This document shows, piece by piece, positions 1 through 64,000 of a DNA stretch of 64,000 nucleotides (position 1 is the stretch's first letter; each line of letters opens with the position of its first letter). The notes beneath the pieces were generated by a model. It made no database searches. It saw only the letters and a program-made list of their open reading frames with translations, and was not told where the DNA came from. Both the position numbers and the translations under genes were made by a program. Source of the stretch: Janthinobacterium silvisoli (GTDB lineage: Bacteria; Pseudomonadota; Gammaproteobacteria; Burkholderiales; Burkholderiaceae_D); contig NZ_JACHCL010000001.1 in assembly GCF_014200725.1 (NCBI RefSeq), positions 186,001 through 250,000 on the forward strand, given 5' to 3'.

Positions 1-792
1 CAAGGCCGCGCTGCGTATCGTCAACAACGGTTGCGACACATCGACGGCGCCCGCGTTATCGGTCAAGGCCACCAGGCCCAGCGCGGGCAGTTGGCCATCG
101 GTGGTGTAAGCCATGGCCGCATTGGCGCCGCTGATGCCTTGCGCCGCCGCTGTTTCCGTCTGGGCGGTATTGCCGCCCGGCAGGATAATCAGTTGGGCAG
201 GCTTCAATTTGAAACCGTAGACTTTTTCAAACGCCTTCAAGCCATCGTCGCGGTCGACAAATTCCTGGCTGACCACCACCTTGAACGTCTTGCCCGCATT
301 GATGTAGCGCGCCAGGTCGGCCAAGGTGACCAGGTTTTCCGCCTTGGCCAGTTTTTGCGGCACGGCCAGGCCATAGCTGACGCTGGCTGGCGCAGGTTTC
401 AGCCAGACGATCTGGTTGTGTTCCAGGTCCGCCCTGGCGCCGGCCGCGTAACCCTTGGCGCCATCCTTGAAGATGCCCGGCTCAAACTTGACGTTCTTGA
501 TCAGGTAAGGCGCATTGCCGCTGTATTCGGGATACACATCGATCTCCCCTTCCAGCAAGGCCTTGCGCACCACTTGCGTGGCGCCCGTGCCGCACTTTTC
601 CTTCACCTTGATGCCGTTCGCTTCCAATGCCAGCCTGACCATCGGGCATAACAGCGATGCTTCGGTATCGATCTTGGAACCGATGGTAATGCCGGCATCT
701 GCAGCCGCAGGAGCGGCCCCGGCCGCCGCGCATGACAGGGCCATGGTGATCAATGCCAGCATCAGCTTGGCCCTACTTGTAATACTTGCCAT
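1..792 (-). CDS. Glycine betaine/osmoprotectant ABC transporter substrate-binding protein (partial, 3' end outside window)
   Basis: The minus-strand frame is open from an ATG at 792 to the left edge, giving 264 codons without a stop. A signal peptide (about residues 1-27, ending in an Ala-rich stretch) is followed by a mature start with TIGSKIDTEASLL, a KEKCGTGATQVVRKALLEG segment and DVYPEYSGNA. This pattern belongs to the OsmF/OpuCC family of periplasmic proteins that bind glycine betaine, choline or related quaternary amines for an ABC importer. GGAG lies upstream of the ATG. The permease and ATPase genes, if present, lie beyond the left edge. It is separated from the upstream TonB receptor by a terminator hairpin, so it is probably its own unit. 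The exact ligand cannot be told from sequence. Confidence 0.85.
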   Translation of the reverse strand, partial: MASITSRAKLMLALITMALSCAAAGAAPAAADAGITIGSKIDTEASLLCPMVRLALEANGIKVKEKCGTGATQVVRKALLEGEIDVYPEYSGNAPYLIKNVKFEPGIFKDGAKGYAAGARADLEHNQIVWLKPAPASVSYGLAVPQKLAKAENLVTLADLARYINAGKTFKVVVSQEFVDRDDGLKAFEKVYGFKLKPAQLIILPGGNTAQTETAAAQGISGANAAMAYTTDGQLPALGLVALTDNAGAVDVSQPLLTIRSAAL

Positions 793-804
793 CTCAGTCT
801 CCAG

Positions 805-829
805 AAAAATGCGGCGTTTGCGCGCCGCA
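805..829 (-). terminator. Intrinsic terminator of the TonB-dependent receptor
   Basis: A seven-pair stem (tgcggcg at 810-816 with cgccgca at 823-829, six-base loop) is followed on the minus strand by five T residues (AAAAA at 805-809 on the plus strand). It sits just past the receptor stop codon at 845. Confidence 0.7.
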
Positions 830-844
830 CTTGTCATGCTTCAA

Positions 845-3124
845 TTAAAAACGTGCTTTCACGCGCAGGCCGATGGTGCGTGGCTGCGCCAGGAACAAGG
901 TGTTACCAGGTTGAATCGCGATCACATTGCTGGTCACATCATTGATCTTGGTGCCGTTCGTCAAGTTAGTGCCAAACAGGCCGAACTCATACGCGCCCGT
1001 CTTGTAAGTCACAGTGGCGTTGACCATGTTCGACGATGGGATCTCTTCGTAGCTGCCTTGCGCCTTGGCAAAGTTGGTGTAAGCATTGCCACGGTAGGCG
1101 TAGCTGGCCGAGACACCGACCTCATCCTTGCCATTCACAGGAATGCTGTAGCTGAGGGTGGCGTTGGCGGCAAAACGCGGTGCATACGGCGTGCGGCTGC
1201 CGGCCGGAATGTTTTGCGCGGCGATGCCGGTGACCACGGTTTCCCTGGCGTAAGCATCGTTATACGAAGCGCTGAGGCCGAATGTGGCGTGGCGGCTCAG
1301 CTTGAAGGCCGATTCCACTTCCAGGCCCTGGCTGCGGATCTTGCCTGCGTTCAAGGTGTAGTAATAGGTGCACGGCAACTTGTTAAACACTTGCACATCG
1401 CTCCAGTCGATGCGGTAGACGCTGACGTTGAACGTCATGCGGCGGTCCAGCAAGGTGTTTTTCGAGCCCAGTTCATAGTTCCACAGACTGTCCGGGGCAA
1501 ACGTGGACGGTGCGTTGACGCCACAGAAATTGAATGGCACAGGCTGGTTATTGCCGCCGTAGCGGAAACCCTTGCCGGCGCTGGCATACACCATATGGTC
1601 GGGGTCGACCCGGTAGGCGGCGGCAAAGCGCGGGTTGGCGCCTTGCGAAGTGGCGCTGCTGGCGCTGGTTTCAGGAACGCCCACCGTGGTCGGCGTGGCG
1701 CCGACCAGGTTGCCGAACAGGCCAGAGAAACGCAGGTCAAAATCCTGGGTGCCGCGGAACAAACGCAGGCCAGCCGTCAAGTCCAGCTTGTCCCACACGG
1801 TGTACGTGCCTTCGGCAAACAGGGCCACCTGGCGCGACTTGGTGTTTTGCAAGCCCGAGAAGAAATTGTCCGGGGTCAATGCCAGCTCATTGGTTTGCGA
1901 GTTATAGCCAGGGAAGTTGCGCGTGGCCGCAAAGCGCGCATCGAAACCGATGGTTGGCTCGTTCTGCACCACGTTGCGCTTGCCGCTTTCAAAAAAGGCG
2001 CCCGCCGTCCATTTGAAGGGACCGGCGTCTTTCGAATTGAAACGGAATTCCTGCGCAAAATCGGTGACCTTGTTACCGATCTGATAGGCCGCCGCCATCA
2101 GCGGCAGCTGGCCGCCAAAAACAAAGGCGGTGGCCGGATACTGGGCCGACTGCTGATAAAAGGTATCGCGGTGCAAATACGACGTGGACGACACCAGTTG
2201 CACACGACCGAAGTCGTAATTCACGGCCAGGTTATACAGTTGCAGATTGTCATTGCTGCTTTGCGGCAGCAAGGCGATGGTGGTAAATGGCGCCAGATCG
2301 GCGTAGGCATCGTTCAAGCCCGCCTTCACATTCGAAGCCGTGATGCTGGCGTCCACCGTAAGATCGCGCGAGGCTTTCAGGCGCAAGGCTGCGCGGCCCT
2401 GGTTGGTGGACACGGCGTTGGTGGTGCCGCCCGTCAAGGCATTCTTGATATAGCCGGAATCGTTACCCGTGTAACCAGTCAGGCGCAAACCCGCCACATC
2501 ATCCTTCAGAGGGATGTTAACCATGCCGCGCAGATTATGATTATTGCCGCCGAAACCGGACGTGCGCGAACCGACCGCTTCCACCGAACCGAACAGGTCA
2601 TTGGTATCGGGCTTTTGCGTAATCTGGCGCACCGCACCAGCCATCGCGCCGGCGCCAAACAAAGTGCCTTGCGGACCTTGCAGCACTTCGATACGTTCCA
2701 GGTCCAGCACTTTCAAGTCAGGGTTACCAGATTTCAAGGTCACCGGCATGTCGTCGACATACACCGCCACCAGGGACGCATCCTGAATTTCCGACGGCAC
2801 GATGCCGCGCACGACCAGGCCGCGCATGGTGATGTTGTTGACGCCAGGTCCTTGCGATTGCACGCTCATGGCCGGCACGGCGCTGGCAATATCGACCAGG
2901 TTACCCAGGCCAAACTTGGCCAGGCTTTCCGGCTGCAATACGGTAATCGCGGCTGGCACTTTCTGCACATCGACGGCGCCCGCCGAACGCGTGGCCGTGA
3001 CGTTGACTTGTTCTATGGTGTCGGAACCCGTATCCGGCGTGCTTTGCTGCTGAGCCTGCGCAGAGGCAATCACGCCAGCCGACAACACGGCCAGCGTGCC
3101 GTATCCAATCAAATGCTTACCCAT
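845..3124 (-). CDS. TonB-dependent outer-membrane receptor
   Basis: 759 residues. A signal peptide (about 1-24, ending ASAQAQ) precedes a TonB-box-like stretch (DTIEQVNVTATR, about 34-45). The plug domain follows (VPAAITVLQPESL, RGLVVRG, RIEVLQGPQGTLFGAGAMAGAVR), then a beta-barrel ending in the typical aromatic C-terminus (TIGLRVKARF). The family imports ferric siderophores or other large ligands across the outer membrane using TonB energy. The plug style, with LFGAGAMAGAVRQITQKP, is that of the broad iron-complex receptor group; the ligand is not predictable. AAGGGG precedes the ATG at 3124. It is divergent from a PepSY membrane protein, a common pairing in iron uptake. I see no Fur box in the shared intergenic region. 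Confidence 0.9.
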   Translation of the reverse strand: MGKHLIGYGTLAVLSAGVIASAQAQQQSTPDTGSDTIEQVNVTATRSAGAVDVQKVPAAITVLQPESLAKFGLGNLVDIASAVPAMSVQSQGPGVNNITMRGLVVRGIVPSEIQDASLVAVYVDDMPVTLKSGNPDLKVLDLERIEVLQGPQGTLFGAGAMAGAVRQITQKPDTNDLFGSVEAVGSRTSGFGGNNHNLRGMVNIPLKDDVAGLRLTGYTGNDSGYIKNALTGGTTNAVSTNQGRAALRLKASRDLTVDASITASNVKAGLNDAYADLAPFTTIALLPQSSNDNLQLYNLAVNYDFGRVQLVSSTSYLHRDTFYQQSAQYPATAFVFGGQLPLMAAAYQIGNKVTDFAQEFRFNSKDAGPFKWTAGAFFESGKRNVVQNEPTIGFDARFAATRNFPGYNSQTNELALTPDNFFSGLQNTKSRQVALFAEGTYTVWDKLDLTAGLRLFRGTQDFDLRFSGLFGNLVGATPTTVGVPETSASSATSQGANPRFAAAYRVDPDHMVYASAGKGFRYGGNNQPVPFNFCGVNAPSTFAPDSLWNYELGSKNTLLDRRMTFNVSVYRIDWSDVQVFNKLPCTYYYTLNAGKIRSQGLEVESAFKLSRHATFGLSASYNDAYARETVVTGIAAQNIPAGSRTPYAPRFAANATLSYSIPVNGKDEVGVSASYAYRGNAYTNFAKAQGSYEEIPSSNMVNATVTYKTGAYEFGLFGTNLTNGTKINDVTSNVIAIQPGNTLFLAQPRTIGLRVKARF

Positions 3125-3547
3125 CAGTACCCCTTGTTTGGTTTTTACTATTATTTTTAAGATGTTTTTTACTTGCTATTGATGCATGCGCCAGCGTTGT
3201 GTACTGCAATCAGATCGGGTGCCAGCATAAGAAGATGACGCGCCGCCAGCGGCGCTATTGAAGCCGGGCATCCAGGGCGAGATCGTCGCTGGCGCCTGAC
3301 ATGTGGGGAACAGCACTTCGGTAAAGGACATCACCACGAGAAAAAGTATATACAAGTTGAAAATGCCTGAATACGAAGAAAAATATGCTTGTTTATATGA
3401 AATTTGTGAGCAAAAAGGCAGGCTGGATTAACATCGAAAACCCAAGCCGCTTGCCAAAAAGAGCGTCACAGCGGAAAATGCGAACGATTCCCATTACTCC
3501 AAGCTGAGGCAGCGGCAACAAGCCGTTTTTTTATAAAGGTTTGTTGC
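3125..3547. other. Intergenic region between divergent receptor and PepSY genes
   Basis: This 423-base region holds the promoters of both flanking genes. Its half nearest the PepSY gene (about 3340-3420) is clearly AT-richer than the surroundings. A tight GC-rich hairpin (GCGCCGC / GCGGCGC) lies at 3240-3255. I recognise no Fur box and no small gene. Confidence 0.5.
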
Positions 3548-4801
3548 ATGCGCGCTTTCTGGACTGTCATCCACCGCTGGGCCGGCTTGACCATCGCCCT
3601 CTTCCTGATCGTGGCCGGCCTGACGGGCGCCGTCACTTCCTGGGACCATGAACTGGACGAGTGGCTGAACGCCGACATCATGGACACGCCGGGCCGCGGC
3701 CCGCTGCTATCCCCATTCGTGCTGGCGAAAAAAGCGGAAGCGGCCGACCCACGGGTGGAAGTCAATTACATGAGCCTGGGCCTGGAAGAAGGCCATGCGG
3801 CGCAATTCCTGGTCCGCCCATTGACGGATGCCGCCACCGGTAAGCCCTATGTGCTGGACTACAACACCGTGTATGTGGACCCCGTCACGGGCAAGATCAC
3901 GGGCACGCGCGACTCGACGGCGATTTCGCTATCTCGCCGCAGCCTGATGCCCTTCTTGCGCCATTTGCATTACAGCCTGCACGTGCCCGCCTTCTGGGGC
4001 ACCGACCGCTGGGGCTACTGGCTGATGGGCACCGTCGCCCTGATATGGCTGCTCGACAGCCTGGTAGCGTTCTACCTGACCACCCCGCGCCGCCTGCGCG
4101 AGCGCCCTGACGCACCGCGCCACCGCGACGCCGCCAACTGGTGGCAGCGCTGGAAACCGTCATGGGTGGTGCGCTGGGCGGCCGGCGGCTATAAACTCAA
4201 TTTCGACCTGCACCGCGCAGGCGGTTTATGGGTGTGGGCCATCATCATCGTGGTGGCGTTCACTTCGTTTTCGCTCAACCTCTACCGCGAAGTGTTTTAC
4301 CCCGTCATGTCGCTGGTCTCGAAAACCACGCCAGGCCCGTATGAAACGCAACAACCAGCGCCGTATGGCACGTATATCAAACCTGTTATTGGATTTGAAC
4401 AGGCCGCCAATATCGCCAAGCAGGAAGCCGTGCGACGCGGCATCAGCACGCCGCTGGGCGGGATTTATTATGGCGGCAACTATTCCTTCTACAACGTCTC
4501 GTTCTTTGACCCTGCCGACGAGTTCGGCTCTGCTGGCATGGGGCTGTCGAATCTTTATATTGATGGGATGGACGGCAAGGTCATCGGCCAGCATAAGCCG
4601 TGGGAAGGTACGGCGGCAGATGTCTTTGTCCAGCTGCAGTTTCCCCTGCATTCGGGCCGCATACTGGGATTGCCGGGGAGGATAATGATGTCGTTCATGG
4701 GGATTATGGTGGCGATGCTGTCAATAACAGGCATTGTCATCTGGGAGAGGAAACGACGCTCCAGGCGATTGCAGGCGCATAAACTTAAAGTGCAGACCTA
4801 A
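3548..4801 (+). CDS. PepSY-associated TM helix family protein
   Basis: 417 residues. An N-terminal membrane helix follows the family signature with the HRWAG motif (residues about 5-35, ending in TGAVTSWDHELDEWLN). A periplasmic PepSY region comes next, a second helix at about 150-180, a third near 225-250 and a last near 375-400, then a basic tail (ERKRRSRRLQ). Proteins of this type sit in the inner membrane beside siderophore receptors and are thought to act in reductive release of iron from siderophores; the activity here is inferred. It is divergent from the TonB receptor at 845-3124. The ATG at 3548 follows a purine-containing stretch (ATAAAGG) about 8 bases upstream. Confidence 0.85.
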   Translation: MRAFWTVIHRWAGLTIALFLIVAGLTGAVTSWDHELDEWLNADIMDTPGRGPLLSPFVLAKKAEAADPRVEVNYMSLGLEEGHAAQFLVRPLTDAATGKPYVLDYNTVYVDPVTGKITGTRDSTAISLSRRSLMPFLRHLHYSLHVPAFWGTDRWGYWLMGTVALIWLLDSLVAFYLTTPRRLRERPDAPRHRDAANWWQRWKPSWVVRWAAGGYKLNFDLHRAGGLWVWAIIIVVAFTSFSLNLYREVFYPVMSLVSKTTPGPYETQQPAPYGTYIKPVIGFEQAANIAKQEAVRRGISTPLGGIYYGGNYSFYNVSFFDPADEFGSAGMGLSNLYIDGMDGKVIGQHKPWEGTAADVFVQLQFPLHSGRILGLPGRIMMSFMGIMVAMLSITGIVIWERKRRSRRLQAHKLKVQT

Positions 4802-4840
4802 GTCAACTTTCAAAAGTCTTAAAAAGAGCGGGCCTTAGTC

Positions 4841-4994
4841 GCGAGCCTGAGAAAACGGCCAGGGCTGCGTTGCTTGGGCTCGCCGTACATTCGTACTGTC
4901 TTCGCCCGGCGCGCCTTGCCCTGACCATTTTTCAGGCTCGCTGGACCCGGGGAGCCTTTGTTGGGGGCTTGGGCCTAGTTGGACTTTATCTGGT
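4841..4994 (+). repeat. Structured dispersed repeat, copy A
   Basis: This is the first of three related copies (others at 5604-5767 and, inverted, 7230-7389). Its main stem pairs GCGAGCCTGA (4841-4850) with TCAGGCTCGC (4932-4941) around a conserved interior with CTGCGTTGC, GGGCTCGCC, TACTGTCTTCGCCCGG and GACCATTTTTCAGG. A second hairpin (AGCCTT 4953-4958 / GGGGCT 4964-4969) follows. Copy A lacks about 11 bases present in B and C before GACCATT. It fills much of the 4802-5148 gap; the rest (4995-5148) is AT-richer promoter-like sequence without a convincing gene. Confidence 0.75.
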
Positions 4995-5148
4995 GTCCTA
5001 CTTCTGAATGCTCGGATTCAGGATTTGATATCACACATATCTGCCATCGATTTTCAGAGTACACTGGCACCAGTATTTCAGGCCCCGAATTGACGCATCT
5101 TCAATTGATGATGTACAACAAGTCGAGAGAAATGCAGGCATACCGAAA

Positions 5149-5529
5149 ATGGCAGATGTCACACACGTAGAGCTGGATGCAAAATTAGCGACCACGTCTG
5201 CACGAGTGGACCGCAGGTTCGAACTTATTGAAACGAGGATGGATGTGCGAGTAGAAGCCATCGATACGAAGTTGACGGCAGGGCTAAGCTCCATGGAGCT
5301 GCTACTCGCCCGTAAGTTTGCCGAGTTCGACGCGACACTGCACAAGTCAACAGCCGACACCGTCAAATGGGTGGCCGGCATTGTCATGGGGCTAGGCGTG
5401 ATTGGAATCTCATTGATGACATTCCTTCTCAATAATGTTCCCCCTAAAAATCCCCCTCCTCCGCCAGCTCCCGTAGTTATCTACGCCCAGCCGGCTCAGG
5501 CGCCTACGCCGCCTGTCACCCAGCCCTGA
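5149..5529 (+). CDS. Small coiled-coil, single-TM protein with proline-rich tail
   Basis: 126 residues, no family I can name. Residues 1-70 are charged and heptad-like (LDAKLATTSARVDRRFELIETR), suggesting a coiled coil. One strong membrane helix follows at about 74-95 (WVAGIVMGLGVIGISLMTFLL), then a proline-rich tail (PPKNPPPPPAP) to the end. The layout suggests an inner-membrane anchored, self-associating protein. The ATG at 5149 has only a weak AGG upstream. A strong terminator follows directly, so the gene stands alone. It lies between repeat copies A and B in a patch of lower GC than the flanks, which suggests acquisition by transfer. Confidence 0.65.
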   Translation: MADVTHVELDAKLATTSARVDRRFELIETRMDVRVEAIDTKLTAGLSSMELLLARKFAEFDATLHKSTADTVKWVAGIVMGLGVIGISLMTFLLNNVPPKNPPPPPAPVVIYAQPAQAPTPPVTQP

Positions 5530-5532
5530 TCA

Positions 5533-5557
5533 AAGCCCGCTACATGCGGGCTTTTTT
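5533..5557 (+). terminator. Strong intrinsic terminator
   Basis: An eight-pair stem AAGCCCGC (5533-5540) / GCGGGCTT (5546-5553) with loop TACAT ends in a run of T (5552-5557). It lies directly after the stop codon of the small coiled-coil gene. Confidence 0.9.
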
Positions 5558-5603
5558 AGATCCATCTATAGGCATAGAAGATGAAAAGTGCGAGCTCTTG
5601 ATC

Positions 5604-5767
5604 GCGGGCCTGAGAAAGCGGCCAGGACTGCGTTGCCTGGGCTCGCCGCGGTGCGCGTACTGTCTTCGCCCGGTACGCCTGGGTTTGACAACTCGCTGAC
5701 CATTTTTCAGGCTCGCGGCCCGGGGAACCTTTGCTGAAGGTTTGGGCCTGGTCGGATTTTACCTGGT
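5604..5767 (+). repeat. Structured dispersed repeat, copy B
   Basis: Same element and orientation as copy A. The main stem is GCGGGCCTGA (5604-5613) with TCAGGCTCGC (5707-5716). The second structure is nested: GGCCC (5717-5721) / GGGCC (5744-5748) outside, AACCTT (5726-5731) / AAGGTT (5737-5742) inside. Where A and C have AGCC/GGCT, B has AACC/GGTT, a compensated change. The remaining gap (5768-5980) becomes AT-rich and probably carries the promoter of the secreted-protein gene at 5981; I see no other gene there. Confidence 0.75.
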
Positions 5768-5980
5768 AGCTTGCATCGGAAGGGCAACTTAGATTCTGCT
5801 AGTTGTCGAGTTCGTGTATGAATTGCAGAACTGCCTCTACCTTTCTACCTTCCTACCTCCCCATGGTGATCATTACAGATTGGAAATAATGACAAAGTGT
5901 GAATATTCGCCCTGCAATATTAATTATATTAACAATGTTGACTATAGTTAACTTTCGATTCTAATTTTTTTGGAGCATTA

Positions 5981-6277
5981 ATGATAAGTATGAAAGTTCT
6001 TGTAAGCGCGCTTTGCTTTACACTTGTTTGCAGCCAAGCTTTTGGAGAATCACCAACGGGTAACGCTGCGAAACAGATCATAGTCGGACCTAAACTTAGC
6101 GGCCAACAAGTGAGTGCCTGCATAACTGCGAATGGAGCGTCGCCTGACGTCTGTGCCACACTCGCATTGCCAGTTCAATTCGGTAAAATTTCAGCAATAT
6201 TTAAAACTACCGACATAAAAATTCAAACGCATCCTGGATTGCTATTGCAGAAAAAGATTTACTATTTTGTGGCTTAA
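5981..6277 (+). CDS. Secreted protein of unknown function, 5' part of a frameshifted gene
   Basis: 98 residues ending at a TAA at 6275. A signal peptide is clear (residues 1-22, ending SQAFG, then ESPTG). The mature part has VGPKLSGQQVSACITANGASP with cysteines typical of an exported protein. TTGGAG lies 5 bases before the ATG. The last six codons after AAA AAG (6251-6256) look like out-of-frame sequence. In the -1 frame the reading stays open and protein-like to 6825, so this and the segment at 6373-6825 very likely form one protein of about 281 residues. The gene is AT-rich compared with the flanks. No family recognised. Confidence 0.6.
   Translation: MISMKVLVSALCFTLVCSQAFGESPTGNAAKQIIVGPKLSGQQVSACITANGASPDVCATLALPVQFGKISAIFKTTDIKIQTHPGLLLQKKIYYFVA
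6250..6256 (+). other. Possible -1 slippage site (G AAA AAG) at the frame junction
   Basis: In the frame of the upstream segment the codons are AAA AAG, preceded by G. A shift by -1 here gives GAT TTA CTA and joins the open downstream frame without loss. The heptamer is one base away from the classic A AAA AAG slippery sequence. No strong downstream stem is visible, so a plain one-base deletion mutation or a sequencing error in the A run is equally possible. Confidence 0.35.
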
Positions 6278-6372
6278 ATTTCGCCAATAATAATCTTTGG
6301 TGTTCAGCAATAGTTGGCCTACGCAAGGCAGCTATAGACGCTCCGACTGCGCGTAACCAACGTATTGTCCAA

Positions 6373-6825
6373 GTGTTAGAGGATGCAAAGCCTGCATTGG
6401 CTAGTGCTGCACGACATGTTTCACATCAGCTTGGCATCGAACTCGCTAAATCTCAAATGAAGACTATGTCTTTCGGCAACGGCTCTGGTGACGAAGACGA
6501 GGACCAAGGCCCCGGTGAGGCCAGCGGTAGTGGTGGATGCGATGAAGGGTGTGACGATATCCCATCCGTTGAAGTTTCCGGGAATATGGAAGGCGATATC
6601 GGTCCTGAAACACCGGCAGGCCCGGGTCCAACAGTTTCTCCACCTGGCGCCGGTCCAACCGAAAGTAAGGCTTGGGCCGCCTGTACATCCTCTGCCTATG
6701 TAGCTTGGTGGCTCGAAGACGCCGTTTGCAAAAGCATCAAAAATCCAGTTACACGTTCGCAGTGCAACGACTACAATATACGCGAATACACTATTTCGCT
6801 GGATCTTTGCAGAGAGATCCCATAG
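6373..6825 (+). CDS. Acidic, Gly/Pro-rich C-terminal part of the frameshifted secreted protein
   Basis: 150 residues from a GTG at 6373, but the frame is open and protein-like back to about 6202 (for example DLLFCGLNFANNNLW and CSAIVGLRKAAIDAP), and there is no ribosome-binding site at 6373. This is therefore most likely the downstream half of the gene starting at 5981. It has an alpha-helical start (LASAARHVSHQLGIELAKSQ), a very acidic linker (GDEDEDQGPGE), a Cys-containing patch (GGCDEGCDD), a Gly/Pro linker and a compact C-terminus with four cysteines (WAACTSS, DAVCKS, RSQCND, LDLCREIP). The odd cysteines suggest disulfides in the periplasm or outside. Function unknown. Confidence 0.5.
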   Translation: MLEDAKPALASAARHVSHQLGIELAKSQMKTMSFGNGSGDEDEDQGPGEASGSGGCDEGCDDIPSVEVSGNMEGDIGPETPAGPGPTVSPPGAGPTESKAWAACTSSAYVAWWLEDAVCKSIKNPVTRSQCNDYNIREYTISLDLCREIP

Positions 6826-6832
6826 TTTAAGC

Positions 6833-6866
6833 AAACCCTGCCTCATTGTTTTTTTCGGCAGGGTTT
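6833..6866 (+). terminator. Intrinsic terminator
   Basis: A perfect ten-pair stem AAACCCTGCC (6833-6842) / GGCAGGGTTT (6857-6866) with a T-rich loop follows the stop codon of the frameshifted gene. The 3' T run is short (TTTCTTGG). Confidence 0.75.
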
Positions 6867-6893
6867 CTTGGTTTAAAATTTAAAGGTGGTTTT

Positions 6894-7148
6894 ATGTTCA
6901 CAATTAAAGCAATTATAAAAGATGATGTAAATGTTCAGATAGATGGAAAAAATTTCACCAGTCGCCAAGAGATAGTAAATAAATTGAGTAATTTACTCAA
7001 AAATTATCCTGACGCAGCTCTGCATATTGAAGCAGATAGCAATGTATACTTCAGGGCAATAGGCAATATAATTTATGCCTCGCAACAAGTTGGAGTTCCG
7101 AAAAAAAATATATCGATTACTACGCCAGAAGGCAGTATTTTTAAATAA
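6894..7148 (+). CDS. Stand-alone ExbD/TolR-like periplasmic domain protein without membrane anchor
   Basis: 84 residues from an ATG at 6894 preceded by AAAGGTGG; the frame is open further upstream but that part overlaps the terminator and is not needed. The sequence follows the C-terminal domain of ExbD/TolR: VQIDGKNFTSRQEIVNKL, then NYPDAALHIEADSNVYFRAI, then ASQQVGVPKKNISITTPE. ExbD proteins normally start with a membrane helix carrying a catalytic Asp that couples proton flow to TonB; here that part is absent. Without signal peptide or helix it should be cytoplasmic. The region is strikingly AT-rich (about 25% GC over 6901-6960), so it is probably acquired. Possible roles include a domain decoy or a fragment of a lost gene; none is demonstrated. 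Confidence 0.6.
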   Translation: MFTIKAIIKDDVNVQIDGKNFTSRQEIVNKLSNLLKNYPDAALHIEADSNVYFRAIGNIIYASQQVGVPKKNISITTPEGSIFK

Positions 7149-7229
7149 GCACTGCAGAAATAAAGATCCAGGAAAAGTTTTACCATTTCAACACAACCTC
7201 ATCCATCAAAAATCCAAGCAGAGCAAAAG

Positions 7230-7389
7230 CACGCCCCAGCCCCCCCGCAAAGGCTCCCCGGGCCCAGCGGGCCTGAAAAATGGTTAGCGAATTGTCAGAC
7301 CCAGGCGCGCCGGGCGAAAACAGTAAGCACCAAGGCGAGCCCGGGCAACGCAGCCATTGCCGATGTCCATGCTCACCACTCAGGCCCGC
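7230..7389 (-). repeat. Structured dispersed repeat, copy C (inverted)
   Basis: Read on the minus strand it matches copies A and B: GCGGGCCTGA (7380-7389 on the complement), a CTGCGTTGC interior, TACTGTTTTCGCCCGGCGCGCCTGG, an ACCATTTTTCAGG block and TCAGGCCCGC (complement of 7267-7276). The main stem is GCGGGCCTGA/TCAGGCCCGC, a compensated change from A (GCGAGCCTGA/TCAGGCTCGC). The GC-rich AGCC/GGCT hairpin follows at about 7230-7260. It occupies most of the 377-base gap before the MscS gene. Confidence 0.75.
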
Positions 7390-7525
7390 TATCAAGGCCC
7401 GCACTTCAGCTCATCAGCTTATCGGTACGGCAACGTACATCCTGATCCCGCCCTCTCCCCGTAAAATAGCCAGTTAAGCATCAATTACCGACATCCATCC
7501 CACCATCACGAAGGAGTTTTCGCCT

Positions 7526-8641
7526 ATGGATCTCACCACGTTTCATTCTCTGATGGGCGGCCCGCTGCGCTCCGCCCTGACCGTGCTGGTTTCTGCGCTA
7601 CTGGTCACTCTGGTCGCCATCGGCGTACACCGCGCCGGCATCAGCTTGCTGAAAAGGCTGGCCAATGGCCGCCCTTTTACTACCACTGTTACGCGCGTGG
7701 CGTTTCGTTCCAGCCAGCTGTGCGTGGTCATTTTCGGCTTGCGCATGGTGCTGGCCGGGGCGCCGGATGACACGCCGGGCCTGGTTGCCATGTCGCACCT
7801 GGCCAATGTGGCGCTGATCGTCGGCCTGACCTGGCTGGCCATGCAATGCATACAGTCGCTGAGCATCACTATTTCTGACATCAATCCGGTCGACATGGCT
7901 GACAATATCCGGGCGCGGCGGTTGATCACGCAAGCCCGCGTGCTCACGCGCAGCGCGCATGCGGTGGTGGTCATGCTGGGGATTTCCTTCGTGCTGCTGA
8001 CCTTGCCTGGCGCGCGCCAGATCGGCGCCAGCCTGCTGGCCTCGGCCGGCGTGGCGGGCCTGGTGGCCGGTATCGCGGCGCGTCCCGTACTGGGCAATTT
8101 CATTGCGGGGCTGCAAATCGCTTTTTCGCAGCCTATTCGCATCGATGACGTGCTGATCGTCAATGGCGAATGGGGCAAGGTCGAGGAAATCAAGGGCACT
8201 TATGTGGTGGTGCGCGTGTGGGATGAGCGCCGCCTGATCGTGCCGCTACAATGGTTTATAGAAAATCCATTCGAGAACTGGACCCACAGTTCCACGATGC
8301 TGCACGGCACCGTGTTTCTGTGGCTGGACTTCAGCATCCCGCTCGAACCGCTGCGCGCGGAACTGAGGCGTATCTGCGAAGCCGCGCCCCAGTGGGATGG
8401 CCGCGCCTGCACGGTGGTCGCATTCGACGCCAATGAACGGGCCATGCGCGTGCGCTTCCTGGTCACCGCAGAGAATTCGGACGAGGTGTTTGCCTTGCGC
8501 TACCTGGTGCGCGAACAGATGCTGGCATTTATTACGGCCAACTATCCGCATGGCTTGCCGCGCGTGCGCGCCACGCATGATCCGATCAGCATGCAAGATA
8601 TGCAGGCAGAAAACGACAAGGTTTCGTTCGAGAAAGCCTGA
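7526..8641 (+). CDS. Mechanosensitive ion channel, MscS family
   Basis: 371 residues. Several N-terminal membrane helices are followed by the pore helix and beta domain signature of MscS: GASLLASAGVAGLVAGIAAR, then a segment with IAFSQPIRIDDVLIVNGEWGKVEEI and RVWDERRLIVPLQWF. The family opens under membrane tension to release solutes on hypo-osmotic shock. GGAG stands before the ATG at 7526. It is followed after 85 bases by a cation/proton antiporter in the same direction, so the two may form an osmotic and ion homeostasis unit, although a hairpin separates them. Confidence 0.9.
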   Translation: MDLTTFHSLMGGPLRSALTVLVSALLVTLVAIGVHRAGISLLKRLANGRPFTTTVTRVAFRSSQLCVVIFGLRMVLAGAPDDTPGLVAMSHLANVALIVGLTWLAMQCIQSLSITISDINPVDMADNIRARRLITQARVLTRSAHAVVVMLGISFVLLTLPGARQIGASLLASAGVAGLVAGIAARPVLGNFIAGLQIAFSQPIRIDDVLIVNGEWGKVEEIKGTYVVVRVWDERRLIVPLQWFIENPFENWTHSSTMLHGTVFLWLDFSIPLEPLRAELRRICEAAPQWDGRACTVVAFDANERAMRVRFLVTAENSDEVFALRYLVREQMLAFITANYPHGLPRVRATHDPISMQDMQAENDKVSFEKA

Positions 8642-8656
8642 AGCCAGCTGAAAACC

Positions 8657-8687
8657 AGCGGCGCGCTGCCTATCTCGACGCGCCGCT
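8657..8687. terminator. GC-rich hairpin between MscS and antiporter genes
   Basis: A nine-pair stem AGCGGCGCG (8657-8665) / CGCGCCGCT (8679-8687) with a 13-base loop lies between the two genes. There is no T run, so it could be a weak terminator or an mRNA-stabilising hairpin. Confidence 0.4.
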
Positions 8688-8726
8688 AGAATGAATCGCC
8701 TGCATTCACCCGAGAAAGGCTGGTCC

Positions 8727-10022
8727 ATGAGCATCACTGCCTGGTTCATCCTGATCGGCTGCCTGATGCTGGCGCGCGGTCTGGCCGCCACCAGCATCGC
8801 CCGCCTGCCATTCACCTCGGCCATGGCCTATCTGGGCGTAGGTTTGCTGCTGGGCCCGATGTTCCTGGGCCTGTTTTCCATTGATCTGATCAAGCAGGCG
8901 CCGCTGCTGGAAACCTTGACGGAAATCGCCGTCCTCATTTCCCTGTTTTCCGCTGGCGTCAAGATGCCGGTACCGTTCAGCCTGGCCCGCTGGCTGCCTT
9001 CGCTGCGCCTGGCCTGGCTGTCGATGGCACTCTCCGTTGCGCTGGTGGCCGCGTTCTCATACTGGGTGCTGGGTTTGCCGCTGGGCGCCGGCGTGCTGCT
9101 CGGTGCAATCCTGGCGCCCACCGACCCGGTGCTGGCCACCGATGTGCAAGTGCGCCGCGCCGGCGACAGCGACCATCTGCGCTTTACCCTCACCTGCGAA
9201 GCGGGTATGAACGATGGCACGGGTTTTCCTTTCGTGATGCTGGGCCTGGGCCTGCTGGGCCTGCATGAGCTGGGCGACCATGGAATCCGCTGGGTCTGGC
9301 ACGACTTGCTGTGGGCCAGCGCGGCCGCGATAGCCCTGGGCATCGCCGGTGGCGCGCTGCTGGCCTGGCTGGGGTGGCAATTGCGCGGCAAGGCCCCGAA
9401 ACATGAAGTGCTGGATGACCTGGCGGGCCTGGGCTTGATCGCGCTGGTGTATGGCCTGGCCGACGCCATGCAGGCCTGGGGTTTCCTGGCTGTCTTCTTT
9501 GCCGGCGTGGCCTTGCGCCAGACCGAGCTGGTGCTGGCCGGCGCGCCGAAGGACAGGCAAGGCTTGCTGCAGGCCGAGGAAGTGCACGCCAGTTCAGCCG
9601 CCAAGCCCGCAGAGCAGGAAGTGCCCCTGACCGTCAGCGGCGAGGCGCTGGTGTTCAAGGAACATCTGGAACGGCTGTCCGAACTGACCCTGGTGCTGCT
9701 GCTGGGCGGCGCCATCAGCGCGGCAGCCTGGAACTGGCGCTCATGGGCCATGGGGCTGTTCCTGTTGCTGGTGGCGCGTCCCTGCAGCGTCATGCTGGGT
9801 TTGCTAGCATCCGGCACCAGCCTGCGCCTGCGCGGGCTGGCCGCGTGGTTCGGCGTGCGCGGTATCGGTTCCGTGTATTACCTGTGCTACGCCATCCACC
9901 ATGGCCTGCCGCCTGCGCTGGCGGGTGAACTGAGCAGCATCACCATCGTCGTCGTGATGTTGTCCATCATCATGCATGGTCTCAGTGTCAAACCGCTGCT
10001 TGACCGTTACTGGCACAATTGA
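8727..10022 (+). CDS. Cation/proton antiporter, CPA1 (NhaP-type)
   Basis: 431 residues from the ATG at 8727, which has GAGAAAGG eight bases upstream; an upstream in-frame ATG at 8691 lacks such a site. About twelve hydrophobic helices are visible. Family hallmarks are GAILAPTDPVLATDV (about residues 126-140) and the acidic pair region EAGMNDGTGFPFVML (about 161-175), where the Asp takes part in cation and proton exchange. A soluble loop (about 275-315, with APKDRQGLLQAEEVHASS) interrupts the helices. The protein should exchange Na+ or K+ for protons at the inner membrane. It follows the MscS gene. Confidence 0.85.
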   Translation: MSITAWFILIGCLMLARGLAATSIARLPFTSAMAYLGVGLLLGPMFLGLFSIDLIKQAPLLETLTEIAVLISLFSAGVKMPVPFSLARWLPSLRLAWLSMALSVALVAAFSYWVLGLPLGAGVLLGAILAPTDPVLATDVQVRRAGDSDHLRFTLTCEAGMNDGTGFPFVMLGLGLLGLHELGDHGIRWVWHDLLWASAAAIALGIAGGALLAWLGWQLRGKAPKHEVLDDLAGLGLIALVYGLADAMQAWGFLAVFFAGVALRQTELVLAGAPKDRQGLLQAEEVHASSAAKPAEQEVPLTVSGEALVFKEHLERLSELTLVLLLGGAISAAAWNWRSWAMGLFLLLVARPCSVMLGLLASGTSLRLRGLAAWFGVRGIGSVYYLCYAIHHGLPPALAGELSSITIVVVMLSIIMHGLSVKPLLDRYWHN

Positions 10023-10131
10023 AGCGGCATTTGCACCGGCCTTTTCTGAAATGTTGCTAATATAGTCAAATCGCCCTTGTGCAGAAGGGCGAACGCAATC
10101 ATCGACAGTTACAGCAAGGAAAACAAACCAT

Positions 10132-11343
10132 ATGAAACGTAGAAGCGTGCTGGGACTGGGCGTCTCGCTGGCCCTGCTGCAGGCCGGCTGCGCCAGCAAT
10201 ACCGTCAATTCCGCCCATCTGGCCTGGGAAAAAGAATTCGACGCCTTCATGCTTGACGGCCTGGCGAAAACGGAAACACCGGGCATGAGCGTGGCAGTGG
10301 TGCGTGGCGACAATACCCTCTTCGCACGCGGCTATGGCTGGGCCGATATCGAGGCAGGCAAAAAAGTCGATGCCGACACGGTATTTCATATCGCCGACGC
10401 CAGCAAGATCGTTACCGCCACAGCCATCATGATGCTGCTGGAGCAAGGCGGATTCCAGCTCGACGACAAGGTGTCAGCCTATCTGGATTTCCCCATGATG
10501 CATCCGAAGTTTCCCGATGTAGCAATTACCTTCCGCCATTTGCTGACGCATACTTCCGGCATTTCCGACGTTGTATATGACAAGACCAGGGCGTTTGCCG
10601 TGCAGGGCGATCCACGCCTGCCCCTGCGCGATTTCCTGACCGGTTATCTGTCGCGTGGCGGCGCCTGGTACGACGCGGAGCTGTCATTTGCGGCCCGTCC
10701 CGGGACGGAATGGCGCTACAGCAATGTCGGCATCGCCTTGCTCGGTTACCTGGTGAGCCGGATCAAGCCCGATGGCTTCGATGCCTATACGCGCACCCGG
10801 CTGTTCGAGCCGCTGGAGATGGACCATACGGCCTGGAGTCTTGCCAGACTGCCACCCGGCACGGTGCTCGCCCAGCCGTATGCCGACAAGGATCCCGGCG
10901 TGCAATTGCTGCCACCCGTCGGTTATCCGGACTGGCCCGCAGGCTTGCTGCGCACTTCGGCGCATGACTTTGCGCGCTTCCTGGCCATCTTCAGCAATGG
11001 CGGCAAGGCCGATGGCGAGCGTTATCTGCAGGAAGCCACCGTGCAAGCGTTTCTGGCGCCGCAAGCGGCGTCCATGCCAGCGGCCATGCTGGCCACCGAC
11101 CCATCGCTGCGCCAGGCACTGGTGTGGCAGTTGCGCGACCTCGATGGCGCGCCCGTGGCCGGCCACAGCGGCAACGCCCCCGGCGCCGCGTCCATCGTCT
11201 GTGTGGACCGGGCCAGCAAGACGGCCGTATTGGCCTTCGCCAACATCAGCGCTGACCGCGAATTTCGCAGTTTCCAGAAAGACGTGGTGAAGCGGCTGCT
11301 GGCCTATGGCACAGGCAGCGCCGCGGCGAAGGTTCAGGCTTAG
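10132..11343 (+). CDS. Beta-lactamase-fold (class C/PBP-like) lipoprotein with altered nucleophile motif
   Basis: 403 residues. The N-terminus is a lipoprotein signal with lipobox LQAGC (Cys20). The rest is the class C beta-lactamase/esterase fold (Pfam Beta-lactamase type). The usual SxxK motif should be in FHIADASKIVTAT, but the residue three before Lys92 is Asp89, not Ser. The second motif is intact (Tyr196-Ser-Asn in RYSNVG), as is the third (His345-Ser-Gly in AGHSGNAPG). Ser91 lies one residue before the Lys and is not in the normal register. So the protein is either a non-catalytic homologue or uses another nucleophile. AAGGA precedes the ATG. It ends next to a convergent YkvA gene. Confidence 0.85.
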   Translation: MKRRSVLGLGVSLALLQAGCASNTVNSAHLAWEKEFDAFMLDGLAKTETPGMSVAVVRGDNTLFARGYGWADIEAGKKVDADTVFHIADASKIVTATAIMMLLEQGGFQLDDKVSAYLDFPMMHPKFPDVAITFRHLLTHTSGISDVVYDKTRAFAVQGDPRLPLRDFLTGYLSRGGAWYDAELSFAARPGTEWRYSNVGIALLGYLVSRIKPDGFDAYTRTRLFEPLEMDHTAWSLARLPPGTVLAQPYADKDPGVQLLPPVGYPDWPAGLLRTSAHDFARFLAIFSNGGKADGERYLQEATVQAFLAPQAASMPAAMLATDPSLRQALVWQLRDLDGAPVAGHSGNAPGAASIVCVDRASKTAVLAFANISADREFRSFQKDVVKRLLAYGTGSAAAKVQA

Positions 11344-11345
11344 CT

Positions 11346-11738
11346 TCAGGCGCCGAACCAGTCACCGAGTTTCTCCGTGGCGCGCTGTTTCACATCAGCT
11401 GTGATATAGCTAGCAACAGTGGCGACGGCGGCGGCCAGCACAGCCAGGTCGTCGGCGTAACCGATGACGGGGGTGATATCGGGAATGGCGTCGATGGGAG
11501 AGATGAAATAGCCGAGTGCGCCGTAGATGGCGGTCTTGGCCCATAGGGGCGTATTGGGTTGTTGCGCGGCGTAATACAGCCACAGCGCTTTTTCGATGAC
11601 TTCGCGGCCGGCCGTCTTCGCGAACTTGACGACCTTGTCCCAGAAACTGTCATCGGTATATTTTTTTTCGTATTGCGGCTGTGCTCCCTGCGCCTGCTGC
11701 ACATGGTCTTGTTCCAGATTATTTTTTCTGCGAAACAT
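11346..11738 (-). CDS. YkvA family (DUF1232) protein
   Basis: 130 residues from the ATG at 11738, chosen for GGAG at a good distance; a longer upstream reading has no support. The core WAKTAIYGALGYFISPIDAIPDITP and YADDLAVLAAAV is the DUF1232 signature. It forms two short membrane-associated helices around SPIDxIPD. The biochemical role of the family is not known. The N-terminal part is charged (FRRKNNLEQDHVQQ). It is convergent with the lipoprotein gene, with only two bases between stops. Confidence 0.85.
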   Translation of the reverse strand: MFRRKNNLEQDHVQQAQGAQPQYEKKYTDDSFWDKVVKFAKTAGREVIEKALWLYYAAQQPNTPLWAKTAIYGALGYFISPIDAIPDITPVIGYADDLAVLAAAVATVASYITADVKQRATEKLGDWFGA

Positions 11739-11839
11739 CGGTGACTCCGGTTGCCGTCCAAGGCCTGACAGGGCGCACAGTAGCACAAGATCGGCCTTGC
11801 GCACAGCACGCCAGCAAGGCCGGCACGTTAGGATGAAAT

Positions 11840-12928
11840 ATGGAAACAGCGATCTCGACCAGCACAATATCCACAACGCCGTCCGCGCCAGCGACTGCCC
11901 GCTGCGCCGGGCTGCGCTATGTGGACGACCAGCAGCCCGGCATCCATCGCCAGGGCGCGCCGGGCAAGTTTTATTATCTGGGCACCGATGGCGAGCGCCT
12001 GCACGATGAAAATATCCTGGCGCGTATCCAGGCGCTGGCCATACCGCCGGCCTGGACCGATGTATGGATATGCGCGCGCGCCAACGGGCATTTGCAGGCG
12101 ACCGGCCACGATGCGCGGGGACGCAAGCAATACCTCTACCACACGCGCTGGCGCAAGCTGCGCGACGCCGCCAAGTATGAGCATATGCTCAGCTTTGGCC
12201 GCGCCCTGCCCGCCATCCGCCGCGCCGTCGATGCTGGCATGAAACTACCGGGCCTGCCCCGTGAAAAAATACTGGCCACCATCGTGCACTTGCTGGAATT
12301 GACGATGATGCGCATCGGTAACGAAGAATATGCGCGCACCAACAAATCCTTCGGCCTGACCACCTTGCGCACGCGCCACGTCAATGTGGACGGCAGTACC
12401 GTGCAATTTCACTTTCGCGGCAAGAGCGGCGTACACCACGATATCGAACTGAGCGACCGGCGCGTGGCGCGCATCATTGCCCGCAGTAATGAATTGCCGG
12501 GGCAGGAACTGTTTCAGTATCTCGATGAAGACGGCCAGCGCCACGCCATCGATTCAGGCGACGTCAACGACTATCTGCGCGAGATTACAGGCGAGGACTA
12601 CACGGCCAAGGATTTCCGCACCTGGTCGGGCACCTTGCTGGCCGCGCTGGCGCTCGATGAATTCGAGAAAGTCGATTCCGAAGCGCAAGCCAAGAAAAAT
12701 ATCGTGCAAGCGATCGAATCGGTGGCCAAAAAACTGGGCAACACCCCCTCGATTTGCCGCAAATGCTATGTGCACCCGGCCATACTGGACGCCTATCTCG
12801 ACGGCACCTTGCTGAAAGGCTTGCGCGCACGAGCAAAACAGCAACTGGAAGAAGACTTGCACGCGCTGTCGCCGGAAGAAGCCGCGGTCCTCGCTCTGTT
12901 GCAACGGCGGCTGCAGAAAGCGGCTTAG
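11840..12928 (+). CDS. DNA topoisomerase IB (eukaryotic/poxvirus type)
   Basis: 362 residues. The N-terminal domain starts near residue 15 (RCAGLRYVDDQQPGIHRQ) with the family block IPPAWTDVWICARANGHLQATGHDARGRKQY. The catalytic part has MMRIGNEEYARTNKSFGLTTL (first Arg region), HVNVDGSTVQFHFRGKSG, and the nucleophile block CRKCYVHP with Tyr310. The enzyme relaxes supercoils through a 3'-phosphotyrosine intermediate without ATP. Bacterial copies occur in several proteobacteria beside topoisomerase I. The ATG at 11840 follows AGGA. The stop abuts directly on the stop of the convergent MgtC gene. Confidence 0.92.
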   Translation: METAISTSTISTTPSAPATARCAGLRYVDDQQPGIHRQGAPGKFYYLGTDGERLHDENILARIQALAIPPAWTDVWICARANGHLQATGHDARGRKQYLYHTRWRKLRDAAKYEHMLSFGRALPAIRRAVDAGMKLPGLPREKILATIVHLLELTMMRIGNEEYARTNKSFGLTTLRTRHVNVDGSTVQFHFRGKSGVHHDIELSDRRVARIIARSNELPGQELFQYLDEDGQRHAIDSGDVNDYLREITGEDYTAKDFRTWSGTLLAALALDEFEKVDSEAQAKKNIVQAIESVAKKLGNTPSICRKCYVHPAILDAYLDGTLLKGLRARAKQQLEEDLHALSPEEAAVLALLQRRLQKAA

Positions 12929-13618
12929 TTATTCGTGCGTGCCTGAATCGGGATCTTTCACCTGCAACACGCCTTCCACCGCTTCCAGGCGTTTCTGCAA
13001 AGCCAGCAGTTGCACCGGCGTCACCCTGCCAAACGTGATCACGATATCGTCGAGTTGCGGCGCGCTGTCTTTTTGGCGGATCACGAATTGCTGCACCCGC
13101 GTGGTGCCGGCGCCCAGCGCCTCATGCAGTTTATCGAGTGACAGCGCGTCGCGCTCAGCCGTGATCAGCAAGTCGCGCTTTTGCCGGCTGCCCATGAAAT
13201 GCTGCTCCAGCGGCTTGATGCCCGCCAAAATAATCAGGATGATAATGGTGGCCGCTACGGCCGGCGTGTACAAGCCGCCGCCCACGGCAAGGCCGATGCC
13301 GGCCACCGACCAGACGCTGGCCGCCGTCGTCAAGCCGCGCACGATCTCGCCGCGCGCCAGGATCGCGCCGGCGCCCAGGAAACCGATGCCCGACACCACT
13401 TGCGCCGCCATCCGCGACGGGTCCAAGGTCACGCCATTACCCAGCACGTCGCTGAAACCGTAGGCCGAGACGATCATGATCAGGGTCGAGCCCACGCACA
13501 CCAGCATATGCGTACGCAAGCCCGCCACCCAGGCCAGCCGTTCGCGTTCATAGCCGATCGCGCTGCCCAGCAAGGCAGAAAACACCAGCCGTCCCACCAA
13601 TTCCCATTCCGTTGCCAT
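12929..13618 (-). CDS. MgtC/SapB family inner-membrane protein
   Basis: 229 residues from the ATG at 13618, preceded by AGGAG; an in-frame start ten codons further out lacks support. The membrane part carries the family signature SALLGSAIGYERERL, GLRTHMLVCVGSTLIM, then GIGFLGAGAI and TTAASVWSVAGIGLAVG (about residues 10-140). A C-terminal soluble ACT-like region (about 150-229) follows. MgtC proteins are linked to growth at low magnesium and, in some species, control of F-type ATPase; family members without virulence role are common. The gene is convergent with topoisomerase IB. Confidence 0.88.
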   Translation of the reverse strand: MATEWELVGRLVFSALLGSAIGYERERLAWVAGLRTHMLVCVGSTLIMIVSAYGFSDVLGNGVTLDPSRMAAQVVSGIGFLGAGAILARGEIVRGLTTAASVWSVAGIGLAVGGGLYTPAVAATIIILIILAGIKPLEQHFMGSRQKRDLLITAERDALSLDKLHEALGAGTTRVQQFVIRQKDSAPQLDDIVITFGRVTPVQLLALQKRLEAVEGVLQVKDPDSGTHE

Positions 13619-13893
13619 CGTCACTCCTGATCTTTGCCCATGGGCCACGATTCAATTTACCACGCCTGAGGCTTGCTTTCCGTGCACACGACTTGTTTGC
13701 GCTGGCTCAATCGTGCAGCCGCGCCGCACTCCTATGCTGGTTGGTTCAAAAAAGAAGAATGGCCGGCGCCGCGCAGCAGCCGGCCTGATGCATGTATCCC
13801 GTCATATGCATCGCTATGCGCCATGAGTGCCATGTCCAGTCGCGCTCTCATCTGTACCTTAGTTTCACCATCACCTACACCAAGGAGTCTGCA

Positions 13894-15594
13894 ATGAACC
13901 AACACTCGCATCAAAACAATAGTCAACGCATCGTCTTTCACGACAGCATCCTTCCCTTGCCCGAACTGCCGGGACTAGCGCCCAACGGCTTGAAACTCAA
14001 TCACGCCGGCCCCGGCAAGGACGACGCCCCCATGCTGCTGAGCTTTTCGTTTGCCTTGCCGGACGACAAGCAGGCGGCGCTGGTCAAGGCTGTGGCCGAA
14101 GGACAGCGTATCCCGTATGCCGACCAGCTGAAGGATTTTGCCACCGACCGCGCCCAATGCCAGAAACTGACGCAATGGCTGGAGCAGCAAGGCTATACCA
14201 TCGATCATGTGGCCAGCGACAACAGCACCGTCTTTGCCAAAGCCAGTGCCTCCGTGATCGAGCAGAGCCTGGGTGTCACCATGGTACATGTCACCAAGAA
14301 CGGCGTGACTTATCTTGCTGCGCGCAATGCCCCCAGCCTGCCTGCGGATATTGCCGGACAGGTGCAGGCGATCGGCGGCCTGCAGCCCTTTCGTCATGCC
14401 CGCAAGCACTCCCGCCGCATGCCCTCCATGAACCGTACCGATGCAGGCTACAAGGTCAACATCAATGGCGTGCCTGCCCCCACCAGCAATATCGACTTCG
14501 CGCCGCCCTACCTGCCACATGAAATCCGGCAAGCCTACAACGCAGACGATGCGCGGCTCACAGGGCGCGGCCAGACCATCGCCATCCTGATCGATGCAGC
14601 GCCGAACGACGCCGACCTGAGCGCCTTCTGGCAGCGCAACAACATCGCCGCGCCCGGCTCGCGCGTGTCCATCATCAACGTCAACAATACCGATCTGCCG
14701 CCGCCCGAAGGCGAGGAAACCCTGGATGTGGAATGGGCTGGCGGTATCGCCCAGGAAGCGGCCATCCACGTCTACGCCACAGGCTCGCTGCAATTTACGG
14801 CGCTGGACCGGGGCCTGGACCGCATCCTGAACGACTTGGCCGACCAACCGGGCCTGCGCCAGTTGTCGATCAGCCTGGGACTCGGTGAGAGTTACATGCA
14901 GCCGGCTGAACTGCGCACGCAAAACCTGAAATACCTGCGCCTGGCCGCCGCCGGCGTCAACGTTTTTGTCTCCAGCGGCGACGCCGGATCGAATCCGGAC
15001 AACACGGGCCACGCCTCAAATGGTCCGCTGCAGGCAGAATATCCTGCCTCGGACAACTACGTCATCGGCGTGGGCGGCACCACGCTCAAGCTGGCTGCCA
15101 GCGGCACGGTCAACGATGAAACAGGCTGGCCCGACAGTGGCGGTGGCAAAAGCGCGTATTTCGGAGCGCCCTCATGGCAAAGTGACCTGGGCGGCAAGGC
15201 CCGGCATCACCGCCTGGTGCCTGACGTGGCTCTGGCGGCCGACCCGAATACGGGCGCGCTGGTCATCCTGGGGGGGCGCGACATGCAATTTGGCGGTACC
15301 AGCTGGAGCGCCCCCGTCTGGGCCGCCTTCTGCGCCGGCATCAATGGCGCCCGGCTGGCGGCAGGCAAACAGGCGCTGACCTTCTTGCCGCCGCTGATGT
15401 ATCCGCTGCAAAAAACGGCCTGCTTCCGCGACATCACCATTGGCAATAACGGCGCCTTCGACGCCGTCAAGGGCTACGATATGGTGACGGGCCTGGGCGT
15501 GCCAGATGTCGGTGAACTGCTGAGTGCGTTGAATTCATCAAGCAAGGCAAGCCAGTCCACGAACCAGTCCGCAAGCCATTCCACCAAGCCATAA
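13894..15594 (+). CDS. Sedolisin (S53) serine-carboxyl peptidase, kumamolisin-like
   Basis: 566 residues from the ATG at 13894, preceded by AAGGAG; a longer reading is open but unsupported. Residues about 40-180 form the pro-domain (LPDDKQAALVKAVAEGQ, STVFAKASASVIEQSLGV). The catalytic domain follows: Glu274 and Asp278 in GEETLDVEW, the oxyanion Asp363 in SSGDAGS, and nucleophile Ser470 in GGTSWSAPVW. A C-terminal calcium-site region (GAFDAVKGYDMVTGLGVPD) is present. These enzymes cleave proteins at acid pH after self-removal of the pro-domain. No signal peptide is visible, so export would need another route. A Ser-rich tail (SSSKASQSTNQSASHS) ends the protein. Confidence 0.92.
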   Translation: MNQHSHQNNSQRIVFHDSILPLPELPGLAPNGLKLNHAGPGKDDAPMLLSFSFALPDDKQAALVKAVAEGQRIPYADQLKDFATDRAQCQKLTQWLEQQGYTIDHVASDNSTVFAKASASVIEQSLGVTMVHVTKNGVTYLAARNAPSLPADIAGQVQAIGGLQPFRHARKHSRRMPSMNRTDAGYKVNINGVPAPTSNIDFAPPYLPHEIRQAYNADDARLTGRGQTIAILIDAAPNDADLSAFWQRNNIAAPGSRVSIINVNNTDLPPPEGEETLDVEWAGGIAQEAAIHVYATGSLQFTALDRGLDRILNDLADQPGLRQLSISLGLGESYMQPAELRTQNLKYLRLAAAGVNVFVSSGDAGSNPDNTGHASNGPLQAEYPASDNYVIGVGGTTLKLAASGTVNDETGWPDSGGGKSAYFGAPSWQSDLGGKARHHRLVPDVALAADPNTGALVILGGRDMQFGGTSWSAPVWAAFCAGINGARLAAGKQALTFLPPLMYPLQKTACFRDITIGNNGAFDAVKGYDMVTGLGVPDVGELLSALNSSSKASQSTNQSASHSTKP

Positions 15595-15607
15595 ACTAGC
15601 TAGCGCC

Positions 15608-15635
15608 GGCGATACCCCAGTGTCGGGGTATCGCC
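15608..15635 (+). terminator. Perfect hairpin after the sedolisin gene
   Basis: An eleven-pair perfect stem GGCGATACCCC (15608-15618) / GGGGTATCGCC (15625-15635) with loop AGTGTC lies just after the sedolisin stop, with additional GCTAG/CTAGC pairing outside it. No T run follows. It is probably a terminator or 3' mRNA-protecting structure. The rest of the gap to 15874 holds the MFS promoter. Confidence 0.6.
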
Positions 15636-15874
15636 TAGCACACTATGTTTTATCTGAATCCTTACTTCTTGTAACAAACGGGACATATGGCAAGCAAAAA
15701 AAACGCACACATCGGTATTGCGCCGCGTAAATAATGCGTATGCTGGCGGTATCGGATCAGCTTGCACAGCACTCTCGACGAAAATAGGCCGGGAGCCATC
15801 GGCGTGCGCGTGCGGCGGGCCACAAGCAAGGCAGATTCTTTTCCCTATCCCCCAAAAAAGCGAGACAAGCACAC

Positions 15875-17191
15875 ATGCATAGCCAGGATCAGACAACAGG
15901 CTTCCCCACCACTGCCGGCCCAGCCGTCGCCACGGCGCGTCCGCTGACGCGCCAGGACTACAAGACACTGTCGCTGGCCGCCTTGGGCGGTGCACTGGAA
16001 TTTTACGATTTCATCATCTTTGTCTTCTTTACCAATGTCATTGGCCAGTTATTCTTCCCGCCCTCCACGCCGGACTGGCTGCGCCTGCTGCAAACCTTCG
16101 GCATTTTTGCCGCCGGCTATATCGTGCGTCCGCTGGGCGGCATCGTGATGGCCCACTTTGGCGACTTGCTGGGCCGCAAACGCATGTTCACCATTTCCAT
16201 CCTGCTGATGGCCGTGCCGACTTTGCTGATGGGCATGCTGCCGACCTACGCCAGCATCGGCATCGCCGCGCCCATCCTGCTGCTGTTGCTGCGCGTGCTG
16301 CAAGGCGCAGCGGTGGGTGGCGAAGTACCGGGCGCCTGGGTGTTTGTCGCCGAACACGTGCCTGCCCGCCGCATCGGCTATGCCTGCGGCACGCTGACGG
16401 CGGGCTTGACGGTAGGCATCATGCTCGGTTCGCTGGTCGCCACCGGTATCAATACTGCTTACACGCCAAGCGAAGTGGCCGACTGGGCCTGGCGTTTGCC
16501 ATTCCTGCTGGGCGGCATCTTTGGCCTGGGCGCCATGTATCTGCGCCGCTGGCTGCATGAAACGCCGATCTTTGTCGAACTGCAACAACGCAAGGCCCTG
16601 GCCGCGGAAATGCCACTCAAAACCGTGCTGCGCGAACACAAGCACGCCGTCATCGTTTCCATGATGCTGACCTGGCTGCTGTCGGCCGCCATCGTGGTGG
16701 TGATCCTGATGACGCCGGCGCTGCTACAAAAACTGTATCACTTCGATGCGCGCACGGCACTGGAAGCCAACGTGGCAGCCACCATCGCGCTGGCCTTGGG
16801 CTGCATTGTGGCCGGTACCCTGGCGGACCGCTTCGGCACGCAGCGCTTGATGTTCATCGGCAGCCTGCTGCTGGCCATCTGCACCTATTTCTTTTACACC
16901 AGCCTGCAAACGCGCCCTGACTTGCTGCTGCCCCTGTATGCACTGATGGGCCTGGCCGTGGGCGTGGTGGGCGCCGTGCCCTGTGCACTGGTGCAAGCAT
17001 TCCCTGCGCAAGTGCGCTTTTCCGGCCTGTCGTTTTCCTACAATCTGTCGTATGCCGTGTTCGGCGGCCTGACGCCACTCACCGTTACCTTGCTGCTCAA
17101 GCAAAGTCCGCTGGCGCCCGCCTGGTATGTGATCGCCATAGCCGTGCTGGGCATGGTCACAGCCTTGTTCATCAAAAAAGCCCCGCAATAG
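15875..17191 (+). CDS. MFS transporter, metabolite:H+ symporter (MHS) type
   Basis: 438 residues, twelve predicted helices. The MHS hallmarks are the start LGGALEFYDFIIFVFF, PLGGIVMAHFGDLLGRKRMFT (loop 2-3 motif) and LLRVLQGAAVGGEVPGAWVFVAEH. This group includes ProP, ShiA and CitA-like proton symporters for organic acids, betaines and shikimate. The substrate cannot be told. The ATG at 15875 has only a weak upstream site. The gene stands alone between the sedolisin and a PepSY gene, with hairpins on both sides. Confidence 0.88.
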   Translation: MHSQDQTTGFPTTAGPAVATARPLTRQDYKTLSLAALGGALEFYDFIIFVFFTNVIGQLFFPPSTPDWLRLLQTFGIFAAGYIVRPLGGIVMAHFGDLLGRKRMFTISILLMAVPTLLMGMLPTYASIGIAAPILLLLLRVLQGAAVGGEVPGAWVFVAEHVPARRIGYACGTLTAGLTVGIMLGSLVATGINTAYTPSEVADWAWRLPFLLGGIFGLGAMYLRRWLHETPIFVELQQRKALAAEMPLKTVLREHKHAVIVSMMLTWLLSAAIVVVILMTPALLQKLYHFDARTALEANVAATIALALGCIVAGTLADRFGTQRLMFIGSLLLAICTYFFYTSLQTRPDLLLPLYALMGLAVGVVGAVPCALVQAFPAQVRFSGLSFSYNLSYAVFGGLTPLTVTLLLKQSPLAPAWYVIAIAVLGMVTALFIKKAPQ

Positions 17192-17211
17192 CTTTAACAA
17201 TAATTTGATCG

Positions 17212-17239
17212 GCAGGGTGGGGTTCGCGCCCCGCCCTGC
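17212..17239 (+). terminator. GC-rich hairpin after the MFS gene
   Basis: The stem GCAGGG-T-GGGG (17212-17222) pairs with CCCC-G-CCCTGC (17229-17239), about ten pairs with one mismatch. It follows the MFS stop at 17191. No T run, so a Rho-independent role is only likely. Confidence 0.5.
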
Positions 17240-17240
17240 G

Positions 17241-17276
17241 TCTCCATGGAGTGTGTTGTATTCACTCTGATGGAGA
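17241..17276 (+). promoter_or_regulatory. Nested hairpin upstream of the PepSY gene
   Basis: TCTCCAT (17241-17247) pairs with ATGGAGA (17270-17276), and inside it AGTG (17250-17253) pairs with CACT (17263-17266). It lies 70 bases before the PepSY start and directly after the MFS hairpin. It may be an operator or a 5' leader structure; no regulator is known. Confidence 0.35.
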
Positions 17277-17345
17277 TTCCTGCATGTCCTTTCTTCCTGG
17301 CTGTTTTCCCACTGTCACTTTCACAATGATGCGCGGAGCGTCCGC

Positions 17346-18950
17346 GTGAAGGACAGTTTTCGCAAAAGCATGGCCTGGCTGCACACCTGGTGCGGCCTAT
17401 TCTGTGGCTGGGTGCTATGCGCCATCTTCCTGACGGGTACGCTCAGCGTCTTCCGTGAACCGATTACGCGCTGGATGCAGGCCAAGCCATTGTTGCCACT
17501 GGTCGTGAGCAGCAATGCCATGGAACAAGCCAGCGCCTACCTGACCACGACAGCGCCGCGTGCCTCATCCTGGCAAGTCGACTTGCCACGCCGACCCGGC
17601 GATGCGATGCAGCTGGCCTGGAAGACAGACGATGGCTCCAGGCATAATGTGATCATGGATCCCGGCACCGGTAACGTGCTGGACCAGCCCTGGGGGCGGA
17701 CCACCCAGGGCGGCCGGCATTTCATGGCGTTTCACTACATGCTGCATGGAGGCTTGCCCGGCTACTGGCTGGTGGGATTGCTGTCCATGGGCATGCTGGT
17801 GGCATTGGTCTCGGGCGTGGTCGTGCATAAACGCATCTTCAAAGACTTTTTTACTTTCCGTCCCGGCAAGGGCCAGCGCTCCTGGCTCGATGCACACAAC
17901 GCCACCGCCGTGCTGTCGCTGCCCTTTTTGTTCATGATCGTCTACACGGGCTTGTCGGTATTCTATGTCAGCTACATGCCCTGGCCGATGGAAGCGGCCT
18001 ATGGCGGCAAGGATGCCTACGAACAATATCAAGCGGAACTGGCGCTGAAGCCGCCGCCGTTGGAGCCAGCTATGCCCAGTGGACAAACTGCCGCCCTGCC
18101 CGACCTGGCAGCGCTACAGGTGCGCGCCACCAGCCTGATGCAGCGCCCGGCCTTGAGCATGACGGTGGATTTGCCCGGCGATACGCACCAGCGCGTGCGT
18201 TTCGATGCGCGCAGCACAGAAGGCGACGATTCCCGCGACTTGCTGAACCATGCCCGCAGCGTCACTTTCGATGGCGCCACCGGCACAGTCCTGCAACTGG
18301 GCGCGCAGCACGATGCTCCTTACGCTGGCAAGTTCAGCCACGAAGCGATGGAGCAGTTGCACCTGGCCCACTTTGGCGGCTGGACCGTGAAATGGCTGTA
18401 CTTCGTGGGTGGCTTGATGGGCACAGCCATGATGGCTACGGGCACTATCTTGTTTTGCGTCAAGCGCCGCAAGAAAAGCGAGCTGGAATTCGGCGCCGCC
18501 ACGGCCACCGTCTACCGCGTGATCGAAGCGTGCAACGTGGCTGCCCTGGCCGGCACGGCGCTGGCCGGCATCGTGTATTTTTATGCCAACCGCTTGTTGC
18601 CCGACACTTGGGATAGCCGGGCGCTGTGGGAAGTGCGCGCCTTTTTGCTGACTTGGCTGGCCAGCCTGCTGCATGCGCTGGTGCGCACGTTCCTGAGTTC
18701 CCCGCGACTAGCCTGGCTCGATCAATTGTGGACCACCGCCCTGCTCTGCCTGGCCTTGCCGCTCTTGAACTGGGCCACTACAGGCCAGCACCTGGGCTTA
18801 TATTTGATCAACGGCGACGGCCAGAGCGCTGCCGTGGAATTCACGGCGATGGTGTTTGGTATTGTCTTTATCTGCATGGCCAGGCATGTAGGCAAAACCG
18901 TTCAAGCCGCGCCCGTCAGGAAGGCAAGTCGCCCAGTTCCAGCTCGCTGA
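17346..18950 (+). CDS. PepSY-associated TM helix protein (large form)
   Basis: 534 residues from a GTG at 17346 that follows CGGAG. The N-terminus is the family start (WLHTWCGLFCGWVLCAIFLTG), with helices at about 140-160, 190-210, 355-380, 395-415, 430-450, 460-480 and 500-520. Large periplasmic loops with PepSY character lie between the first helices. These proteins are thought to reduce ferric siderophores at the inner membrane or to support TonB receptors. Unlike the copy at 3548 it has no receptor next to it. Its last 35 bases overlap the 3' end of the convergent DUF455 gene. Confidence 0.85.
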   Translation: MKDSFRKSMAWLHTWCGLFCGWVLCAIFLTGTLSVFREPITRWMQAKPLLPLVVSSNAMEQASAYLTTTAPRASSWQVDLPRRPGDAMQLAWKTDDGSRHNVIMDPGTGNVLDQPWGRTTQGGRHFMAFHYMLHGGLPGYWLVGLLSMGMLVALVSGVVVHKRIFKDFFTFRPGKGQRSWLDAHNATAVLSLPFLFMIVYTGLSVFYVSYMPWPMEAAYGGKDAYEQYQAELALKPPPLEPAMPSGQTAALPDLAALQVRATSLMQRPALSMTVDLPGDTHQRVRFDARSTEGDDSRDLLNHARSVTFDGATGTVLQLGAQHDAPYAGKFSHEAMEQLHLAHFGGWTVKWLYFVGGLMGTAMMATGTILFCVKRRKKSELEFGAATATVYRVIEACNVAALAGTALAGIVYFYANRLLPDTWDSRALWEVRAFLLTWLASLLHALVRTFLSSPRLAWLDQLWTTALLCLALPLLNWATTGQHLGLYLINGDGQSAAVEFTAMVFGIVFICMARHVGKTVQAAPVRKASRPVPAR

Positions 18951-19734
18951 ACCCCGCCCTGCGCCGCGCTTCCAGGTTGAACGGGCCGCGCAAAGTGGGC
19001 GCTTCATAGCGGACCGCCAGTTCCGCATAGGTCGCGCGCAACTCCAGACCGCGCTGGTCGCACAGATAGCCATACCAGCGGTTGCCGATTTCCACATGGC
19101 CCACTTCATCGCGCAAGATGATGTCGAGAATCGCGGCCGCCGCCATATCGCCAGCCTGCGCCAGCTTGGCGCGCAGCGGAGGAATCGCATCCAGCCCCCG
19201 CGCCTCCAGCGTGCGCGGCACCAGCGCCATGCGCGCCAGCACATCGCCGCGCGTCTTGTCGACCATTTCCCACAAACTGTCATGGGCGGGATAATCGCCA
19301 TAGCCATGGCCCAGCACCTGCAAGTGGGCCACCAGCATGGCAAAGTGCGTGGCCTCTTCCTTAGCCACCCGCAGCCAGTCCGTATAGTACTCAGCCGGCA
19401 AACCGGGAAACCGCCATAGCGCATCGAGCGCCAGATTCATGGCATTGAACTCGATATGCGCCAGCGCATGCACCAGCATCGCCCGCCCCTCCTGCGTCAC
19501 CATCGACCGCCGCCCCACCAGCCGCGGCGGCACCAGCTCCGGCCGTTCAGGACGCCCAGGCACCGGCCCTTGCGGCTCTAGCGACGCCGTAGGATCAAGC
19601 CTGAGTTCCGCCTGCGCCATCGCCGCCGCCATCGCCACCTTGGTCGCCGGATCGGACTCCACCAGACAAGCCAGCGCATAGGCGCGCAGTTCTTGTGGGG
19701 TGGCAGAGGTCGAGGGGGATGGCGGGTGGTGCAT
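18916..19734 (-). CDS. DUF455 family ferritin-like protein
   Basis: 272 residues from the ATG at 19734, chosen because AAGGA lies six bases upstream; nine more in-frame codons are open. After a variable N-terminus, the helical core shows carboxylate/His motifs of a ferritin-like diiron fold: HALAHIEFNAMNLALDALWR, RVAKEEATHFAMLVAHL and LRDEVGHVEIGNRWY. The EExxH and ExxH patterns would bind two metals. Related families include MiaE-type hydroxylases; the reaction of DUF455 proteins is not established. The gene overlaps the convergent PepSY gene by 35 bases. Confidence 0.85.
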   Translation of the reverse strand: MHHPPSPSTSATPQELRAYALACLVESDPATKVAMAAAMAQAELRLDPTASLEPQGPVPGRPERPELVPPRLVGRRSMVTQEGRAMLVHALAHIEFNAMNLALDALWRFPGLPAEYYTDWLRVAKEEATHFAMLVAHLQVLGHGYGDYPAHDSLWEMVDKTRGDVLARMALVPRTLEARGLDAIPPLRAKLAQAGDMAAAAILDIILRDEVGHVEIGNRWYGYLCDQRGLELRATYAELAVRYEAPTLRGPFNLEARRRAGFSELELGDLPS

Positions 19735-19878
19735 GGGAATCCTTGGTGCGCGATTTTTCAATGAGGGGCGCAGTGTAGCAAATACTAGGGTATTAGCTCA
19801 AAATGCACCCAGCGTATATCGTCACAAGATCTGCAAAGTGCAGTTTTTTTCTGGACTCCAGATGTTGATGAGAACGAC

Positions 19879-21102
19879 CTACGCAGTGACCTGCTTATCT
19901 CTTTGTACCTCTTTGTTTAAAACATCGATCAGCTTACTAAGGCGTGATACAACAATCGTACCGTGTCGTTGAACTTGCTTTTGAATGTGGGGGGCCATGA
20001 AGCGATCAGCACGAAATACCTGTACGTATGGTGCGTATATGGCGTGAATCGCATCTACCGGTTGACTGTCGCTTGGCTCCTCCAATCTAGCTGCAGTGAC
20101 ATTTACCCAAGCCGACGAATATAAGGATCTAATCATTGATGACATACCTGGACAATATTCTTGCATTTCCGCCGGAGTATAATTTCTCAAACTAATATCC
20201 TCAGAGTTCGCTACATGTTGAATAAGATGAACCAGTTGACTATTCTGTAGTTTGCCCCAAAGACGTAAGACCTCTCCACCTTTGCCTGTGGGGTTGCCGT
20301 CTGTATTATTCGCGCTTAATGCCGACGCATGTCTGATAGACAGATCCACTAGATCTCGAAGATGAGCCCCTAGCTCTTGACCTGGTTTGCGGACCAAATC
20401 CGATATGGGACCAGCCATAGAGTAATTGGTTGCAAACCATTTCATCATCCAGCGCGGATCTCGCAGACTATCCTTAAGCGCCTTACCGAATTCTTCATCA
20501 GTTGCACGCCCAAAGCTAAATTTAACCATCAGTTCGGCATGCTCCGGCTTCATGGGGTATTGCTTTAAAAATTCACTCGCTAACCATTCCTGACTTTGGT
20601 TCTCAAGATATTTTTTGAGCTCCCCACGAGGCTCACCGTTCTTAAACATTTTTCGCATTGTCGCTCGATTTTGCTGGCGAGACATTCCCTTTGCCACTAA
20701 ATCACTCTCGGCTTGCTGAAGCATATAATTCCAGGGAGATTCCGGTAAGGCTTGTGTGCCAATTTCAGGAAACCAGTAGCCATGTGGGTCAAGCATGCTT
20801 TTCGGGGCGCCAGATCCATTGGCGAGTGCCGTTGTTTCCGCAGTGGCGAGTCGATCAAATGAAACCAGTGCATTGAAGCCGCAGAGGTCACTCAGAAGTT
20901 CCGCTTTCAGCTCGGCCAATCGCGATGCTTCCGGTGATGTAGGCACCGCTTCACAAATGACGGTAGAGGAATAGACAAACTTAACGGTGCCTTCGCGTGC
21001 AAAATTAAGAAGTGCTTCCCGTATCTGTAATTTTTCATTTGTGAGTACCTTAGGATCTGTCAATGTCGAATAATCCTGTGAATCCAAATAGCAAGTAATC
21101 AT
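19879..21102 (-). CDS. Orphan protein with PIN-like nuclease features
   Basis: 407 residues, clearly lower in GC than its neighbours (about 40% in sampled lines). The ends resemble a PIN-type RNase fold: a first strand with acidic residues (ITCYLDSQDYS, Asp7 and Asp10), Glu51 in VICEAVPTSPEAS, and a C-terminal block VDAIHAIYAPYVQVFRADRF with Asp350 and Asp366. The long middle (about 90-330) is helical and unfamiliar. If the reading is right, it would cut RNA with Mg2+ bound by these acids; there is no antitoxin gene beside it. It sits next to a pseudogene scar, which suggests insertion by transfer. It could be a toxin or a defence effector, but nothing here shows that. Confidence 0.55.
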   Translation of the reverse strand: MITCYLDSQDYSTLTDPKVLTNEKLQIREALLNFAREGTVKFVYSSTVICEAVPTSPEASRLAELKAELLSDLCGFNALVSFDRLATAETTALANGSGAPKSMLDPHGYWFPEIGTQALPESPWNYMLQQAESDLVAKGMSRQQNRATMRKMFKNGEPRGELKKYLENQSQEWLASEFLKQYPMKPEHAELMVKFSFGRATDEEFGKALKDSLRDPRWMMKWFATNYSMAGPISDLVRKPGQELGAHLRDLVDLSIRHASALSANNTDGNPTGKGGEVLRLWGKLQNSQLVHLIQHVANSEDISLRNYTPAEMQEYCPGMSSMIRSLYSSAWVNVTAARLEEPSDSQPVDAIHAIYAPYVQVFRADRFMAPHIQKQVQRHGTIVVSRLSKLIDVLNKEVQRDKQVTA

Positions 21103-21207
21103 TACTGTCCATCCCTAGATAGCGCTAATCTGTGTAAGTGTATGCTCTAATGCTCCTATATAATGGGTGATACTCCTGTATTACTCAATTGCAACTCAGT
21201 ATAAAGT

Positions 21208-21420
21208 AAGACTTTCTTGAAGGCTCTCCACCCCAAACGCAAATCCCCCCTGATCGTCATGACAGCCATCCTGATGTGAAGCACCTCTCTCGGCCTATTT
21301 CTCAACATCTCTGAAATCTTTGGCCCGGTTAGCGGTCTGGCCCTGATTTTTAGCGTCAGCGGCTTGATCGCATCGGCAATACTGGGCTTGCCAAATGTAC
21401 GCCAAATGCGGCCCATGTAT
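21208..21420 (+). pseudogene. 5' fragment of a yddG-like exporter gene
   Basis: These 213 bases align without gaps to the first 71 codons of the intact exporter gene at 25760-25972 (I count about 40 differences, about 81% identity). The start codon has become AAG and codon 24, TGG in the intact gene, is TGA. Similarity stops exactly at 21420, where a malic-enzyme fragment begins on the other strand. Confidence 0.85.
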
Positions 21421-21954
21421 CCATCTGATAATGCGACGAACTGTCGCGGACTGAGTGAGAACGTGTACAGGCTTGTCACAACTCAGACGAATCGATCCGA
21501 CCGCGATACCGTTGCCGGCCGCCGTTTTCACAAGGTTATAGGCAATATTTGCCGATTCGATGTTCGGCATCACCAGCAGGTTCGTGTCACCAGTGAGCGT
21601 AGAATTGGGCATGATCTTGTTTCGCAGCTGGGAGCCTAGCGCGATGTCACCATGCATCTCGCCATCCACTTCCAGCGACGGATCACCTTGTTTGAACAGT
21701 TCCAGCGCTACGCACATCTTCATTGCCGATGGCTTATCGGACCAGCCTAAGTTGAAGTGATACGGCAGCCCGGCGCGCGGCGAAAAACCAAAGCGACGCA
21801 TTTCTTCAGCAGCCATCAACGTAATCGCATCCAGGTTGATGTCGCTTGTACTCAGCACTGCCGCACCATTGGCAATCAGCACAACAAGATTGCTGCGTGC
21901 TGGATACCTGAAAGCATTTGCAGCACCTGGCATGTATGCCAAGGCGAGAATCAA
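21421..21954 (-). pseudogene. 3' fragment of NADP-type malic enzyme (phosphotransacetylase domain)
   Basis: On the minus strand this encodes the end of a MaeB-type malic enzyme: ITLMAAEEMRRFGFSPR, SDKPSAMKMCVALELFK, LEVDGEMHGDIAL, MPNSTLTGDTNLLVMPNIES and KPVHVLTQSATVRRI. In intact MaeB these lie in the C-terminal phosphotransacetylase-like domain. The malic catalytic domain is missing, the start of the fragment looks internally deleted, and after ATVRRI the frame runs into the yddG fragment. It lies directly downstream of dctA's stop, in the same direction. Confidence 0.8.
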
Positions 21955-21996
21955 GTGGCGCGGCCAGCCATTGCTGGCGCGCTTACCAAGAAAAAA

Positions 21997-23361
21997 TCAG
22001 AGGCTGGCGCTAGGCGAAACGTGCTCACCCGGCACAGCAAGGGGCTTTTCGGCAAGGGGAGCCACTTCCGTGGGCACGGACACATCACGTCCAGCTGCCG
22101 AAGCGGCGAACGCGCGGTTCATCTGCTCCAGATCAAGTGCCCCTTCCCACCTGGCCACCGCGATGGTCGCGACACCGTTGCCTATCAAGTTGGTCACGGC
22201 GCGCGCCTCGTTCAGGAAGCGGTCAATCCCCACCAGCAGCACCAGGCCGGACAGGGGAATCTTGTGCATGGAAGCCAGCGTGGCGGCCAGGGCCACAAAA
22301 CCGGCGCCCGCCACGCCAGCAGAACCTTTGGAGGTCAGCATCATGACACCTAGGATACCGAGCTGTTCCCAGATCGTCAGGTCGATATTGGTGGCCTGCG
22401 CGATGAAAATGGCTGCCATCGCCAGATAGATTGCCGTGCCGTCTGCATTGAAGGTATAACCGGTTGGCAGCACCAGACCCACCACTTTTTTCTGGCAACC
22501 CATGGCCTCCATCTTTTGCATCATTTGTGGCAGCACCGCTTCCGTCGAGGCGGTACCCAGCACGATCAGGATTTCATCCTTGATATATTTCAGGAAACCC
22601 CACAGTGGCACGCGGCAGTAGCGCATCACCGTTCCCAGCACCAGCACCACAAACAGGATGCAGGTGAGGTACACGGCGGCCATCAGTTCGGCGAACGAGT
22701 TCAAGGTGCCAATGCCGTATTTGGCGATGGTGAAGGCGATACCGCCGAAAGCACCGATCGGCGCCAAATGCATGACGATGCGCACCACGCCGAACATGCC
22801 ATGCAAGAACATATCGAGGCCATCGATCAGCGGCGTGACTTTGCTGCCCAGCCGGTTCAGCGCAAACGAAAACAGCAAGGAAAACAGGATGATCTGCAAC
22901 ATATCGCCCTGTGCAAAGGCGCCGACCACGCTGTTGGGTACGATGTTCATCAAGAACTCCAGCGTCGTATGATGCTGTGCTGCCAGGGTATAGCTCTTGA
23001 TAGACGCGGTGTCGATGTGCGTCGGATCGATGTTCATGCCCACCCCGGGCTTCATCAGATTGACCACGATCAGGCTCAATACCAGCGACAAGGTGGAACA
23101 TATCTCGAAATAGAGCATGGCCTTGGCGCCGACGCGTCCGGTTTCCCTGACGCTGCCCATGCGGGCGATACCCACTACCACCGAGGCGAAGATGATAGGC
23201 GCCAGCAGCATCTTGATCAGCTTGATAAAAAGGTCGCCTAGCGGTTTGAGCTCGACGCCGATATCGGGATAGAAATAGCCCAGCAGGATACCTGCGGCAA
23301 GGCCGACAATAACTTGGATGTATAAGGTGGATGCCAGTTTTTTAAAGCGTTGCGCGTTCAC
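21997..23361 (-). CDS. dctA: C4-dicarboxylate:H+/Na+ symporter
   Basis: 454 residues from a GTG at 23361, preceded by GGAGGAG; a longer reading has no such site. It belongs to the DAACS family: LYIQVIVGLAAGILLGYFYP at the start, the serine-rich motif region with VLGTASTEAVLPQMMQKME, GLVLPTGYTFNADGTAIYLAM, and LTSKGSAGVAGAGFVALAATL. It imports succinate, fumarate and malate, and in some bacteria tartrate. It lies 160 bases downstream of tarD in the same direction, so it probably supplies tartrate to that enzyme. The C-terminal tail is short and variable. Confidence 0.92.
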   Translation of the reverse strand: MNAQRFKKLASTLYIQVIVGLAAGILLGYFYPDIGVELKPLGDLFIKLIKMLLAPIIFASVVVGIARMGSVRETGRVGAKAMLYFEICSTLSLVLSLIVVNLMKPGVGMNIDPTHIDTASIKSYTLAAQHHTTLEFLMNIVPNSVVGAFAQGDMLQIILFSLLFSFALNRLGSKVTPLIDGLDMFLHGMFGVVRIVMHLAPIGAFGGIAFTIAKYGIGTLNSFAELMAAVYLTCILFVVLVLGTVMRYCRVPLWGFLKYIKDEILIVLGTASTEAVLPQMMQKMEAMGCQKKVVGLVLPTGYTFNADGTAIYLAMAAIFIAQATNIDLTIWEQLGILGVMMLTSKGSAGVAGAGFVALAATLASMHKIPLSGLVLLVGIDRFLNEARAVTNLIGNGVATIAVARWEGALDLEQMNRAFAASAAGRDVSVPTEVAPLAEKPLAVPGEHVSPSASL

Positions 23362-23521
23362 GGCGGGTCTCCTCCAGCGGAACAAAAATAATGGGCGAGC
23401 GCCAGCAGAGAGCGTGCCAGCGGCATACCGCCCGCGCTCTGCGCTGTGCTTTTATTTGAAAGGACGACGCACCAGCTCTTCGGCTGTTTGCGTAGTCTGT
23501 GCGCGTCGTACCGCTGCCGGT

Positions 23522-24688
23522 TTATTCCGCCAGCTTGCGCATTTCGGCGTACAGGTCGGCCTTGCCTTCGAAGCCGATGCCTGGCAGGTCTGGCATCGTG
23601 ATGTAGCCATTGTTGACCTTCACACCGTCGGGGAAGCCGCCGTAAGGCTGGAACAGGTCCGGGTAAGACTCATTACCGCCCAAACCCAGGCCGGCTGCGA
23701 TATTGAGCGACATCTGGTGGCCACCGTGCGGGATGCAGCGGCTAGGCGACCAACCGTGCTCGCGCAGCATGTCGAGCGTACGCAGATACTCAACCAGGCC
23801 GTAGCTCAGTGCGCAGTCAAATTGCAGCCAGTCGCGGTCGGCACGCATGCCACCGTACCGTATCAGGTTGCGCGCGTCCTGCATCGAGAACAAGTCCTCG
23901 CCGGTGGCCATGGGATTCTTGTAGTAATTGCGCAGGGTTGCTTGCAGCTCGAAGTCCAGCGGATCACCTGGTTCTTCATACCAGAACAAATCATACTGTG
24001 ACAGCGCCTTGGCATACTGCACTGCCGTATCGAGGTCAAAGCGGCCGTTGGCGTCCACCGCCAGTTTCTGGCCATCGCCCAGCACGCTCAAAATCGAGTC
24101 GATGCGGCGCAGATCTTCATCCAGCGAGGCGCCGCCGATTTTCTTTTTGACCACCGTATAGCCACGGTCGATATAGCTGCGCATCTCGTCCTTCAGCTTG
24201 CCGTGGTCCTGGCCTGGGTAGTAGTAGCCACCGGCCGCGTACACGAAAATATTACGGTCAGGGCTGCCATTGCCATAACGGTCTGCCAGCAGCTGGAACA
24301 AGGGCTTGCCTTCGATCTTCGCCACGGCGTCCCAGATCGCCATGTCGATGGTGCCGATGGCAACCGAACGTTCGCCGTGACCACCGGGTTTTTCGTTGGT
24401 AAACATGCAGTTCCAGATCTTGTGCGGGTCCAGATTGGTGCCTTCGTCGTTCACCAGCGAGGCAGGATCTGCCTCCAGGATGCGCGGAATGAAGCGTTCG
24501 CGCATCAGCGTGCCCTGGCCATAGCGTCCATTCGAGTTAAAGCCGTAGCCGATCACCGGCTTGCCATCGCGGATCACGTCGGTCACCACAGCGACCAGGC
24601 TCAAAGTCATTTTGCTGAAGTCGATGTAGGCATTGCGGATCGGGGAGCTGATCGGTACAGTTTTTTCGCGGATTTCAATAATTTTCAT
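23522..24688 (-). CDS. tarD: D(-)-tartrate dehydratase (enolase superfamily)
   Basis: 388 residues, the usual family length, and close to TarD of Bradyrhizobium as I remember it. The capping domain starts with KTVPISSPIRNAYIDF and contains GYGFNSNGRYGQG and NEKPGGHGERSVA. In the barrel, Lys181/Lys183 (VVKKKIGG) give the KxK base motif. Asp212 (AVDANGRF), Glu238 or Glu239 (WYEEPGD) and Glu264 (ATGEDLF) bind Mg2+, and His321 (IPHGGHQ) is the acid. The enzyme dehydrates D-tartrate to oxaloacetate. It heads a tarD-dctA unit, divergent from a LysR gene 108 bases away that is its likely regulator. Confidence 0.9.
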   Translation of the reverse strand: MKIIEIREKTVPISSPIRNAYIDFSKMTLSLVAVVTDVIRDGKPVIGYGFNSNGRYGQGTLMRERFIPRILEADPASLVNDEGTNLDPHKIWNCMFTNEKPGGHGERSVAIGTIDMAIWDAVAKIEGKPLFQLLADRYGNGSPDRNIFVYAAGGYYYPGQDHGKLKDEMRSYIDRGYTVVKKKIGGASLDEDLRRIDSILSVLGDGQKLAVDANGRFDLDTAVQYAKALSQYDLFWYEEPGDPLDFELQATLRNYYKNPMATGEDLFSMQDARNLIRYGGMRADRDWLQFDCALSYGLVEYLRTLDMLREHGWSPSRCIPHGGHQMSLNIAAGLGLGGNESYPDLFQPYGGFPDGVKVNNGYITMPDLPGIGFEGKADLYAEMRKLAE

Positions 24689-24738
24689 GCTAGGTCTCCA
24701 GGTGTCGGGAAGTGCTGTCTTTCAGCGCATGGGAGTAG

Positions 24739-24763
24739 CTTACTATTGAATATAACTGGTAAG
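24739..24763. promoter_or_regulatory. Candidate LysR operator between tarD and its regulator
   Basis: The arms CTTAC (24739-24743) and GTAAG (24759-24763) are a perfect inverted repeat 15 bases apart with an AT-rich centre, in the 108-base gap between the divergent tarD and LysR genes. Spacing and position fit a LysR-type binding site; binding is inferred. Confidence 0.45.
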
Positions 24764-24796
24764 ATTAACTTAGATTGAAACCTTTATTCACTTAAA

Positions 24797-25687
24797 ATGA
24801 AAACTGATACCGCCCCCGATCTGGCATTTTTTGTGTTGCTGGCAAAATTGAGCAGCATGACGGCAACTGCCCGCGAACTCGGCGTCACGCCGCCGGCGGT
24901 GACCAAACGGCTGAACCTGATGGAGCAGAAACTGGGCGTGCGGCTGGTCAATCGCACCACCCGGCGCATCAGCCTGACCAATGAGGGGGAGTTGTATCTG
25001 GCGCAGGCGACCCAGATCCTGCACCAGATTCGCGAGATGGAGGAATCGATCTCCAGCGGGCGAGCCGAGCCGAAGGGGCTGCTCAGGATCAACGCCACGC
25101 CGGGCTTCGGCCGTACGCGTATCGCCCCCATCCTGTCGCGCTTCGCCCATGTCCATCCCGAAGTGGAAGTCGAGCTGCACCTGACTGACCGGCCCATCAG
25201 CCTGGTTGAAGAAGCGTACGATCTGGCGATACGCTTCGGCGAGTTGCCGGACACCCGTTTAACCGCGCGCAAGCTCATGTCCAACCGCCGCTTCCTGTGC
25301 GCCTCCCCCGCCTATCTGAAAAAATATGGCGAGCCACAGACGCCTGCCGAATTACAGCGCCATCGCTGCATCCTGCACCGGCAGAACGATGACGTCTACG
25401 GCACCTGGCGCATTCAGAAAGGCAAGGCGGACGAGTTAGTGAAGGTACGGGGTGCAGTGTCCAGCAACGACGGCGACGTGGTCATGAACTGGGCACTGGA
25501 AGGCCACGGGATAGTGCAGCGTTCCGAGTGGGACGCCGCCAAGTATCTGGCAAGCGGACGGCTGAAAGAGGTCATGAAAAGCTACTGCCTGCCCGACGCC
25601 GACTTGTACCTGTACTACCTCAGCCGCAGTAATCTGCCTGCCAAAATGCGCGCCTTTATCGACTTTATCGCGCAAGAGTTCCGTTAA
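24797..25687 (+). CDS. LysR-family regulator, probable activator of tarD-dctA
   Basis: 296 residues. The N-terminal winged helix-turn-helix is plain (FFVLLAKLSSMTATARELGV, TPPAVTKRLNLMEQKLGVRL, NRTTRRISLTNEGE). The effector domain follows from about residue 90 (GLLRINATPGFGRTRIAP, DLAIRFGELPDTRLTARKL, CILHRQNDDVYGTWR). It is of the CrgA/DmlR type. DmlR-like proteins control decarboxylating malate enzymes in other bacteria, which fits a nearby tartrate or malate role. It is divergent from tarD with a candidate operator between them. The effector is probably tartrate, by position only. Confidence 0.87.
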   Translation: MKTDTAPDLAFFVLLAKLSSMTATARELGVTPPAVTKRLNLMEQKLGVRLVNRTTRRISLTNEGELYLAQATQILHQIREMEESISSGRAEPKGLLRINATPGFGRTRIAPILSRFAHVHPEVEVELHLTDRPISLVEEAYDLAIRFGELPDTRLTARKLMSNRRFLCASPAYLKKYGEPQTPAELQRHRCILHRQNDDVYGTWRIQKGKADELVKVRGAVSSNDGDVVMNWALEGHGIVQRSEWDAAKYLASGRLKEVMKSYCLPDADLYLYYLSRSNLPAKMRAFIDFIAQEFR

Positions 25688-25759
25688 TCGGCACCAGTCG
25701 AGCACCTGTGCCTGCCAAACCAGAGTATCCGTCCACTTCGTCCACCTGCCTGAATAAGC

Positions 25760-26665
25760 ATGAATTTTCTGCAATCTCACCACCCCGAACACAAATCCAC
25801 CCTGATCGGCATGACCGCCATCCTGATGTGGAGCGCTTCCCTAGGCTTGTTTCGCAGCATCTCGGAAATCTTTGGCCCGGTGGGCGGTGCGGCCCTGATT
25901 TTTAGCGCCAGCGGTTTGCTTGCGTCGGCGGTGCTGGGCTTGCCGAATGTACGCACGATGCGACCCATGTATCTGTTAGTCTGCGGGGCGCTGTTTGTTG
26001 CTTACGAGATTGCGCTGGCCTTGTCGCTGGGGCTGGCCCATGACCGGCACCAGGCGCTGGAACTGGGCATGATCAATTATCTGTGGCCCAGCCTGACGGT
26101 CTTGCTGGCCATCGCGACGCGCAGCCAGCGCGGGTCCTGGCTGTTGTTGCCCGCGATCGCCCTGTGTTTTAGCGGTATCGTCTGGGTGATGAAGGGCGAT
26201 GGCGTGCTGTCCGCCTCGCTTTTGTGGGGCAATGTGCTCGGCAATCCAGTCGCTTATGGCCTGGCCTTTGCTGCGGCGTTTATCTGGGCCAGCTATTCGG
26301 TCATGACGCGCCGTTACGGCCAGGGGGCGAATGGCGTGCCGCTATTCCTGCTGGCCACCGCCACGGTCTTGTGGATCAAATATGCGCTCAGCGACGAAGC
26401 GACCTTGCACATCAGCTATGCCGGGATAAGCCAAGTTGTGCTGCTCGGGGCGCTGACGGCAACGGCGTATTCGTGCTGGAATTTCGGCATCCAGCACGGC
26501 AGCCTGGCGGTACTCGCGACCACTTCCTATTTCACGCCCGTGCTGTCGGCCACGCTGACCAGCTTGTGGCTGGGCATTAGGCCGGGCCGCTCTTTGTTGT
26601 TCGGGGTAGCCATGGTGACGGCCGGTTCCTTGCTATGCCTGTGGGCAACGCGACAGAGAGACTAG
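25760..26665 (+). CDS. yddG: Aromatic amino acid exporter, DMT/EamA family
   Basis: 301 residues with ten predicted helices. It matches YddG of enterobacteria along its length: STLIGMTAILMWSASLGLFR, SEIFGPVGGAALIFSASGLL, RHQALELGMINYLWPSLTVL, AFIWASYSVMTRRYGQG and TTSYFTPVLSATLTSL. YddG exports phenylalanine and other aromatic amino acids or neutral metabolites. The start follows a weak site. Its first 213 bases are duplicated as a decayed copy at 21208-21420, on the other side of the tartrate genes. The 3' end overlaps the convergent dsdC by four bases. Confidence 0.87.
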   Translation: MNFLQSHHPEHKSTLIGMTAILMWSASLGLFRSISEIFGPVGGAALIFSASGLLASAVLGLPNVRTMRPMYLLVCGALFVAYEIALALSLGLAHDRHQALELGMINYLWPSLTVLLAIATRSQRGSWLLLPAIALCFSGIVWVMKGDGVLSASLLWGNVLGNPVAYGLAFAAAFIWASYSVMTRRYGQGANGVPLFLLATATVLWIKYALSDEATLHISYAGISQVVLLGALTATAYSCWNFGIQHGSLAVLATTSYFTPVLSATLTSLWLGIRPGRSLLFGVAMVTAGSLLCLWATRQRD

Positions 26666-27579
26666 TTCTTCATTGCTTGCCCCATCAACCACTCCACCAG
26701 GGCCTGCACTCTTGCCGGCAAGGGCGTCCTCGCCGCATGCACCAGGTAATACGCTTGCGGACTGGCCAGGCTGAAACCGCCAAACGGCAAGATCAGTTGG
26801 CCACTGTCCAGCCAAGGCTGCGCCAGTTGGCGGCGGCCGATGGCGATGCCGGCGTGGTGGATGGCGGCCAAGGCGCACAGGTCGGCGCGGTCGAAGCGCA
26901 GGCTGCGGGTGGGTAATGTTACTGTCGGGCTTAGCGCAGTTGCCCATAATTGCCATTCGGCATCAGGCGCGCAGGCGGGCCAGGCCAGGGTGTCGTGCAG
27001 TATGGTCGCGTTTTTCAGGTTTTCTGGCCTGTCCAGCAAATCGTGTTGACATGCGTAGGCGGGGCTGCAGACGGGCGCCAGCCATTCGTCCATCAGGTGC
27101 TGCGCGGCAAGTCCGGGAAATGTCCCATCGCCATAATGGATGGCCAGGTCGACCTGGCCGGCGCGAAAGTCGACTTGTTCATTGCCTACGCGCAGGTCCA
27201 GGCTGATGTCGGGGTATAAGGCCGTAAAACCGGCCAGGCGCGGCACCAGCCAGCACTGGGCTATCGAGGGGCGCGCATGGATGGTGATATTGCCAGCCAG
27301 AGCATCGCCACCGTGGATAGCCGCATGCAGGCTGTCCCAGCCTTGTTGCAGGGCCGTGTAGATGCGCTGGCCATCGGTCGTCAGCCTGATTCGGCGCGTC
27401 AGGCGCTCGAACAGCAGCAAACCCAGGCTGTCTTCCAGGCGGGCGATGCGGTGGCTGACGGCACTGGGTGTCAGGGCAAGTTCCTGCGCCGCCAGCGCAA
27501 AGCTGGCGTGGCGCGCCGCGACCAGAAAGGTATGCAGGTTGGCGAACTGGCTGGCCGTCAACTGGGCGCCCGTTGCCAT
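26662..27579 (-). CDS. dsdC: LysR-family D-serine regulator
   Basis: 305 residues. It resembles E. coli DsdC strongly: LHTFLVAARHASFALAAQEL, LTPSAVSHRIARLEDSLG, then RPSIAQCWLVPRLAGFTALYP, LMDEWLAPVCSPAYA, TILHDTLAWP and RFDRADLCALAAIHHAGIAI. DsdC activates D-serine deaminase in response to D-serine. Here the gene is downstream of dsdA in the same direction with stop and start sharing one base (TGATG), so the two are translationally coupled, whereas E. coli has dsdC divergent. It ends four bases inside the convergent yddG. Confidence 0.87.
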   Translation of the reverse strand: MATGAQLTASQFANLHTFLVAARHASFALAAQELALTPSAVSHRIARLEDSLGLLLFERLTRRIRLTTDGQRIYTALQQGWDSLHAAIHGGDALAGNITIHARPSIAQCWLVPRLAGFTALYPDISLDLRVGNEQVDFRAGQVDLAIHYGDGTFPGLAAQHLMDEWLAPVCSPAYACQHDLLDRPENLKNATILHDTLAWPACAPDAEWQLWATALSPTVTLPTRSLRFDRADLCALAAIHHAGIAIGRRQLAQPWLDSGQLILPFGGFSLASPQAYYLVHAARTPLPARVQALVEWLMGQAMKN

Positions 27580-28925
27580 CAGCCCTGCTCCAGCAACGCC
27601 CTGCCCCGCGCCACATAGGCATCCATCTCGGCTGCGGGCACCATGCTGCCGCCCGTGCCCCAGACCAGGTGCGTGGCTTGCTGCAAGCGCTGCGGCGTCA
27701 AGCCCAGGCGCTGCTGATAATCGTGCGCTTCCAGCACATGCCTGATGCCTGCAAAACCGGCCACGGCGGACGGCTCCAAGCGCCAGCCTTCGGTCTGCTC
27801 CAGCACAGCCAGCAAGCGGTACAGTGTTTCATCGCTGACAGTGGCGTAGCCATCGATCAGGCGCTGCATGGCGCGGCCCACAAAACCGGAGGGCCGGCCC
27901 ACGGCCAGGCCATCGGCGGCCGTCACATTATCGATGCCGATATCCTGCACGCTGATCCCTTCATGCCAGCCAGTATGTACGCCCAACAACATGCAGGGCG
28001 AGTGGGTCGGTTCGACAAATACGCAATGCACGGCATCGCCAAAAGCCAGCTTCAGGCCTAACGCCACGCCGCCAGGGCCGCCGCCCACGCCGCAGGGCAA
28101 ATAAACGAATAATGGATGCTCGGCATCGACAATGACGCTGGCTGCGTCGAACTGGCGCTTCAAACGCTCGCCCGCCACCGCGTAGCCGAGGAACAGATCA
28201 TGCGAATTTTCATCATCGACGAAGTGACAGCTGGGGTCGCCCTGCGCCTGGCGGCGCCCTTCTTCCACAGCCACGCTGTAGTCTTGCGTATATTCCACCA
28301 CCGTCACGCCATGCTCGCGCAGTTTGTCTTTCTTCCACTGCCGCGCATCGGCGGACATATGCACGCTGGCGCGAAAGCCCAGTCTGGCACTCATGATGCC
28401 AATCGACAAGCCCAGGTTGCCGGTGGACCCCACGGCGATGGCATATTGGCCAAAGAAGGCCTTCAAGGCATCGCTGGCCAGCAGGCTGTAATCGTCGCCT
28501 TTTTTAAGCAAGCCCGCATCCAAAGCCAGGGTTTCCGCGTGTTTCAGCACTTCATAGATGCCGCCACGCGCCTTGATCGAGCCGGAAATCGGCAGATGGC
28601 TATCCTGCTTGAGCCAGACTTTGCCAGTCGTCACTCTCAGGGCAGCCTGCATGGCGGGCAGAGGCACGATGGGCGACTCGATAATGCCGCCGCTGGCCTG
28701 GGTTTCAGGAAACACTTTGGCCAGGTAAGGCGCAAAACGGGCCAGGCGGGCGCTGGCGTCGTCCACGTCATCCAGCGTCAATCCCACATCGCCCAGCGCT
28801 TCGGCAGACGGTGCGATGGCGGGATTAAACCAGCCCAGGGGCTGCAAGGCCGTCAAGGCGTCGATCAGGGGAAAATCGGCGCGCAAGGCGGCAATCAAGT
28901 GTGGGGACAACGGCGGGGGCAACAT
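27579..28925 (-). CDS. dsdA: D-serine dehydratase (deaminase)
   Basis: 448 residues. The PLP-binding lysine is Lys118 in [12 protein letters not shown], the same position as in the E. coli enzyme. Further family blocks are [83 protein letters not shown] and [10 protein letters not shown]. The enzyme splits D-serine into pyruvate and ammonia, for detoxification or as a carbon and nitrogen source. It is followed directly by dsdC. No dsdX-type permease lies beside it. Confidence 0.95.
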
Positions 28926-29031
28926 GAAAACCTCTTTATCTCGTCAAAAGCAGCCATGATTAGACAACATCAGGCGCCGCCTGGCAAAGGATGCTTGCTC
29001 AGGCGACAGGTGACGAGGATTCAACTATCCA

Positions 29032-31116
29032 CTAAAACTTCAGTTGCAAGCCCACGTCGATCGACCGCCCTTCCGCCGGCAAGGCTTGCAGCGCCCCGCC
29101 ATTGGCTAACAAGCCAGACAGGTAAACGCCACCCAGCGGGTCGGCATACGCGCGCTTGAACAGGTTGCTCACGCCAAAGTTCAGGCTCGCCATCTTGTTG
29201 ACGGCCACGCTGCTGCGCAGGTTGACCAGCGCGTAGCCACCTGTGAGCGGTTCCAAACGCCGGGCATCGACGTCATCCTTGCGGCTCACCACCTTGGCCT
29301 CGATGCGGTTGCGCCAGGCGCCTGTGGCTTGCTCAACGGCAAACAAGGCGTTGAACGGCATCATGCGGTACAGATCGCCACCATCGCTGCGTTTGCCGCG
29401 TGTGTAGGCGGCGTTGCCCGAGGCCGTGAAGCGGCCCCAGCGCGAGCTGTTGGCCAACGGCAATTGCCACGACAGGTTGGCGCCGTACAGGTGGGCGTCA
29501 TGATTGGCGAACTGCAAGAGATTGCCTTTCGCACCCATCTGCATATACGGGTTGAAGGTGCCCAGCACATCGACATCAATGTAATTGTTGACCTTGCTGT
29601 AATACGGGTTCAGGCGCACAAACCATCCAGTATCACCGCCGCCATGCCAGTCGGCCGTGAACGCCGCCGTGTAAGCCGTTTCCGGCTTCAGGTCCAGATT
29701 GCCCACATAACCATTGCCATCGCCAAACCAGTTGGTCATGGTCATCGCCATCGTGCCGCGGCCCCAGGAATAACGTTCGTACAGGTTGGGCGAGCGCGTC
29801 TTGCGGGCCAGCGCAAATTCATAGCTGCTATTCGCATCCGCCTCGAAGCGGGCTTGCGCCGTGGCGTCGATATTCGTGTCGCGGCGGCTACGGTCACGCG
29901 CATTGAAAGCGACCGCGGCTGCCGTGTCCGCCATATTCATCATATTGTCGCCATACGATTGCACCTGGCCGGTATCCATGCGCACGGATTCGCCGCGCAA
30001 GCCGACGATGCTGGTCCAGCGCGCATCGTGGCGCGTTTCCAGTTCGCCGAACAGCACGGTGCGGTCGCGCTTGCCGTCATTGATATTGAGATAGTTGCGC
30101 GGGCCCATCATCATCGAACCGGGCACGGCCGGCCAATAGTCGTCCAAGCGGAAGCCATGGTATTCCTGGCCCAGGCGCAATTCGCCCGCGCTGGTGGGCA
30201 GGCTCGCCTGCAGCGCATAGCCGATATTGCGGCCATGCGTGAGCATCGGCATGGTGCCGGGCCGCTCGCTGCTGAAAAAGCCCATTTCATGGTCCGTCTG
30301 CTGCCAATAGGCGCGCGCGTCCAGCACACCCCAGCCGAATTGCCCCTTGTACGCCAGGTTGGCGAACTGGCCATGGTTATCCGTCATGTCCATATATTGA
30401 TTCGGGAAACCCTGGTAAGGAATATGCTGCACGCCGGCACGGAACGTCACTTGCTGCCCTTCCCCACGGGCTGCCAGCACGATGGCCTGGTTGATGCTTT
30501 CAACCATGCTGCCCAGCACCTTGTTGCCATGTCCATCGTCATAACTGTGTCCACGCGTATAGGCGCCGCTGTAGCCGATACTGAACTTGTCGGTGGCGGC
30601 CGACGCGGCGGCGCTGGTCGACACGCTATTGTTGACGCTGCGGCCAGCCACGGCAAAGCTGCCTTCGGTGCGCAATGGCCCGCCAGGCTGGGCAAACACG
30701 GGCGCGGCGGACTGTACTTCGATAGTGCCGCCGATATTGTCGCCGCCCACGCTGACAGGCGTCACGCCAGCGAGCAGGCTGATGCGCTGCACCTGTTGCG
30801 GATCGATATAGGACAAGGGCGCATTCATGTGGTTGGCGCAGGCCGAGGTGATTTCCATGCCATCGATGCGTATCTTCAGGCGGTCGTCGGCGAAGCCATT
30901 GACCATCGGCAAACCCGACACGCCGCCACCGGCCGCCACGCTGTAACCAGGCGTACTGGATAGCATCTGCGCCGTATCGGCGGCGGGACGGTAGCTGTCG
31001 CTAATCGCCGTGACGATGACCTTCATTTCAGGCAAGACGGAAGAGTCTGGATTATTGCTTTGCGCTACGGCGGGCAAGGCGATGGCAAAGGCCATCAAGA
31101 ATGGAGTATGTTTCAT
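29032..31116 (-). CDS. TonB-dependent receptor, probable copper receptor (OprC/NosA type)
   Basis: 694 residues from the ATG at 31116; fifteen more codons are open upstream but the signal peptide (KHTPFLMAFAIALPAVAQ) starts here. The plug has DDRLKIRIDGMEITSACANHMNAPLSYIDP, the NHMN-type block known from copper receptors OprC/NosA. The barrel loops are rich in methionine (PGTMPML, PGSMMMG, GDNMMNMAD, RGTMAMTMTNWF), as expected for copper ligands. It ends with GRSIDVGLQLKF. The upstream DUF2946 gene, also copper-associated, supports the call. It would take up copper across the outer membrane with TonB. Confidence 0.82.
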   Translation of the reverse strand: MKHTPFLMAFAIALPAVAQSNNPDSSVLPEMKVIVTAISDSYRPAADTAQMLSSTPGYSVAAGGGVSGLPMVNGFADDRLKIRIDGMEITSACANHMNAPLSYIDPQQVQRISLLAGVTPVSVGGDNIGGTIEVQSAAPVFAQPGGPLRTEGSFAVAGRSVNNSVSTSAAASAATDKFSIGYSGAYTRGHSYDDGHGNKVLGSMVESINQAIVLAARGEGQQVTFRAGVQHIPYQGFPNQYMDMTDNHGQFANLAYKGQFGWGVLDARAYWQQTDHEMGFFSSERPGTMPMLTHGRNIGYALQASLPTSAGELRLGQEYHGFRLDDYWPAVPGSMMMGPRNYLNINDGKRDRTVLFGELETRHDARWTSIVGLRGESVRMDTGQVQSYGDNMMNMADTAAAVAFNARDRSRRDTNIDATAQARFEADANSSYEFALARKTRSPNLYERYSWGRGTMAMTMTNWFGDGNGYVGNLDLKPETAYTAAFTADWHGGGDTGWFVRLNPYYSKVNNYIDVDVLGTFNPYMQMGAKGNLLQFANHDAHLYGANLSWQLPLANSSRWGRFTASGNAAYTRGKRSDGGDLYRMMPFNALFAVEQATGAWRNRIEAKVVSRKDDVDARRLEPLTGGYALVNLRSSVAVNKMASLNFGVSNLFKRAYADPLGGVYLSGLLANGGALQALPAEGRSIDVGLQLKF

Positions 31117-31205
31117 TTTTGCTGCTTTCAGATTCGTATAGGCGAGACGAACGGCTACCAACGCAACAAACGTGCGGCAGGCAGCAGTTCAAACGGGAAT
31201 GGAAT

Positions 31206-31604
31206 TCAGAAAGTGGCAGGCGGGCCGCGCGGCTGGACCGGTGTCCAGGCAAACAGCGGTGTAATCGATTGATAAAACAGGACAGGCAGCAAGCCCGTGA
31301 TCAGCGCGCCCGAAGCTGGCGCCAGTGTCATGGGCGTGACGTTCAAGGTGGCCACATGCATGCTGCAGCACGGACAGTCGCCCATGCTCATGGTGGTTTT
31401 TTGCGGTCCATCAGGCGCTTGTCCGTTGAATTTCAGCGGCACCATCGTCAAACCACCGGCCACCGAGCAAATCTCCATGCTGGGCACGGTGTCACCGCGG
31501 GCCACCGTCAGCGCGCGCGACAGCGTCGGGGCGAGCGCCGCCATCAGGATGGCGAGACAGGCGATCCACAGGACGACGACGGCTTTGCTTTTACTGACGA
31601 ACAT
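31206..31604 (-). CDS. DUF2946 family protein, copper-associated
   Basis: 132 residues. An N-terminal membrane helix or signal (VVVLWIACLAILMAALAP) is followed by a Cys/Met segment EICSVAGG and MSMGDCPCCSMHVA (about residues 45-83). A second hydrophobic stretch near the end (GALITGLLPVLFYQ) follows. The CPCC and Met residues look like a soft-metal site. DUF2946 proteins are usually found beside TonB-dependent copper receptors, as here, and their exact role is not known. The gene precedes the receptor by 89 bases. Confidence 0.8.
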   Translation of the reverse strand: MFVSKSKAVVVLWIACLAILMAALAPTLSRALTVARGDTVPSMEICSVAGGLTMVPLKFNGQAPDGPQKTTMSMGDCPCCSMHVATLNVTPMTLAPASGALITGLLPVLFYQSITPLFAWTPVQPRGPPATF

Positions 31605-31642
31605 GGCGGCATTATAACGGCCAGGCTCACATGCCGAAACCC

Positions 31643-32650
31643 CTACAAGCCATTGAGCTTCTGCTGCTCCACCTGCAAATCCCGCTCGCTGAGCGGCAGA
31701 TACCCTTCTTCGCTATCCTGCTGCGCATTGATGATGGCCTGCCCTTGTGGCGACAGGGCCAGTTGCAGATAGGCTTTCACCAGCGGATCGAGCGGCTTGC
31801 CCGGCGCGCGGTTGACGTAGAACTGCACCGGCATCGACAGCGGGTACAGTCCGGCGCGCACATTGGCCTTGTCCGGGCCATAGTACGGTGCACCGGCCTT
31901 GGCGGCCAGCGGCAGCACGCGCACCTGGTCGGAGGTGGCGCTGGCGTTGACCCAGCCCAGCACGGCGATGCCATAACGGTCGGCGGCCACTGCCTGGATC
32001 ACGGCTTCGCGCGTGGCCAGCGCTTCATAGCTGGCCGTGAATGGCCGCTTCTTGAAGCGCGTATAGCGCAGGCCGGTGGCGAAACCGCCGTCGTCGCGCA
32101 AGCCATACACGTGGATGCGGCGCGGCGCCCAGCCATCCTTCAAGCCCAGTTGCGACCATAGCCGGATATCGCCGGCAGCGGCGCCGGAGGTCAACACCTG
32201 GCCCACCTGCGCCATCGTCAAACCAGCCAATGGATTATCGCGGTGCACATATACAGCCGGTGGCGTTTTGGCCGGTGGGCGCGGGCCGTGGCCGTTGTAG
32301 CCGATGCGGATGGGCGTGGCGTCATAACCGTAGACCTGGCGGAAGGCTGCCTGGTCGCCGGGCCACATATCGCGCGTGAGCGGCGCAAACGCGGTGGCGC
32401 CAGCCGTCAGCGCAGGCATGCCGGCGGACGAACCTTCCATGCGCAAGCTGAAACGCACAGCGGGATACTGGCGCATAAACAAGGCGTTCAATTGCCGTAT
32501 CACTTCTTCCAGGCCGTCATTGCCGACGATGGCCACCGTGCCGTCGCGGTTCACATACGGTTGCGCGGGGTCGGCCTGCAGCGGCGCGGCAGAAGTGCTG
32601 GCGGCGATCGCCAGGCCGGCAAACAGAGCGCTTAAGCGTACCAATCTCAT
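31643..32650 (-). CDS. PstS-like periplasmic substrate-binding protein 2
   Basis: 335 residues with a signal peptide (about 1-22, ending STSAA). The mature part resembles the phosphate-binding PstS fold: GLEEVIRQLNALFMRQYP, LRMEGSSAGMPALTAGATAFAPLTRDMWPGD, AVYVHRDNPLAGLTMAQVGQV and KAYLQLALSPQGQAIINAQ. There is no Pst permease nearby. The start overlaps the stop of the preceding similar gene by four bases (ATGA), so it is translationally coupled to it. As third gene of a receptor operon with a Fur box, it may bind something other than free phosphate; that is inference. Confidence 0.78.
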   Translation of the reverse strand: MRLVRLSALFAGLAIAASTSAAPLQADPAQPYVNRDGTVAIVGNDGLEEVIRQLNALFMRQYPAVRFSLRMEGSSAGMPALTAGATAFAPLTRDMWPGDQAAFRQVYGYDATPIRIGYNGHGPRPPAKTPPAVYVHRDNPLAGLTMAQVGQVLTSGAAAGDIRLWSQLGLKDGWAPRRIHVYGLRDDGGFATGLRYTRFKKRPFTASYEALATREAVIQAVAADRYGIAVLGWVNASATSDQVRVLPLAAKAGAPYYGPDKANVRAGLYPLSMPVQFYVNRAPGKPLDPLVKAYLQLALSPQGQAIINAQQDSEEGYLPLSERDLQVEQQKLNGL

Positions 32651-33669
32651 TTCAACTTCTCCATTTCCGCTTGCGCCTGTGCGGCCGTCAGCGGCAAATA
32701 GCCATTCGGCTGCGCGGCGATAATCGCCTGTCCTTCGCGCGACAGCACCATGCGCAGATATTCCTTCGCCAGCGGATCGACAGCCTGGCCAGGCACGCGG
32801 CGCACATATAAATACACATAGCGGCCAAACGGATAGCGGCCAGATACCACTTCTTCATCAGTACCGGTGGTCGCCACGCCGTCTTTAGTCACGATGGCCA
32901 GCTGGCGCAATTGCGGGTTGCGCACGCCCAGCGCAGCCACGCCGATGCCGGCCGGGTCTTGCGCGATGCGGCCCGTGATGGCTTCCGTGTTGGCCAGTTC
33001 CTCATGGTTGACGGCCAGGGCGCGCCCCTGAAACAGCTCGCGCTGCAGATAATCGCCAAAACCCGTGTAGGCAGCCGTGCCGTAAGGGTGAATCACGCGG
33101 TCGCGCCATTCCTCCTTCAGCCCCAACTGCCCCCAGCGCGTAAAGTCGCCGCCAACATTACCTGTCGAGAGGATTTGCGACACTTGCGCCGACGTCAGCT
33201 GCGTCAATGGGTTGGCCACATTGACATACACGGCCAGCGAGGTGGCCAGGTGCTGGTCGGGCGTGGCGGCCGTGTGCGCAATGCGGATGGCCAGCGCGTC
33301 GCCGCCGACAATTTTACGGTAAGGCACGGTCTCGATGGGATTGATGGCGCGGCCCATGGCGCCGAACAGTATCTTGTCATGCATCAGCAAAGGCACGGCG
33401 CTGCTGGTGCCCTTGCCATCAAAACCCAGTTTCACACCGGGATGCGTGGCCATGAACAGCGCATTGAAGCGCCCGACGATGAACGCCACGTGTTCGGCGC
33501 CGCCCAGCATGGCCACGCCCGTCTTGCGGTCGACATAGCCCGCCGTGGCCGGCACCGTCACCGGCTGCGGCGCATACGCGGGCAAGGCGGTGTCGAGCGC
33601 CGGGGCGGCGACAGCTGCGCCGGCAAGCGCCAATTGGGCAAGCAGGAATACGCTGGTCGGTGTGCGCAT
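32647..33669 (-). CDS. PstS-like periplasmic substrate-binding protein 1
   Basis: 340 residues, signal peptide about 1-22 (VFLLAQLALAGAAVAAPA). The fold markers are VAFIVGRFNALFMATHPGVKL, FDGKGTSSAVPLLMHDKILFGAMGR, LAVYVNVANPLTQLTSAQV, QILSTGNVGGDFTRWGQLG and KEYLRMVLSREGQAI. It is clearly a relative of the next gene, so the two probably arose by tandem duplication and have diverged. The start codon shares a base with the stop of the upstream TonB receptor (TAATG). The ligand is unknown; PstS homology alone would say phosphate. Confidence 0.78.
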   Translation of the reverse strand: MRTPTSVFLLAQLALAGAAVAAPALDTALPAYAPQPVTVPATAGYVDRKTGVAMLGGAEHVAFIVGRFNALFMATHPGVKLGFDGKGTSSAVPLLMHDKILFGAMGRAINPIETVPYRKIVGGDALAIRIAHTAATPDQHLATSLAVYVNVANPLTQLTSAQVSQILSTGNVGGDFTRWGQLGLKEEWRDRVIHPYGTAAYTGFGDYLQRELFQGRALAVNHEELANTEAITGRIAQDPAGIGVAALGVRNPQLRQLAIVTKDGVATTGTDEEVVSGRYPFGRYVYLYVRRVPGQAVDPLAKEYLRMVLSREGQAIIAAQPNGYLPLTAAQAQAEMEKLK

Positions 33670-35813
33670 TACAGATCAACCTTCACGCTCAGCTTGACGG
33701 AGCGCGGCGCACCGGACGCCAAACGGGTGCCGGCGCCAGCCCAGTAAAACTTGTCGGCCAGGTTTTCCACGTTCAGTTGCCAGGTCACGTCTTTATTGGC
33801 CAGGCGACTGGCGTAGCGCGCGCCGGCGCTGAACAGGGTCACGCCACCCAAAAAGGCCTGGTTCAAATCGTTGACGGGACGGGCGCTGTAATAATAGGCG
33901 CCGCCATTGACCGACAAGCCCGGCACGCCATCGAAGGCGTACGACAGGAAAGCGCTGCCCGTGCGTTTCGAGGCGTTTTCCGGCGCCTTGCCGTTGTACA
34001 GGGCGTTGATATTTTCAAAGCTCGGGTCCAGGAACTGGGCCGACGTTTGCCACGACAGCTGGCGCGTCAGCTTGCCCTGGGTCGACAACTCCAGGCCACG
34101 GTAATGCTGCTCGCCGTCAGAGGTGTAGATATTGCTGGTGTTGGTGTAATAACCTGGGCGGCTGATATCGAACAAGGCGGCCGACACCAGGGTGCCGGTC
34201 GGCGCCATCCAGCGCGCGCCCAATTCCTTTTGCTTGCTGACGCCCGGCGCCAGCTTGACATTCTGGTTGGCCGTGCCGGTCGGCGCCGTTGCGCCCTCTT
34301 CCAGGCCGCGCGCCGACGAGGCATAGAAAGACAGATCCGGCGCCAGCTTATAGACCAGCGACACCATCGGCGTGGTCTTGCTGACGTCATAGTGATTCGT
34401 GCCCTGGTCGCTCTGGTAGCTGGAATGGCGCACGCCAACCACGGCTTCCCATTGCGGCGTGAACACCAGGCGGTCCAGCGCATACAAACCCGTGTCGCGC
34501 GTGTCCAGCGCGGCCGTGGTCGGGGTGGCCGGCACGGCGCCAAACACCACCTTGGTGATCGGCACCGGGTTGTACAGGTTTTGCGAGGCGATCGTGTAAT
34601 TTTGCTGGTAGATCGGGGTTTGTGATTTATCCGTGCGCGAGGCGCCCAGGGTCAGTTCGTGCTTGACGAAACCCGTGCTGAAATTGCCGGCCAGTTCGGC
34701 GCGCAGCAAATCGGACGCCATCACGGCATTCTGGATATTGCCCGTGATACTGCCGGCGCCCGTGGTCACGGCGGCAGGATTGGTCAAACGGAAAATCGAC
34801 AGGCGGCGGTCGCGCGAGGTTTCCGAATGGCCGCCTTCCACCGTCAGTGCCCAGTTGTCGCTCAAGGCGTAATCGGCGCGCAGCTGGGCATTCTTGGTTT
34901 GCGCTTCAAAGTTGGACCAGTCCGGGCCGATCAAACGGCTAGGGTCGACTGCGTGCGGCAAGGTGATCACGCCATTGACGGCCGTCGGCAAGTTGATGCC
35001 GGCCTGTTCGGTCACCTTGCGGCGGTCGTATTCCAGGTCGGCCTTCAACAGCAGACGATTGGTCACGCGCCAGTCCAGCGCGGCCGATAAAAAGCTGCGG
35101 TTGCCATTGCCCACGTTATCCATGTAAGAGCCCAGGGTGCCGCCAGCCGCGTTCACGCGTACGCCGAATTGCTGTTCCTCGCCAAAACGGCGGCCCACAT
35201 CGATATTGGCGACCGCGCTGCCACGGTCGCCTACCGTCAAACCCACGCTGGTGACAGGCTTGCTGCCGGCACGCTTGGTGACAAAGTTGACCACGCCGGC
35301 TGGCGAGGTAAAGCCATAGTACAGGGCCGACGCGCCCTTCAGCACTTCCACCCTTTCCTTGTCTTCCATGGGCACTTGCGAGAAGTTCATGATGGGCAGG
35401 GAACCGTTCAAACGGTAGTTCGTGCGGTTTTCCACGGCGATGCCGCGTATTACCAGCTGATCCCAGGTCTCTCCGCCGTTTTGCTGGCGCGTCACGCCGG
35501 CCGTATTGCGCACCGCATCGTACAGGCCGCCCACGGCTTGCAGTTCCAGCAGTTCGCGCGTGATCACGTTGACGGTCGACGGCACGTCCATAATGCTGGA
35601 GCCGCGGAAACTGCCCGCCTCGGTGGTGGTCGGCACCAGGCCTTGCGCGCGGGCGCCCGTGACCTGCACCGCCTGCATGACTTTTTCATCGCCGGCGGTC
35701 AGGTCATCCTGGCCATTGCCACTATCGGCAGCAAAGGCAGAGGTGGAAGCGAAGGCCAGCGACAAGGCGGCGACGAGGGGAAGCAACTGGATGGCGGGGG
35801 AAACGGCGCGCAT
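33669..35813 (-). CDS. TonB-dependent siderophore-type receptor, first gene of operon with two PstS-like proteins
   Basis: 714 residues from the ATG at 35813, chosen because a signal peptide (AIQLLPLVAALSLAFASTSAFA) begins there; earlier in-frame starts lie over the Fur box. The plug begins near VQVTGARAQGLVPTTTEAGSF and contains VPSTVNVITRELLELQ, WDQLVIRGIAVENRTNYRLN and RVEVLKGASALYYGFTSPAG. The barrel ends RSVKLSVKVDL. It is a member of the ferric-siderophore receptor group. A Fur-like site precedes it, so it should be expressed when iron is scarce. Its stop overlaps the start of the first PstS-like gene by one base. Confidence 0.85.
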   Translation of the reverse strand: MRAVSPAIQLLPLVAALSLAFASTSAFAADSGNGQDDLTAGDEKVMQAVQVTGARAQGLVPTTTEAGSFRGSSIMDVPSTVNVITRELLELQAVGGLYDAVRNTAGVTRQQNGGETWDQLVIRGIAVENRTNYRLNGSLPIMNFSQVPMEDKERVEVLKGASALYYGFTSPAGVVNFVTKRAGSKPVTSVGLTVGDRGSAVANIDVGRRFGEEQQFGVRVNAAGGTLGSYMDNVGNGNRSFLSAALDWRVTNRLLLKADLEYDRRKVTEQAGINLPTAVNGVITLPHAVDPSRLIGPDWSNFEAQTKNAQLRADYALSDNWALTVEGGHSETSRDRRLSIFRLTNPAAVTTGAGSITGNIQNAVMASDLLRAELAGNFSTGFVKHELTLGASRTDKSQTPIYQQNYTIASQNLYNPVPITKVVFGAVPATPTTAALDTRDTGLYALDRLVFTPQWEAVVGVRHSSYQSDQGTNHYDVSKTTPMVSLVYKLAPDLSFYASSARGLEEGATAPTGTANQNVKLAPGVSKQKELGARWMAPTGTLVSAALFDISRPGYYTNTSNIYTSDGEQHYRGLELSTQGKLTRQLSWQTSAQFLDPSFENINALYNGKAPENASKRTGSAFLSYAFDGVPGLSVNGGAYYYSARPVNDLNQAFLGGVTLFSAGARYASRLANKDVTWQLNVENLADKFYWAGAGTRLASGAPRSVKLSVKVDL

Positions 35814-35873
35814 GAAGGGAAAACTTTCTACAAAAGGAATAGCCGCGAGGCTGAAGATAGCCCGCATCATATC

Positions 35874-35892
35874 CGTAACGAGAATCATTCGC
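35874..35892. promoter_or_regulatory. Candidate Fur box upstream of the receptor operon
   Basis: The 19 bases centred on GAGAATCATTC match 13 of 19 positions of the classic Fur consensus. It lies 61 bases upstream of the receptor start in the gap shared with the DUF748 gene. Confidence 0.6.
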
Positions 35893-36060
35893 AAGAAAAA
35901 GTGAATTTTGGTGAGTTTTCTATCGGCAAAAAAGTCGCTCTGGGAATGTTTTTTAACTATCTACCTCGGCACTGGAGCACGCTTCAATTTTGCAGGCTCT
36001 GCGACAAAAAGGCATACTGACAGTTAAGACGCGTACGACGTCTATTACCAAAGGTTGATC

Positions 36061-39000
36061 GTGAAAAAAACAGAAAACAAAAGCGTGCAGCCGAAGAAAT
36101 TTCGCTGGAAACGCTGGCAACGCTGGACCGTGGGCACTGCCTGCGTGCTGGGCGCCTATAGCGCGGCAGGCTTCTGGCTGGTGCCGCATCTGATACAAAG
36201 CCAATACCCCAAATTTGTCACTCAAACACTGGCGCGCCAGGCCAGCATCGGCGAGGTGGACTTCAATCCATTTACCTTGCGCCTGGAAGCGCATGACATC
36301 GTATTGAAGGAGGCGGCCGGCGCCCAGGGCGCACCGCTGCTCGACATCAAGGCGCTGATCGTACAGCTGGAATGGAAATCCATCGTGCGCCGCGCCTGGA
36401 GCCTGGCGGAAATCCGCATCACGGCGCCACAAGCGCATTTCACCATCACGCCGGACGGCAAGTTCAACCTGGCCGAATTGATTGACACCTGGAACCGCCG
36501 CCCGCATGAACCGTCCGATGGCAGTTTGCCGCGCCTGGTGATCGGCCATTTCGCGCTGGAACAGGGCAAGGTGGCCTGGCAAGACCAAAAGGCCGGTTAT
36601 GCCGACAACTTCACGCCGATCAACTTCGCGCTGGACAATATCTCCACCCTGCCCGACGCCAACGGCAGCTACACCTTCAGCGCCGATGCGGCGCGCGGCG
36701 GCAAGCTGCACTGGCGCGGCACGGCTTCCCTGAGCCCTATCCGTGGCGAAGGCGAACTGATCCTGACGGACGCCTCGCTGCCCGGCATGGCCGCCTACCT
36801 GAAAGCCTACACGCGCGCCGAAGTCACCAAGGGCGCCTTGTCGGCCCGCCTGCCCTACGCTTTTTCCTATGCGGATGGCAAGCTGGAAGCAGGCATCAAG
36901 GGCGCTGGCCTGGCCTTACGCGACCTGGCACTGGTGCGCGACGGCAAGGGCGAACCCTTCACCGCCCTGCAAACCCTGGCCGTGACCGGCGTCAACGCCG
37001 ACCTGGCGCGCCAGACTGTGAGCGTGGACAAGATCGGCCTCGATGGCGGCAAGGTGGCCGTGCATCGGGACGCCAAGGGCGAGATCGACCTGGCGAACCT
37101 GATGGTAGCAGGCGCTCCGGCTGCTGAGGCAAGCAAACCCGCCAAACCCAGTTCCGGCAAATGGAAAGTCGATCTGAAACAGCTGGCATTGAGCAATCTG
37201 GACGTCAGCGCCATCGACGACACCGTCAAGCCGGCATTGGCCCTGAGCGCCAAACAACTGCAATTGCAGCTGCAACTGCAGTTGCAGCAAGCGCCGGCCG
37301 GCACGCAGATCATGATCGATGGCGCCCGCTTCGGCCTGGCCGACCTGGCCCTGCAGCGCGGCACGCAAACGCCGTTCAAGCTTGCCCAGCTGGGCTTTGA
37401 AGATGGCAAGATCGATCTGGCGGCCCACACGGTGCACCTGGGTTCTGTGACGGCCAGCGGTGCGCAAATCGACCTGACGCGCAACCACAAGGGCCAGTTC
37501 GCCATCGCGCAAAACCTGCCCGTATTTGCGTCAAGCAAACCCTCAGCCTCCGAAGAAAAACCATCTTCTCCCTGGTCCACCACGGTCGGCAAGGTAGAGC
37601 TTAGCAAGTTCGGCGCCCTGTACAACGATCCCGGCACCGGCCTCAAGGGGCAATTCCAGGACGCACACCTGAGCCTGACGGACGCCAGCAGCGACTTGAA
37701 ACAAGCCCTGCCCTTTGAACTGGGTGTGGGCTTGCGCGAAGGAGGTTTGTTGACGGCGCACGGCAAGTTCGTTCCCGGCACGGGCGCGCTCGACGCCCAG
37801 CTGAACCTGAAACAGCTGACGCTGCGGCCGGTCCAGCCTTTGCTGGCCCAGCATTTGAAACTGAAACTGGCAGGCGGCACCTTGTCGGGCAGCGGCCGTC
37901 TGACGACAGGCGGCGGCGCGAAGAATGCGCCCACCGTGCGCTATGTGGGCGGCGTGGATATTGCAGGCCTGGTCTTGAATGAAGTCGATGGCAAGCGCTT
38001 CGCTTCCTGGAAAAGCGTGCGGACCGACAAGCTGACGGCCAGCGTAGGCCCCAACTTCCTCGATATCCCGGAATTGCGCATTGTCGAACCGAACGCCCAG
38101 CTGATCATTGAAAACGACCGCAGCCTGAACGCCCAGCGGCTGCTGGTCAAGCCAGCAGAACCAGCAGCGGCCGCAGTTACTCCTGCTCCAGTTGCAGCCG
38201 CTGCAACGCCGACGGCAGACGCCAGCTTCCCCGTGCGCGTGCGCCGGGTGCGCCTGCAAAACGCCAAGCTGGATTTTGCCGACCTGAGCTTGCGTCCGCA
38301 GTTCGGCGCCAAGATTTATGAGCTCAACGGCATCGTCACGGGCCTGTCGACCAAGCGCGATGCGCGCAGCCAGATCGAACTCGACGGCCGCATCGATGAA
38401 TTCGGCCTGGCCCGGGTGCGCGGCCAGCTGAACCCGTTTGCGCCCACCGACAACACGGACTTGAGCGTCATCTTCAAGAACGTGGACATGGTCTCGGCCT
38501 CGCCCTACACCATGAAGTTTGCCGGCTACAAGGTGGCCGAAGGCAAGATGTCGCTGGACTTGCAATACAAGGTGCGCAACCGCCAGCTCGACGGCACCAA
38601 CCAGATCGTGCTCGACAAGCTGACCCTGGGCGAACGCATCGACAGCCCCGACGCGCTCAAGCTGCCACTGACACTGGCGCTGGCCATCCTGAAAGATTCA
38701 GACGGCCGCATCGACCTGGGCTTGCCGGTGTCGGGCGACATGAGCGACCCGCAATTCAGCTACGGCGCGCTGATCTGGAAAGCCATCGGCAACGTGCTGA
38801 CGAAAATCGTTACGGCGCCGTTCCGCGCACTGGGCAGCTTGCTGGGCATCAATAGCGACAAGCTGGAAGCCGTCGACTTCGACGCAGGCAGCGCCGTACT
38901 GCTGCCGCCCGAACGCGAAAAACTCAAGCAGGTGGCGCAGATTCTGGCCAAGCGCGAACAGCTGAAACTGGCCGTACCGGCCCAGTACAGCGACAGCGAT

Positions 39001-39540
39001 GCGGCCGCCCTGCGCGAACAAGCCGTACGCCTGGCCATCACAACAAAGGCTGGCATCAAGCTGGAAGCGGGCGAAGCACCGGGTCCGCTGAACCTGGGCG
39101 AACGCAAGATACGGGGCGCCCTGCGCGATCTGTATGCAGAACGCTTTGGCAAGGCTGAACTGGACAAGCAAAAGAAAGCGGCCGAGGTGGCAATACCGAC
39201 GGCGGCGCCAGCAGCAGCCAGCGCCAGCGCATCTGCCTCGGTTCCAGCACAGGCGGAAAAAATCCCCGTCTGGCAACGCCTGGGCAAGCTGATCGAAGGC
39301 GAACCGCAAGTGGCCGACACGGGCGCTTTCTACAATGGCTTGCGCGCGCAGCTGGAGCAAAAGCAGGCCCTGCCCGCCGATGCCCTCACCAAGCTGGGCA
39401 ATCAGCGCAGCGCCGCCATCATTGCAGCCCTGCAGCAAGATGGCACGCCAGCGGCCAGGGTCAGCGCAGGTGCGCCGGAAAAAACCGACGCCACGCCAGG
39501 CAAGCCGGTGGGCTTGAAACTGGGGCTGGCGGCGCAGTAA
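36061..39540 (+). CDS. Large AsmA-like DUF748 family envelope protein
   Basis: 1159 residues from the GTG at 36061, with AAAGG seven bases upstream; a TTG two codons earlier is possible. A basic start (about residues 1-23) leads into one membrane helix (TVGTACVLGAYSAAGFWLVP, about 24-43), then the AsmA-type N-domain (YPKFVTQTLARQASIGEVDFNPFTL). A long repetitive beta-rich region follows, with Ala/Pro linkers. The C-terminal part near 940-985 (VDFDAGSAVLLPPEREKLKQ) resembles an OmpA-type start, as in DUF748 proteins. Related AsmA-like proteins bridge the envelope and carry phospholipids. At codons about 400-410 there is a run of Leu-Gln pairs (bases 37258-37290). Confidence 0.82.
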   Translation: MKKTENKSVQPKKFRWKRWQRWTVGTACVLGAYSAAGFWLVPHLIQSQYPKFVTQTLARQASIGEVDFNPFTLRLEAHDIVLKEAAGAQGAPLLDIKALIVQLEWKSIVRRAWSLAEIRITAPQAHFTITPDGKFNLAELIDTWNRRPHEPSDGSLPRLVIGHFALEQGKVAWQDQKAGYADNFTPINFALDNISTLPDANGSYTFSADAARGGKLHWRGTASLSPIRGEGELILTDASLPGMAAYLKAYTRAEVTKGALSARLPYAFSYADGKLEAGIKGAGLALRDLALVRDGKGEPFTALQTLAVTGVNADLARQTVSVDKIGLDGGKVAVHRDAKGEIDLANLMVAGAPAAEASKPAKPSSGKWKVDLKQLALSNLDVSAIDDTVKPALALSAKQLQLQLQLQLQQAPAGTQIMIDGARFGLADLALQRGTQTPFKLAQLGFEDGKIDLAAHTVHLGSVTASGAQIDLTRNHKGQFAIAQNLPVFASSKPSASEEKPSSPWSTTVGKVELSKFGALYNDPGTGLKGQFQDAHLSLTDASSDLKQALPFELGVGLREGGLLTAHGKFVPGTGALDAQLNLKQLTLRPVQPLLAQHLKLKLAGGTLSGSGRLTTGGGAKNAPTVRYVGGVDIAGLVLNEVDGKRFASWKSVRTDKLTASVGPNFLDIPELRIVEPNAQLIIENDRSLNAQRLLVKPAEPAAAAVTPAPVAAAATPTADASFPVRVRRVRLQNAKLDFADLSLRPQFGAKIYELNGIVTGLSTKRDARSQIELDGRIDEFGLARVRGQLNPFAPTDNTDLSVIFKNVDMVSASPYTMKFAGYKVAEGKMSLDLQYKVRNRQLDGTNQIVLDKLTLGERIDSPDALKLPLTLALAILKDSDGRIDLGLPVSGDMSDPQFSYGALIWKAIGNVLTKIVTAPFRALGSLLGINSDKLEAVDFDAGSAVLLPPEREKLKQVAQILAKREQLKLAVPAQYSDSDAAALREQAVRLAITTKAGIKLEAGEAPGPLNLGERKIRGALRDLYAERFGKAELDKQKKAAEVAIPTAAPAAASASASASVPAQAEKIPVWQRLGKLIEGEPQVADTGAFYNGLRAQLEQKQALPADALTKLGNQRSAAIIAALQQDGTPAARVSAGAPEKTDATPGKPVGLKLGLAAQ

Positions 39541-39558
39541 TTAGCGTGGCATCAATCA

Positions 39559-39589
39559 GGCGGGCGGCCTTGCACTGGGGCGGCCCGCC
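39559..39589 (+). terminator. GC-rich hairpin after the DUF748 gene
   Basis: GGCGGGC (39559-39565) pairs with GCCCGCC (39583-39589). It follows the DUF748 stop by 19 bases. No T run is present. Confidence 0.5.
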
Positions 39590-39696
39590 ATCATGAGCGC
39601 CAAATAAACTTGCCAGAAAGAGTTGCCAAGATTTATAGTCGCGCCTGCCTGACGCGCTGCCATGTGGCCGCCTGCGGGAATCTGGAGAAATGATTT

Positions 39697-40056
39697 ATGC
39701 GACTTGCCAGCACCCTTGCACTATTCCTCTGCTTGAGCTCGACTTCCTACGCCGCAGACACGCCAGCAGCCCCAAAGCCACTGTCAGAACCGGCCATGTG
39801 CAAATCAGTCTGCGTGTCAAGCCGCCAAGACTGCCGCGCAAAAGTACAGGGCGCTACCGAAAACGATACTGACCATCTGGTGCTGTCTATGAAGCCAGAC
39901 AACAATCCCTACGCCAACGCCAACGCCGCCAAGGATGTGCGCCTCCAGTCGCAGCAACTGCGCCCCACCGAAGCCGAAGCCTTCCGCGCCCGCCGCGCCG
40001 AACGCCTGCAAGCGTGCGAAGTACCGTATCGCAGTTGCACAAGGGCTTGTGGGTAA
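39697..40056 (+). CDS. Small secreted cysteine-containing protein, unknown function
   Basis: 119 residues. A signal peptide (RLASTLALFLCLSSTSYAA, about 1-20) is followed by a mature protein with cysteines in MCKSVCVSS, QDCRAK, QACEVPYRSCTRACG. The pattern of paired cysteines near both ends suggests a disulfide-bonded hairpin in the periplasm. The middle (residues about 60-100) is charged and helical. No family recognised. GGAG is about ten bases upstream of the ATG. It is convergent with the SDR gene, with 39 bases between stops. Confidence 0.65.
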   Translation: MRLASTLALFLCLSSTSYAADTPAAPKPLSEPAMCKSVCVSSRQDCRAKVQGATENDTDHLVLSMKPDNNPYANANAAKDVRLQSQQLRPTEAEAFRARRAERLQACEVPYRSCTRACG

Positions 40057-40095
40057 GCGATTCAGCCTTCAACTTAATAGCAACCTTGCCCTTGC

Positions 40096-40803
40096 TCAGC
40101 GCTGCAATGGCGCCAGATAAATGCCCGGCTCATCCGACAAGCCCCGCTTGACCTTGCGTGTAATCTCGTCTGCCAGCACTTCCTTGACGCCAGCTTGCAC
40201 GCCGTCCAGGATTTGCCCGGCAACATCGGCTGCGCTGACCTTGGCAACGTCAAATCCTTTGGTCAGGTCGGTATCCATAAAGCCCACGTGTACTCCGACC
40301 AATTGCGTGCCTTGCGGAATCAAGTCGTTGCGCAGGCCGTTGGTCAGGCTCCAGGCGGCAGCCTTCGACATCGCATACGGGCCCATCTGGCCGGAGTTGG
40401 TCCAGCTGGCAATCGATAATATGTTGACAATCGCGCCGCCACCATTCTTGCCCAGCGCCGGTGCGAAGGCTTTGGCTGCACGCAGCGGGCCATAGACGTT
40501 CGCTTCGAATATTTCACGTGTCACTTCGATGCTGTCCTCAGCGAGAAAGCCGACCAGCTTGGCGATGCCTGCATTGTTAATCAGCAATGTCGTGTCAGCG
40601 CAATGGGCAGCAGCGGCCGCGATGTCGGCCGGGTTGGTGACGTCGAACTGGACCGGAATGACGCCGGGCAGATTGATGCTATGCACATCGCGCACGCCGG
40701 CGTAGATTTTGGCGGCGCCGCGCGCCTGCAATTGCTTGACCAGTTCCAGGCCCAGGCCGCGATTGGCGCCGGTGACGAAGGCGACCGAATTCTTGATATC
40801 CAT
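40096..40803 (-). CDS. Short-chain dehydrogenase/reductase (SDR)
   Basis: 235 residues from the ATG at 40803, preceded by AAAGGA. The Rossmann start is VAFVTGANRGLGLELVKQL (TGxxxGxG), NAG is in LLINNAGIAKL, and the active-site residues are Ser in NILSIASW and YxxxK in GPYAMSKAAAWSL. It is a classical SDR and should reduce or oxidise a carbonyl or alcohol with NAD(P)H; the substrate is unknown. A perfect 17-base palindrome and related half-sites upstream suggest tight regulation, possibly by an HxlR- or MarR-type protein that is not in the window. Confidence 0.88.
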   Translation of the reverse strand: MDIKNSVAFVTGANRGLGLELVKQLQARGAAKIYAGVRDVHSINLPGVIPVQFDVTNPADIAAAAAHCADTTLLINNAGIAKLVGFLAEDSIEVTREIFEANVYGPLRAAKAFAPALGKNGGGAIVNILSIASWTNSGQMGPYAMSKAAAWSLTNGLRNDLIPQGTQLVGVHVGFMDTDLTKGFDVAKVSAADVAGQILDGVQAGVKEVLADEITRKVKRGLSDEPGIYLAPLQR

Positions 40804-40928
40804 GCTAAATCCTTTCAATGGAGGGATAAAAATCGATGCAATATGTGCATGTATCGTGGCTGCCAAGCTTGGGCAGCAGCGCACGGCCACGCAAATACTT
40901 GCACAATCCAAGCAACATTACGCCAATA

Positions 40929-40945
40929 ACTTGCATTATGCAAGT
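40929..40945. promoter_or_regulatory. Perfect palindromic operator upstream of the SDR gene
   Basis: ACTTGCAT-T-ATGCAAGT is a perfect eight-base inverted repeat around one base. A further ACTTGCA half-site lies near 40898. Both are in the 165-base gap upstream of the SDR start. Confidence 0.65.
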
Positions 40946-40968
40946 AACTTTTTTATCCCTCACAACGA

Positions 40969-41934
40969 CTATGCCAGGCTGACCTTGAAACTATCGCGAT
41001 ACTGATACGGCGTCACCCCAAATCGTTGGGCAAACACCAGGCGCATGCGGGCGGCGCTGCCGAAGCCGCAGCGGTAGGCGATGGTTTTCAGGGGCAGTTC
41101 GCTGCCTTCGAGCAAGTTGCGGGCGGCGTCGATGCGGGCGCGCAGCACGAATTCGGCTGGGGTAATCTGCATTTCCTTGACGAACAGGCGGGCGAAATTG
41201 CGGGCGCTCATGCCGGCGATGTCGGCCAGGCGCTCGACCGACAATGGCTCAGCCAAATGTTCCATCACATGGCGCTGGATCACCGCGGCCAGCGCATCGG
41301 GCCGTGCCTGGGCGTCAAGATAGGGGCTGAATTGCGATTGACCGCCCTGCCGCTGGGCAAGTACCAGCAGGCGCTTGGCCACCGACAGGGCCACCGAAGG
41401 GCCATGGTCTTCCGCCACCAGCGCCAGCGCCAGGTCGATGCCAGCCGTCACGCCAGCCGACGTCACCAAGCCCCCATCGCGCACGTGGATGCGGTCGTGC
41501 TCGACCTGCGCCAGCGGGAATTGCTGACCCAACCGGCCCGCATCGCTCCAGTGGGTAGTTGCGCGCTTGCCGTCGAGCAGCCCGGCGCGCCCCAGCAAAA
41601 AAGCGCCGGTACAGATCGAGCCATAACGGGGCACGCTGCTCGCCACTTGCCGCAGCCAGGCGGACAGGGCCGGGTTTTCCTCTTCCTGCGCCAGCTGCGG
41701 GCCGCCAGCCACCAGCACGATATCGTAATCACTACCCGCCTGGTCCAGGCTGAAATCAAAGCCCAGCTGCTGGCCATTCGATGCGCGGACCGGCGATGGC
41801 TGCGTGCCCACCGTGAGCAGGCGATAGCCCTCGCCCTCGCCCACGTAATCATTGGCTTCGGCAAACACATCCATCGGCCCTGACACGTCCAGCGACTGTA
41901 CGCCAGGGAAAATCAGCAGCGCGACAGTTTTCAT
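40969..41934 (-). CDS. GlxA-family AraC-type regulator with DJ-1/PfpI domain
   Basis: 321 residues. Residues 1-170 form a DJ-1/PfpI-like domain (VALLIFPGVQSLDVSGPMDVF, VLVAGGP) with the conserved Cys108 in GSICTGAFLLG. Residues about 215-320 are an AraC-type DNA-binding domain (LSVERLADIAGMSARNFARLF, LKTIAYRCGFGSAARMRLVF). This architecture senses small ligands through the DJ-1 part and activates nearby genes. The start overlaps the stop of the TehA-like gene by four bases, so it is co-expressed with it. The effector is unknown. Confidence 0.88.
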   Translation of the reverse strand: MKTVALLIFPGVQSLDVSGPMDVFAEANDYVGEGEGYRLLTVGTQPSPVRASNGQQLGFDFSLDQAGSDYDIVLVAGGPQLAQEEENPALSAWLRQVASSVPRYGSICTGAFLLGRAGLLDGKRATTHWSDAGRLGQQFPLAQVEHDRIHVRDGGLVTSAGVTAGIDLALALVAEDHGPSVALSVAKRLLVLAQRQGGQSQFSPYLDAQARPDALAAVIQRHVMEHLAEPLSVERLADIAGMSARNFARLFVKEMQITPAEFVLRARIDAARNLLEGSELPLKTIAYRCGFGSAARMRLVFAQRFGVTPYQYRDSFKVSLA

Positions 41935-42914
41935 ACGGCGGCCGGGCCTGGCGCCAGCGGGAAATACGTGCCCCTGACCAGCAAGCGTATCGAGCCAAGC
42001 GCAACATACAGCACCAGCAGCAAGGTAGCGGCAAAGACGATGGCGGCCACGGCTTCCAGCAGGCCATTCGGATGGCGCTGCACCATCAGCATCAAGCCCT
42101 GGCCCAGGGTCGCGAGGCCGAACGTGTAGGCCCAGTAGCCGGGCGCAAAGTCTTGCCGGGCCAGCCAGCGCGAGGCGAACAGCAGACCGGCGAAGATGAA
42201 CAAGGCGTAGCCAGCCAGTGCATAGGTGATCGCAGGGTTGGCTTCGCTACCGGCCAGTACCTGGTACGCCACCAGCGCGACCACGGGTGGCGCACTGTAG
42301 ATGCCCATGAAGTTGCGCGTTCTTTCTGCCAGGCCACCCGTCATCAGCTGGTGCGTGATGCTTGAATCCATGATGAGCCAGGAAATCGCACCCACGCCAA
42401 ACAGCATCCAGCCGTAATCCGTGTAGCCAAACACGCCAGCCGCCAGCGCATTGACCAGCACGCTGGCCGTGTACGGCAGATAGAGCGGCGGGACGATCTG
42501 CGCGGTATCGCGCTGGTGGCTCCAGTGCGTGGCCAGCCGCCAGGCGCCGTACAGCAGATTGGCTGCGGAGCCAAGCCAGAAGCATAGTTTGGCGGCGGCC
42601 GGCGCGTACGGCAGCAGCGCCAGCGCGATCAGGATGACGGATTCCGGGATCAGGGCCAAAAAGGCCGACTGTACAGGGTCGCGCACTTCAGCCACTGCCG
42701 CTGCCCGCTGCACCAGCCATTTGCGTGCATACATGACGATAAAAAGAAGGAATGAAGCGATGGCCAGCAGCTCGAACAGTTCGCCCATCAACGGCGGCAA
42801 GGACCAGAGCTCGCGGGCAAAGCGCCAGGCATTGCCGGTTTCGGCCAGGCCCAGGGTCAGCGCAAAAAAAGATGCCGGTAATATTTTCAATGAGAGTTGC
42901 GGTAGGCGTTCCAT
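41931..42914 (-). CDS. TDT family transporter (TehA/SLAC1-like)
   Basis: 327 residues with ten predicted helices. The start LPASFFALTLGLAETGNAWRFA matches the first helix of the TehA/Mae1/SLAC1 group, and SSITHQLMTGGLAERTRNFMGIY and SAPPVVALVAYQVL fit later helices. These are anion channels or dicarboxylate carriers; TehA also gives tellurite resistance when overproduced. It overlaps the GlxA-type regulator gene by four bases, so the regulator probably controls this pair. Confidence 0.8.
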   Translation of the reverse strand: MERLPQLSLKILPASFFALTLGLAETGNAWRFARELWSLPPLMGELFELLAIASFLLFIVMYARKWLVQRAAAVAEVRDPVQSAFLALIPESVILIALALLPYAPAAAKLCFWLGSAANLLYGAWRLATHWSHQRDTAQIVPPLYLPYTASVLVNALAAGVFGYTDYGWMLFGVGAISWLIMDSSITHQLMTGGLAERTRNFMGIYSAPPVVALVAYQVLAGSEANPAITYALAGYALFIFAGLLFASRWLARQDFAPGYWAYTFGLATLGQGLMLMVQRHPNGLLEAVAAIVFAATLLLVLYVALGSIRLLVRGTYFPLAPGPAAV

Positions 42915-43164
42915 ATAGGCTGCAGTCAGATCCAGTAGGTGAACAATGAAACTAGTGTAGTCGTTTCATCGCCTGGCATGAAGCGGACAAATGGATCAAA
43001 TCCTGCCAATATGGGATGAAATCTGCCTGGCAGCCTGTGTTGGCTGTCGTGTATCTTTAAAGCAACTAACTTATAAAAGATAATGTCCTTTTATTATTTT
43101 TTCGTTCATCATATGCCTCGGTCTCGCCTGCATGATTTACTTACGGATGTAGAAAGAAATTATC

Positions 43165-44037
43165 TTGAAAACAGTTGCTTCTCACTCCAGCCCGGCCAGC
43201 AGCTGCCATAACTGCAGTACTGCGGTCGATGGAAATTTCTGCAGCGCCTGCGGCCAGACGACTACCCTGCACGTGCCCAGTGCGCGTGAATTCGTGCACG
43301 AATTTATTGCGCATTATGTGGCGCTGGAAGGCAAGCTCTGGCGCACTCTGGCCCTGCTGCTATTCCGTCCCGGTGCGCTCAGCAAGGAATACATTGCGGG
43401 CCGCCGCGTACGCTATGTGGAGCCGCTGCGTATCTATTTAACGTTCAGTATCCTGTTGTTTGCCATCCTGAGGTTCGGTAGCGGCGACCTGGTGCACGTC
43501 AACAATTCGGAACAGGTACACCTCACTACTCAGGCCGTCGAGCAGACAGGACAGCCAGGAGAAGAAAAACAAATCCATCTGCGTTACAGCATGCTCGGCC
43601 AGTTTCCCGTCCTATCCAGCCAGTGGCAGCGCTTTGAACAACTGTCTGGCGCCGAACAAAAGCGGCTCGCGATAGAAAGTTTTTTCCACTATGCACCGTA
43701 CGGCATGTTTTGCCTTATGCCGATATTCGCCCTGTACCTGAAGATACTTTACCTCGGCAGCGGGCGGCGCTATGGCGAACATTTCCTGTTTGCCCTGCAT
43801 ACGAATGCTTTCGCCTTCATCATGATGGCCCTGATAGTCATTATGCCGGGACTATTTTTCCGCATGGCGCTGGGCTGCTGGCTATTAGCCTATCTGCCAT
43901 GGGCCATGTGGCGTGTGTATGCTGGTAACAAATTCGGCACTGCCGTCCGATGGCTGCTGTTAATGACAAGCTACAGCATCACGCTGAGCATCGCAGCGCT
44001 GGCCAGCGTTGCGACGGGCGTGATGCTCAGCCATTAA
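43165..44037 (+). CDS. DUF3667-like membrane protein with N-terminal zinc ribbon
   Basis: 290 residues from a TTG at 43165; no ATG fits the frame. Residues about 13-32 form a zinc ribbon (CHNCSTAVDGNFCSACGQ, two CxxC). The conserved block FVHEFIAHYVALEGKLWRT, RPGALSKEYIAGRRVRYVEP and LRIYLTFSILLFAI is typical of DUF3667. Three or four more helices follow (HTNAFAFIMMALIVIMPG, and the C-terminus). Function of the family is unknown. The upstream region is AT-rich and likely holds the promoter. It is convergent with the next gene. Confidence 0.75.
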   Translation: MKTVASHSSPASSCHNCSTAVDGNFCSACGQTTTLHVPSAREFVHEFIAHYVALEGKLWRTLALLLFRPGALSKEYIAGRRVRYVEPLRIYLTFSILLFAILRFGSGDLVHVNNSEQVHLTTQAVEQTGQPGEEKQIHLRYSMLGQFPVLSSQWQRFEQLSGAEQKRLAIESFFHYAPYGMFCLMPIFALYLKILYLGSGRRYGEHFLFALHTNAFAFIMMALIVIMPGLFFRMALGCWLLAYLPWAMWRVYAGNKFGTAVRWLLLMTSYSITLSIAALASVATGVMLSH

Positions 44038-44057
44038 TCGTTGAATGGCGCCTCGGG

Positions 44058-44792
44058 TTAGAGGCAGCAGTCCAGGCTAGCCTTGAAGTAAGAGAAGCTG
44101 GTCAGGATGCTGTTGCGCACGCCATCGACCTCCTCCTTGCTCGGCTCATGTCCCAGCAAGGTGGCGACGATGTCTAGTGCTTCCCAGGGATGGGCGTCGT
44201 CGTAATGGGCATGCAGTTGCAGCCAGCGCATGGCTTTTTTCCGTGATCCTTCAGGAAAGCTTTGCTCATAATCCGGCTTGCTGCACACCAGGGTCGCCCA
44301 GTCGCCCGTCACGCCTTCGATGGCGTAATTGGTGGCGGCCATGGCGGACGCCAGCGCGTGGGAGCTGCTGCTGCTCCAGCACCAGTGGCTCAGTGCAAAA
44401 GCGGCAGGCGGGCCTTCGGCGCGCAGCAACTTGCTTTTCGAGACATCATGCATGCCTGCCCAGTCGACCCAGTAATCGGCATGATTCTGCTCGACACGGA
44501 TATTGCGCGTCAGATAGCGGCGCGCCATATCTTCCCCTTCCGAACGGCCAAAACGCGCCTTGAGCAAATTCATCGCCATATACTGCGGGAATTGCTCGAC
44601 CACTGGCCAGCCGTTGACAAAGAATGCCGCGAACTCGCGCGCGCCCAGCTTGGCGTCGCGCATGCCGGTGAAGACTTGATGTCCAGCCACCAGCGCCCGT
44701 GCAGACGCTGTCTCGGTCAATACCTGCTGCAACCAGACTGGATAGCTTTCGGCTTCCTTCAAGGCACCACGCCTCTTGAATTCACTGCTCAT
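44058..44792 (-). CDS. Haem-oxygenase-fold diiron protein (TenA/CADD-like)
   Basis: 244 residues from the ATG at 44792, preceded by GGAG. The helical protein has RNIRVEQNHADYWVDWAGM and LHAHYDDAHPWEALDIV. The latter matches the H-x3-D-x2-H metal pattern of the haem-oxygenase-like diiron oxidases (CADD, UndA). These enzymes use O2 for C-C cleavage or related oxidations. It is distantly similar to TenA thiaminase, but the metal residues point to an iron enzyme. Substrate unknown. The gene stands alone, convergent with the DUF3667 gene. Confidence 0.7.
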   Translation of the reverse strand: MSSEFKRRGALKEAESYPVWLQQVLTETASARALVAGHQVFTGMRDAKLGAREFAAFFVNGWPVVEQFPQYMAMNLLKARFGRSEGEDMARRYLTRNIRVEQNHADYWVDWAGMHDVSKSKLLRAEGPPAAFALSHWCWSSSSSHALASAMAATNYAIEGVTGDWATLVCSKPDYEQSFPEGSRKKAMRWLQLHAHYDDAHPWEALDIVATLLGHEPSKEEVDGVRNSILTSFSYFKASLDCCL

Positions 44793-45177
44793 TCCCAGCT
44801 CCTCTCGTTCATGGCAAGCCTTTCCCCCAAGGATTGCCTGGTTAAAACATGCCGCTACACGGTACTCATGGGAGCGCAACGCATGCCTGCATCATCAAAA
44901 AGCAGCGAGCGCCATGGCAAGAATGGACGGGCAAAGACGCCCCTGCCGGCAGAACGCCGAGGCCCCGCAACACGCAAACAAGACAAGCGGACTCGGCAGG
45001 TAAAAATACTAGCAGCGCCCAAGGGGCCACACACTATCGAAAAGTCACGACAGGGGAATTAAAGGAGGATAGGAGAGGATGCGTGATAATTAAAGAAGGA
45101 TGGAAGAGGAAAGAACAGCCACCTTCCCCTTGCCGATTGCAATCAAGCAAGGTTAATGCCGTATCATCGTCGATGGG
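44793..45177. other. Intergenic region with purine-rich tract
   Basis: No gene is supported in these 385 bases. About 45046-45115 is strongly A/G-rich with several GGAGG-like runs on the plus strand. The promoter of the gene at 44792 should lie at the left end. Confidence 0.45.
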
Positions 45178-45831
45178 TCACGCAGGGATGGACTTACGCG
45201 CCCGGGCAAGGTTGACCAGCAGTTCGGCACGCGTCTGGTGCGCATGGGCCATCCACGCGGGCTGGCCGGGACCGCTGCGCCATGACGCACTGAGCGGGCT
45301 GTTGTCAGCAGTGTCGAAGCCGAACTGATCGTACAGTCGCGTCACGAGCGCCACGGCCTCGGGAAAATCGCTGGAAACAGACAGCGCATGGCGGTCAGGG
45401 CTGCCAGCCGGACTGGCCGACAGGAAGAGACGGGGCGCCTGGATGTGGGTGAATGCCTGGGCCACCTTAGCGCCAGGAAGCTGCTCCTGGCGCAGTTCAT
45501 GAACAGTCTTCCCACCCGACTCGATCACGGCAAAATGGCCATCGCGCCAGGCCATGTAGTTGTTTGTGTCGAGCACGATCTTGCCCGCCAGCTGTTCCAC
45601 AGGCATATCGTTGACCAGCTTGAGCGGGACGGCCACGATGACGAAGTCCCCCGCCTCGGCAGCGCCAGCGGCGGTCGCGGCGCGCGCTGAGGGGCCAAGC
45701 TCTTCAATGAGATCCTTCAAGGTTGCGGGCTCTCGTGAATTGGCGATCACGACCTGGTAGCCGCTCGCGATCGCCGCGCGTGCGATCTGGCTGCCGACCT
45801 CGCCCCCTCCGATGATGCCGATGACGGTCAT
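45178..45831 (-). CDS. NADPH-dependent F420 reductase-like oxidoreductase
   Basis: 217 residues. It starts with a GxGxxG Rossmann motif (VIGIIGGGEVGSQIARAAI) and has VVIANSREPATLKDLIEELG, FVIVAVPLKLVNDMPVEQL and IVLDTNNYMAWRDG, as in proteins named NADP oxidoreductase, coenzyme F420-dependent. Betaproteobacteria usually lack F420, so the true partner is probably another NADP-linked substrate. The start overlaps the stop of the SDR gene upstream by four bases (ATGA). Both are divergent from a TetR gene that likely represses them. Confidence 0.82.
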   Translation of the reverse strand: MTVIGIIGGGEVGSQIARAAIASGYQVVIANSREPATLKDLIEELGPSARAATAAGAAEAGDFVIVAVPLKLVNDMPVEQLAGKIVLDTNNYMAWRDGHFAVIESGGKTVHELRQEQLPGAKVAQAFTHIQAPRLFLSASPAGSPDRHALSVSSDFPEAVALVTRLYDQFGFDTADNSPLSASWRSGPGQPAWMAHAHQTRAELLVNLARARKSIPA

Positions 45832-46805
45832 GAATCACTTCCTTTCATGCCCAACATTTCCTCGCTTTTCACCCAAAGCTGGCGCGCTTTGCCAGCGTCG
45901 AGCGCATATGATTTGACGCCGTCGGCAAACGGGTTGGGCGTATCATCGATCGCCGCAACCGCACAATCTTCGAGATAGCGCCCGCCGATGTCGTCTTTGT
46001 CCGCCACGACAGCGGCCCAGACCGAGGTTGCTGCAGCCTGCGGCATGTCTTTCAGCTCTGCGGGTGCAAGACCTGCCGCAGCGCGCGCCTGGCGGACGTT
46101 GTCCAGCAAGCCCTGCAAGCTTTCCTGTGAAAGATGGCGCGTAAGAGCCGTGAAACTATTGCCTGGCATCACAGACGCTGCCCGGATGCCGGGATGGCGA
46201 TGCCGCTGATCGAATTCCACTGCAAACAGTGCAACCGCCGTTTTCGATCGGCCATAGGCAAGCCATGGGTCGTAAGCCTGTTGTTCAAAATTCGGATCAT
46301 CGAGATCGACATCGGCAATGCGATGCGCCTGGGACGACAGCAGCACCAGGCGTCCCTCGTCGGCCAGCAGCGGCGCGATGCGATTGATCAAAGCAAAATG
46401 CCCAAGGTAATTGATGCCAAACTGAAGCTCAAAGCCGTCAGCTGTCCGGCCAAACGGCGTTGCCATCACGCCGGCGTTGGCGATCACGGCATTGAAGGGG
46501 CGCCCGTCTTCCAATAATTGCTCTGCGCATTTGCGCACGCTGTGCAAGGATGCCAGGTTGAGTGCGATGCACTCCAGTCCGCCTCCTGCCTGCGCTGCAG
46601 CCTCACGTAGCGGTGCGGCCGCCGCCTCTAGCCTGGCGAGGTCTGTGCCAGTGGCAACGACGCGGGCGCCGTGGGCAAGCAGTGCGCGGGCAGTCTCGAA
46701 TCCGATGCCGGACGATGCCCCTGTAATGAAAAATCGCCTGCCCTTGAGATCAACACCGGCCAGTACTTCGTCGGCACTTGTTCCGGAACCAAATTTTGAG
46801 TTCAT
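45828..46805 (-). CDS. Short-chain dehydrogenase/reductase (extended retinol-dehydrogenase-like)
   Basis: 325 residues from the ATG at 46805, with AAAGGA upstream. The cofactor motif is RRFFITGASSGIGFETARALLAHGAR, then NAG in AVIANAGVMATPFG and the catalytic YxxxK in YDPWLAYGRSKTAVALFAVEF. Size and layout fit the light-dependent protochlorophyllide/retinol reductase-like SDRs. It is the first gene of a pair with the F420-reductase-like gene. The substrate is unknown. The divergent TetR gene suggests induction by a xenobiotic or aldehyde. Confidence 0.85.
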   Translation of the reverse strand: MNSKFGSGTSADEVLAGVDLKGRRFFITGASSGIGFETARALLAHGARVVATGTDLARLEAAAAPLREAAAQAGGGLECIALNLASLHSVRKCAEQLLEDGRPFNAVIANAGVMATPFGRTADGFELQFGINYLGHFALINRIAPLLADEGRLVLLSSQAHRIADVDLDDPNFEQQAYDPWLAYGRSKTAVALFAVEFDQRHRHPGIRAASVMPGNSFTALTRHLSQESLQGLLDNVRQARAAAGLAPAELKDMPQAAATSVWAAVVADKDDIGGRYLEDCAVAAIDDTPNPFADGVKSYALDAGKARQLWVKSEEMLGMKGSDS

Positions 46806-46900
46806 TCATTTTTCCTTTGGTGAAAAATAGTATGGCGAACGCCACTGATGCCGCCACTTGGACACAGATGAGCGCTTCTTCTTCGCTCGGCATTAAATCA

Positions 46901-46912
46901 TAATGATCATTA
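46901..46912. promoter_or_regulatory. Candidate TetR operator
   Basis: TAATGATCATTA is a perfect 12-base palindrome in the 187-base gap between the divergent SDR and TetR genes. TetR regulators commonly bind such sites between themselves and their targets. Confidence 0.5.
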
Positions 46913-46992
46913 CATTAACGGATGTTATGGAATTTGACAGCTGACGTCAAGCGATTTAATATCGCTCGTTATGAAAAAAGAGAGGTAATTGA

Positions 46993-47583
46993 ATGGGCCG
47001 TCAACGCGAATTCGACGTCGATCAGGCACTGGACGCGGCACTGTGCGTGTTCTGGCGTAAGGGCTATGAGGGTGCGTCCTACACTGACCTGACGCAGGCG
47101 ACGGGCGTGGAACGTCCCGCGCTCTACTCTGCGTTTGGTAACAAGGAAGCCTTGTTTCGGCGTGCACTTGAGCGCTATTACGAGCACTATATGGATTTCA
47201 TCCCTGAGGCGCTGGGCAAACCGACCTCGTATGAGGTCGTCGCACACATACTGCGCGGGGCGGTCGAACTCAATACCCGCTACCCGGATCGCACGGGATG
47301 TCTCGGCATCCACGGCGCCCTGGCTGGTTCGGACGATGCCGAACCCATCCGGCGCGCCCTGATCGATGCGCGGGCCAGCGGAGAAGCCTTGCTGCGCGAG
47401 CGCTTCGAGCGGGCAAAACAGGAGGGCGACTTACGGCAGACCGCCAACTGTGTGGCGCTGGCGGCATTCGTGTGCGCGGTGCTGCACGGCATGGCGGTGC
47501 AGGCCAAAGCCGGTTTCAGCCGCGACATACTGGAGGCAGTTGTCGACCAGGCTTTGTCGACTTGGCCCTCGAAGACTGGCTAA
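46993..47583 (+). CDS. TetR/AcrR family regulator
   Basis: 196 residues. The N-terminal helix-turn-helix is plain (FDVDQALDAALCVFWRKGYEGASYTDLTQATGVERPALYSAFGNKEALF, residues 7-55 without break). The C-terminal ligand domain has RTGCLGIHGALAGSDDAE and the typical CVALAAFVCAVLHGMAVQAKAG. GAGG precedes the ATG at 46993. It is divergent from the SDR/reductase pair and probably represses it and itself through the palindrome between them. The ligand is not known. Confidence 0.88.
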   Translation: MGRQREFDVDQALDAALCVFWRKGYEGASYTDLTQATGVERPALYSAFGNKEALFRRALERYYEHYMDFIPEALGKPTSYEVVAHILRGAVELNTRYPDRTGCLGIHGALAGSDDAEPIRRALIDARASGEALLRERFERAKQEGDLRQTANCVALAAFVCAVLHGMAVQAKAGFSRDILEAVVDQALSTWPSKTG

Positions 47584-47629
47584 TCCGATCCGGACCAGGC
47601 AAAAACTCATGCATCAATGCTCGTGGCGG

Positions 47630-47830
47630 CTACCCGATAGACTCATCGTCCATCGCAGGCCAGACCAGGGCTTGCGCCACGATCACGTTTTGCCCATTAA
47701 ACGTCAGCGAGGGCGAGCCATAAAGCACATACCCTAGCGCAAGCGCCTCGCTGACGCGACGGCAAAACTTTGCATCGTCAGGCCCGGTTAACACGCGATA
47801 GATAGGCAAATCGTCTGGTGGTGTTTTCAT
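47630..47830 (-). CDS. DUF1737 small protein
   Basis: 66 residues from the ATG at 47830; a longer reading upstream is basic and unsupported. The core LPIYRVLTGPDDAKFCRRVSEALALGY is DUF1737, followed by LYGSPSLTFNGQNVIVAQALVW. This small alpha/beta protein family has no known function. It is convergent with the TetR gene, with 46 bases between. GAAAG lies upstream of the start. Confidence 0.75.
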   Translation of the reverse strand: MKTPPDDLPIYRVLTGPDDAKFCRRVSEALALGYVLYGSPSLTFNGQNVIVAQALVWPAMDDESIG

Positions 47831-48051
47831 TGTTTTCTTTCGCTTGTTGAAACGGCTGTTTCTGGCCGAGGACGCTACCGCCTTAGTCTGCGCTGCCGCA
47901 TGGCTAGACGGTCTCGCCATCATAAGGCATCGCCGCGCCTATCGGGACAGTCTGTTAAACATGCAAGATTCTGTAACGCACTGTAGGCTTTCCAGATTGC
48001 CATGCTAACTTGTAAGCACTGTCAATTACCTTGATGTGATGGAGTGGAAAA

Positions 48052-49929
48052 ATGGCTAACAATAAAAAAACATCGTTGTTACTGGGTGCTTCCGTTTGCG
48101 TTGCCTTGTTGTCGCTTGCCGCTTGCGACAAAAAAAACGATGCCGCCGCCCCCGCTGCTGCGCCGCAGGCTGCTCCTGCCTATATTCCTCCCACCGCCGA
48201 TCAGCTTTACCAGCTGGTCGGGCCGATTGCCCTGTTCCCGGACAAGCTGGTGGCGCAAGTGCTGGCAGCTTCAAGCTATCCCGACCAGGTCACCGCCGCC
48301 GACAATTGGCTGGCACAAAACAAGAACTTGAAAGGCCAGCCACTGCAGGATGCCGCCAATCAACAGCCCTGGGATGTCAGCGTCAAGGGCTTGACCCAAT
48401 TCCCTGGCGTACTGGACCAGATGGCGCACAATATCCCATGGACTTCGGCACTGGGCGACGCTTATGTCAACGACCCCACCGATGTCATGAATGCGATCCA
48501 GGTGATGCGCCAGCGGGCTGCCGCCAGCGGTAATCTGAAGAGCAACAAACAGCAGCATATCGCCAGGGCGCCGCGCGTGCAGGCAGCGCCGCCGCCCGGC
48601 TATGCGCCACCGCCCAACGAGCCGGCCTACTACACCGGCCCTGAAATGGTGCCGCCACCGCCAGAAACCATCGTGATTGAACCGGCCGATTCGGATGTCG
48701 TCTACGTGCCGGCCTACAATCCGGCCGTCGTCTACGGCCAGCCTATGCCGGTCTATCCCGGCTATTCCTACGCACCGCCACCGGCCTACTATCCGCCTGG
48801 TGAAGTCGTCACGGCAGGGGTACTGACCTTCGGCCTGGGGATCGCCGTCGGCGCCTTGATCGAAACGCACCACTGGGGCTGGAATTCCTGGGGCATGCAC
48901 TGGGGTGGCGGTGGTGGGGGCGGCAACTGGAATGGCGGCGGCCCGAACGGCTGGCATCGGCCGGCGGTGGTGTACAACAACAATACCTATGTGTCGCGCT
49001 CCACCACGATTGTCAATCGCGTCACTAACAACTACAACAACACTGTCATCAACAATACTACGCGTAATCATTTCGCTGGTCCGAACCTTGCTCAACCGGG
49101 CGCAGGCGCCGCTAATTTCAACGCGGTCCGCCCCAATTTTGCTGCGCCAGGCAATCCGCAGCCTTTGCATCCGGGTCCGAATGGCGGGTCGTTTGCAGCC
49201 ATGCCCAGAGGCAATCACGGACCAGCAGACTTCAGCAACATGACGCGGCCGAATTTTGCTGCGCCAGGCAGTCTGCAACAACCACATCCGGGTTCGGTTG
49301 GCGCGTCGTTTGCAGCAACACCAGGGAGCAATCACGGACCAGCGGACTTCAGCAATATGACGCGGCCGAATTTCAGCCGGAATTTTGCTGCCGGTGGTCC
49401 GGCAGCGGCAGCCAGCACCAATCAGCTGATGCAGCCGGGAACCATGCATGCGATGCAGAACCAGGCTCGGCCTGGCGGTGCACCGCAACACCCTGGTGCG
49501 GGCGAGCCAGGCCAGAATGGCCGGACTATGCATGAGCTGCAGCAAAATGCCTTGAACCATGGACCGGCTGCGCAGCACAACCCTGAGGGTGTACGGCCAC
49601 AGCCTAACCTGAACCAGCATGCCTTCGGCGGCAATCGGCAAACGGCAACGTTCCAGCCGCAGCCACAGCAACAGCAACAGCCAGCCTCAGCGCCGCAACA
49701 TGTGCAGGACCGGCCGCATCAGCAATTCGACAGGCCTGGCGGCGGCCAGCAATTCCATCAGGAAATGCACCGGCCTGCCCCGGAGCTACACCGTGAGCAA
49801 GCGGCAGCGCGGGTAGAACCACGGCCGGAAACGCGGCCACAAGCACAGCACCAGCCGCAAGCTCATCCGCAGCAAGAGCACCATGAAGGTGATCATCATC
49901 CCAAAGAGCGGGAAGAAAAGCGTAACTAA
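48052..49929 (+). CDS. DUF3300 lipoprotein with repetitive Gln/Pro/His-rich tail
   Basis: 625 residues. Lipobox LSLAAC with Cys at about residue 25. Residues about 40-260 are the DUF3300 domain (LYQLVGPIALFPDKLVAQVLAASSYPDQVTAA, then LKGQPLQDAANQQPWDVSVKGLTQFP, and VVYVPAYNPAVVYGQP). A glycine/tryptophan patch (WGWNSWGMHWGGGGGG) and an Asn-rich stretch follow, then two 39-residue repeats with HGPADFSNMTRPNF, and a Gln/His-rich end (EHHEGDHHPKEREEKRN). The tail looks disordered and wall-associated. Function of DUF3300 is unknown. It is convergent with gcd across a strong hairpin. Confidence 0.85.
   Translation: MANNKKTSLLLGASVCVALLSLAACDKKNDAAAPAAAPQAAPAYIPPTADQLYQLVGPIALFPDKLVAQVLAASSYPDQVTAADNWLAQNKNLKGQPLQDAANQQPWDVSVKGLTQFPGVLDQMAHNIPWTSALGDAYVNDPTDVMNAIQVMRQRAAASGNLKSNKQQHIARAPRVQAAPPPGYAPPPNEPAYYTGPEMVPPPPETIVIEPADSDVVYVPAYNPAVVYGQPMPVYPGYSYAPPPAYYPPGEVVTAGVLTFGLGIAVGALIETHHWGWNSWGMHWGGGGGGGNWNGGGPNGWHRPAVVYNNNTYVSRSTTIVNRVTNNYNNTVINNTTRNHFAGPNLAQPGAGAANFNAVRPNFAAPGNPQPLHPGPNGGSFAAMPRGNHGPADFSNMTRPNFAAPGSLQQPHPGSVGASFAATPGSNHGPADFSNMTRPNFSRNFAAGGPAAAASTNQLMQPGTMHAMQNQARPGGAPQHPGAGEPGQNGRTMHELQQNALNHGPAAQHNPEGVRPQPNLNQHAFGGNRQTATFQPQPQQQQQPASAPQHVQDRPHQQFDRPGGGQQFHQEMHRPAPELHREQAAARVEPRPETRPQAQHQPQAHPQQEHHEGDHHPKEREEKRN
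49135..49368 (+). repeat. Two tandem 117-bp repeats inside the DUF3300 gene
   Basis: The units 49135-49251 and 49252-49368 each encode a 39-residue block beginning NFAAPG and ending HGPADFSNMTRP. A third, broken start (NFSRNFAAGG) follows. The copies differ at several codons, so they are not a recent expansion. Confidence 0.85.
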
Positions 49930-49931
49930 GT

Positions 49932-49968
49932 AAGCTGCGGCACGACCAGGCTGGCCGTGCCGCAGCTT
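49932..49968. terminator. Shared bidirectional terminator hairpin
   Basis: A perfect thirteen-pair stem AAGCTGCGGCACG (49932-49944) / CGTGCCGCAGCTT (49956-49968) with an 11-base loop lies between the convergent DUF3300 and gcd genes. It can serve both strands. Confidence 0.8.
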
Positions 49969-49986
49969 GGCTGGGAGCAAATGGAG

Positions 49987-52425
49987 CTACTTGCCCTTCA
50001 CCGCTTCGTCAGGCAGTGCATACGCGATCAGGCTATCACCCATCTTGGTACCCAGCGAGCCGTGGCCGCCTGCCATCACGACCACGTACTGGCGGCCTGT
50101 CTTGTCGGAGATATAGCTCATCGGCGTGGCTTGGCCGCCAGCTGGCAAGCGGGCTTTCCAGACGACCTTGCCGTTGCGCACATCGTAGCCACGGATGTAA
50201 TAGTCGAGCGTGCTGCTGAGGAAGGCCACGCCGCCGCCGGTGGTGCTCATGCCGCCCAGGCTGGGCACGCCCAGCGGCAACGGAATCGGCACGGGAGCGC
50301 TATCCATGGTGGTGCCGTTCTTGTGCATCCATATTTTTTTCATGGTGCGCAAATCGACGGCAGCCACATAACCCCATGGCGGCGCCTGGCAAGGGAAACC
50401 CAGCGGCGACAGGAAAGGCTTGATTTCCACGGCAAACGGCGTCCCCGTTTGCGGCTGCAAGCCCATTTCCGTGCCGGAACCGCCCTTCACGTCCGCCTGG
50501 TCGCGCGGCACCAGCCGCTCCAGGAAACCCATATAGTCAGGGTTCACGATCAAGAGCTGGCGCACCGGATCGACGGTCGCCCCGCCCCACTCGAAGATGC
50601 CCAGCGGGCCCGGCGAAATGATGGCGCCCTTGATCTTGCCGCTAGCCGCCGTCTGCGGCGTGAACGGACCTTCATAACGATGCGAGCGGAAGGTGATGCG
50701 GCAAGCCAGCTGGTCGAAAGGCGTGGTGCCCCACATATCCGTCTCGCTGATGTGTTTTTCAGGCAAGAAGGTCAGCTCGGAAAATGGCTGGGTGGGCGAC
50801 AGCCGGTCGCCGGCGGATGGATTGGTATTGGGCACCGGTTTTTCCGGCGCCGGCACTACCAGGCTGCCATCGCGGCGGTCGATCACATAGATATCACCGC
50901 GCTTGGTGGTGGCCACCACGGAAGGCACCTTGCCTTTCGGCGTGTCGATATCGACCAGGGTCGGCTGGCCGCCGATATCCATGTCCCAGATATCGTGGTG
51001 CACGGTCTGATACACCCAGCGCACCTTGCCGGTCGCCAGGTCCAGCGCGACGATGGCGCTATTGTATTTCTCGCCGTGCGGATTGCGGTTGCCACCCCAG
51101 GTATCGGGCGTTTCATTGCCCATCGGCACGTACACCATGCCCAGCTTTTCATCGATGCTCGACACGCCCCAGGAATTGGGCGAGTTATTGGTATAGGTCT
51201 TGCCATCGGCAATCGGTTCGGTGTCATCGGGATTGGAAGCGTCCCAGTTCCACACCAGCTTGCCGGTGACGGGGTCGTAGCCACGGATCACGCCCGATGG
51301 CTCGTCGGTAGAATCGTTGTCCGTCACGCTGGCGGCCATCACCACCATCTTTTGCGACACGGCCGGCGGCGAGGTCGGCATCAAGAAGCCCCGCTTCTTC
51401 ATGCCCATGCCGTGGTACAAGCCAATCACGCCATTTTCGCCAAAGCTCTTGCACGACTCGCCCGTATCGGCATTGACGGCGATCAGCGTGGCATCCATGG
51501 TGGGCGCCAGAATGCGGCGCGGGCATTCCATCGTTGCCGCTTCGGGCGCCGGATCATTCTTGGCGCGGCCCGCGTTGACGTCCCAATATGCCACGCCACG
51601 GCAAATCATGTGCTGGTAGCTTTTTGCATCGCGGTTGATCTTCGGATCGTGGCGCCACACTTCCTTGCCCGAGTCCGGGTCCAGCGCAATGACGATATTG
51701 TGCGGCGTGCACAGGTAGAGCAAGCCGTTGACCTTCAGCGGCGTGACTTCATTGGCGATTTCGCCAGGGTCGTTCGGGCCCTTGAAGTCGCCCGTGTGAT
51801 ACACCCAGGCCTGTTTCAGCTGCGACGCATTGGCTGGTGTGATCTGGCTGGCCGGCGAATAACGGTCGCCATAGCCGGAACGGCCATACGCTGCCCAGTC
51901 GTTATGCGCCACGCCCGGTGCAAAATCGCCTTGCGGCGCGGCGGCCATGTTTTCATCGGGCACGTTGCCGTGCAAGGTGTAGTAATCCTGGAACAGGGAA
52001 AATATGCCCACTGCCAGGGTTGCGCCGACGGCGGCCAGCAAGGCGGTCTTGCCCGCTTCGCGCTTTTTCGTATAACTGGGGTCCGGCGTGCCCAGGCGCC
52101 GGTCGACGAAGGGCAGCAACAGCCAGATGGCGGCGGCGAACCAGATATCGAGGCGCGGCAACAATTGCCACCAGTCGAACTTGACTTCGACCACGGACCA
52201 CACCAGGGTGGCAAACAGCAGGAAGGCCAGGAAAGCCTGCGCGCTGCGACTGCCCTTGAGCACCAGCGCGCCCGCGATCAGCAAGCCTACGCCGGCCAGT
52301 ACGTAATACCAGGAACCGCCGAGATAAACGAGCCAGGCCCCGCCACCGGCTAGCGCCAGTCCCAACAGGATGAAAACAACGCCGGTAATGAGCAACAACG
52401 GTCCCGGCCGGGAGGTAGTAGTCAT
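49987..52425 (-). CDS. gcd: Membrane-bound PQQ-dependent glucose dehydrogenase
   Basis: 812 residues. Five N-terminal membrane helices (about 10-135) precede the periplasmic eight-bladed PQQ propeller. Family blocks are WAAYGRSGYGDRYSPASQITP, DLATGKVRWVYQTVHHDIWDMDIGGQPTLVDI (with the catalytic-type Asp region near residue 475-481), PVPNTNPSAGDRLSPTQPFSEL and GYVAAVDLRTMKKIWMHKNGTT near the end. The enzyme oxidises glucose to gluconolactone in the periplasm and passes electrons to ubiquinone. Gluconate made this way can dissolve mineral phosphate. No pqq synthesis genes are in the window. It is divergent from the fecI-type gene. Confidence 0.93.
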   Translation of the reverse strand: MTTTSRPGPLLLITGVVFILLGLALAGGGAWLVYLGGSWYYVLAGVGLLIAGALVLKGSRSAQAFLAFLLFATLVWSVVEVKFDWWQLLPRLDIWFAAAIWLLLPFVDRRLGTPDPSYTKKREAGKTALLAAVGATLAVGIFSLFQDYYTLHGNVPDENMAAAPQGDFAPGVAHNDWAAYGRSGYGDRYSPASQITPANASQLKQAWVYHTGDFKGPNDPGEIANEVTPLKVNGLLYLCTPHNIVIALDPDSGKEVWRHDPKINRDAKSYQHMICRGVAYWDVNAGRAKNDPAPEAATMECPRRILAPTMDATLIAVNADTGESCKSFGENGVIGLYHGMGMKKRGFLMPTSPPAVSQKMVVMAASVTDNDSTDEPSGVIRGYDPVTGKLVWNWDASNPDDTEPIADGKTYTNNSPNSWGVSSIDEKLGMVYVPMGNETPDTWGGNRNPHGEKYNSAIVALDLATGKVRWVYQTVHHDIWDMDIGGQPTLVDIDTPKGKVPSVVATTKRGDIYVIDRRDGSLVVPAPEKPVPNTNPSAGDRLSPTQPFSELTFLPEKHISETDMWGTTPFDQLACRITFRSHRYEGPFTPQTAASGKIKGAIISPGPLGIFEWGGATVDPVRQLLIVNPDYMGFLERLVPRDQADVKGGSGTEMGLQPQTGTPFAVEIKPFLSPLGFPCQAPPWGYVAAVDLRTMKKIWMHKNGTTMDSAPVPIPLPLGVPSLGGMSTTGGGVAFLSSTLDYYIRGYDVRNGKVVWKARLPAGGQATPMSYISDKTGRQYVVVMAGGHGSLGTKMGDSLIAYALPDEAVKGK

Positions 52426-52762
52426 GATGCTCCTTCGCGATAAGAGTTCGGCGGCGCGCGTGGCGCCGGACTGGCGAGAACTGCTGCCAACTAGTCAATT
52501 GCATTTTTTCACCAATTCACGAATCGCGGCACACGGCTGGATACTTGTTTTTAGACTACCGTTCTGGGCACCGTAATAGCACAACGATCGGATTCGCATC
52601 CGCAGCATCCGTGCTGCCAGCCCGGATAAAAACGCACTTCCCGACTGCGATTTGCCATCCCGCCCGCGTGGTGATACGGCCACAAGCTTCACAGCAGCCT
52701 TGCCATGCCGGTAAGCATTTCACTATAATTGAGAATAATTCTCATTTATATAGTCCTGATCC
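52426..52762. other. Intergenic region between gcd and fecI-type gene
   Basis: 337 bases without a supported gene. The right end carries a Fur-like palindrome (see 52731-52743) and the promoter of the sigma factor; the left end should contain the gcd promoter. Confidence 0.5.
52731..52743. promoter_or_regulatory. Fur box upstream of the fecI-type gene
   Basis: GAGAATAATTCTC is a perfect palindrome inside AATTGAGAATAATTCTCATT, a typical Fur site, about 20 bases before the sigma factor start. Confidence 0.75.
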
Positions 52763-53266
52763 ATGTCCGCTGCAGCGCCTTCACCCCAGTCCATCGCCAC
52801 CCTGTATAGCGACCATCACGGCTGGCTGCAGGGCTGGCTGCGCCGCAAGCTTGGCGATGCCAGCCAGGCGGCGGACCTGGCGCACGACACCTATGTGCGC
52901 TTGCTGCAGTCGCGGCGCAGCGCAGCGCTCGGCGAACAGCCGCGCGCCTTTCTGACGCATATCGCCAAGGGCTTGCTGGTCGACCACTGGCGCCGGCAAG
53001 AAGTGGAACGGGCCTACCTCGATACCATAGCCCTGCTGCCCGAGGCGCTGGCCCCCTCGCCGGAAACGCGGCTGATGGTGCTGGAAACGCTGGTCCGCAT
53101 CGACGCCATGCTGTGCTCCCTGCCGGAGCAGACGTGTGAAATTTTCCTGATGGCGCAGCTCGACGAACTGACTTACCAGCAGATCGCCGAACGCCAGCAA
53201 CTGTCGCTGGCCACCATCAAGCGCCATATGCGCAAGGGTTTCCTGGCCTGTCTGGCGGCGGCATGA
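52763..53266 (+). CDS. ECF sigma factor, FecI type
   Basis: 167 residues. Region 2 is seen in SIATLYSDHHGWLQGWLRRKLGDASQAADLAHDTYVRLL, and region 4 near the end in TYQQIAERQQLSLATIKRHMRKGFLACL. This length and order are usual for iron-starvation sigma factors that direct transcription of a TonB receptor gene. The ATG at 52763 lies just after a Fur box. Its stop overlaps the start of the FecR-type gene by four bases (ATGA). The three genes here form a FecI-FecR-receptor surface signalling set. Confidence 0.9.
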   Translation: MSAAAPSPQSIATLYSDHHGWLQGWLRRKLGDASQAADLAHDTYVRLLQSRRSAALGEQPRAFLTHIAKGLLVDHWRRQEVERAYLDTIALLPEALAPSPETRLMVLETLVRIDAMLCSLPEQTCEIFLMAQLDELTYQQIAERQQLSLATIKRHMRKGFLACLAAA

Positions 53267-54195
53267 GCACAGCGCCATCGATGGCGGTGCTGGCCGAAGC
53301 GGCCGACTGGCTGGTGTGCCTGCAGTCCGGAGAGGCAAGTGCGCAAGCGCGGGCCGACTTCGAGCGCTGGCGCACTGCCAGTCCCCAGCACGCAGCCGCC
53401 TGGCAGCGCGCCGAAGCCGTGCTGGGCGACTTTGCCAGTCTGCCGGCCGAGACCACGCGCCGCACCCTGTCGCGCCTGGACGCTCCACGGCGCCGTCAGG
53501 CGCTGCGCGTACTGGGGCTGATGCTGGCCGCGGCGCCAGCAGGCTGGCTGGCCTGGCGCCAGGCGCCGCTATGGACAGCTGATTTGCGCACCGCGACGGG
53601 TGAACAGAGCACGCTGGACCTGGCAGACGGCACGCGGCTGGTGCTCGATACCGCCAGCGCCGTCAAGCTGCGTCTTGCCGGGACGACGCGCCAGGTACAC
53701 CTGCTGGCAGGGTCCATCCTGGTCAGCACCGGCCGTCAATCGCTGGACGTCACCACGCAGCACGGCGCCATGCGCACCCTCGATTCGCGTTTTGCCGTGC
53801 GCCTGCTGGACGCCGCTTCCAGGCTCAGCGTATTCGATGGCGCAGTGGCCATCGCGCCAGCCCACGCCGGTGGCATGTACACAGCGCAGGCGGGCGAGGA
53901 ACTGGAATTCACACAGGACGCCATCGCCTCGCCGCGGCCGCTGGGCGCCAGCCTGGCCTTGTGGGACAAGGGCATGCTGGTGGCAAAAAACATGCGCCTC
54001 GATACCTTGCTGGCGGAACTGGGGCGCTACCGGTACGGTATCGTGCGCTGCGATCCGGCCATCGCCAGCCTGCGCGTGTCGGGCGCCTTTCCCGTACACG
54101 ATTTCGCGCGCAGCCTGGTCCTGCTGCGCCAGACCTTGCCCGTGCAAACGAGTAGCGTAGGACCGTACTGGATCACCATCGGGCGCGCCCTTTAA
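53263..54195 (+). CDS. FecR-type anti-sigma regulator
   Basis: 310 residues. The N-terminal cytoplasmic part has the FecR pattern (AADWLVCLQSGEASAQARADFERWRTASPQHAAAWQRAE). One membrane helix follows (ALRVLGLMLAAAPAGWLAW, about residues 81-99). The periplasmic FecR domain is seen in TRLVLDTASAVKLRL, VTTQHGAMRTLDSRFAVRL and LSVFDGAVAI. It transmits the signal of a loaded receptor to the sigma factor. Its end is 105 bases before the receptor gene. Coupled to the sigma gene by overlap. Confidence 0.9.
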   Translation: MSTAPSMAVLAEAADWLVCLQSGEASAQARADFERWRTASPQHAAAWQRAEAVLGDFASLPAETTRRTLSRLDAPRRRQALRVLGLMLAAAPAGWLAWRQAPLWTADLRTATGEQSTLDLADGTRLVLDTASAVKLRLAGTTRQVHLLAGSILVSTGRQSLDVTTQHGAMRTLDSRFAVRLLDAASRLSVFDGAVAIAPAHAGGMYTAQAGEELEFTQDAIASPRPLGASLALWDKGMLVAKNMRLDTLLAELGRYRYGIVRCDPAIASLRVSGAFPVHDFARSLVLLRQTLPVQTSSVGPYWITIGRAL

Positions 54196-54300
54196 AAATA
54201 ATCGCCGCCGCAGTGACACTTTTTCCATGCTCGTCCGGTGTACAGGATGACAGCGCACAGGCAGCACGCGCTGTCATCCCCTATACCGTAAAGGAATCCC

Positions 54301-56736
54301 ATGTCATTGCACCAACAAGTCCGCACCATGCCGTTGGCTATTGCCAGCATGCTGGCCATGCTGGCCGGCGCTCCCGTCCACGCCACCCCACCAGCCGCCG
54401 CCCCTGCCTCGGCGCAAAGCTATGCCATCGCCGCAGGAAAACTGGGCGACACCCTGGCCGACTATGCAGCCAGCGCCGGCGTGCCTCTGTCGTTTGACCC
54501 CGCCCAGCTGGCAGGTTTGCGCAGCGCGGGCCTGCGCGGCAGCTACACGATACAGGCGGGCTTTGCGCAACTGCTGGCCGGTAGCGGCTATGCCGCCATC
54601 GAATCCGGTAACGGCGCCTATGCGCTGCGCAAGATCGGCGTAGCCGCCCTGCCCGATGGCACGCAAACCCTGCCCGGCATCGCCGTCACGGCCAGCGCCG
54701 ACAATGGCACGGTCACCGAAGGCAGCGGCTCCTATACCACGCGCAGCATGAGCACGGCCAGCAAGTTTGTGCTGTCCGCGCGCGAGACGCCGCAATCTGT
54801 CAGCGTGGTGACGCGCCAGCAAATCGACGACCGCGGCTTCCAGTCGCTCGACGACGTGGCGCTCGATGCGACGGGCATGAGCACGCGCCAGATCGGCGGC
54901 GGCGAACGCACGCAATTTTTCGCGCGCGGCTTTGAAGTAAACAACTTCATGGCCGATGGCGTGCCCATCGCCTTCGACCAGGACACCATGGGCCTGGCCA
55001 GCATGGCCATGTACGACCGGGTGGAAATCCTGCGCGGCGCTTCCGGCATCATGACGGGTACCGGCAACCCTTCTGGCACCATCAACCTGGTGCGCAAGCA
55101 CCCCACCACGCAGCCGCAAGTGCTGATGAACGTCAGCGCGGGCAGCTGGAATAACTACCGGGGCGAACTCGATGCCGGTGGCCCCCTGAATCCCTCGGGC
55201 AGCGTACGCGGGCGCACCGTGCTGGCCGTGCAGGATGCCGACACCTTCAAGAAAGCCTATCGCCACGAGCGCAAGCTCGCTTACGGCACGCTCGATATCG
55301 ACCTGGCGCCGGGCACCCTGCTCAGCGTGGGCGGTTATTACAGCCGTGAAGACAATCCCGGCGCAGACTGGAACGGTTTGCCGACGCGGCGCGACGGCAG
55401 CTTTTATCCGTTTGCGCGCTCGGCCCGCATGACGCCTGACTGGGCCTACTGGAACAAGCAGAACAGCAGCGTATTTGCGGAACTGGAGCACCAGCTGGGC
55501 GGCGGCTGGAGTACGCGGCTGACAGCACGTGCACTGCAAACGAAGATGGACATGCTGGGTACTTATCTGTACCCGCTGGAAGACTCTGAACTTTTCGGCC
55601 AGGGCGCAGGCGCCTACGCCTACAAGAAAACACAAGTGAGTCTGGACGCCTACGCCAGCGGCCCTTTCCAGCTATTCGGGCGCACGCACGAACTGCTGGC
55701 AGGCGCCAGCTACCGCCGTAACCGCGACAACGATGGCCCCGGCGGCTGGCCCAGCGATTACAACGTCATCGTTGATCCCCTGACCTGGAATTCGTCGACA
55801 GTGCCAAAACCGGTCATGGACTATGTCTGGTCACGCAAGGGCGCACAAAAGCAGAGCAGCGCCTACGCGACGGCCCGCTTCAGCGTCAGCGATCCTTTGA
55901 CGGCCATGCTGGGGGCGCGCATCGACAGCTACGACTACAGCATGCACCTGACGGCCGGTGAATGGCATGATCATAGCGCCTATGAAGTCAGGCACAAGGT
56001 AACGCCGTACGCGGGCCTGGTGTACGCCATCGATGGCGCCCACTCCGCCTACGCCAGCTGGTCGGGCGTGTTCCAGCCGCAGAATTACCAGGATGCGGGC
56101 GGCGCCCTGCTCGATCCACTGACAGGCACAAATGCAGAAGCCGGCATCAAGGGCGAATACTTTGGCGGCGCCCTGACGGCCAGCACGGCGCTATTCCAGA
56201 TCAATCAGAAAAACCTGCCATTGCAACTGCCGCAGTCGCAATGCCGGCCAGAGGTCGCCGCCTGCTATCTGCAAACGGGCGAAGTGCGCAGCCGGGGCGC
56301 GGAATTCGAACTGGCTGGCGCGCTGGCGCCAGACTGGCAAGTGATGGCCGGCTATACCTACAACACCGCCATCTATCTGCACGATTCGGACGCCGGCAAG
56401 GCTGGTACGCGCTACGACATGCTCACGCCACGCCATCTGCTGAAACTGTCGACCAGCTACCGTCTGCCGGGCGCCTTCCAGCAGTGGAAACTAGGCGGCT
56501 CCCTGCGCACGCGCAGCGATATGCGCTATCCCGTGGGCGACGTCACGGTGCGCCAGGGCGGCTACACGGTGCTCGACCTGATGGCGTCGTACCAGGCCAG
56601 TCCCCGTCTGTCGTTCCAGCTCAATGTCTACAATGTGTTCGACAAATACTACTACCAGGCCATCGGCAGCACGCAGGACAACAACCACTTCGGCGCACCC
56701 GTCAACGCACTGCTGTCGGCGAAAATGGCGTTCTAA
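54301..56736 (+). CDS. TonB-dependent siderophore receptor with STN signalling domain
   Basis: 811 residues. Signal peptide about 1-26. An STN domain (about residues 38-115: YAIAAGKLGDTLADYAASAGVPLSFDPAQL, YTIQAGFAQLLAGSGYAAIE) comes before the plug (SVVTRQQIDDRGFQSLDDVAL, RVEILRGASGIMTGTGNPSGTINLVRKHPT). The barrel ends VNALLSAKMAF. The STN domain contacts the FecR-type protein and so links uptake to transcription. The group takes hydroxamate or catechol siderophores (FoxA, FpvA, FhuE-type); the ligand is unknown. No iron ABC permease follows. Confidence 0.92.
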   Translation: MSLHQQVRTMPLAIASMLAMLAGAPVHATPPAAAPASAQSYAIAAGKLGDTLADYAASAGVPLSFDPAQLAGLRSAGLRGSYTIQAGFAQLLAGSGYAAIESGNGAYALRKIGVAALPDGTQTLPGIAVTASADNGTVTEGSGSYTTRSMSTASKFVLSARETPQSVSVVTRQQIDDRGFQSLDDVALDATGMSTRQIGGGERTQFFARGFEVNNFMADGVPIAFDQDTMGLASMAMYDRVEILRGASGIMTGTGNPSGTINLVRKHPTTQPQVLMNVSAGSWNNYRGELDAGGPLNPSGSVRGRTVLAVQDADTFKKAYRHERKLAYGTLDIDLAPGTLLSVGGYYSREDNPGADWNGLPTRRDGSFYPFARSARMTPDWAYWNKQNSSVFAELEHQLGGGWSTRLTARALQTKMDMLGTYLYPLEDSELFGQGAGAYAYKKTQVSLDAYASGPFQLFGRTHELLAGASYRRNRDNDGPGGWPSDYNVIVDPLTWNSSTVPKPVMDYVWSRKGAQKQSSAYATARFSVSDPLTAMLGARIDSYDYSMHLTAGEWHDHSAYEVRHKVTPYAGLVYAIDGAHSAYASWSGVFQPQNYQDAGGALLDPLTGTNAEAGIKGEYFGGALTASTALFQINQKNLPLQLPQSQCRPEVAACYLQTGEVRSRGAEFELAGALAPDWQVMAGYTYNTAIYLHDSDAGKAGTRYDMLTPRHLLKLSTSYRLPGAFQQWKLGGSLRTRSDMRYPVGDVTVRQGGYTVLDLMASYQASPRLSFQLNVYNVFDKYYYQAIGSTQDNNHFGAPVNALLSAKMAF

Positions 56737-56746
56737 ATAGCTGGCC

Positions 56747-57742
56747 TCAGCCTGGCGCGACCAGTTCGGCCAGCCCTACACTGCGCGGCATGACGGGCTG
56801 GTAACCCAGATGGGTGCGCGCCTTGCTGATGTCGAGCGTGACTTCGACCGACATGGTGGCCAACTGCTGGCGCGTCACCGGTGGCGTGAAACGCCCGCCG
56901 CTGAGCGTAGCCAGCATATCGCCCATGCTGGCAATCGCGTGCACCAGCCAGCGCGGCACGCTTTTCTCAGGCGCCACGATACCCTGCGTGGCCAGCAATG
57001 CCGTGATGAAGCGGCGGAATTCTGTCGGTTCACCATCGCTGAAAAAATACGCTTCACCGCTGCGGCCACGTTCCAGGGCCAGCGCAATGCCGGTGCAGGC
57101 GTTGACGATATGCGTGGTCGAGGTCAGATAGCGCCCGCCATCGAGCCAGGCCATCTTGCCGGCTGCGGCGGCCGCCGTCAGTTGCGGCAACGCCGTGGTG
57201 TCGTCGCGCCCCCACAGGAAACGGGGACGCGCGGCAACCACGCTAAAACCCGGTGCTGCCAGCGCCAGGGCGATGCGTTCAGCCTCGCCCTTGGTGCGTG
57301 TATAGGCGCCGGCAGGATGGTCGGGAAACGGCATGTCTTCGCGTGCATTCACCAGCGGACCGCCATCGAGCAGCACCGATTCGCTGCTGATAAACACTGC
57401 CCTGGCGATGCCGGCCGCGCGGGCCGAAGCAAATACATGGCGTGTGCCATCGAGATTGGTGCGCCGCTGGGCCGCCGTGGCATAACCGTGATTCGTGTCG
57501 GCGGCGGCGTGGATCAACGCCTGGCAACCTGCCATGCCCTCGTCCAGCGGGTCAAGCAAATCGCCCGCAAACGGCACGGCGCCCAGGGCACTGACTACGG
57601 TGGCGGCGCGCTCGCTGCGCACCAGTGCCACCACGGTAGCGCCCTGCGCCACGAAATGGCGGATCAGGTTGCGGCCCAGATAACCGCTGCCGCCCGTCAG
57701 GAACAGGCGCAACTCTTCCCTGTTGAAATCAGCGTGTGTCAT
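56747..57742 (-). CDS. NAD-dependent epimerase/3-beta-hydroxysteroid dehydrogenase-like protein
   Basis: 331 residues from the ATG at 57742, with GGAG upstream; a much longer reading runs over the upstream regulator gene and is not used. The Rossmann start is RLFLTGGSGYLGRNLIRHFVAQGATVVALVRS. The extended SDR core follows, with DTNHGYATAAQRRTNLDGTRHVFASARAAG, and YxxxK in GAYTRTKGEAERIAL. The substrate is unknown. It overlaps the start by four bases with the stop of the TetR gene upstream, so the regulator probably controls this gene. Confidence 0.82.
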   Translation of the reverse strand: MTHADFNREELRLFLTGGSGYLGRNLIRHFVAQGATVVALVRSERAATVVSALGAVPFAGDLLDPLDEGMAGCQALIHAAADTNHGYATAAQRRTNLDGTRHVFASARAAGIARAVFISSESVLLDGGPLVNAREDMPFPDHPAGAYTRTKGEAERIALALAAPGFSVVAARPRFLWGRDDTTALPQLTAAAAAGKMAWLDGGRYLTSTTHIVNACTGIALALERGRSGEAYFFSDGEPTEFRRFITALLATQGIVAPEKSVPRWLVHAIASMGDMLATLSGGRFTPPVTRQQLATMSVEVTLDISKARTHLGYQPVMPRSVGLAELVAPG

Positions 57743-58293
57743 GCTGGCTCCATATCGACCAGCCAGCCAATCTCGCGCAGGATGCGGCTGCGCTCTTCCT
57801 GCGGCCAGCTGTGGTAATCGAGCGCTTCGAGCAGCTTCAGTCCCTCCAGCGCCAGATAAGCCAGCAAGGCGCCACGCGGCTGGGCCGAGCTGGCCAGGAT
57901 TTGCGCAATCATCGCTTGCTGGTTGGCTTGCAAGGTGGCGCGCAACTGCGCATCCTGGGCCATGGCAGCGCACAGATTCATGGCGACCGGCTTGAATTGT
58001 TCGGGCATGGGCAAGGCCGCAGCGGCAATGCGTCCGCGTATGGCCGCACTGTCCACCGCGCCCAGGCTGGCCGTAGCTGCCTGGTTGAAGGCGTTGTCGC
58101 GGGCCACGGCCCGGTCGACCACGGCGGCGATCAGCGCCTGCTTGGATTTATAGTCATACAGCACGCTGGCCTTGCTGATGCCAGCCTGCACCGCTACTGC
58201 GTCCAAGGTCAGCCGCGCCGCACCATCGCGCGCCACCACCACTTCGGCGGCATCGAGTATCTGTTCCTGATCAATCACGCGCTTGCGTCCCAT
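57739..58293 (-). CDS. TetR family regulator
   Basis: 184 residues. N-terminal helix-turn-helix: KRVIDQEQILDAAEVVVARDGAARLTLDAVAVQAGISKASVLYDYKSKQALI (residues 4-55 unbroken). The C-terminal part matches the TetR_C group with a tail (MPEQFKPVAMNLCAAMAQDAQL). It precedes and overlaps the epimerase gene by four bases and is likely its local repressor. A CCG-type palindrome lies 19 bases upstream of the start, a good candidate for autoregulation. Confidence 0.85.
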   Translation of the reverse strand: MGRKRVIDQEQILDAAEVVVARDGAARLTLDAVAVQAGISKASVLYDYKSKQALIAAVVDRAVARDNAFNQAATASLGAVDSAAIRGRIAAAALPMPEQFKPVAMNLCAAMAQDAQLRATLQANQQAMIAQILASSAQPRGALLAYLALEGLKLLEALDYHSWPQEERSRILREIGWLVDMEPA

Positions 58294-58311
58294 TATTGCT
58301 CCAATTTATTT

Positions 58312-58323
58312 CCGACCGGACGG
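58312..58323. promoter_or_regulatory. Candidate TetR operator
   Basis: CCGACCGGACGG has CCG/CGG arms around CCGG and is nearly palindromic. It lies 19 bases upstream of the TetR start, where an autoregulatory site is expected. Confidence 0.5.
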
Positions 58324-58368
58324 ATATTAATTGTTGCGAAGGATCGCGTCAAGTAACGTTGCACAAGC

Positions 58369-59040
58369 TCAACGCGCCTTGCGGAACGTCAGATTGATGC
58401 GCTGCGCGCCCAGCAGCGCATGCTGACCGTCCTTCAGCGGCGCCACGCCGTGGTAGCGCAAACGGTCGGCCCCGCCCCACACCACCACGTCGCCATGGAA
58501 TAGCGCGATGCGGGCCGCCTTGTCGGCACGGGCCGCGCCGCCGAACAGAAAGGTGGCCGGCAAGCCCAGGGAGACGGAAACGATGGGCGCGGCAAAATCG
58601 CTTTCATCCTTGTCCTGGTGCAGCGCCATGCGCGCGCCTGGTGCGTAGCGGTTGATCAGGCAGGCGTCGGGCACGAAGCCGGGAAAACCGGCAGCCTGCG
58701 CCGCTTCCCTGGCCAGTTCCTGGAAAACAGCGGGCATGGCCGGCCACGGCAAACCGCTGGCCGGGTCTTGCCGCGCATAGCGGTAGCCGCGGCTATCCGT
58801 GACCCAGCCCAAGGGCCCGCAATTGCTCATGGCGACCGACATGCGCAAGCCGCCAGGCGTGGCCATATGGCGCAGCGGCGCAGCCTTTAACACATCATCG
58901 ATGGCCGCCAGCAGGCTGCTAATCTGCGGCAGCGCAAAGCCGCGCAGCAGGGTGGCGCCCGTGGCGCCGGGCACCAAAGGCTGCGGCCCGCTGGGCGGCA
59001 GATCGTCATCGTCGAACAGGCAGAAATTCATAAGCGCCAT
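58369..59040 (-). CDS. alkB: DNA alkylation repair dioxygenase AlkB
   Basis: 223 residues, standard length. The Fe(II) ligands are His141 and Asp143 (MALHQDKDESD) and His197 (RYHGVAP). The 2-oxoglutarate-binding Arg214 and Arg220 are in GAQRINLTFRKAR. NYLINRYAPG-type substrate region is seen as CLINRYAPGARM (about 128-139). The enzyme removes 1-methyladenine and 3-methylcytosine from DNA by oxidation. The start at 59040 has a weak site; a second ATG three codons later is possible. The gene stands alone. Confidence 0.93.
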   Translation of the reverse strand: MALMNFCLFDDDDLPPSGPQPLVPGATGATLLRGFALPQISSLLAAIDDVLKAAPLRHMATPGGLRMSVAMSNCGPLGWVTDSRGYRYARQDPASGLPWPAMPAVFQELAREAAQAAGFPGFVPDACLINRYAPGARMALHQDKDESDFAAPIVSVSLGLPATFLFGGAARADKAARIALFHGDVVVWGGADRLRYHGVAPLKDGQHALLGAQRINLTFRKAR

Positions 59041-59102
59041 TGTAGCGTGGGCAGGGCCGCCGCTTTAGGCTACAGTATCGCTTTTACCGACCACTTCAGA
59101 TA

Positions 59103-59591
59103 ATGGCAATGGATAACTACGCGGATTTACTGGCCACCCTGGCGCAGCAGGAAGAGACCCTGCAATTTACCCACTTCGACAACGACACGGCGCTGGCCGT
59201 GGGCTTGTGGATCGTCGAGGAAGTGCGCCGGCGCGGCAAGGCTGTCGTCGTCAATATCACGAGGAATAGCCAGGTGCTTTTCCACTACGCCATGCCGGGC
59301 ACCACGCCGGACCAGGCCGACTGGATACGCCGCAAGAACAATACCGTCAACCGCTACTGCCGCAGCTCCTATTACATGGGCATTTATTATAAAAACCGGG
59401 GCGCCGCGTTCGAAGACGTGAAATACCTGGATGACGTGGAATTTGCGGGCCACGGCGGCGCATTTCCCCTGCTGATACGCGGCGTGGGCCTGGTAGGCAC
59501 GGTCAGCGTATCGGGACTTGCCCAGGCAGACGACCATGCGCTGATCGTCGCCGCACTGCAGGCGCAACTGGCGGCACAGGGGCAAGCTTGA
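59103..59591 (+). CDS. UPF0303 / HbpS-like heme-binding domain protein
   Basis: 162 residues. It has the GlcG/HbpS fold pattern: ALAVGLWIVEEVRRRGKAVVVNITRNSQVLFHYAMPGT, then RKNNTVNRYCRSSYYMGIYYKNRG and GGAFPLLIRGVGLVGTVSVSGL. The UPF0303 group is named heme-degrading by similarity, but proof is lacking for most members. It overlaps the thioesterase gene by four bases. Cytoplasmic, no signal peptide. Confidence 0.8.
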   Translation: MAMDNYADLLATLAQQEETLQFTHFDNDTALAVGLWIVEEVRRRGKAVVVNITRNSQVLFHYAMPGTTPDQADWIRRKNNTVNRYCRSSYYMGIYYKNRGAAFEDVKYLDDVEFAGHGGAFPLLIRGVGLVGTVSVSGLAQADDHALIVAALQAQLAAQGQA

Positions 59592-60046
59592 ACTGGGACT
59601 ATCCGCACCCGTACACCCTGTGTGTGACGCCGCAGCCAGACGATATCGACGGCTTGCAGCACACGAACAACGCCGTCTATGTGCGCTGGTGCGAGCATAT
59701 CGGTTGGCACCACTCGGCGGCGCTGGGACTGGATCTCGATGATTACCGCCGCTTGGACCGCGCCATGGCGATACGCCGCGGTGAATACGACTACCTGCTG
59801 CCCACGCGTGCCGGCGAGACCCTGACCCTGGCCACCTGGCTGAGCGCCAGCGATGGCAAGCTGACCATGGAGCGGCGCTTCCAGCTGATACGCAACAGCG
59901 ACGGCTCGACAGTCGTGCGTGGACGCTGGGAACTGGTGTGCATCGAACTGAGCAGCGGCCGCGCGCGCCGCATGCCGCCGGAATTCCTGGCCGTGTACGA
60001 GCCGGCGATTGTCGCCGGCACACTCAAGGCGCCAGCAGCGCCATGA
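59588..60046 (+). CDS. Acyl-CoA thioesterase, hotdog fold (4HBT type)
   Basis: 152 residues from a TTG at 59588 that overlaps the previous stop (TTGA). The active-site block is DIDGLQHTNNAVYVRWCEHIGWHHSAALGLD, with the catalytic Asp in QPDDIDGLQHTNN, and helix and strand follow as in the 4-hydroxybenzoyl-CoA thioesterase family (TRAGETLTLATWL). It should hydrolyse an acyl-CoA of unknown chain. It is coupled to the UPF0303 gene and its 3' end overlaps the convergent LysR gene by 23 bases. Confidence 0.83.
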   Translation: MNWDYPHPYTLCVTPQPDDIDGLQHTNNAVYVRWCEHIGWHHSAALGLDLDDYRRLDRAMAIRRGEYDYLLPTRAGETLTLATWLSASDGKLTMERRFQLIRNSDGSTVVRGRWELVCIELSSGRARRMPPEFLAVYEPAIVAGTLKAPAAP

Positions 60047-60935
60047 CAAAATCGAGGAAGGCGCGCGTCTTGGCCGGCGGATGGTGGCGCGACGGATGCA
60101 GCGCATACAGCGGAAAATGCTCGTCGGGCCAGTCGGCAAACAGTTCGACCAGCTTGCCCTCTTCCAGCAGCGCTTCGCTGCCCAGCAGCATGATCTGCGC
60201 CACGCCATAACCGGCCAGGCAGGCGCTGAGCAAGGTGCCCGCATCGTTCAGCAGCAAGCGCCCCGGCGTATCGATGGTGATGCGTTTGCGCTTGCGGTGA
60301 AATTCCCAGGGAAACGGCCGGCCCGTTACCGGATCGCGGAAATCGATCAATTCATGGCCGCCACTGGCCAGTTCCTGCGGTGAAAACGGCCGCCCTTTGC
60401 GCTGCAGATAGGCCGGGGACGCCACCGTCAGCACCCGCGTTTCCAGCAGCTTGCGGGCTACCAGGCTCGATTCCCGGGGCGGGCCAAAGCGCAGCGCCAG
60501 ATCGATGCCATCGCCCACCATGTCGCCCAGCTGGTCGCGCGTGATCAGTTCCAGCTGCAATTGCGGGTGGGCCGCCATGAAGGCTTCCAGCTGCGGCCCC
60601 AGCACCAGGCGCGAAAAGAAGGGGTCGACATTCACGCGCAGGCGTCCGCGTACGGCCGTGGCGCTGCCCGAGGCGGTGGCTGCCGCCTCTTCCAGCCCCG
60701 CGATCAAGGGCGTGACCTGGGCGTGAAAGCGCCGGCCCTCGTCCGTCAGCGAGATCTTGCGGGTGGTGCGGTCGAACAGCCGTATGCCCAGCTTGCCCTC
60801 CAGCCGGGCAAGTGCGCGGCTCACGCCAGGCGGCGACATGCCCAGCTGATCGCCAGCGGCAGCCAGGCTGCCTGCATCGACGATCGCCACAAACACGCCC
60901 ATGCCATTCAACAGGCGTTCATCAAAGCCCCGCAT
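60024..60935 (-). CDS. LysR-family regulator
   Basis: 303 residues from the ATG at 60935, with GGAG six bases upstream; a second ATG two codons earlier is too close. DNA-binding domain: GMGVFVAIVDAGSLAAAGDQLGMSPPGVSRALARLEGKLGIRLFDRTTRKISLTDEGRRF. The effector part has GRLRVNVDPFFSRLVLGPQL, DLALRFGPPRESSLVARKLLE and ELIDFRDPVTGRPFPWEF. It belongs to the CrgA/DmlR-like group. It is divergent from an NmrA-type gene and probably regulates it. Confidence 0.87.
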   Translation of the reverse strand: MRGFDERLLNGMGVFVAIVDAGSLAAAGDQLGMSPPGVSRALARLEGKLGIRLFDRTTRKISLTDEGRRFHAQVTPLIAGLEEAAATASGSATAVRGRLRVNVDPFFSRLVLGPQLEAFMAAHPQLQLELITRDQLGDMVGDGIDLALRFGPPRESSLVARKLLETRVLTVASPAYLQRKGRPFSPQELASGGHELIDFRDPVTGRPFPWEFHRKRKRITIDTPGRLLLNDAGTLLSACLAGYGVAQIMLLGSEALLEEGKLVELFADWPDEHFPLYALHPSRHHPPAKTRAFLDFVMALLAP

Positions 60936-61054
60936 CAGCATCTCCTATTAGTGCGCTTCTGTTATGAATCTAATGCCATCCATGTTATCGCGAAATGACC
61001 AGGCCTGCCGCACAATGGCTGCACATTCACAACGTCTAGCAAAGGAAAACAATC

Positions 61055-61912
61055 ATGTACGCCATTACAGGAATCACCGGAAAAGTCGGCGGCACCGTCG
61101 CCCGCAGCTTGCTGGCCGCAGGTTTGCCCGTACGCGCCGTGCTGCGCGATGCGGCCAAGGCCGCACCATGGAAGGCAGCCGGCTGCGAGATCGCCATCGC
61201 CGGCATGGACAATGCACAGGCGCTGACGCAGGCGTTTACAGGTGCACAAGCCGTATTCGTGCTGCTGCCGCCCACCTTCGATCCATCGCCCGACTTTGCC
61301 GAATCGCGCGCCGTCATCACCGCCCTCGATACGGCCCTGCGCGCCGCCCGGCCCCAGCGCGTGGTGGTCCTGTCCACCGTGGGCGCCCAGGCTACCGAGC
61401 GCAACCTGCTGACGCAATTAAGCAATATGGAAAAGACGCTGGGCGAGCTGCCCATGCCTGTCACCTTTTTGCGCGCCGGCTGGTTCATGGAAAACAGCGT
61501 CTGGGATATTCCTGGCGCGCGCAGCGAAGGCCGCATCGACAGCATGCTGCAGCCAACCTCGCGCCGCATTCCCATGGTCGCCACGCGTGACGTGGGCACC
61601 ACGGCAGCAAGCCTGCTGCAGCAGACATGGCAAGGCAAGCGCGTGGTCGAACTGGAAGGCCCGCAGACCGTGTCGCCAGACGATATCGCCGCCACCCTGG
61701 GCCGATTGATAGGCCGCGAGGTGACGGCAAGAGCCGTGCCGCGCGACAGCTGGGAAGCGCGCCTGCACGCCCAGAGCATGCTCAATCCCACCCCGCGCAT
61801 GCGCATGGTCGACGGTTTTAACGAAGGCTGGATCTGCTTTGAGCACAGCACCGTCAAGGGCCAGATCGGGCTGGAAACGGTGCTGCAGGAACTGCTGCAA
61901 CAGCAAGTCTAA
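61055..61912 (+). CDS. NmrA-like NAD(P)-binding protein
   Basis: 285 residues. The Rossmann start is YAITGITGKVGGTVARSLLAAGLPVRAVLRDAAKA, then AVFVLLPPTFDPSPDF and FLRAGWFMENSVWDI. These belong to atypical SDRs (NmrA/TMR type) such as quinone oxidoreductase 2 (QorB/YtfG) or NAD(P)H sensors. AAAGGA precedes the ATG. It is divergent from the LysR gene and convergent with the DUF1275 gene, overlapping its 3' end by four bases. Confidence 0.83.
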   Translation: MYAITGITGKVGGTVARSLLAAGLPVRAVLRDAAKAAPWKAAGCEIAIAGMDNAQALTQAFTGAQAVFVLLPPTFDPSPDFAESRAVITALDTALRAARPQRVVVLSTVGAQATERNLLTQLSNMEKTLGELPMPVTFLRAGWFMENSVWDIPGARSEGRIDSMLQPTSRRIPMVATRDVGTTAASLLQQTWQGKRVVELEGPQTVSPDDIAATLGRLIGREVTARAVPRDSWEARLHAQSMLNPTPRMRMVDGFNEGWICFEHSTVKGQIGLETVLQELLQQQV

Positions 61913-62607
61913 ACAGCTGTAGCGTTGCTGCGCGCCGGCTCCATGGCAATCAGTACGGCCAAGATGACCAGCGGGACGGCCAGCGCGGCAAAACCCAACG
62001 CCAGGTAGGCAAAGGCAGCGATACCGGCCCCTGCCGCAAAACCCAGCAAGGGCCACAGGCACTTGACGCAGCGCGCGCGCGTGGTGGCATCGCCCGCGCC
62101 GCGCAGCACGTCGACCGTGTCGATCACCAGTTGCGTCACATTCCCCGTCATCATGGATGTCGGCGCCAGATGTGATAATTGCAAGCGGCTGATCGCGCTG
62201 TGCGCACCCATGGCCGTCGCGCCGAACAGGCCGGCCGCCATCGCCAGCGCATCGGCTTGCGTCATCTCGGTCAAAGGGCCAGCCTGCATGCCACATACCA
62301 TGCAGCCGGCCAGCAGCACCCATTCCATCAGCAGCGCCAGGCGCAAGGCGCCACCGCCGCGCCGTTCCGCCGCCACCGTCAGCAGGCGCGCGGCCGCCAC
62401 ACCCAGTATAAAAGCGGGGAAAGCCAGCAGTTTCAAGGCAATCGAGCCATGGGCATCCTTGGCCAGGATGGCGCCGATCAGCACGAAGTTGCCCGTCACA
62501 TGGGCTGTGAACAGGCCAAACAGGGCCACGAAACCCAGGGTGTCGACATAGCCAGCCAAAAAGCCCAGGCCTATCCCTTGCACATGGCTGCGCTGTGCTG
62601 CATTCAT
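61909..62607 (-). CDS. DUF1275 (YoaK-like) membrane protein
   Basis: 232 residues with six predicted helices. Signature: GIGLGFLAGYVDTLGFVALFGLFTAHVTGNFVLIGA, GLFGATAMGAHSAISRLQLSHLAPTSMMTGNVTQLVIDTVD. The DUF1275 family has no settled function; transport is likely from the fold. AAGGAG stands before the ATG at 62607. It is convergent with the NmrA-type gene. Confidence 0.87.
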   Translation of the reverse strand: MNAAQRSHVQGIGLGFLAGYVDTLGFVALFGLFTAHVTGNFVLIGAILAKDAHGSIALKLLAFPAFILGVAAARLLTVAAERRGGGALRLALLMEWVLLAGCMVCGMQAGPLTEMTQADALAMAAGLFGATAMGAHSAISRLQLSHLAPTSMMTGNVTQLVIDTVDVLRGAGDATTRARCVKCLWPLLGFAAGAGIAAFAYLALGFAALAVPLVILAVLIAMEPARSNATAV

Positions 62608-62778
62608 CGAGTTCTCCTTGATTCCAGAAGTAAGCGCCTAAGCGCGCCCTGCAGGCAAATCATACAGGGAGTAGGAATGGATACAACACACCGCAGTGCA
62701 ACATGCATTTCCCTGCTGCTTTCCACGCTCTTGCATTAGAATCACTGGCCTTACCACCGCGAATCAGGACAAAACTAT

Positions 62779-64000
62779 ATGACGGCAGCCGGGATTACTG
62801 AACACAATGAGCTCAAGCGGGGATTAAAAAGCCGCCATATCCAGCTCATCGCGCTGGGCGGCGCCATCGGCACCGGCCTTTTTCTCGGCATCGCGCAAAC
62901 CATCAAGATGGCCGGCCCTTCCGTGCTGCTCGGCTATGGCATCGCCGGCGTGATCGCCTTTCTGATCATGCGCCAGCTGGGCGAGATGGTGGTCGATGAA
63001 CCGGTGGCCGGTTCCTTCAGCTACTTTGCCGACAAATACTGCGGCCACTTGCCAGGATTTCTCTCTGGCTGGAATTACTGGGTGCTGTATGTCCTGGTCA
63101 GCATGGCCGAACTGACGGCCGTCGGCATCTACGTGCAGTACTGGTGGCCGGACGTGCCGACCTGGGTCTCGGCGCTGGCCTTCTTTGGCTTCATCAACGC
63201 CATCAGCCTGCTGAACGTGAAAGCGTTTGGCGAGATGGAATTCTGGTTCGCCATTATCAAAGTGGTGGCCATTATCGGCATGATCATCTTCGGCGCCTGG
63301 CTGCTGGCCTCGGGCGACGCCGGCCCACAGGCAAGCGTCGCCAATCTGTGGCAGCACGGCGGCTTTTTTCCGAATGGCTGGCAAGGCCTGGTGATGGCCA
63401 TGGCCGTGATCATGTTTTCGTTTGGCGGCCTGGAACTGGTGGGCATCACAGCCGCCGAAGCCGATGACCCCAGCACCTCGATTCCGCGCGCCACCAACCA
63501 GGCCATCTACCGCATCCTGATCTTTTACATCGGCGCGCTGGGCATCCTGCTGTCGCTGTATCCATGGCAAAACGTGGTCACGGGCGGCAGTCCCTTTGTG
63601 CTGATCTTCCATGCGCTCGACAGCAACCTGGTGGCCACCGCCCTGAACGTGGTGGTGCTGACGGCCGCGCTGTCCGTCTACAACAGCGGCGTGTACTGCA
63701 ACACGCGCATGCTGTTCGGCCTCGCCAAGCAAGGCAATGCGCCGCGCGCGCTGCTGAAAGTGAACCGCCGCGGCGTGCCGCTGGTGGCGCTGGGGGTGTC
63801 GGCGCTGGCGACGGGCGCCTGCGTGGTGGTCAATTATCTGATGCCCGGTGAAGCGTTTGAAGTGCTGATGGGACTGGTGGTATCGGCCCTGATCATCAAC
63901 TGGGCCATGATCAGCTGGATCCATCTGCGCTTCCGCGCGCAGAAAAAACGCGAAGGCAAGAGCACCGCGTTCCAGAGCCTGGGCTACCCGTTCACCAACT
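62779..64000 (+). CDS. aroP: Aromatic amino acid:H+ permease (partial, cut at right edge)
   Basis: 407 codons of the expected roughly 460 are in the window, from the ATG at 62779; the end is outside. It follows AroP/PheP closely: LKSRHIQLIALGGAIGTGLFLG, NYWVLYVLVSMAELTAVGIYVQYWWP, VKAFGEMEFWFAIIKVVAII, SFGGLELVGITAAEADDPSTSIPRATNQ and NSGVYCNTRMLFGLAKQGNAP. It belongs to the amino acid/polyamine/organocation superfamily and imports phenylalanine, tyrosine or tryptophan with protons. It is transcribed alone. Confidence 0.88.
   Translation, partial: MTAAGITEHNELKRGLKSRHIQLIALGGAIGTGLFLGIAQTIKMAGPSVLLGYGIAGVIAFLIMRQLGEMVVDEPVAGSFSYFADKYCGHLPGFLSGWNYWVLYVLVSMAELTAVGIYVQYWWPDVPTWVSALAFFGFINAISLLNVKAFGEMEFWFAIIKVVAIIGMIIFGAWLLASGDAGPQASVANLWQHGGFFPNGWQGLVMAMAVIMFSFGGLELVGITAAEADDPSTSIPRATNQAIYRILIFYIGALGILLSLYPWQNVVTGGSPFVLIFHALDSNLVATALNVVVLTAALSVYNSGVYCNTRMLFGLAKQGNAPRALLKVNRRGVPLVALGVSALATGACVVVNYLMPGEAFEVLMGLVVSALIINWAMISWIHLRFRAQKKREGKSTAFQSLGYPFTN

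Follow-up and report, generated by a model that had tools for sequence, protein, structure and literature searches.

What are the three similar stretches, each of about 160 bp, that lie within 2.5 kb of each other in the window, the 64,000-nucleotide stretch of Janthinobacterium DNA analysed here? An earlier note on this DNA had placed them at 4841-4994, 5604-5767 and, inverted, 7230-7389, and had suggested that their structure is under selection, the candidates being a structured RNA, a DNA hairpin bound by protein and an element of the REP/MITE type. In our view the three (A, B and C) are probably copies of a mobile hairpin of the non-autonomous kind (MITE), akin to the Correia repeats (CREE/NEMIS) of Neisseria, a reading in which we include its proposed mobilisation in trans, its survival at gene 3' ends and the fate of its RNA.

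The copies in the window

The sequence and the repeat search bear out all three copies and the common order of their blocks (Table 1). The listed extents hold, but the true 5' reach is greater: copy A begins at about 4827, some 25 nt past the PepSY_TM stop codon (4801). Here and below, strand a is the strand that follows the gene's stop codon at other loci, and strand b is the opposite one. The long-range arms are also as described: 4841-4850 (GCGAGCCTGA) pairs with 4932-4941 (TCAGGCTCGC) in copy A, 7267-7276 (GCGGGCCTGA) pairs with 7380-7389 (TCAGGCCCGC) in copy C, and in copy B GCGGGCCTGA faces TCAGGCTCGC with the single G-T pair that had been claimed. The second hairpin reads AGCC/GGCT in copy A and AACC/GGTT in copy B, while the short LTIFQARW reading is present in copy A (translated from CTGACCATTTTTCAGGCTCGCTGG) as well as in a 74-aa minus-strand frame at copy C. 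Finally, the patch said to be AT-rich has a GC content of 0.426 (5776-7229), as against 0.603 for the whole window. For this interval 28 of the 30 fetched loci were used, and among the 27 relatives' loci examined its first frame occurs in G165 only.

Table 1. Features of the locus in window coordinates.
Feature	Position	Strand	Basis
PepSY-associated TM protein gene, stop upstream of copy A	3548..4801	+	PF03929, E 1.7e-55
Copy A, long form	4827..4995	+ (strand a = +)	Sequence and repeat search
Copy A core, R1 match on strand b	4850..4934	-	88.2 bits, G000:C1:190850-190934
126-aa reading frame between copies A and B, without Pfam match	5149..5529	+	ORF list, Pfam search
Copy B, long form	5590..5775	+	blastn, repeat search
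Copy B core, R1 match	5613..5698	-	31.5 bits, E 0.0015, G000:C1:191613-191698
GC-poor interval between copies B and C, short frames	5776..7229	.	GC count, Pfam search
Copy C, long form, inverted, core diverged	7230..7405	-	blastn, G000:C1:193235-193386, E 2.5e-23
MscS-type channel gene, downstream of copy C	7526..8641	+	PF00924, E 2.6e-13

Copy number, spread and mobility

Searched with copy A, the genome (5.9 Mb) yields 20 blastn matches, the best of them other than copy A itself at E 8.6e-44. What is more, R1, a covariance model for the 84-nt core that was derived from this genome only, matches it 25 times, and the repeat is thus numerous and dispersed, not local to the window. Copy C is absent from the R1 list for this genome at E<=0.01 and was recovered by blastn only, because its core is too diverged. 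Two complete genomes of the genus have 43 and 21 matches, and R1 matches are found in 79 of 145 genomes of the family, in 102 of the 399 genomes sampled from the order and in 34 of 369 in the class, where some hits (L400-L408) may belong to other families of elements. Within the order, the number per genome ranges from none to 81.

None of the 122 examined Janthinobacterium copies lies inside a called gene. Filled, empty and tandem states were seen at two orthologous sites, with more filled/empty junctions elsewhere, and species differ in presence and in tandem number at the same site. The strand list of matches in the complete genomes of the genus showed, by eye, no replication-strand bias. 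No transposase for the element was found. The MITE-like option of the earlier note fits this dispersal, copy number, site polymorphism and avoidance of genes, together with the Correia match described below. The note had also named three outcomes that would count against it, namely few copies, no covariation and a conserved open reading frame as the explanation, and none of these was found.

Relation to the Correia repeats

The core is approximately 60 nt long, asymmetric, kept in most copies and enclosed by long arms; on strand a it consists of GCGTTGC, a short variable stem, a GCCGTAC/GTACTGTCT hairpin and GCGCCTTGCC. It is homologous to the core of the Correia repeats: over 67 nt, L239 is 74.6% identical to copy A and 79.1% identical to a short Janthinobacterium copy. 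On the 31 Neisseria-type (f44) loci, all of which had themselves been retrieved by R1, the model scores 57.3-73.7 bits in 31 matches and 33.5 bits in one more. With up to 5 mismatches allowed, the printed Correia end is found in 30 of these 31 loci at the 3' side of strand a and in 22 at its 5' side, and the element ends fit the printed repeat, in the best case with zero mismatches. The 26-bp terminal repeat that bounds Correia elements on both sides (TATAGTGGATTAA...) has no match in the window at up to 5 substitutions, and in the set of loci without L409-L436 it occurs at this threshold in L227, L237 and L239 only. The window copies are therefore relatives of CREE and not CREE proper.

As for the ends, CREE are 104-108 or 153-157 bp long (excerpt of PMC9778887), with TA ends and a TA target-site duplication (excerpt of PMC2229807). 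The long form in Neisseria also has an IHF site. Short copies would comprise the 84-nt model and about 11 nt on each side, and the long form, to which the window copies belong, is longer and its ends are not fixed. Around the short Janthinobacterium copies, the dinucleotide TA is over-represented beyond the model at -12 and -11, and weakly so at +14. Junctions suggest repeats of GCTAA at one site and of GCACGCTA at another, with none readable at other sites.

Paired structure and covariation

In the alignment, the inner stem and the core stay paired across copies from many families, and the long arms pair with each other yet differ by lineage and by copy. Changes on both sides affect 16 of 31 pairs, while shuffling gives 7.8 such pairs and sliding gives 4-9, so that the compensation noticed earlier exceeds both controls; this count used 16 of the 20 matches of the own genome and left out L003 and L018, which are shortened, as well as L005 and L006 (copies B and C of the window), which are internally rearranged. 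In addition, arm pairing is specific to each copy, with a score of at least 6 in 19 of 90, as against 1.5% among mismatched copies. Wider comparisons drew on one set of 96 chosen loci and on another made of 69 of 80 listed loci and 10 from the class-level search, omitting six repeats of LM6 and five loci with the element near an end. We read all these elements as MITEs of the Correia type, in which an asymmetric core is conserved and the paired arms are lineage-specific.

The covariation noted earlier is borne out, but the further step to a selected RNA is weaker, because template switching can compensate changes as well and because wobble pairs favour the strand that is not the mRNA. Namely, template switching that extends palindromes can yield compensated changes (excerpt of PMC8794818; the process is also described in an excerpt of PMC3820800). 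It is conceivable, if somewhat doubtful, that the arm covariation is mainly mutational, with template switching copying one arm and the adjoining gene end onto the other arm and the structure itself being unselected. Such copying has a published precedent, agrees with the specificity of arm pairing, and would account for far arms that repeat the gene end in inverted form, coding bases included (L054/L059, L101, L046, L060 and L035, in our own reading); strand-symmetric mutation, however, does not predict that G-T should exceed A-C by about 4 to 1 on strand b in other genera (62 v 16 and 48 v 10), and the pairing of inner stem and core across many families also speaks against it.

Note that wobble pairs thereby favour the strand antisense to the adjacent gene. 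These are fixed-column counts, from which the two outermost pairs were omitted because the alignment is ambiguous there, and pair 11-84 alone contributes 45 of the 162 G-T cells of the alignment. RNAfold stability favours strand b in 89 of 120 cases, but its minimum free energy structures are richer in G-U on strand a (416 of 4727 pairs, as against 307 of 4678 on strand b), and the wobble claim therefore rests on the fixed-column counts and not on RNAfold. A role as an mRNA hairpin does not explain this strand-b bias.

Placement behind stop codons

The short Janthinobacterium copies are anchored behind stop codons in a fixed orientation, and this is new here. The 3' end of a gene on the same strand lies upstream of the strand-a start in 85 of 89 copies and within 20 nt in 77 of 89, and between codirectional neighbours one orientation prevails by 45:2. 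Copies at orthologous sites were entered separately, and the P value of the anchoring is too small for this reason. The long form has an upstream gene 3' end in 29 of 33 copies and is anchored more loosely. Among the Neisseria-type copies there is no such anchoring to stops, the strand-a side accounting for 6 of 31 and the strand-b side for 11 of 31. A plain open-frame test on the listed and class-level loci, with identical elements and those with less than 340 nt on a side dropped, gave no more than 36 v 20 of 84, and 2 v 4 of 24 for long copies; the simple patterns separating long from short forms differ between this test and the anchoring count, and a few copies may therefore be misfiled. 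A TA target combined with survival is disfavoured as the sole cause of the anchoring: of the 365 TA sites in the single 64-kb window, which we took as the opportunity, 39 either fall inside a stop or lie no more than 20 nt away from one, as against the 77 of 89 copies. Moreover, since the arms are nearly symmetric, the supply of stop codons cannot alone set the orientation.

Could the elements simply be intrinsic transcription terminators, a family with a conserved loop maintained by selection for termination? They sit behind stop codons, convergent neighbours are common, and in Janthinobacterium the core is flanked by an A-tract and a T-tract; in the long form, 31 of 33 copies have a run of at least five T at the 3' end of strand a and 0 of 33 have one at the end of strand b, as expected of a directional terminator. 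In the short form, however, such runs are found in 43 of 90 copies on strand a and in 39 of 90 on strand b, and this evenness leaves no asymmetry to explain the orientation, while outside Janthinobacterium they fall to 5 and 8 of 83, respectively. What is more, orthologous sites are frequently empty, and at one well-sampled site the flanking genes are codirectional and, where the element is absent, about 23 nt apart (by our own reading of the alignment). We consider this explanation unlikely for the family, although the long form may act as a terminator.

It is more unlikely still that we are dealing with a trans-acting or cis-regulatory class of structured RNA and not with a mobile repeat: the strong covariation and the conserved unpaired core positions would suit such a class, but the uneven number of matches per genome, the tandem copies and the empty orthologous sites would not, and Rfam with lax thresholds gave no family over its gathering threshold at any element, the two over-threshold matches being tRNAs. 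RF02278, a candidate from recall, had 9 matches, all elsewhere and none at an element.

REPs are palindromes of 20-40 nt with a GTRG foot, whereas the present element is at least 84 nt long and its alignments do not conserve such a foot. An element of REP/REPIN type, mobilised by a RAYT (Y1) transposase, is thus hardly credible, even though genomes of the family often encode Y1_Tnp proteins and palindromes near stop codons are also seen in part of the E. coli REPs (excerpt of PMC12306157): Y1_Tnp is present in 132 of 145 genomes, some of them without elements, and has no match in G139 (15 copies) or in G122 (18 copies; a draft, 93% complete).

Proposed mechanism and significance

Returning to the mobile, Correia-related hairpin, we propose that it would be moved in trans by a putative enzyme acting on the asymmetric core as folded strand b. 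Copies would survive at gene 3' ends because an arm may overlap or supply the stop codon. As a transcript, strand a would fold into a long hairpin just past the stop, a probable RNase III substrate that could alter the fate of the mRNA, by analogy with NEMIS, for which RNase III processing and such an effect have been proposed (excerpt of PMC2229807).

A bolder version, which we regard as speculative and rather improbable, is that an old, widespread Correia branch evolved directed insertion, with a candidate enzyme reading the folded antisense strand of the core, placing the element one way at stop codons and copying the last bases of the gene into the far arm. A new copy would therefore leave the protein almost intact and add an mRNA hairpin. 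If true, the ends of genes would be recognised by a mobile element.

The papers cited here on Correia elements describe them from Neisseria, and in one open-licence library we found no report of Correia-type elements outside it, although one may be in print elsewhere. A core common to many Burkholderiales families makes this an old and wide family, and the mover can therefore be sought by comparison. With its 45:2 preference for one orientation, the anchoring is a pattern clear-cut enough to be put to the test, and the repeat offers a natural test case for hairpin selection versus template-switch mutation.

Comparison with known systems

The attC site of integrons is a palindrome at a gene 3' end, with the folded antisense strand as the active one. 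The present element resembles it in its position and in the implicated antisense strand, but its alignments hold no conserved outer boxes and its copies are dispersed, not arrayed. With respect to the REP/BIME sequences of E. coli, REPs are short and have another consensus, and no RAYT dependence was seen here. The likeness is that part of the REPs lie close behind stop codons, namely 446 of 4,072 within 15 nt, and 260 of 496 close behind stops in an earlier study cited in the same source (excerpt of PMC12306157). ERIC, IRU and RU-1 of enterobacteria stand beside Correia/NEMIS in one listing of bacterial MITEs of approximately 100-200 bp with long stem loops (excerpt of PMC2229807); their hosts differ, and we liken them by description and not by sequence. 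From CREE/NEMIS themselves the Janthinobacterium element differs in that it does not conserve their terminal repeat, its long form has an extra outer arm, its short form is stop-codon anchored with fixed orientation, and its junctions at two sites suggest repeats longer than the TA duplication. That said, the element shares with them the core sequence and hairpin, the many intergenic copies and the filled/empty polymorphism, and its short form would come near them in length, at about 105-110 bp, if about 11 nt per side are added to the model.

Results

Copy A, used as a blastn query, returned 20 matches in its own genome (5.9 Mb), of which 16, aligned on strand b (the opposite of strand a, the strand that follows a gene's stop codon), have a common core and a long stem that stays paired although its bases vary between copies. 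The covarying stems claimed by the earlier note are borne out by these 16 copies: 88.2% of the cells are paired, both sides have changed in 16 of 31 pairs, and 0 of 500 shuffles reached the observed pairing on any of five measures, with slid controls well below it. A covariance model of the 84-nt core, taken to related genomes as that note had proposed, gave 25 matches at E<=0.01 in the own genome and 43 and 21 at 1e-5 in two complete genomes of the genus. It also matched at least 79 of 145 genomes and 28 of 44 genera at family level, at least 102 of 399 and 51 of 159 at order level, and at least 34 of 369 and 28 of 272 at class level, all lower bounds because filters were tighter in these large searches and few candidates were scored for each genome (family: at most 31). 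Among the matches listed by an exact pattern scan are Janthinobacterium, Massilia, Duganella, Herminiimonas, Herbaspirillum, Noviherbaspirillum, Telluria, Uliginosibacterium, Aromatoleum, a Neisseriaceae bacterium and Cardiobacterium hominis. Cardiobacterium, a genus outside Burkholderiales, has one well-matching copy (L295, 71.2 bits), with a TAG stop 7 nt before it. In class-level genomes (L400-L408) the model also scores hairpins whose arms read GTCCGCTAYGG or GCGCCCG-AGGG, no stop being nearby; several of these genomes have many matches each, and the hairpins are possibly sister families. Separately, RF02278 (Betaproteobacteria_toxic_sRNA) has eight matches over cut-off in the own genome, and five matches are clustered.

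Coordinates of the window copies and of further features
Feature	Location	Observation
Copy A	window, from ~4827	long form; A-C are flanked by a PepSY_TM gene and an MscS-type channel gene (Pfam matches)
Copy B	window 5590-5775	long form; same orientation as A
Copy C	window 7230-7405	long form; inverted
84-aa frame	window 6894-7148	inside GC-poor interval; ExbD/TolR match (PF02472, E 5.5e-7)
RF02278 cluster	G000:C2:496090-522563	five matches within 27 kb, own genome
Tandem array	L309:5901-6749	Janthinobacterium sp. 344; long form, period 228, 3.8 copies
Junction	G123:5042516	C-terminus differs by one residue
Junctions	G123:411939, G123:615245, G048:3336557	different C-terminal ends
Junction	G123:5089065	candidate target duplication GCTAA
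Junction	G123:4388624	candidate target duplication GCACGCTA

Janthinobacterium has two forms: a GAGCGCCTGAG-like arm is seen in many short copies, and the long copies, A, B and C among them, have an extra GCGGGCC-GAG-CGCGGGCCTGAG-like arm. The interval between B and C has a GC of 0.426, and two other scanned frames of it gave no Pfam match. At the PepSY_TM gene end, where 28 of 30 loci were used (one being the window itself) and the fetched stretches stop before C's place, only G165, the closest of the 27 relatives, has A, a 126-aa frame, B and the first short frame, while L128 has B only, as a 50-nt match. Because the arrangement was found in G165 alone, the trio looks, from this comparison, like a recent local cluster.

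According to gene calls from a codon model for which 37 window frames served as training set, a gene 3' end faces the strand-a start in 85 of 89 short copies, and lies within 20 nt in 77, the distances having peaks of -4 to 1 and 6 to 11 nt. The opposite side has 42 gene 3' ends and 47 gene 5' ends. Between codirectional neighbours the strand-a orientation prevails 45:2, the binomial value of 1.6e-11 being too small since an orthologous site enters once for each species that has a copy there. The long form has an upstream 3' end in 29 of 33 copies and a downstream 3' end in 24, at distances of 2 to 717 nt, and none of 122 copies lies inside a called gene. A plain open-frame test gave 52 v 22 of 70 in the genus and 29 v 11 of 50 elsewhere, and only 36 v 20 of 84 in a second set from the exact pattern scan and class-level search (named short 32 v 16 of 50, long 2 v 4 of 24, class-level 2 v 0 of 10); Neisseria-type copies showed no anchoring (6 v 11 of 31). 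TA targeting with survival alone would hardly explain the short form, since 39 of 365 non-coding TA dinucleotides in the window are part of a stop or follow one within 20 nt, against 77/89 copies.

The tsf-truA spacing (names by reading) is filled in 11 and empty in 10 of the 21 readable loci among 30, nine being unread, mostly because only one strand was processed; in three of the filled loci the unit stands two or three times in tandem. A second site (30 loci, two unread) is filled, truncated, tandem (two to four units) or empty, depending on the locus. Genomes G123 and G048 give further filled/empty pairs, with the element mostly at the stop codon; across eleven junctions whose gene end was read by eye the C-terminus is identical in seven. 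Apart from the two candidates in the table, no repeat like a target duplication was read at the junctions. At the tsf site, a near-identical unusual stretch (AAGGTGGACGCCAT and AAGGTGAACGCCAT) replaces GGCGAG on one side of the apical hairpin in L151 and L157, from different genomes of the genus.

Discussion

The elements are repeated, polymorphic hairpins with a Correia core, and their short form is anchored at gene ends. We infer that the element is moved in trans, and that copies persist at stop codons thanks to an arm that overlaps or renews the stop. It would then be transcribed with the gene, placing a hairpin close behind the stop that, by analogy, could be an RNase III substrate or stall ribosomes. 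RNase III cutting is proposed for NEMIS, the Correia element of Neisseria (PMC2229807), and REPs within 15 nt of a stop are reported to stall ribosomes (PMC12306157). The arms are almost symmetric, the core alone being asymmetric, so renewal of the stop would not by itself fix the orientation. On strand b, which is antisense to the anchoring gene, G-T exceeds A-C at fixed pairs (75 v 24 and 78 v 4 in Janthinobacterium, 62 v 16 and 48 v 10 in other genera), a tendency rather than a set of independent events, given that rows are related and one pair weighs heavily, with the two outermost pairs left out. This bias is easier to reconcile with a folded DNA strand, or a folded antisense RNA, than with a hairpin in the mRNA.

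Beyond the ends of the model, the two flanks of one copy pair with each other better than left and right flanks taken from different copies do, with a score of at least 6 in 19 of 90 short Janthinobacterium copies (1.5% for mismatched copies) and in 28 of 83 copies elsewhere (2.6%). In some of the copies that have the stop codon within the arm, coding bases recur inverted in the far arm, as read by eye, for example CTGGAAGC in L054/L059 and GCTGGGCG in L101, the latter only partly common to its own-genome counterpart L030; none were seen in L029 and L093, which are also of this kind. These inverted bases suggest that one arm served as template for the other, either when the element inserted or afterwards through template switching. 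The earlier note took covariation as suggesting selection for structure; the covariation stands, and the step to selection is weakened by such arm-to-arm copying. The long form, the window's form, may act as a directional terminator, since a T-run of at least 5 marks the strand-a 3' end in 31 of 33 copies versus 0 of 33 on strand b; such a role is poorly supported for the family as a whole, because the runs are near-equal on the two strands in the short form (43 and 39 of 90) and few outside Janthinobacterium (5 and 8 of 83). As for a REP/REPIN-type element moved by a Y1 transposase, two genomes holding many copies yielded no Y1 match, so that such transposases are not required.

In family f44, the arms of locus L239 are TATAGTGGATTAAATTTAAACC...TTTAAATTTAATCCACTATA, which read as the Correia repeat. 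The variants printed in PMC5039591 and PMC9778887 agree with these arms, one end having zero mismatches to one variant, and 30 of 31 f44 elements on one side and 22 of 31 on the other carry a printed end at <=5 mismatches; because of these ends, f44 is probably a Neisseria-type family. In pairwise comparison, the L239 core is 74.6% identical to copy A (67 nt, E 8e-9) and 79.1% identical to one short Janthinobacterium copy. No Correia end was found in the window at <=5 mismatches, so its copies are relatives through their core and fall outside CREE as defined by the terminal repeat. In Massilia and Herbaspirillum, copies L290, L347, L359, L330 and L354 have in their arm TAACAAAA, which one of the printed Correia variants has too.
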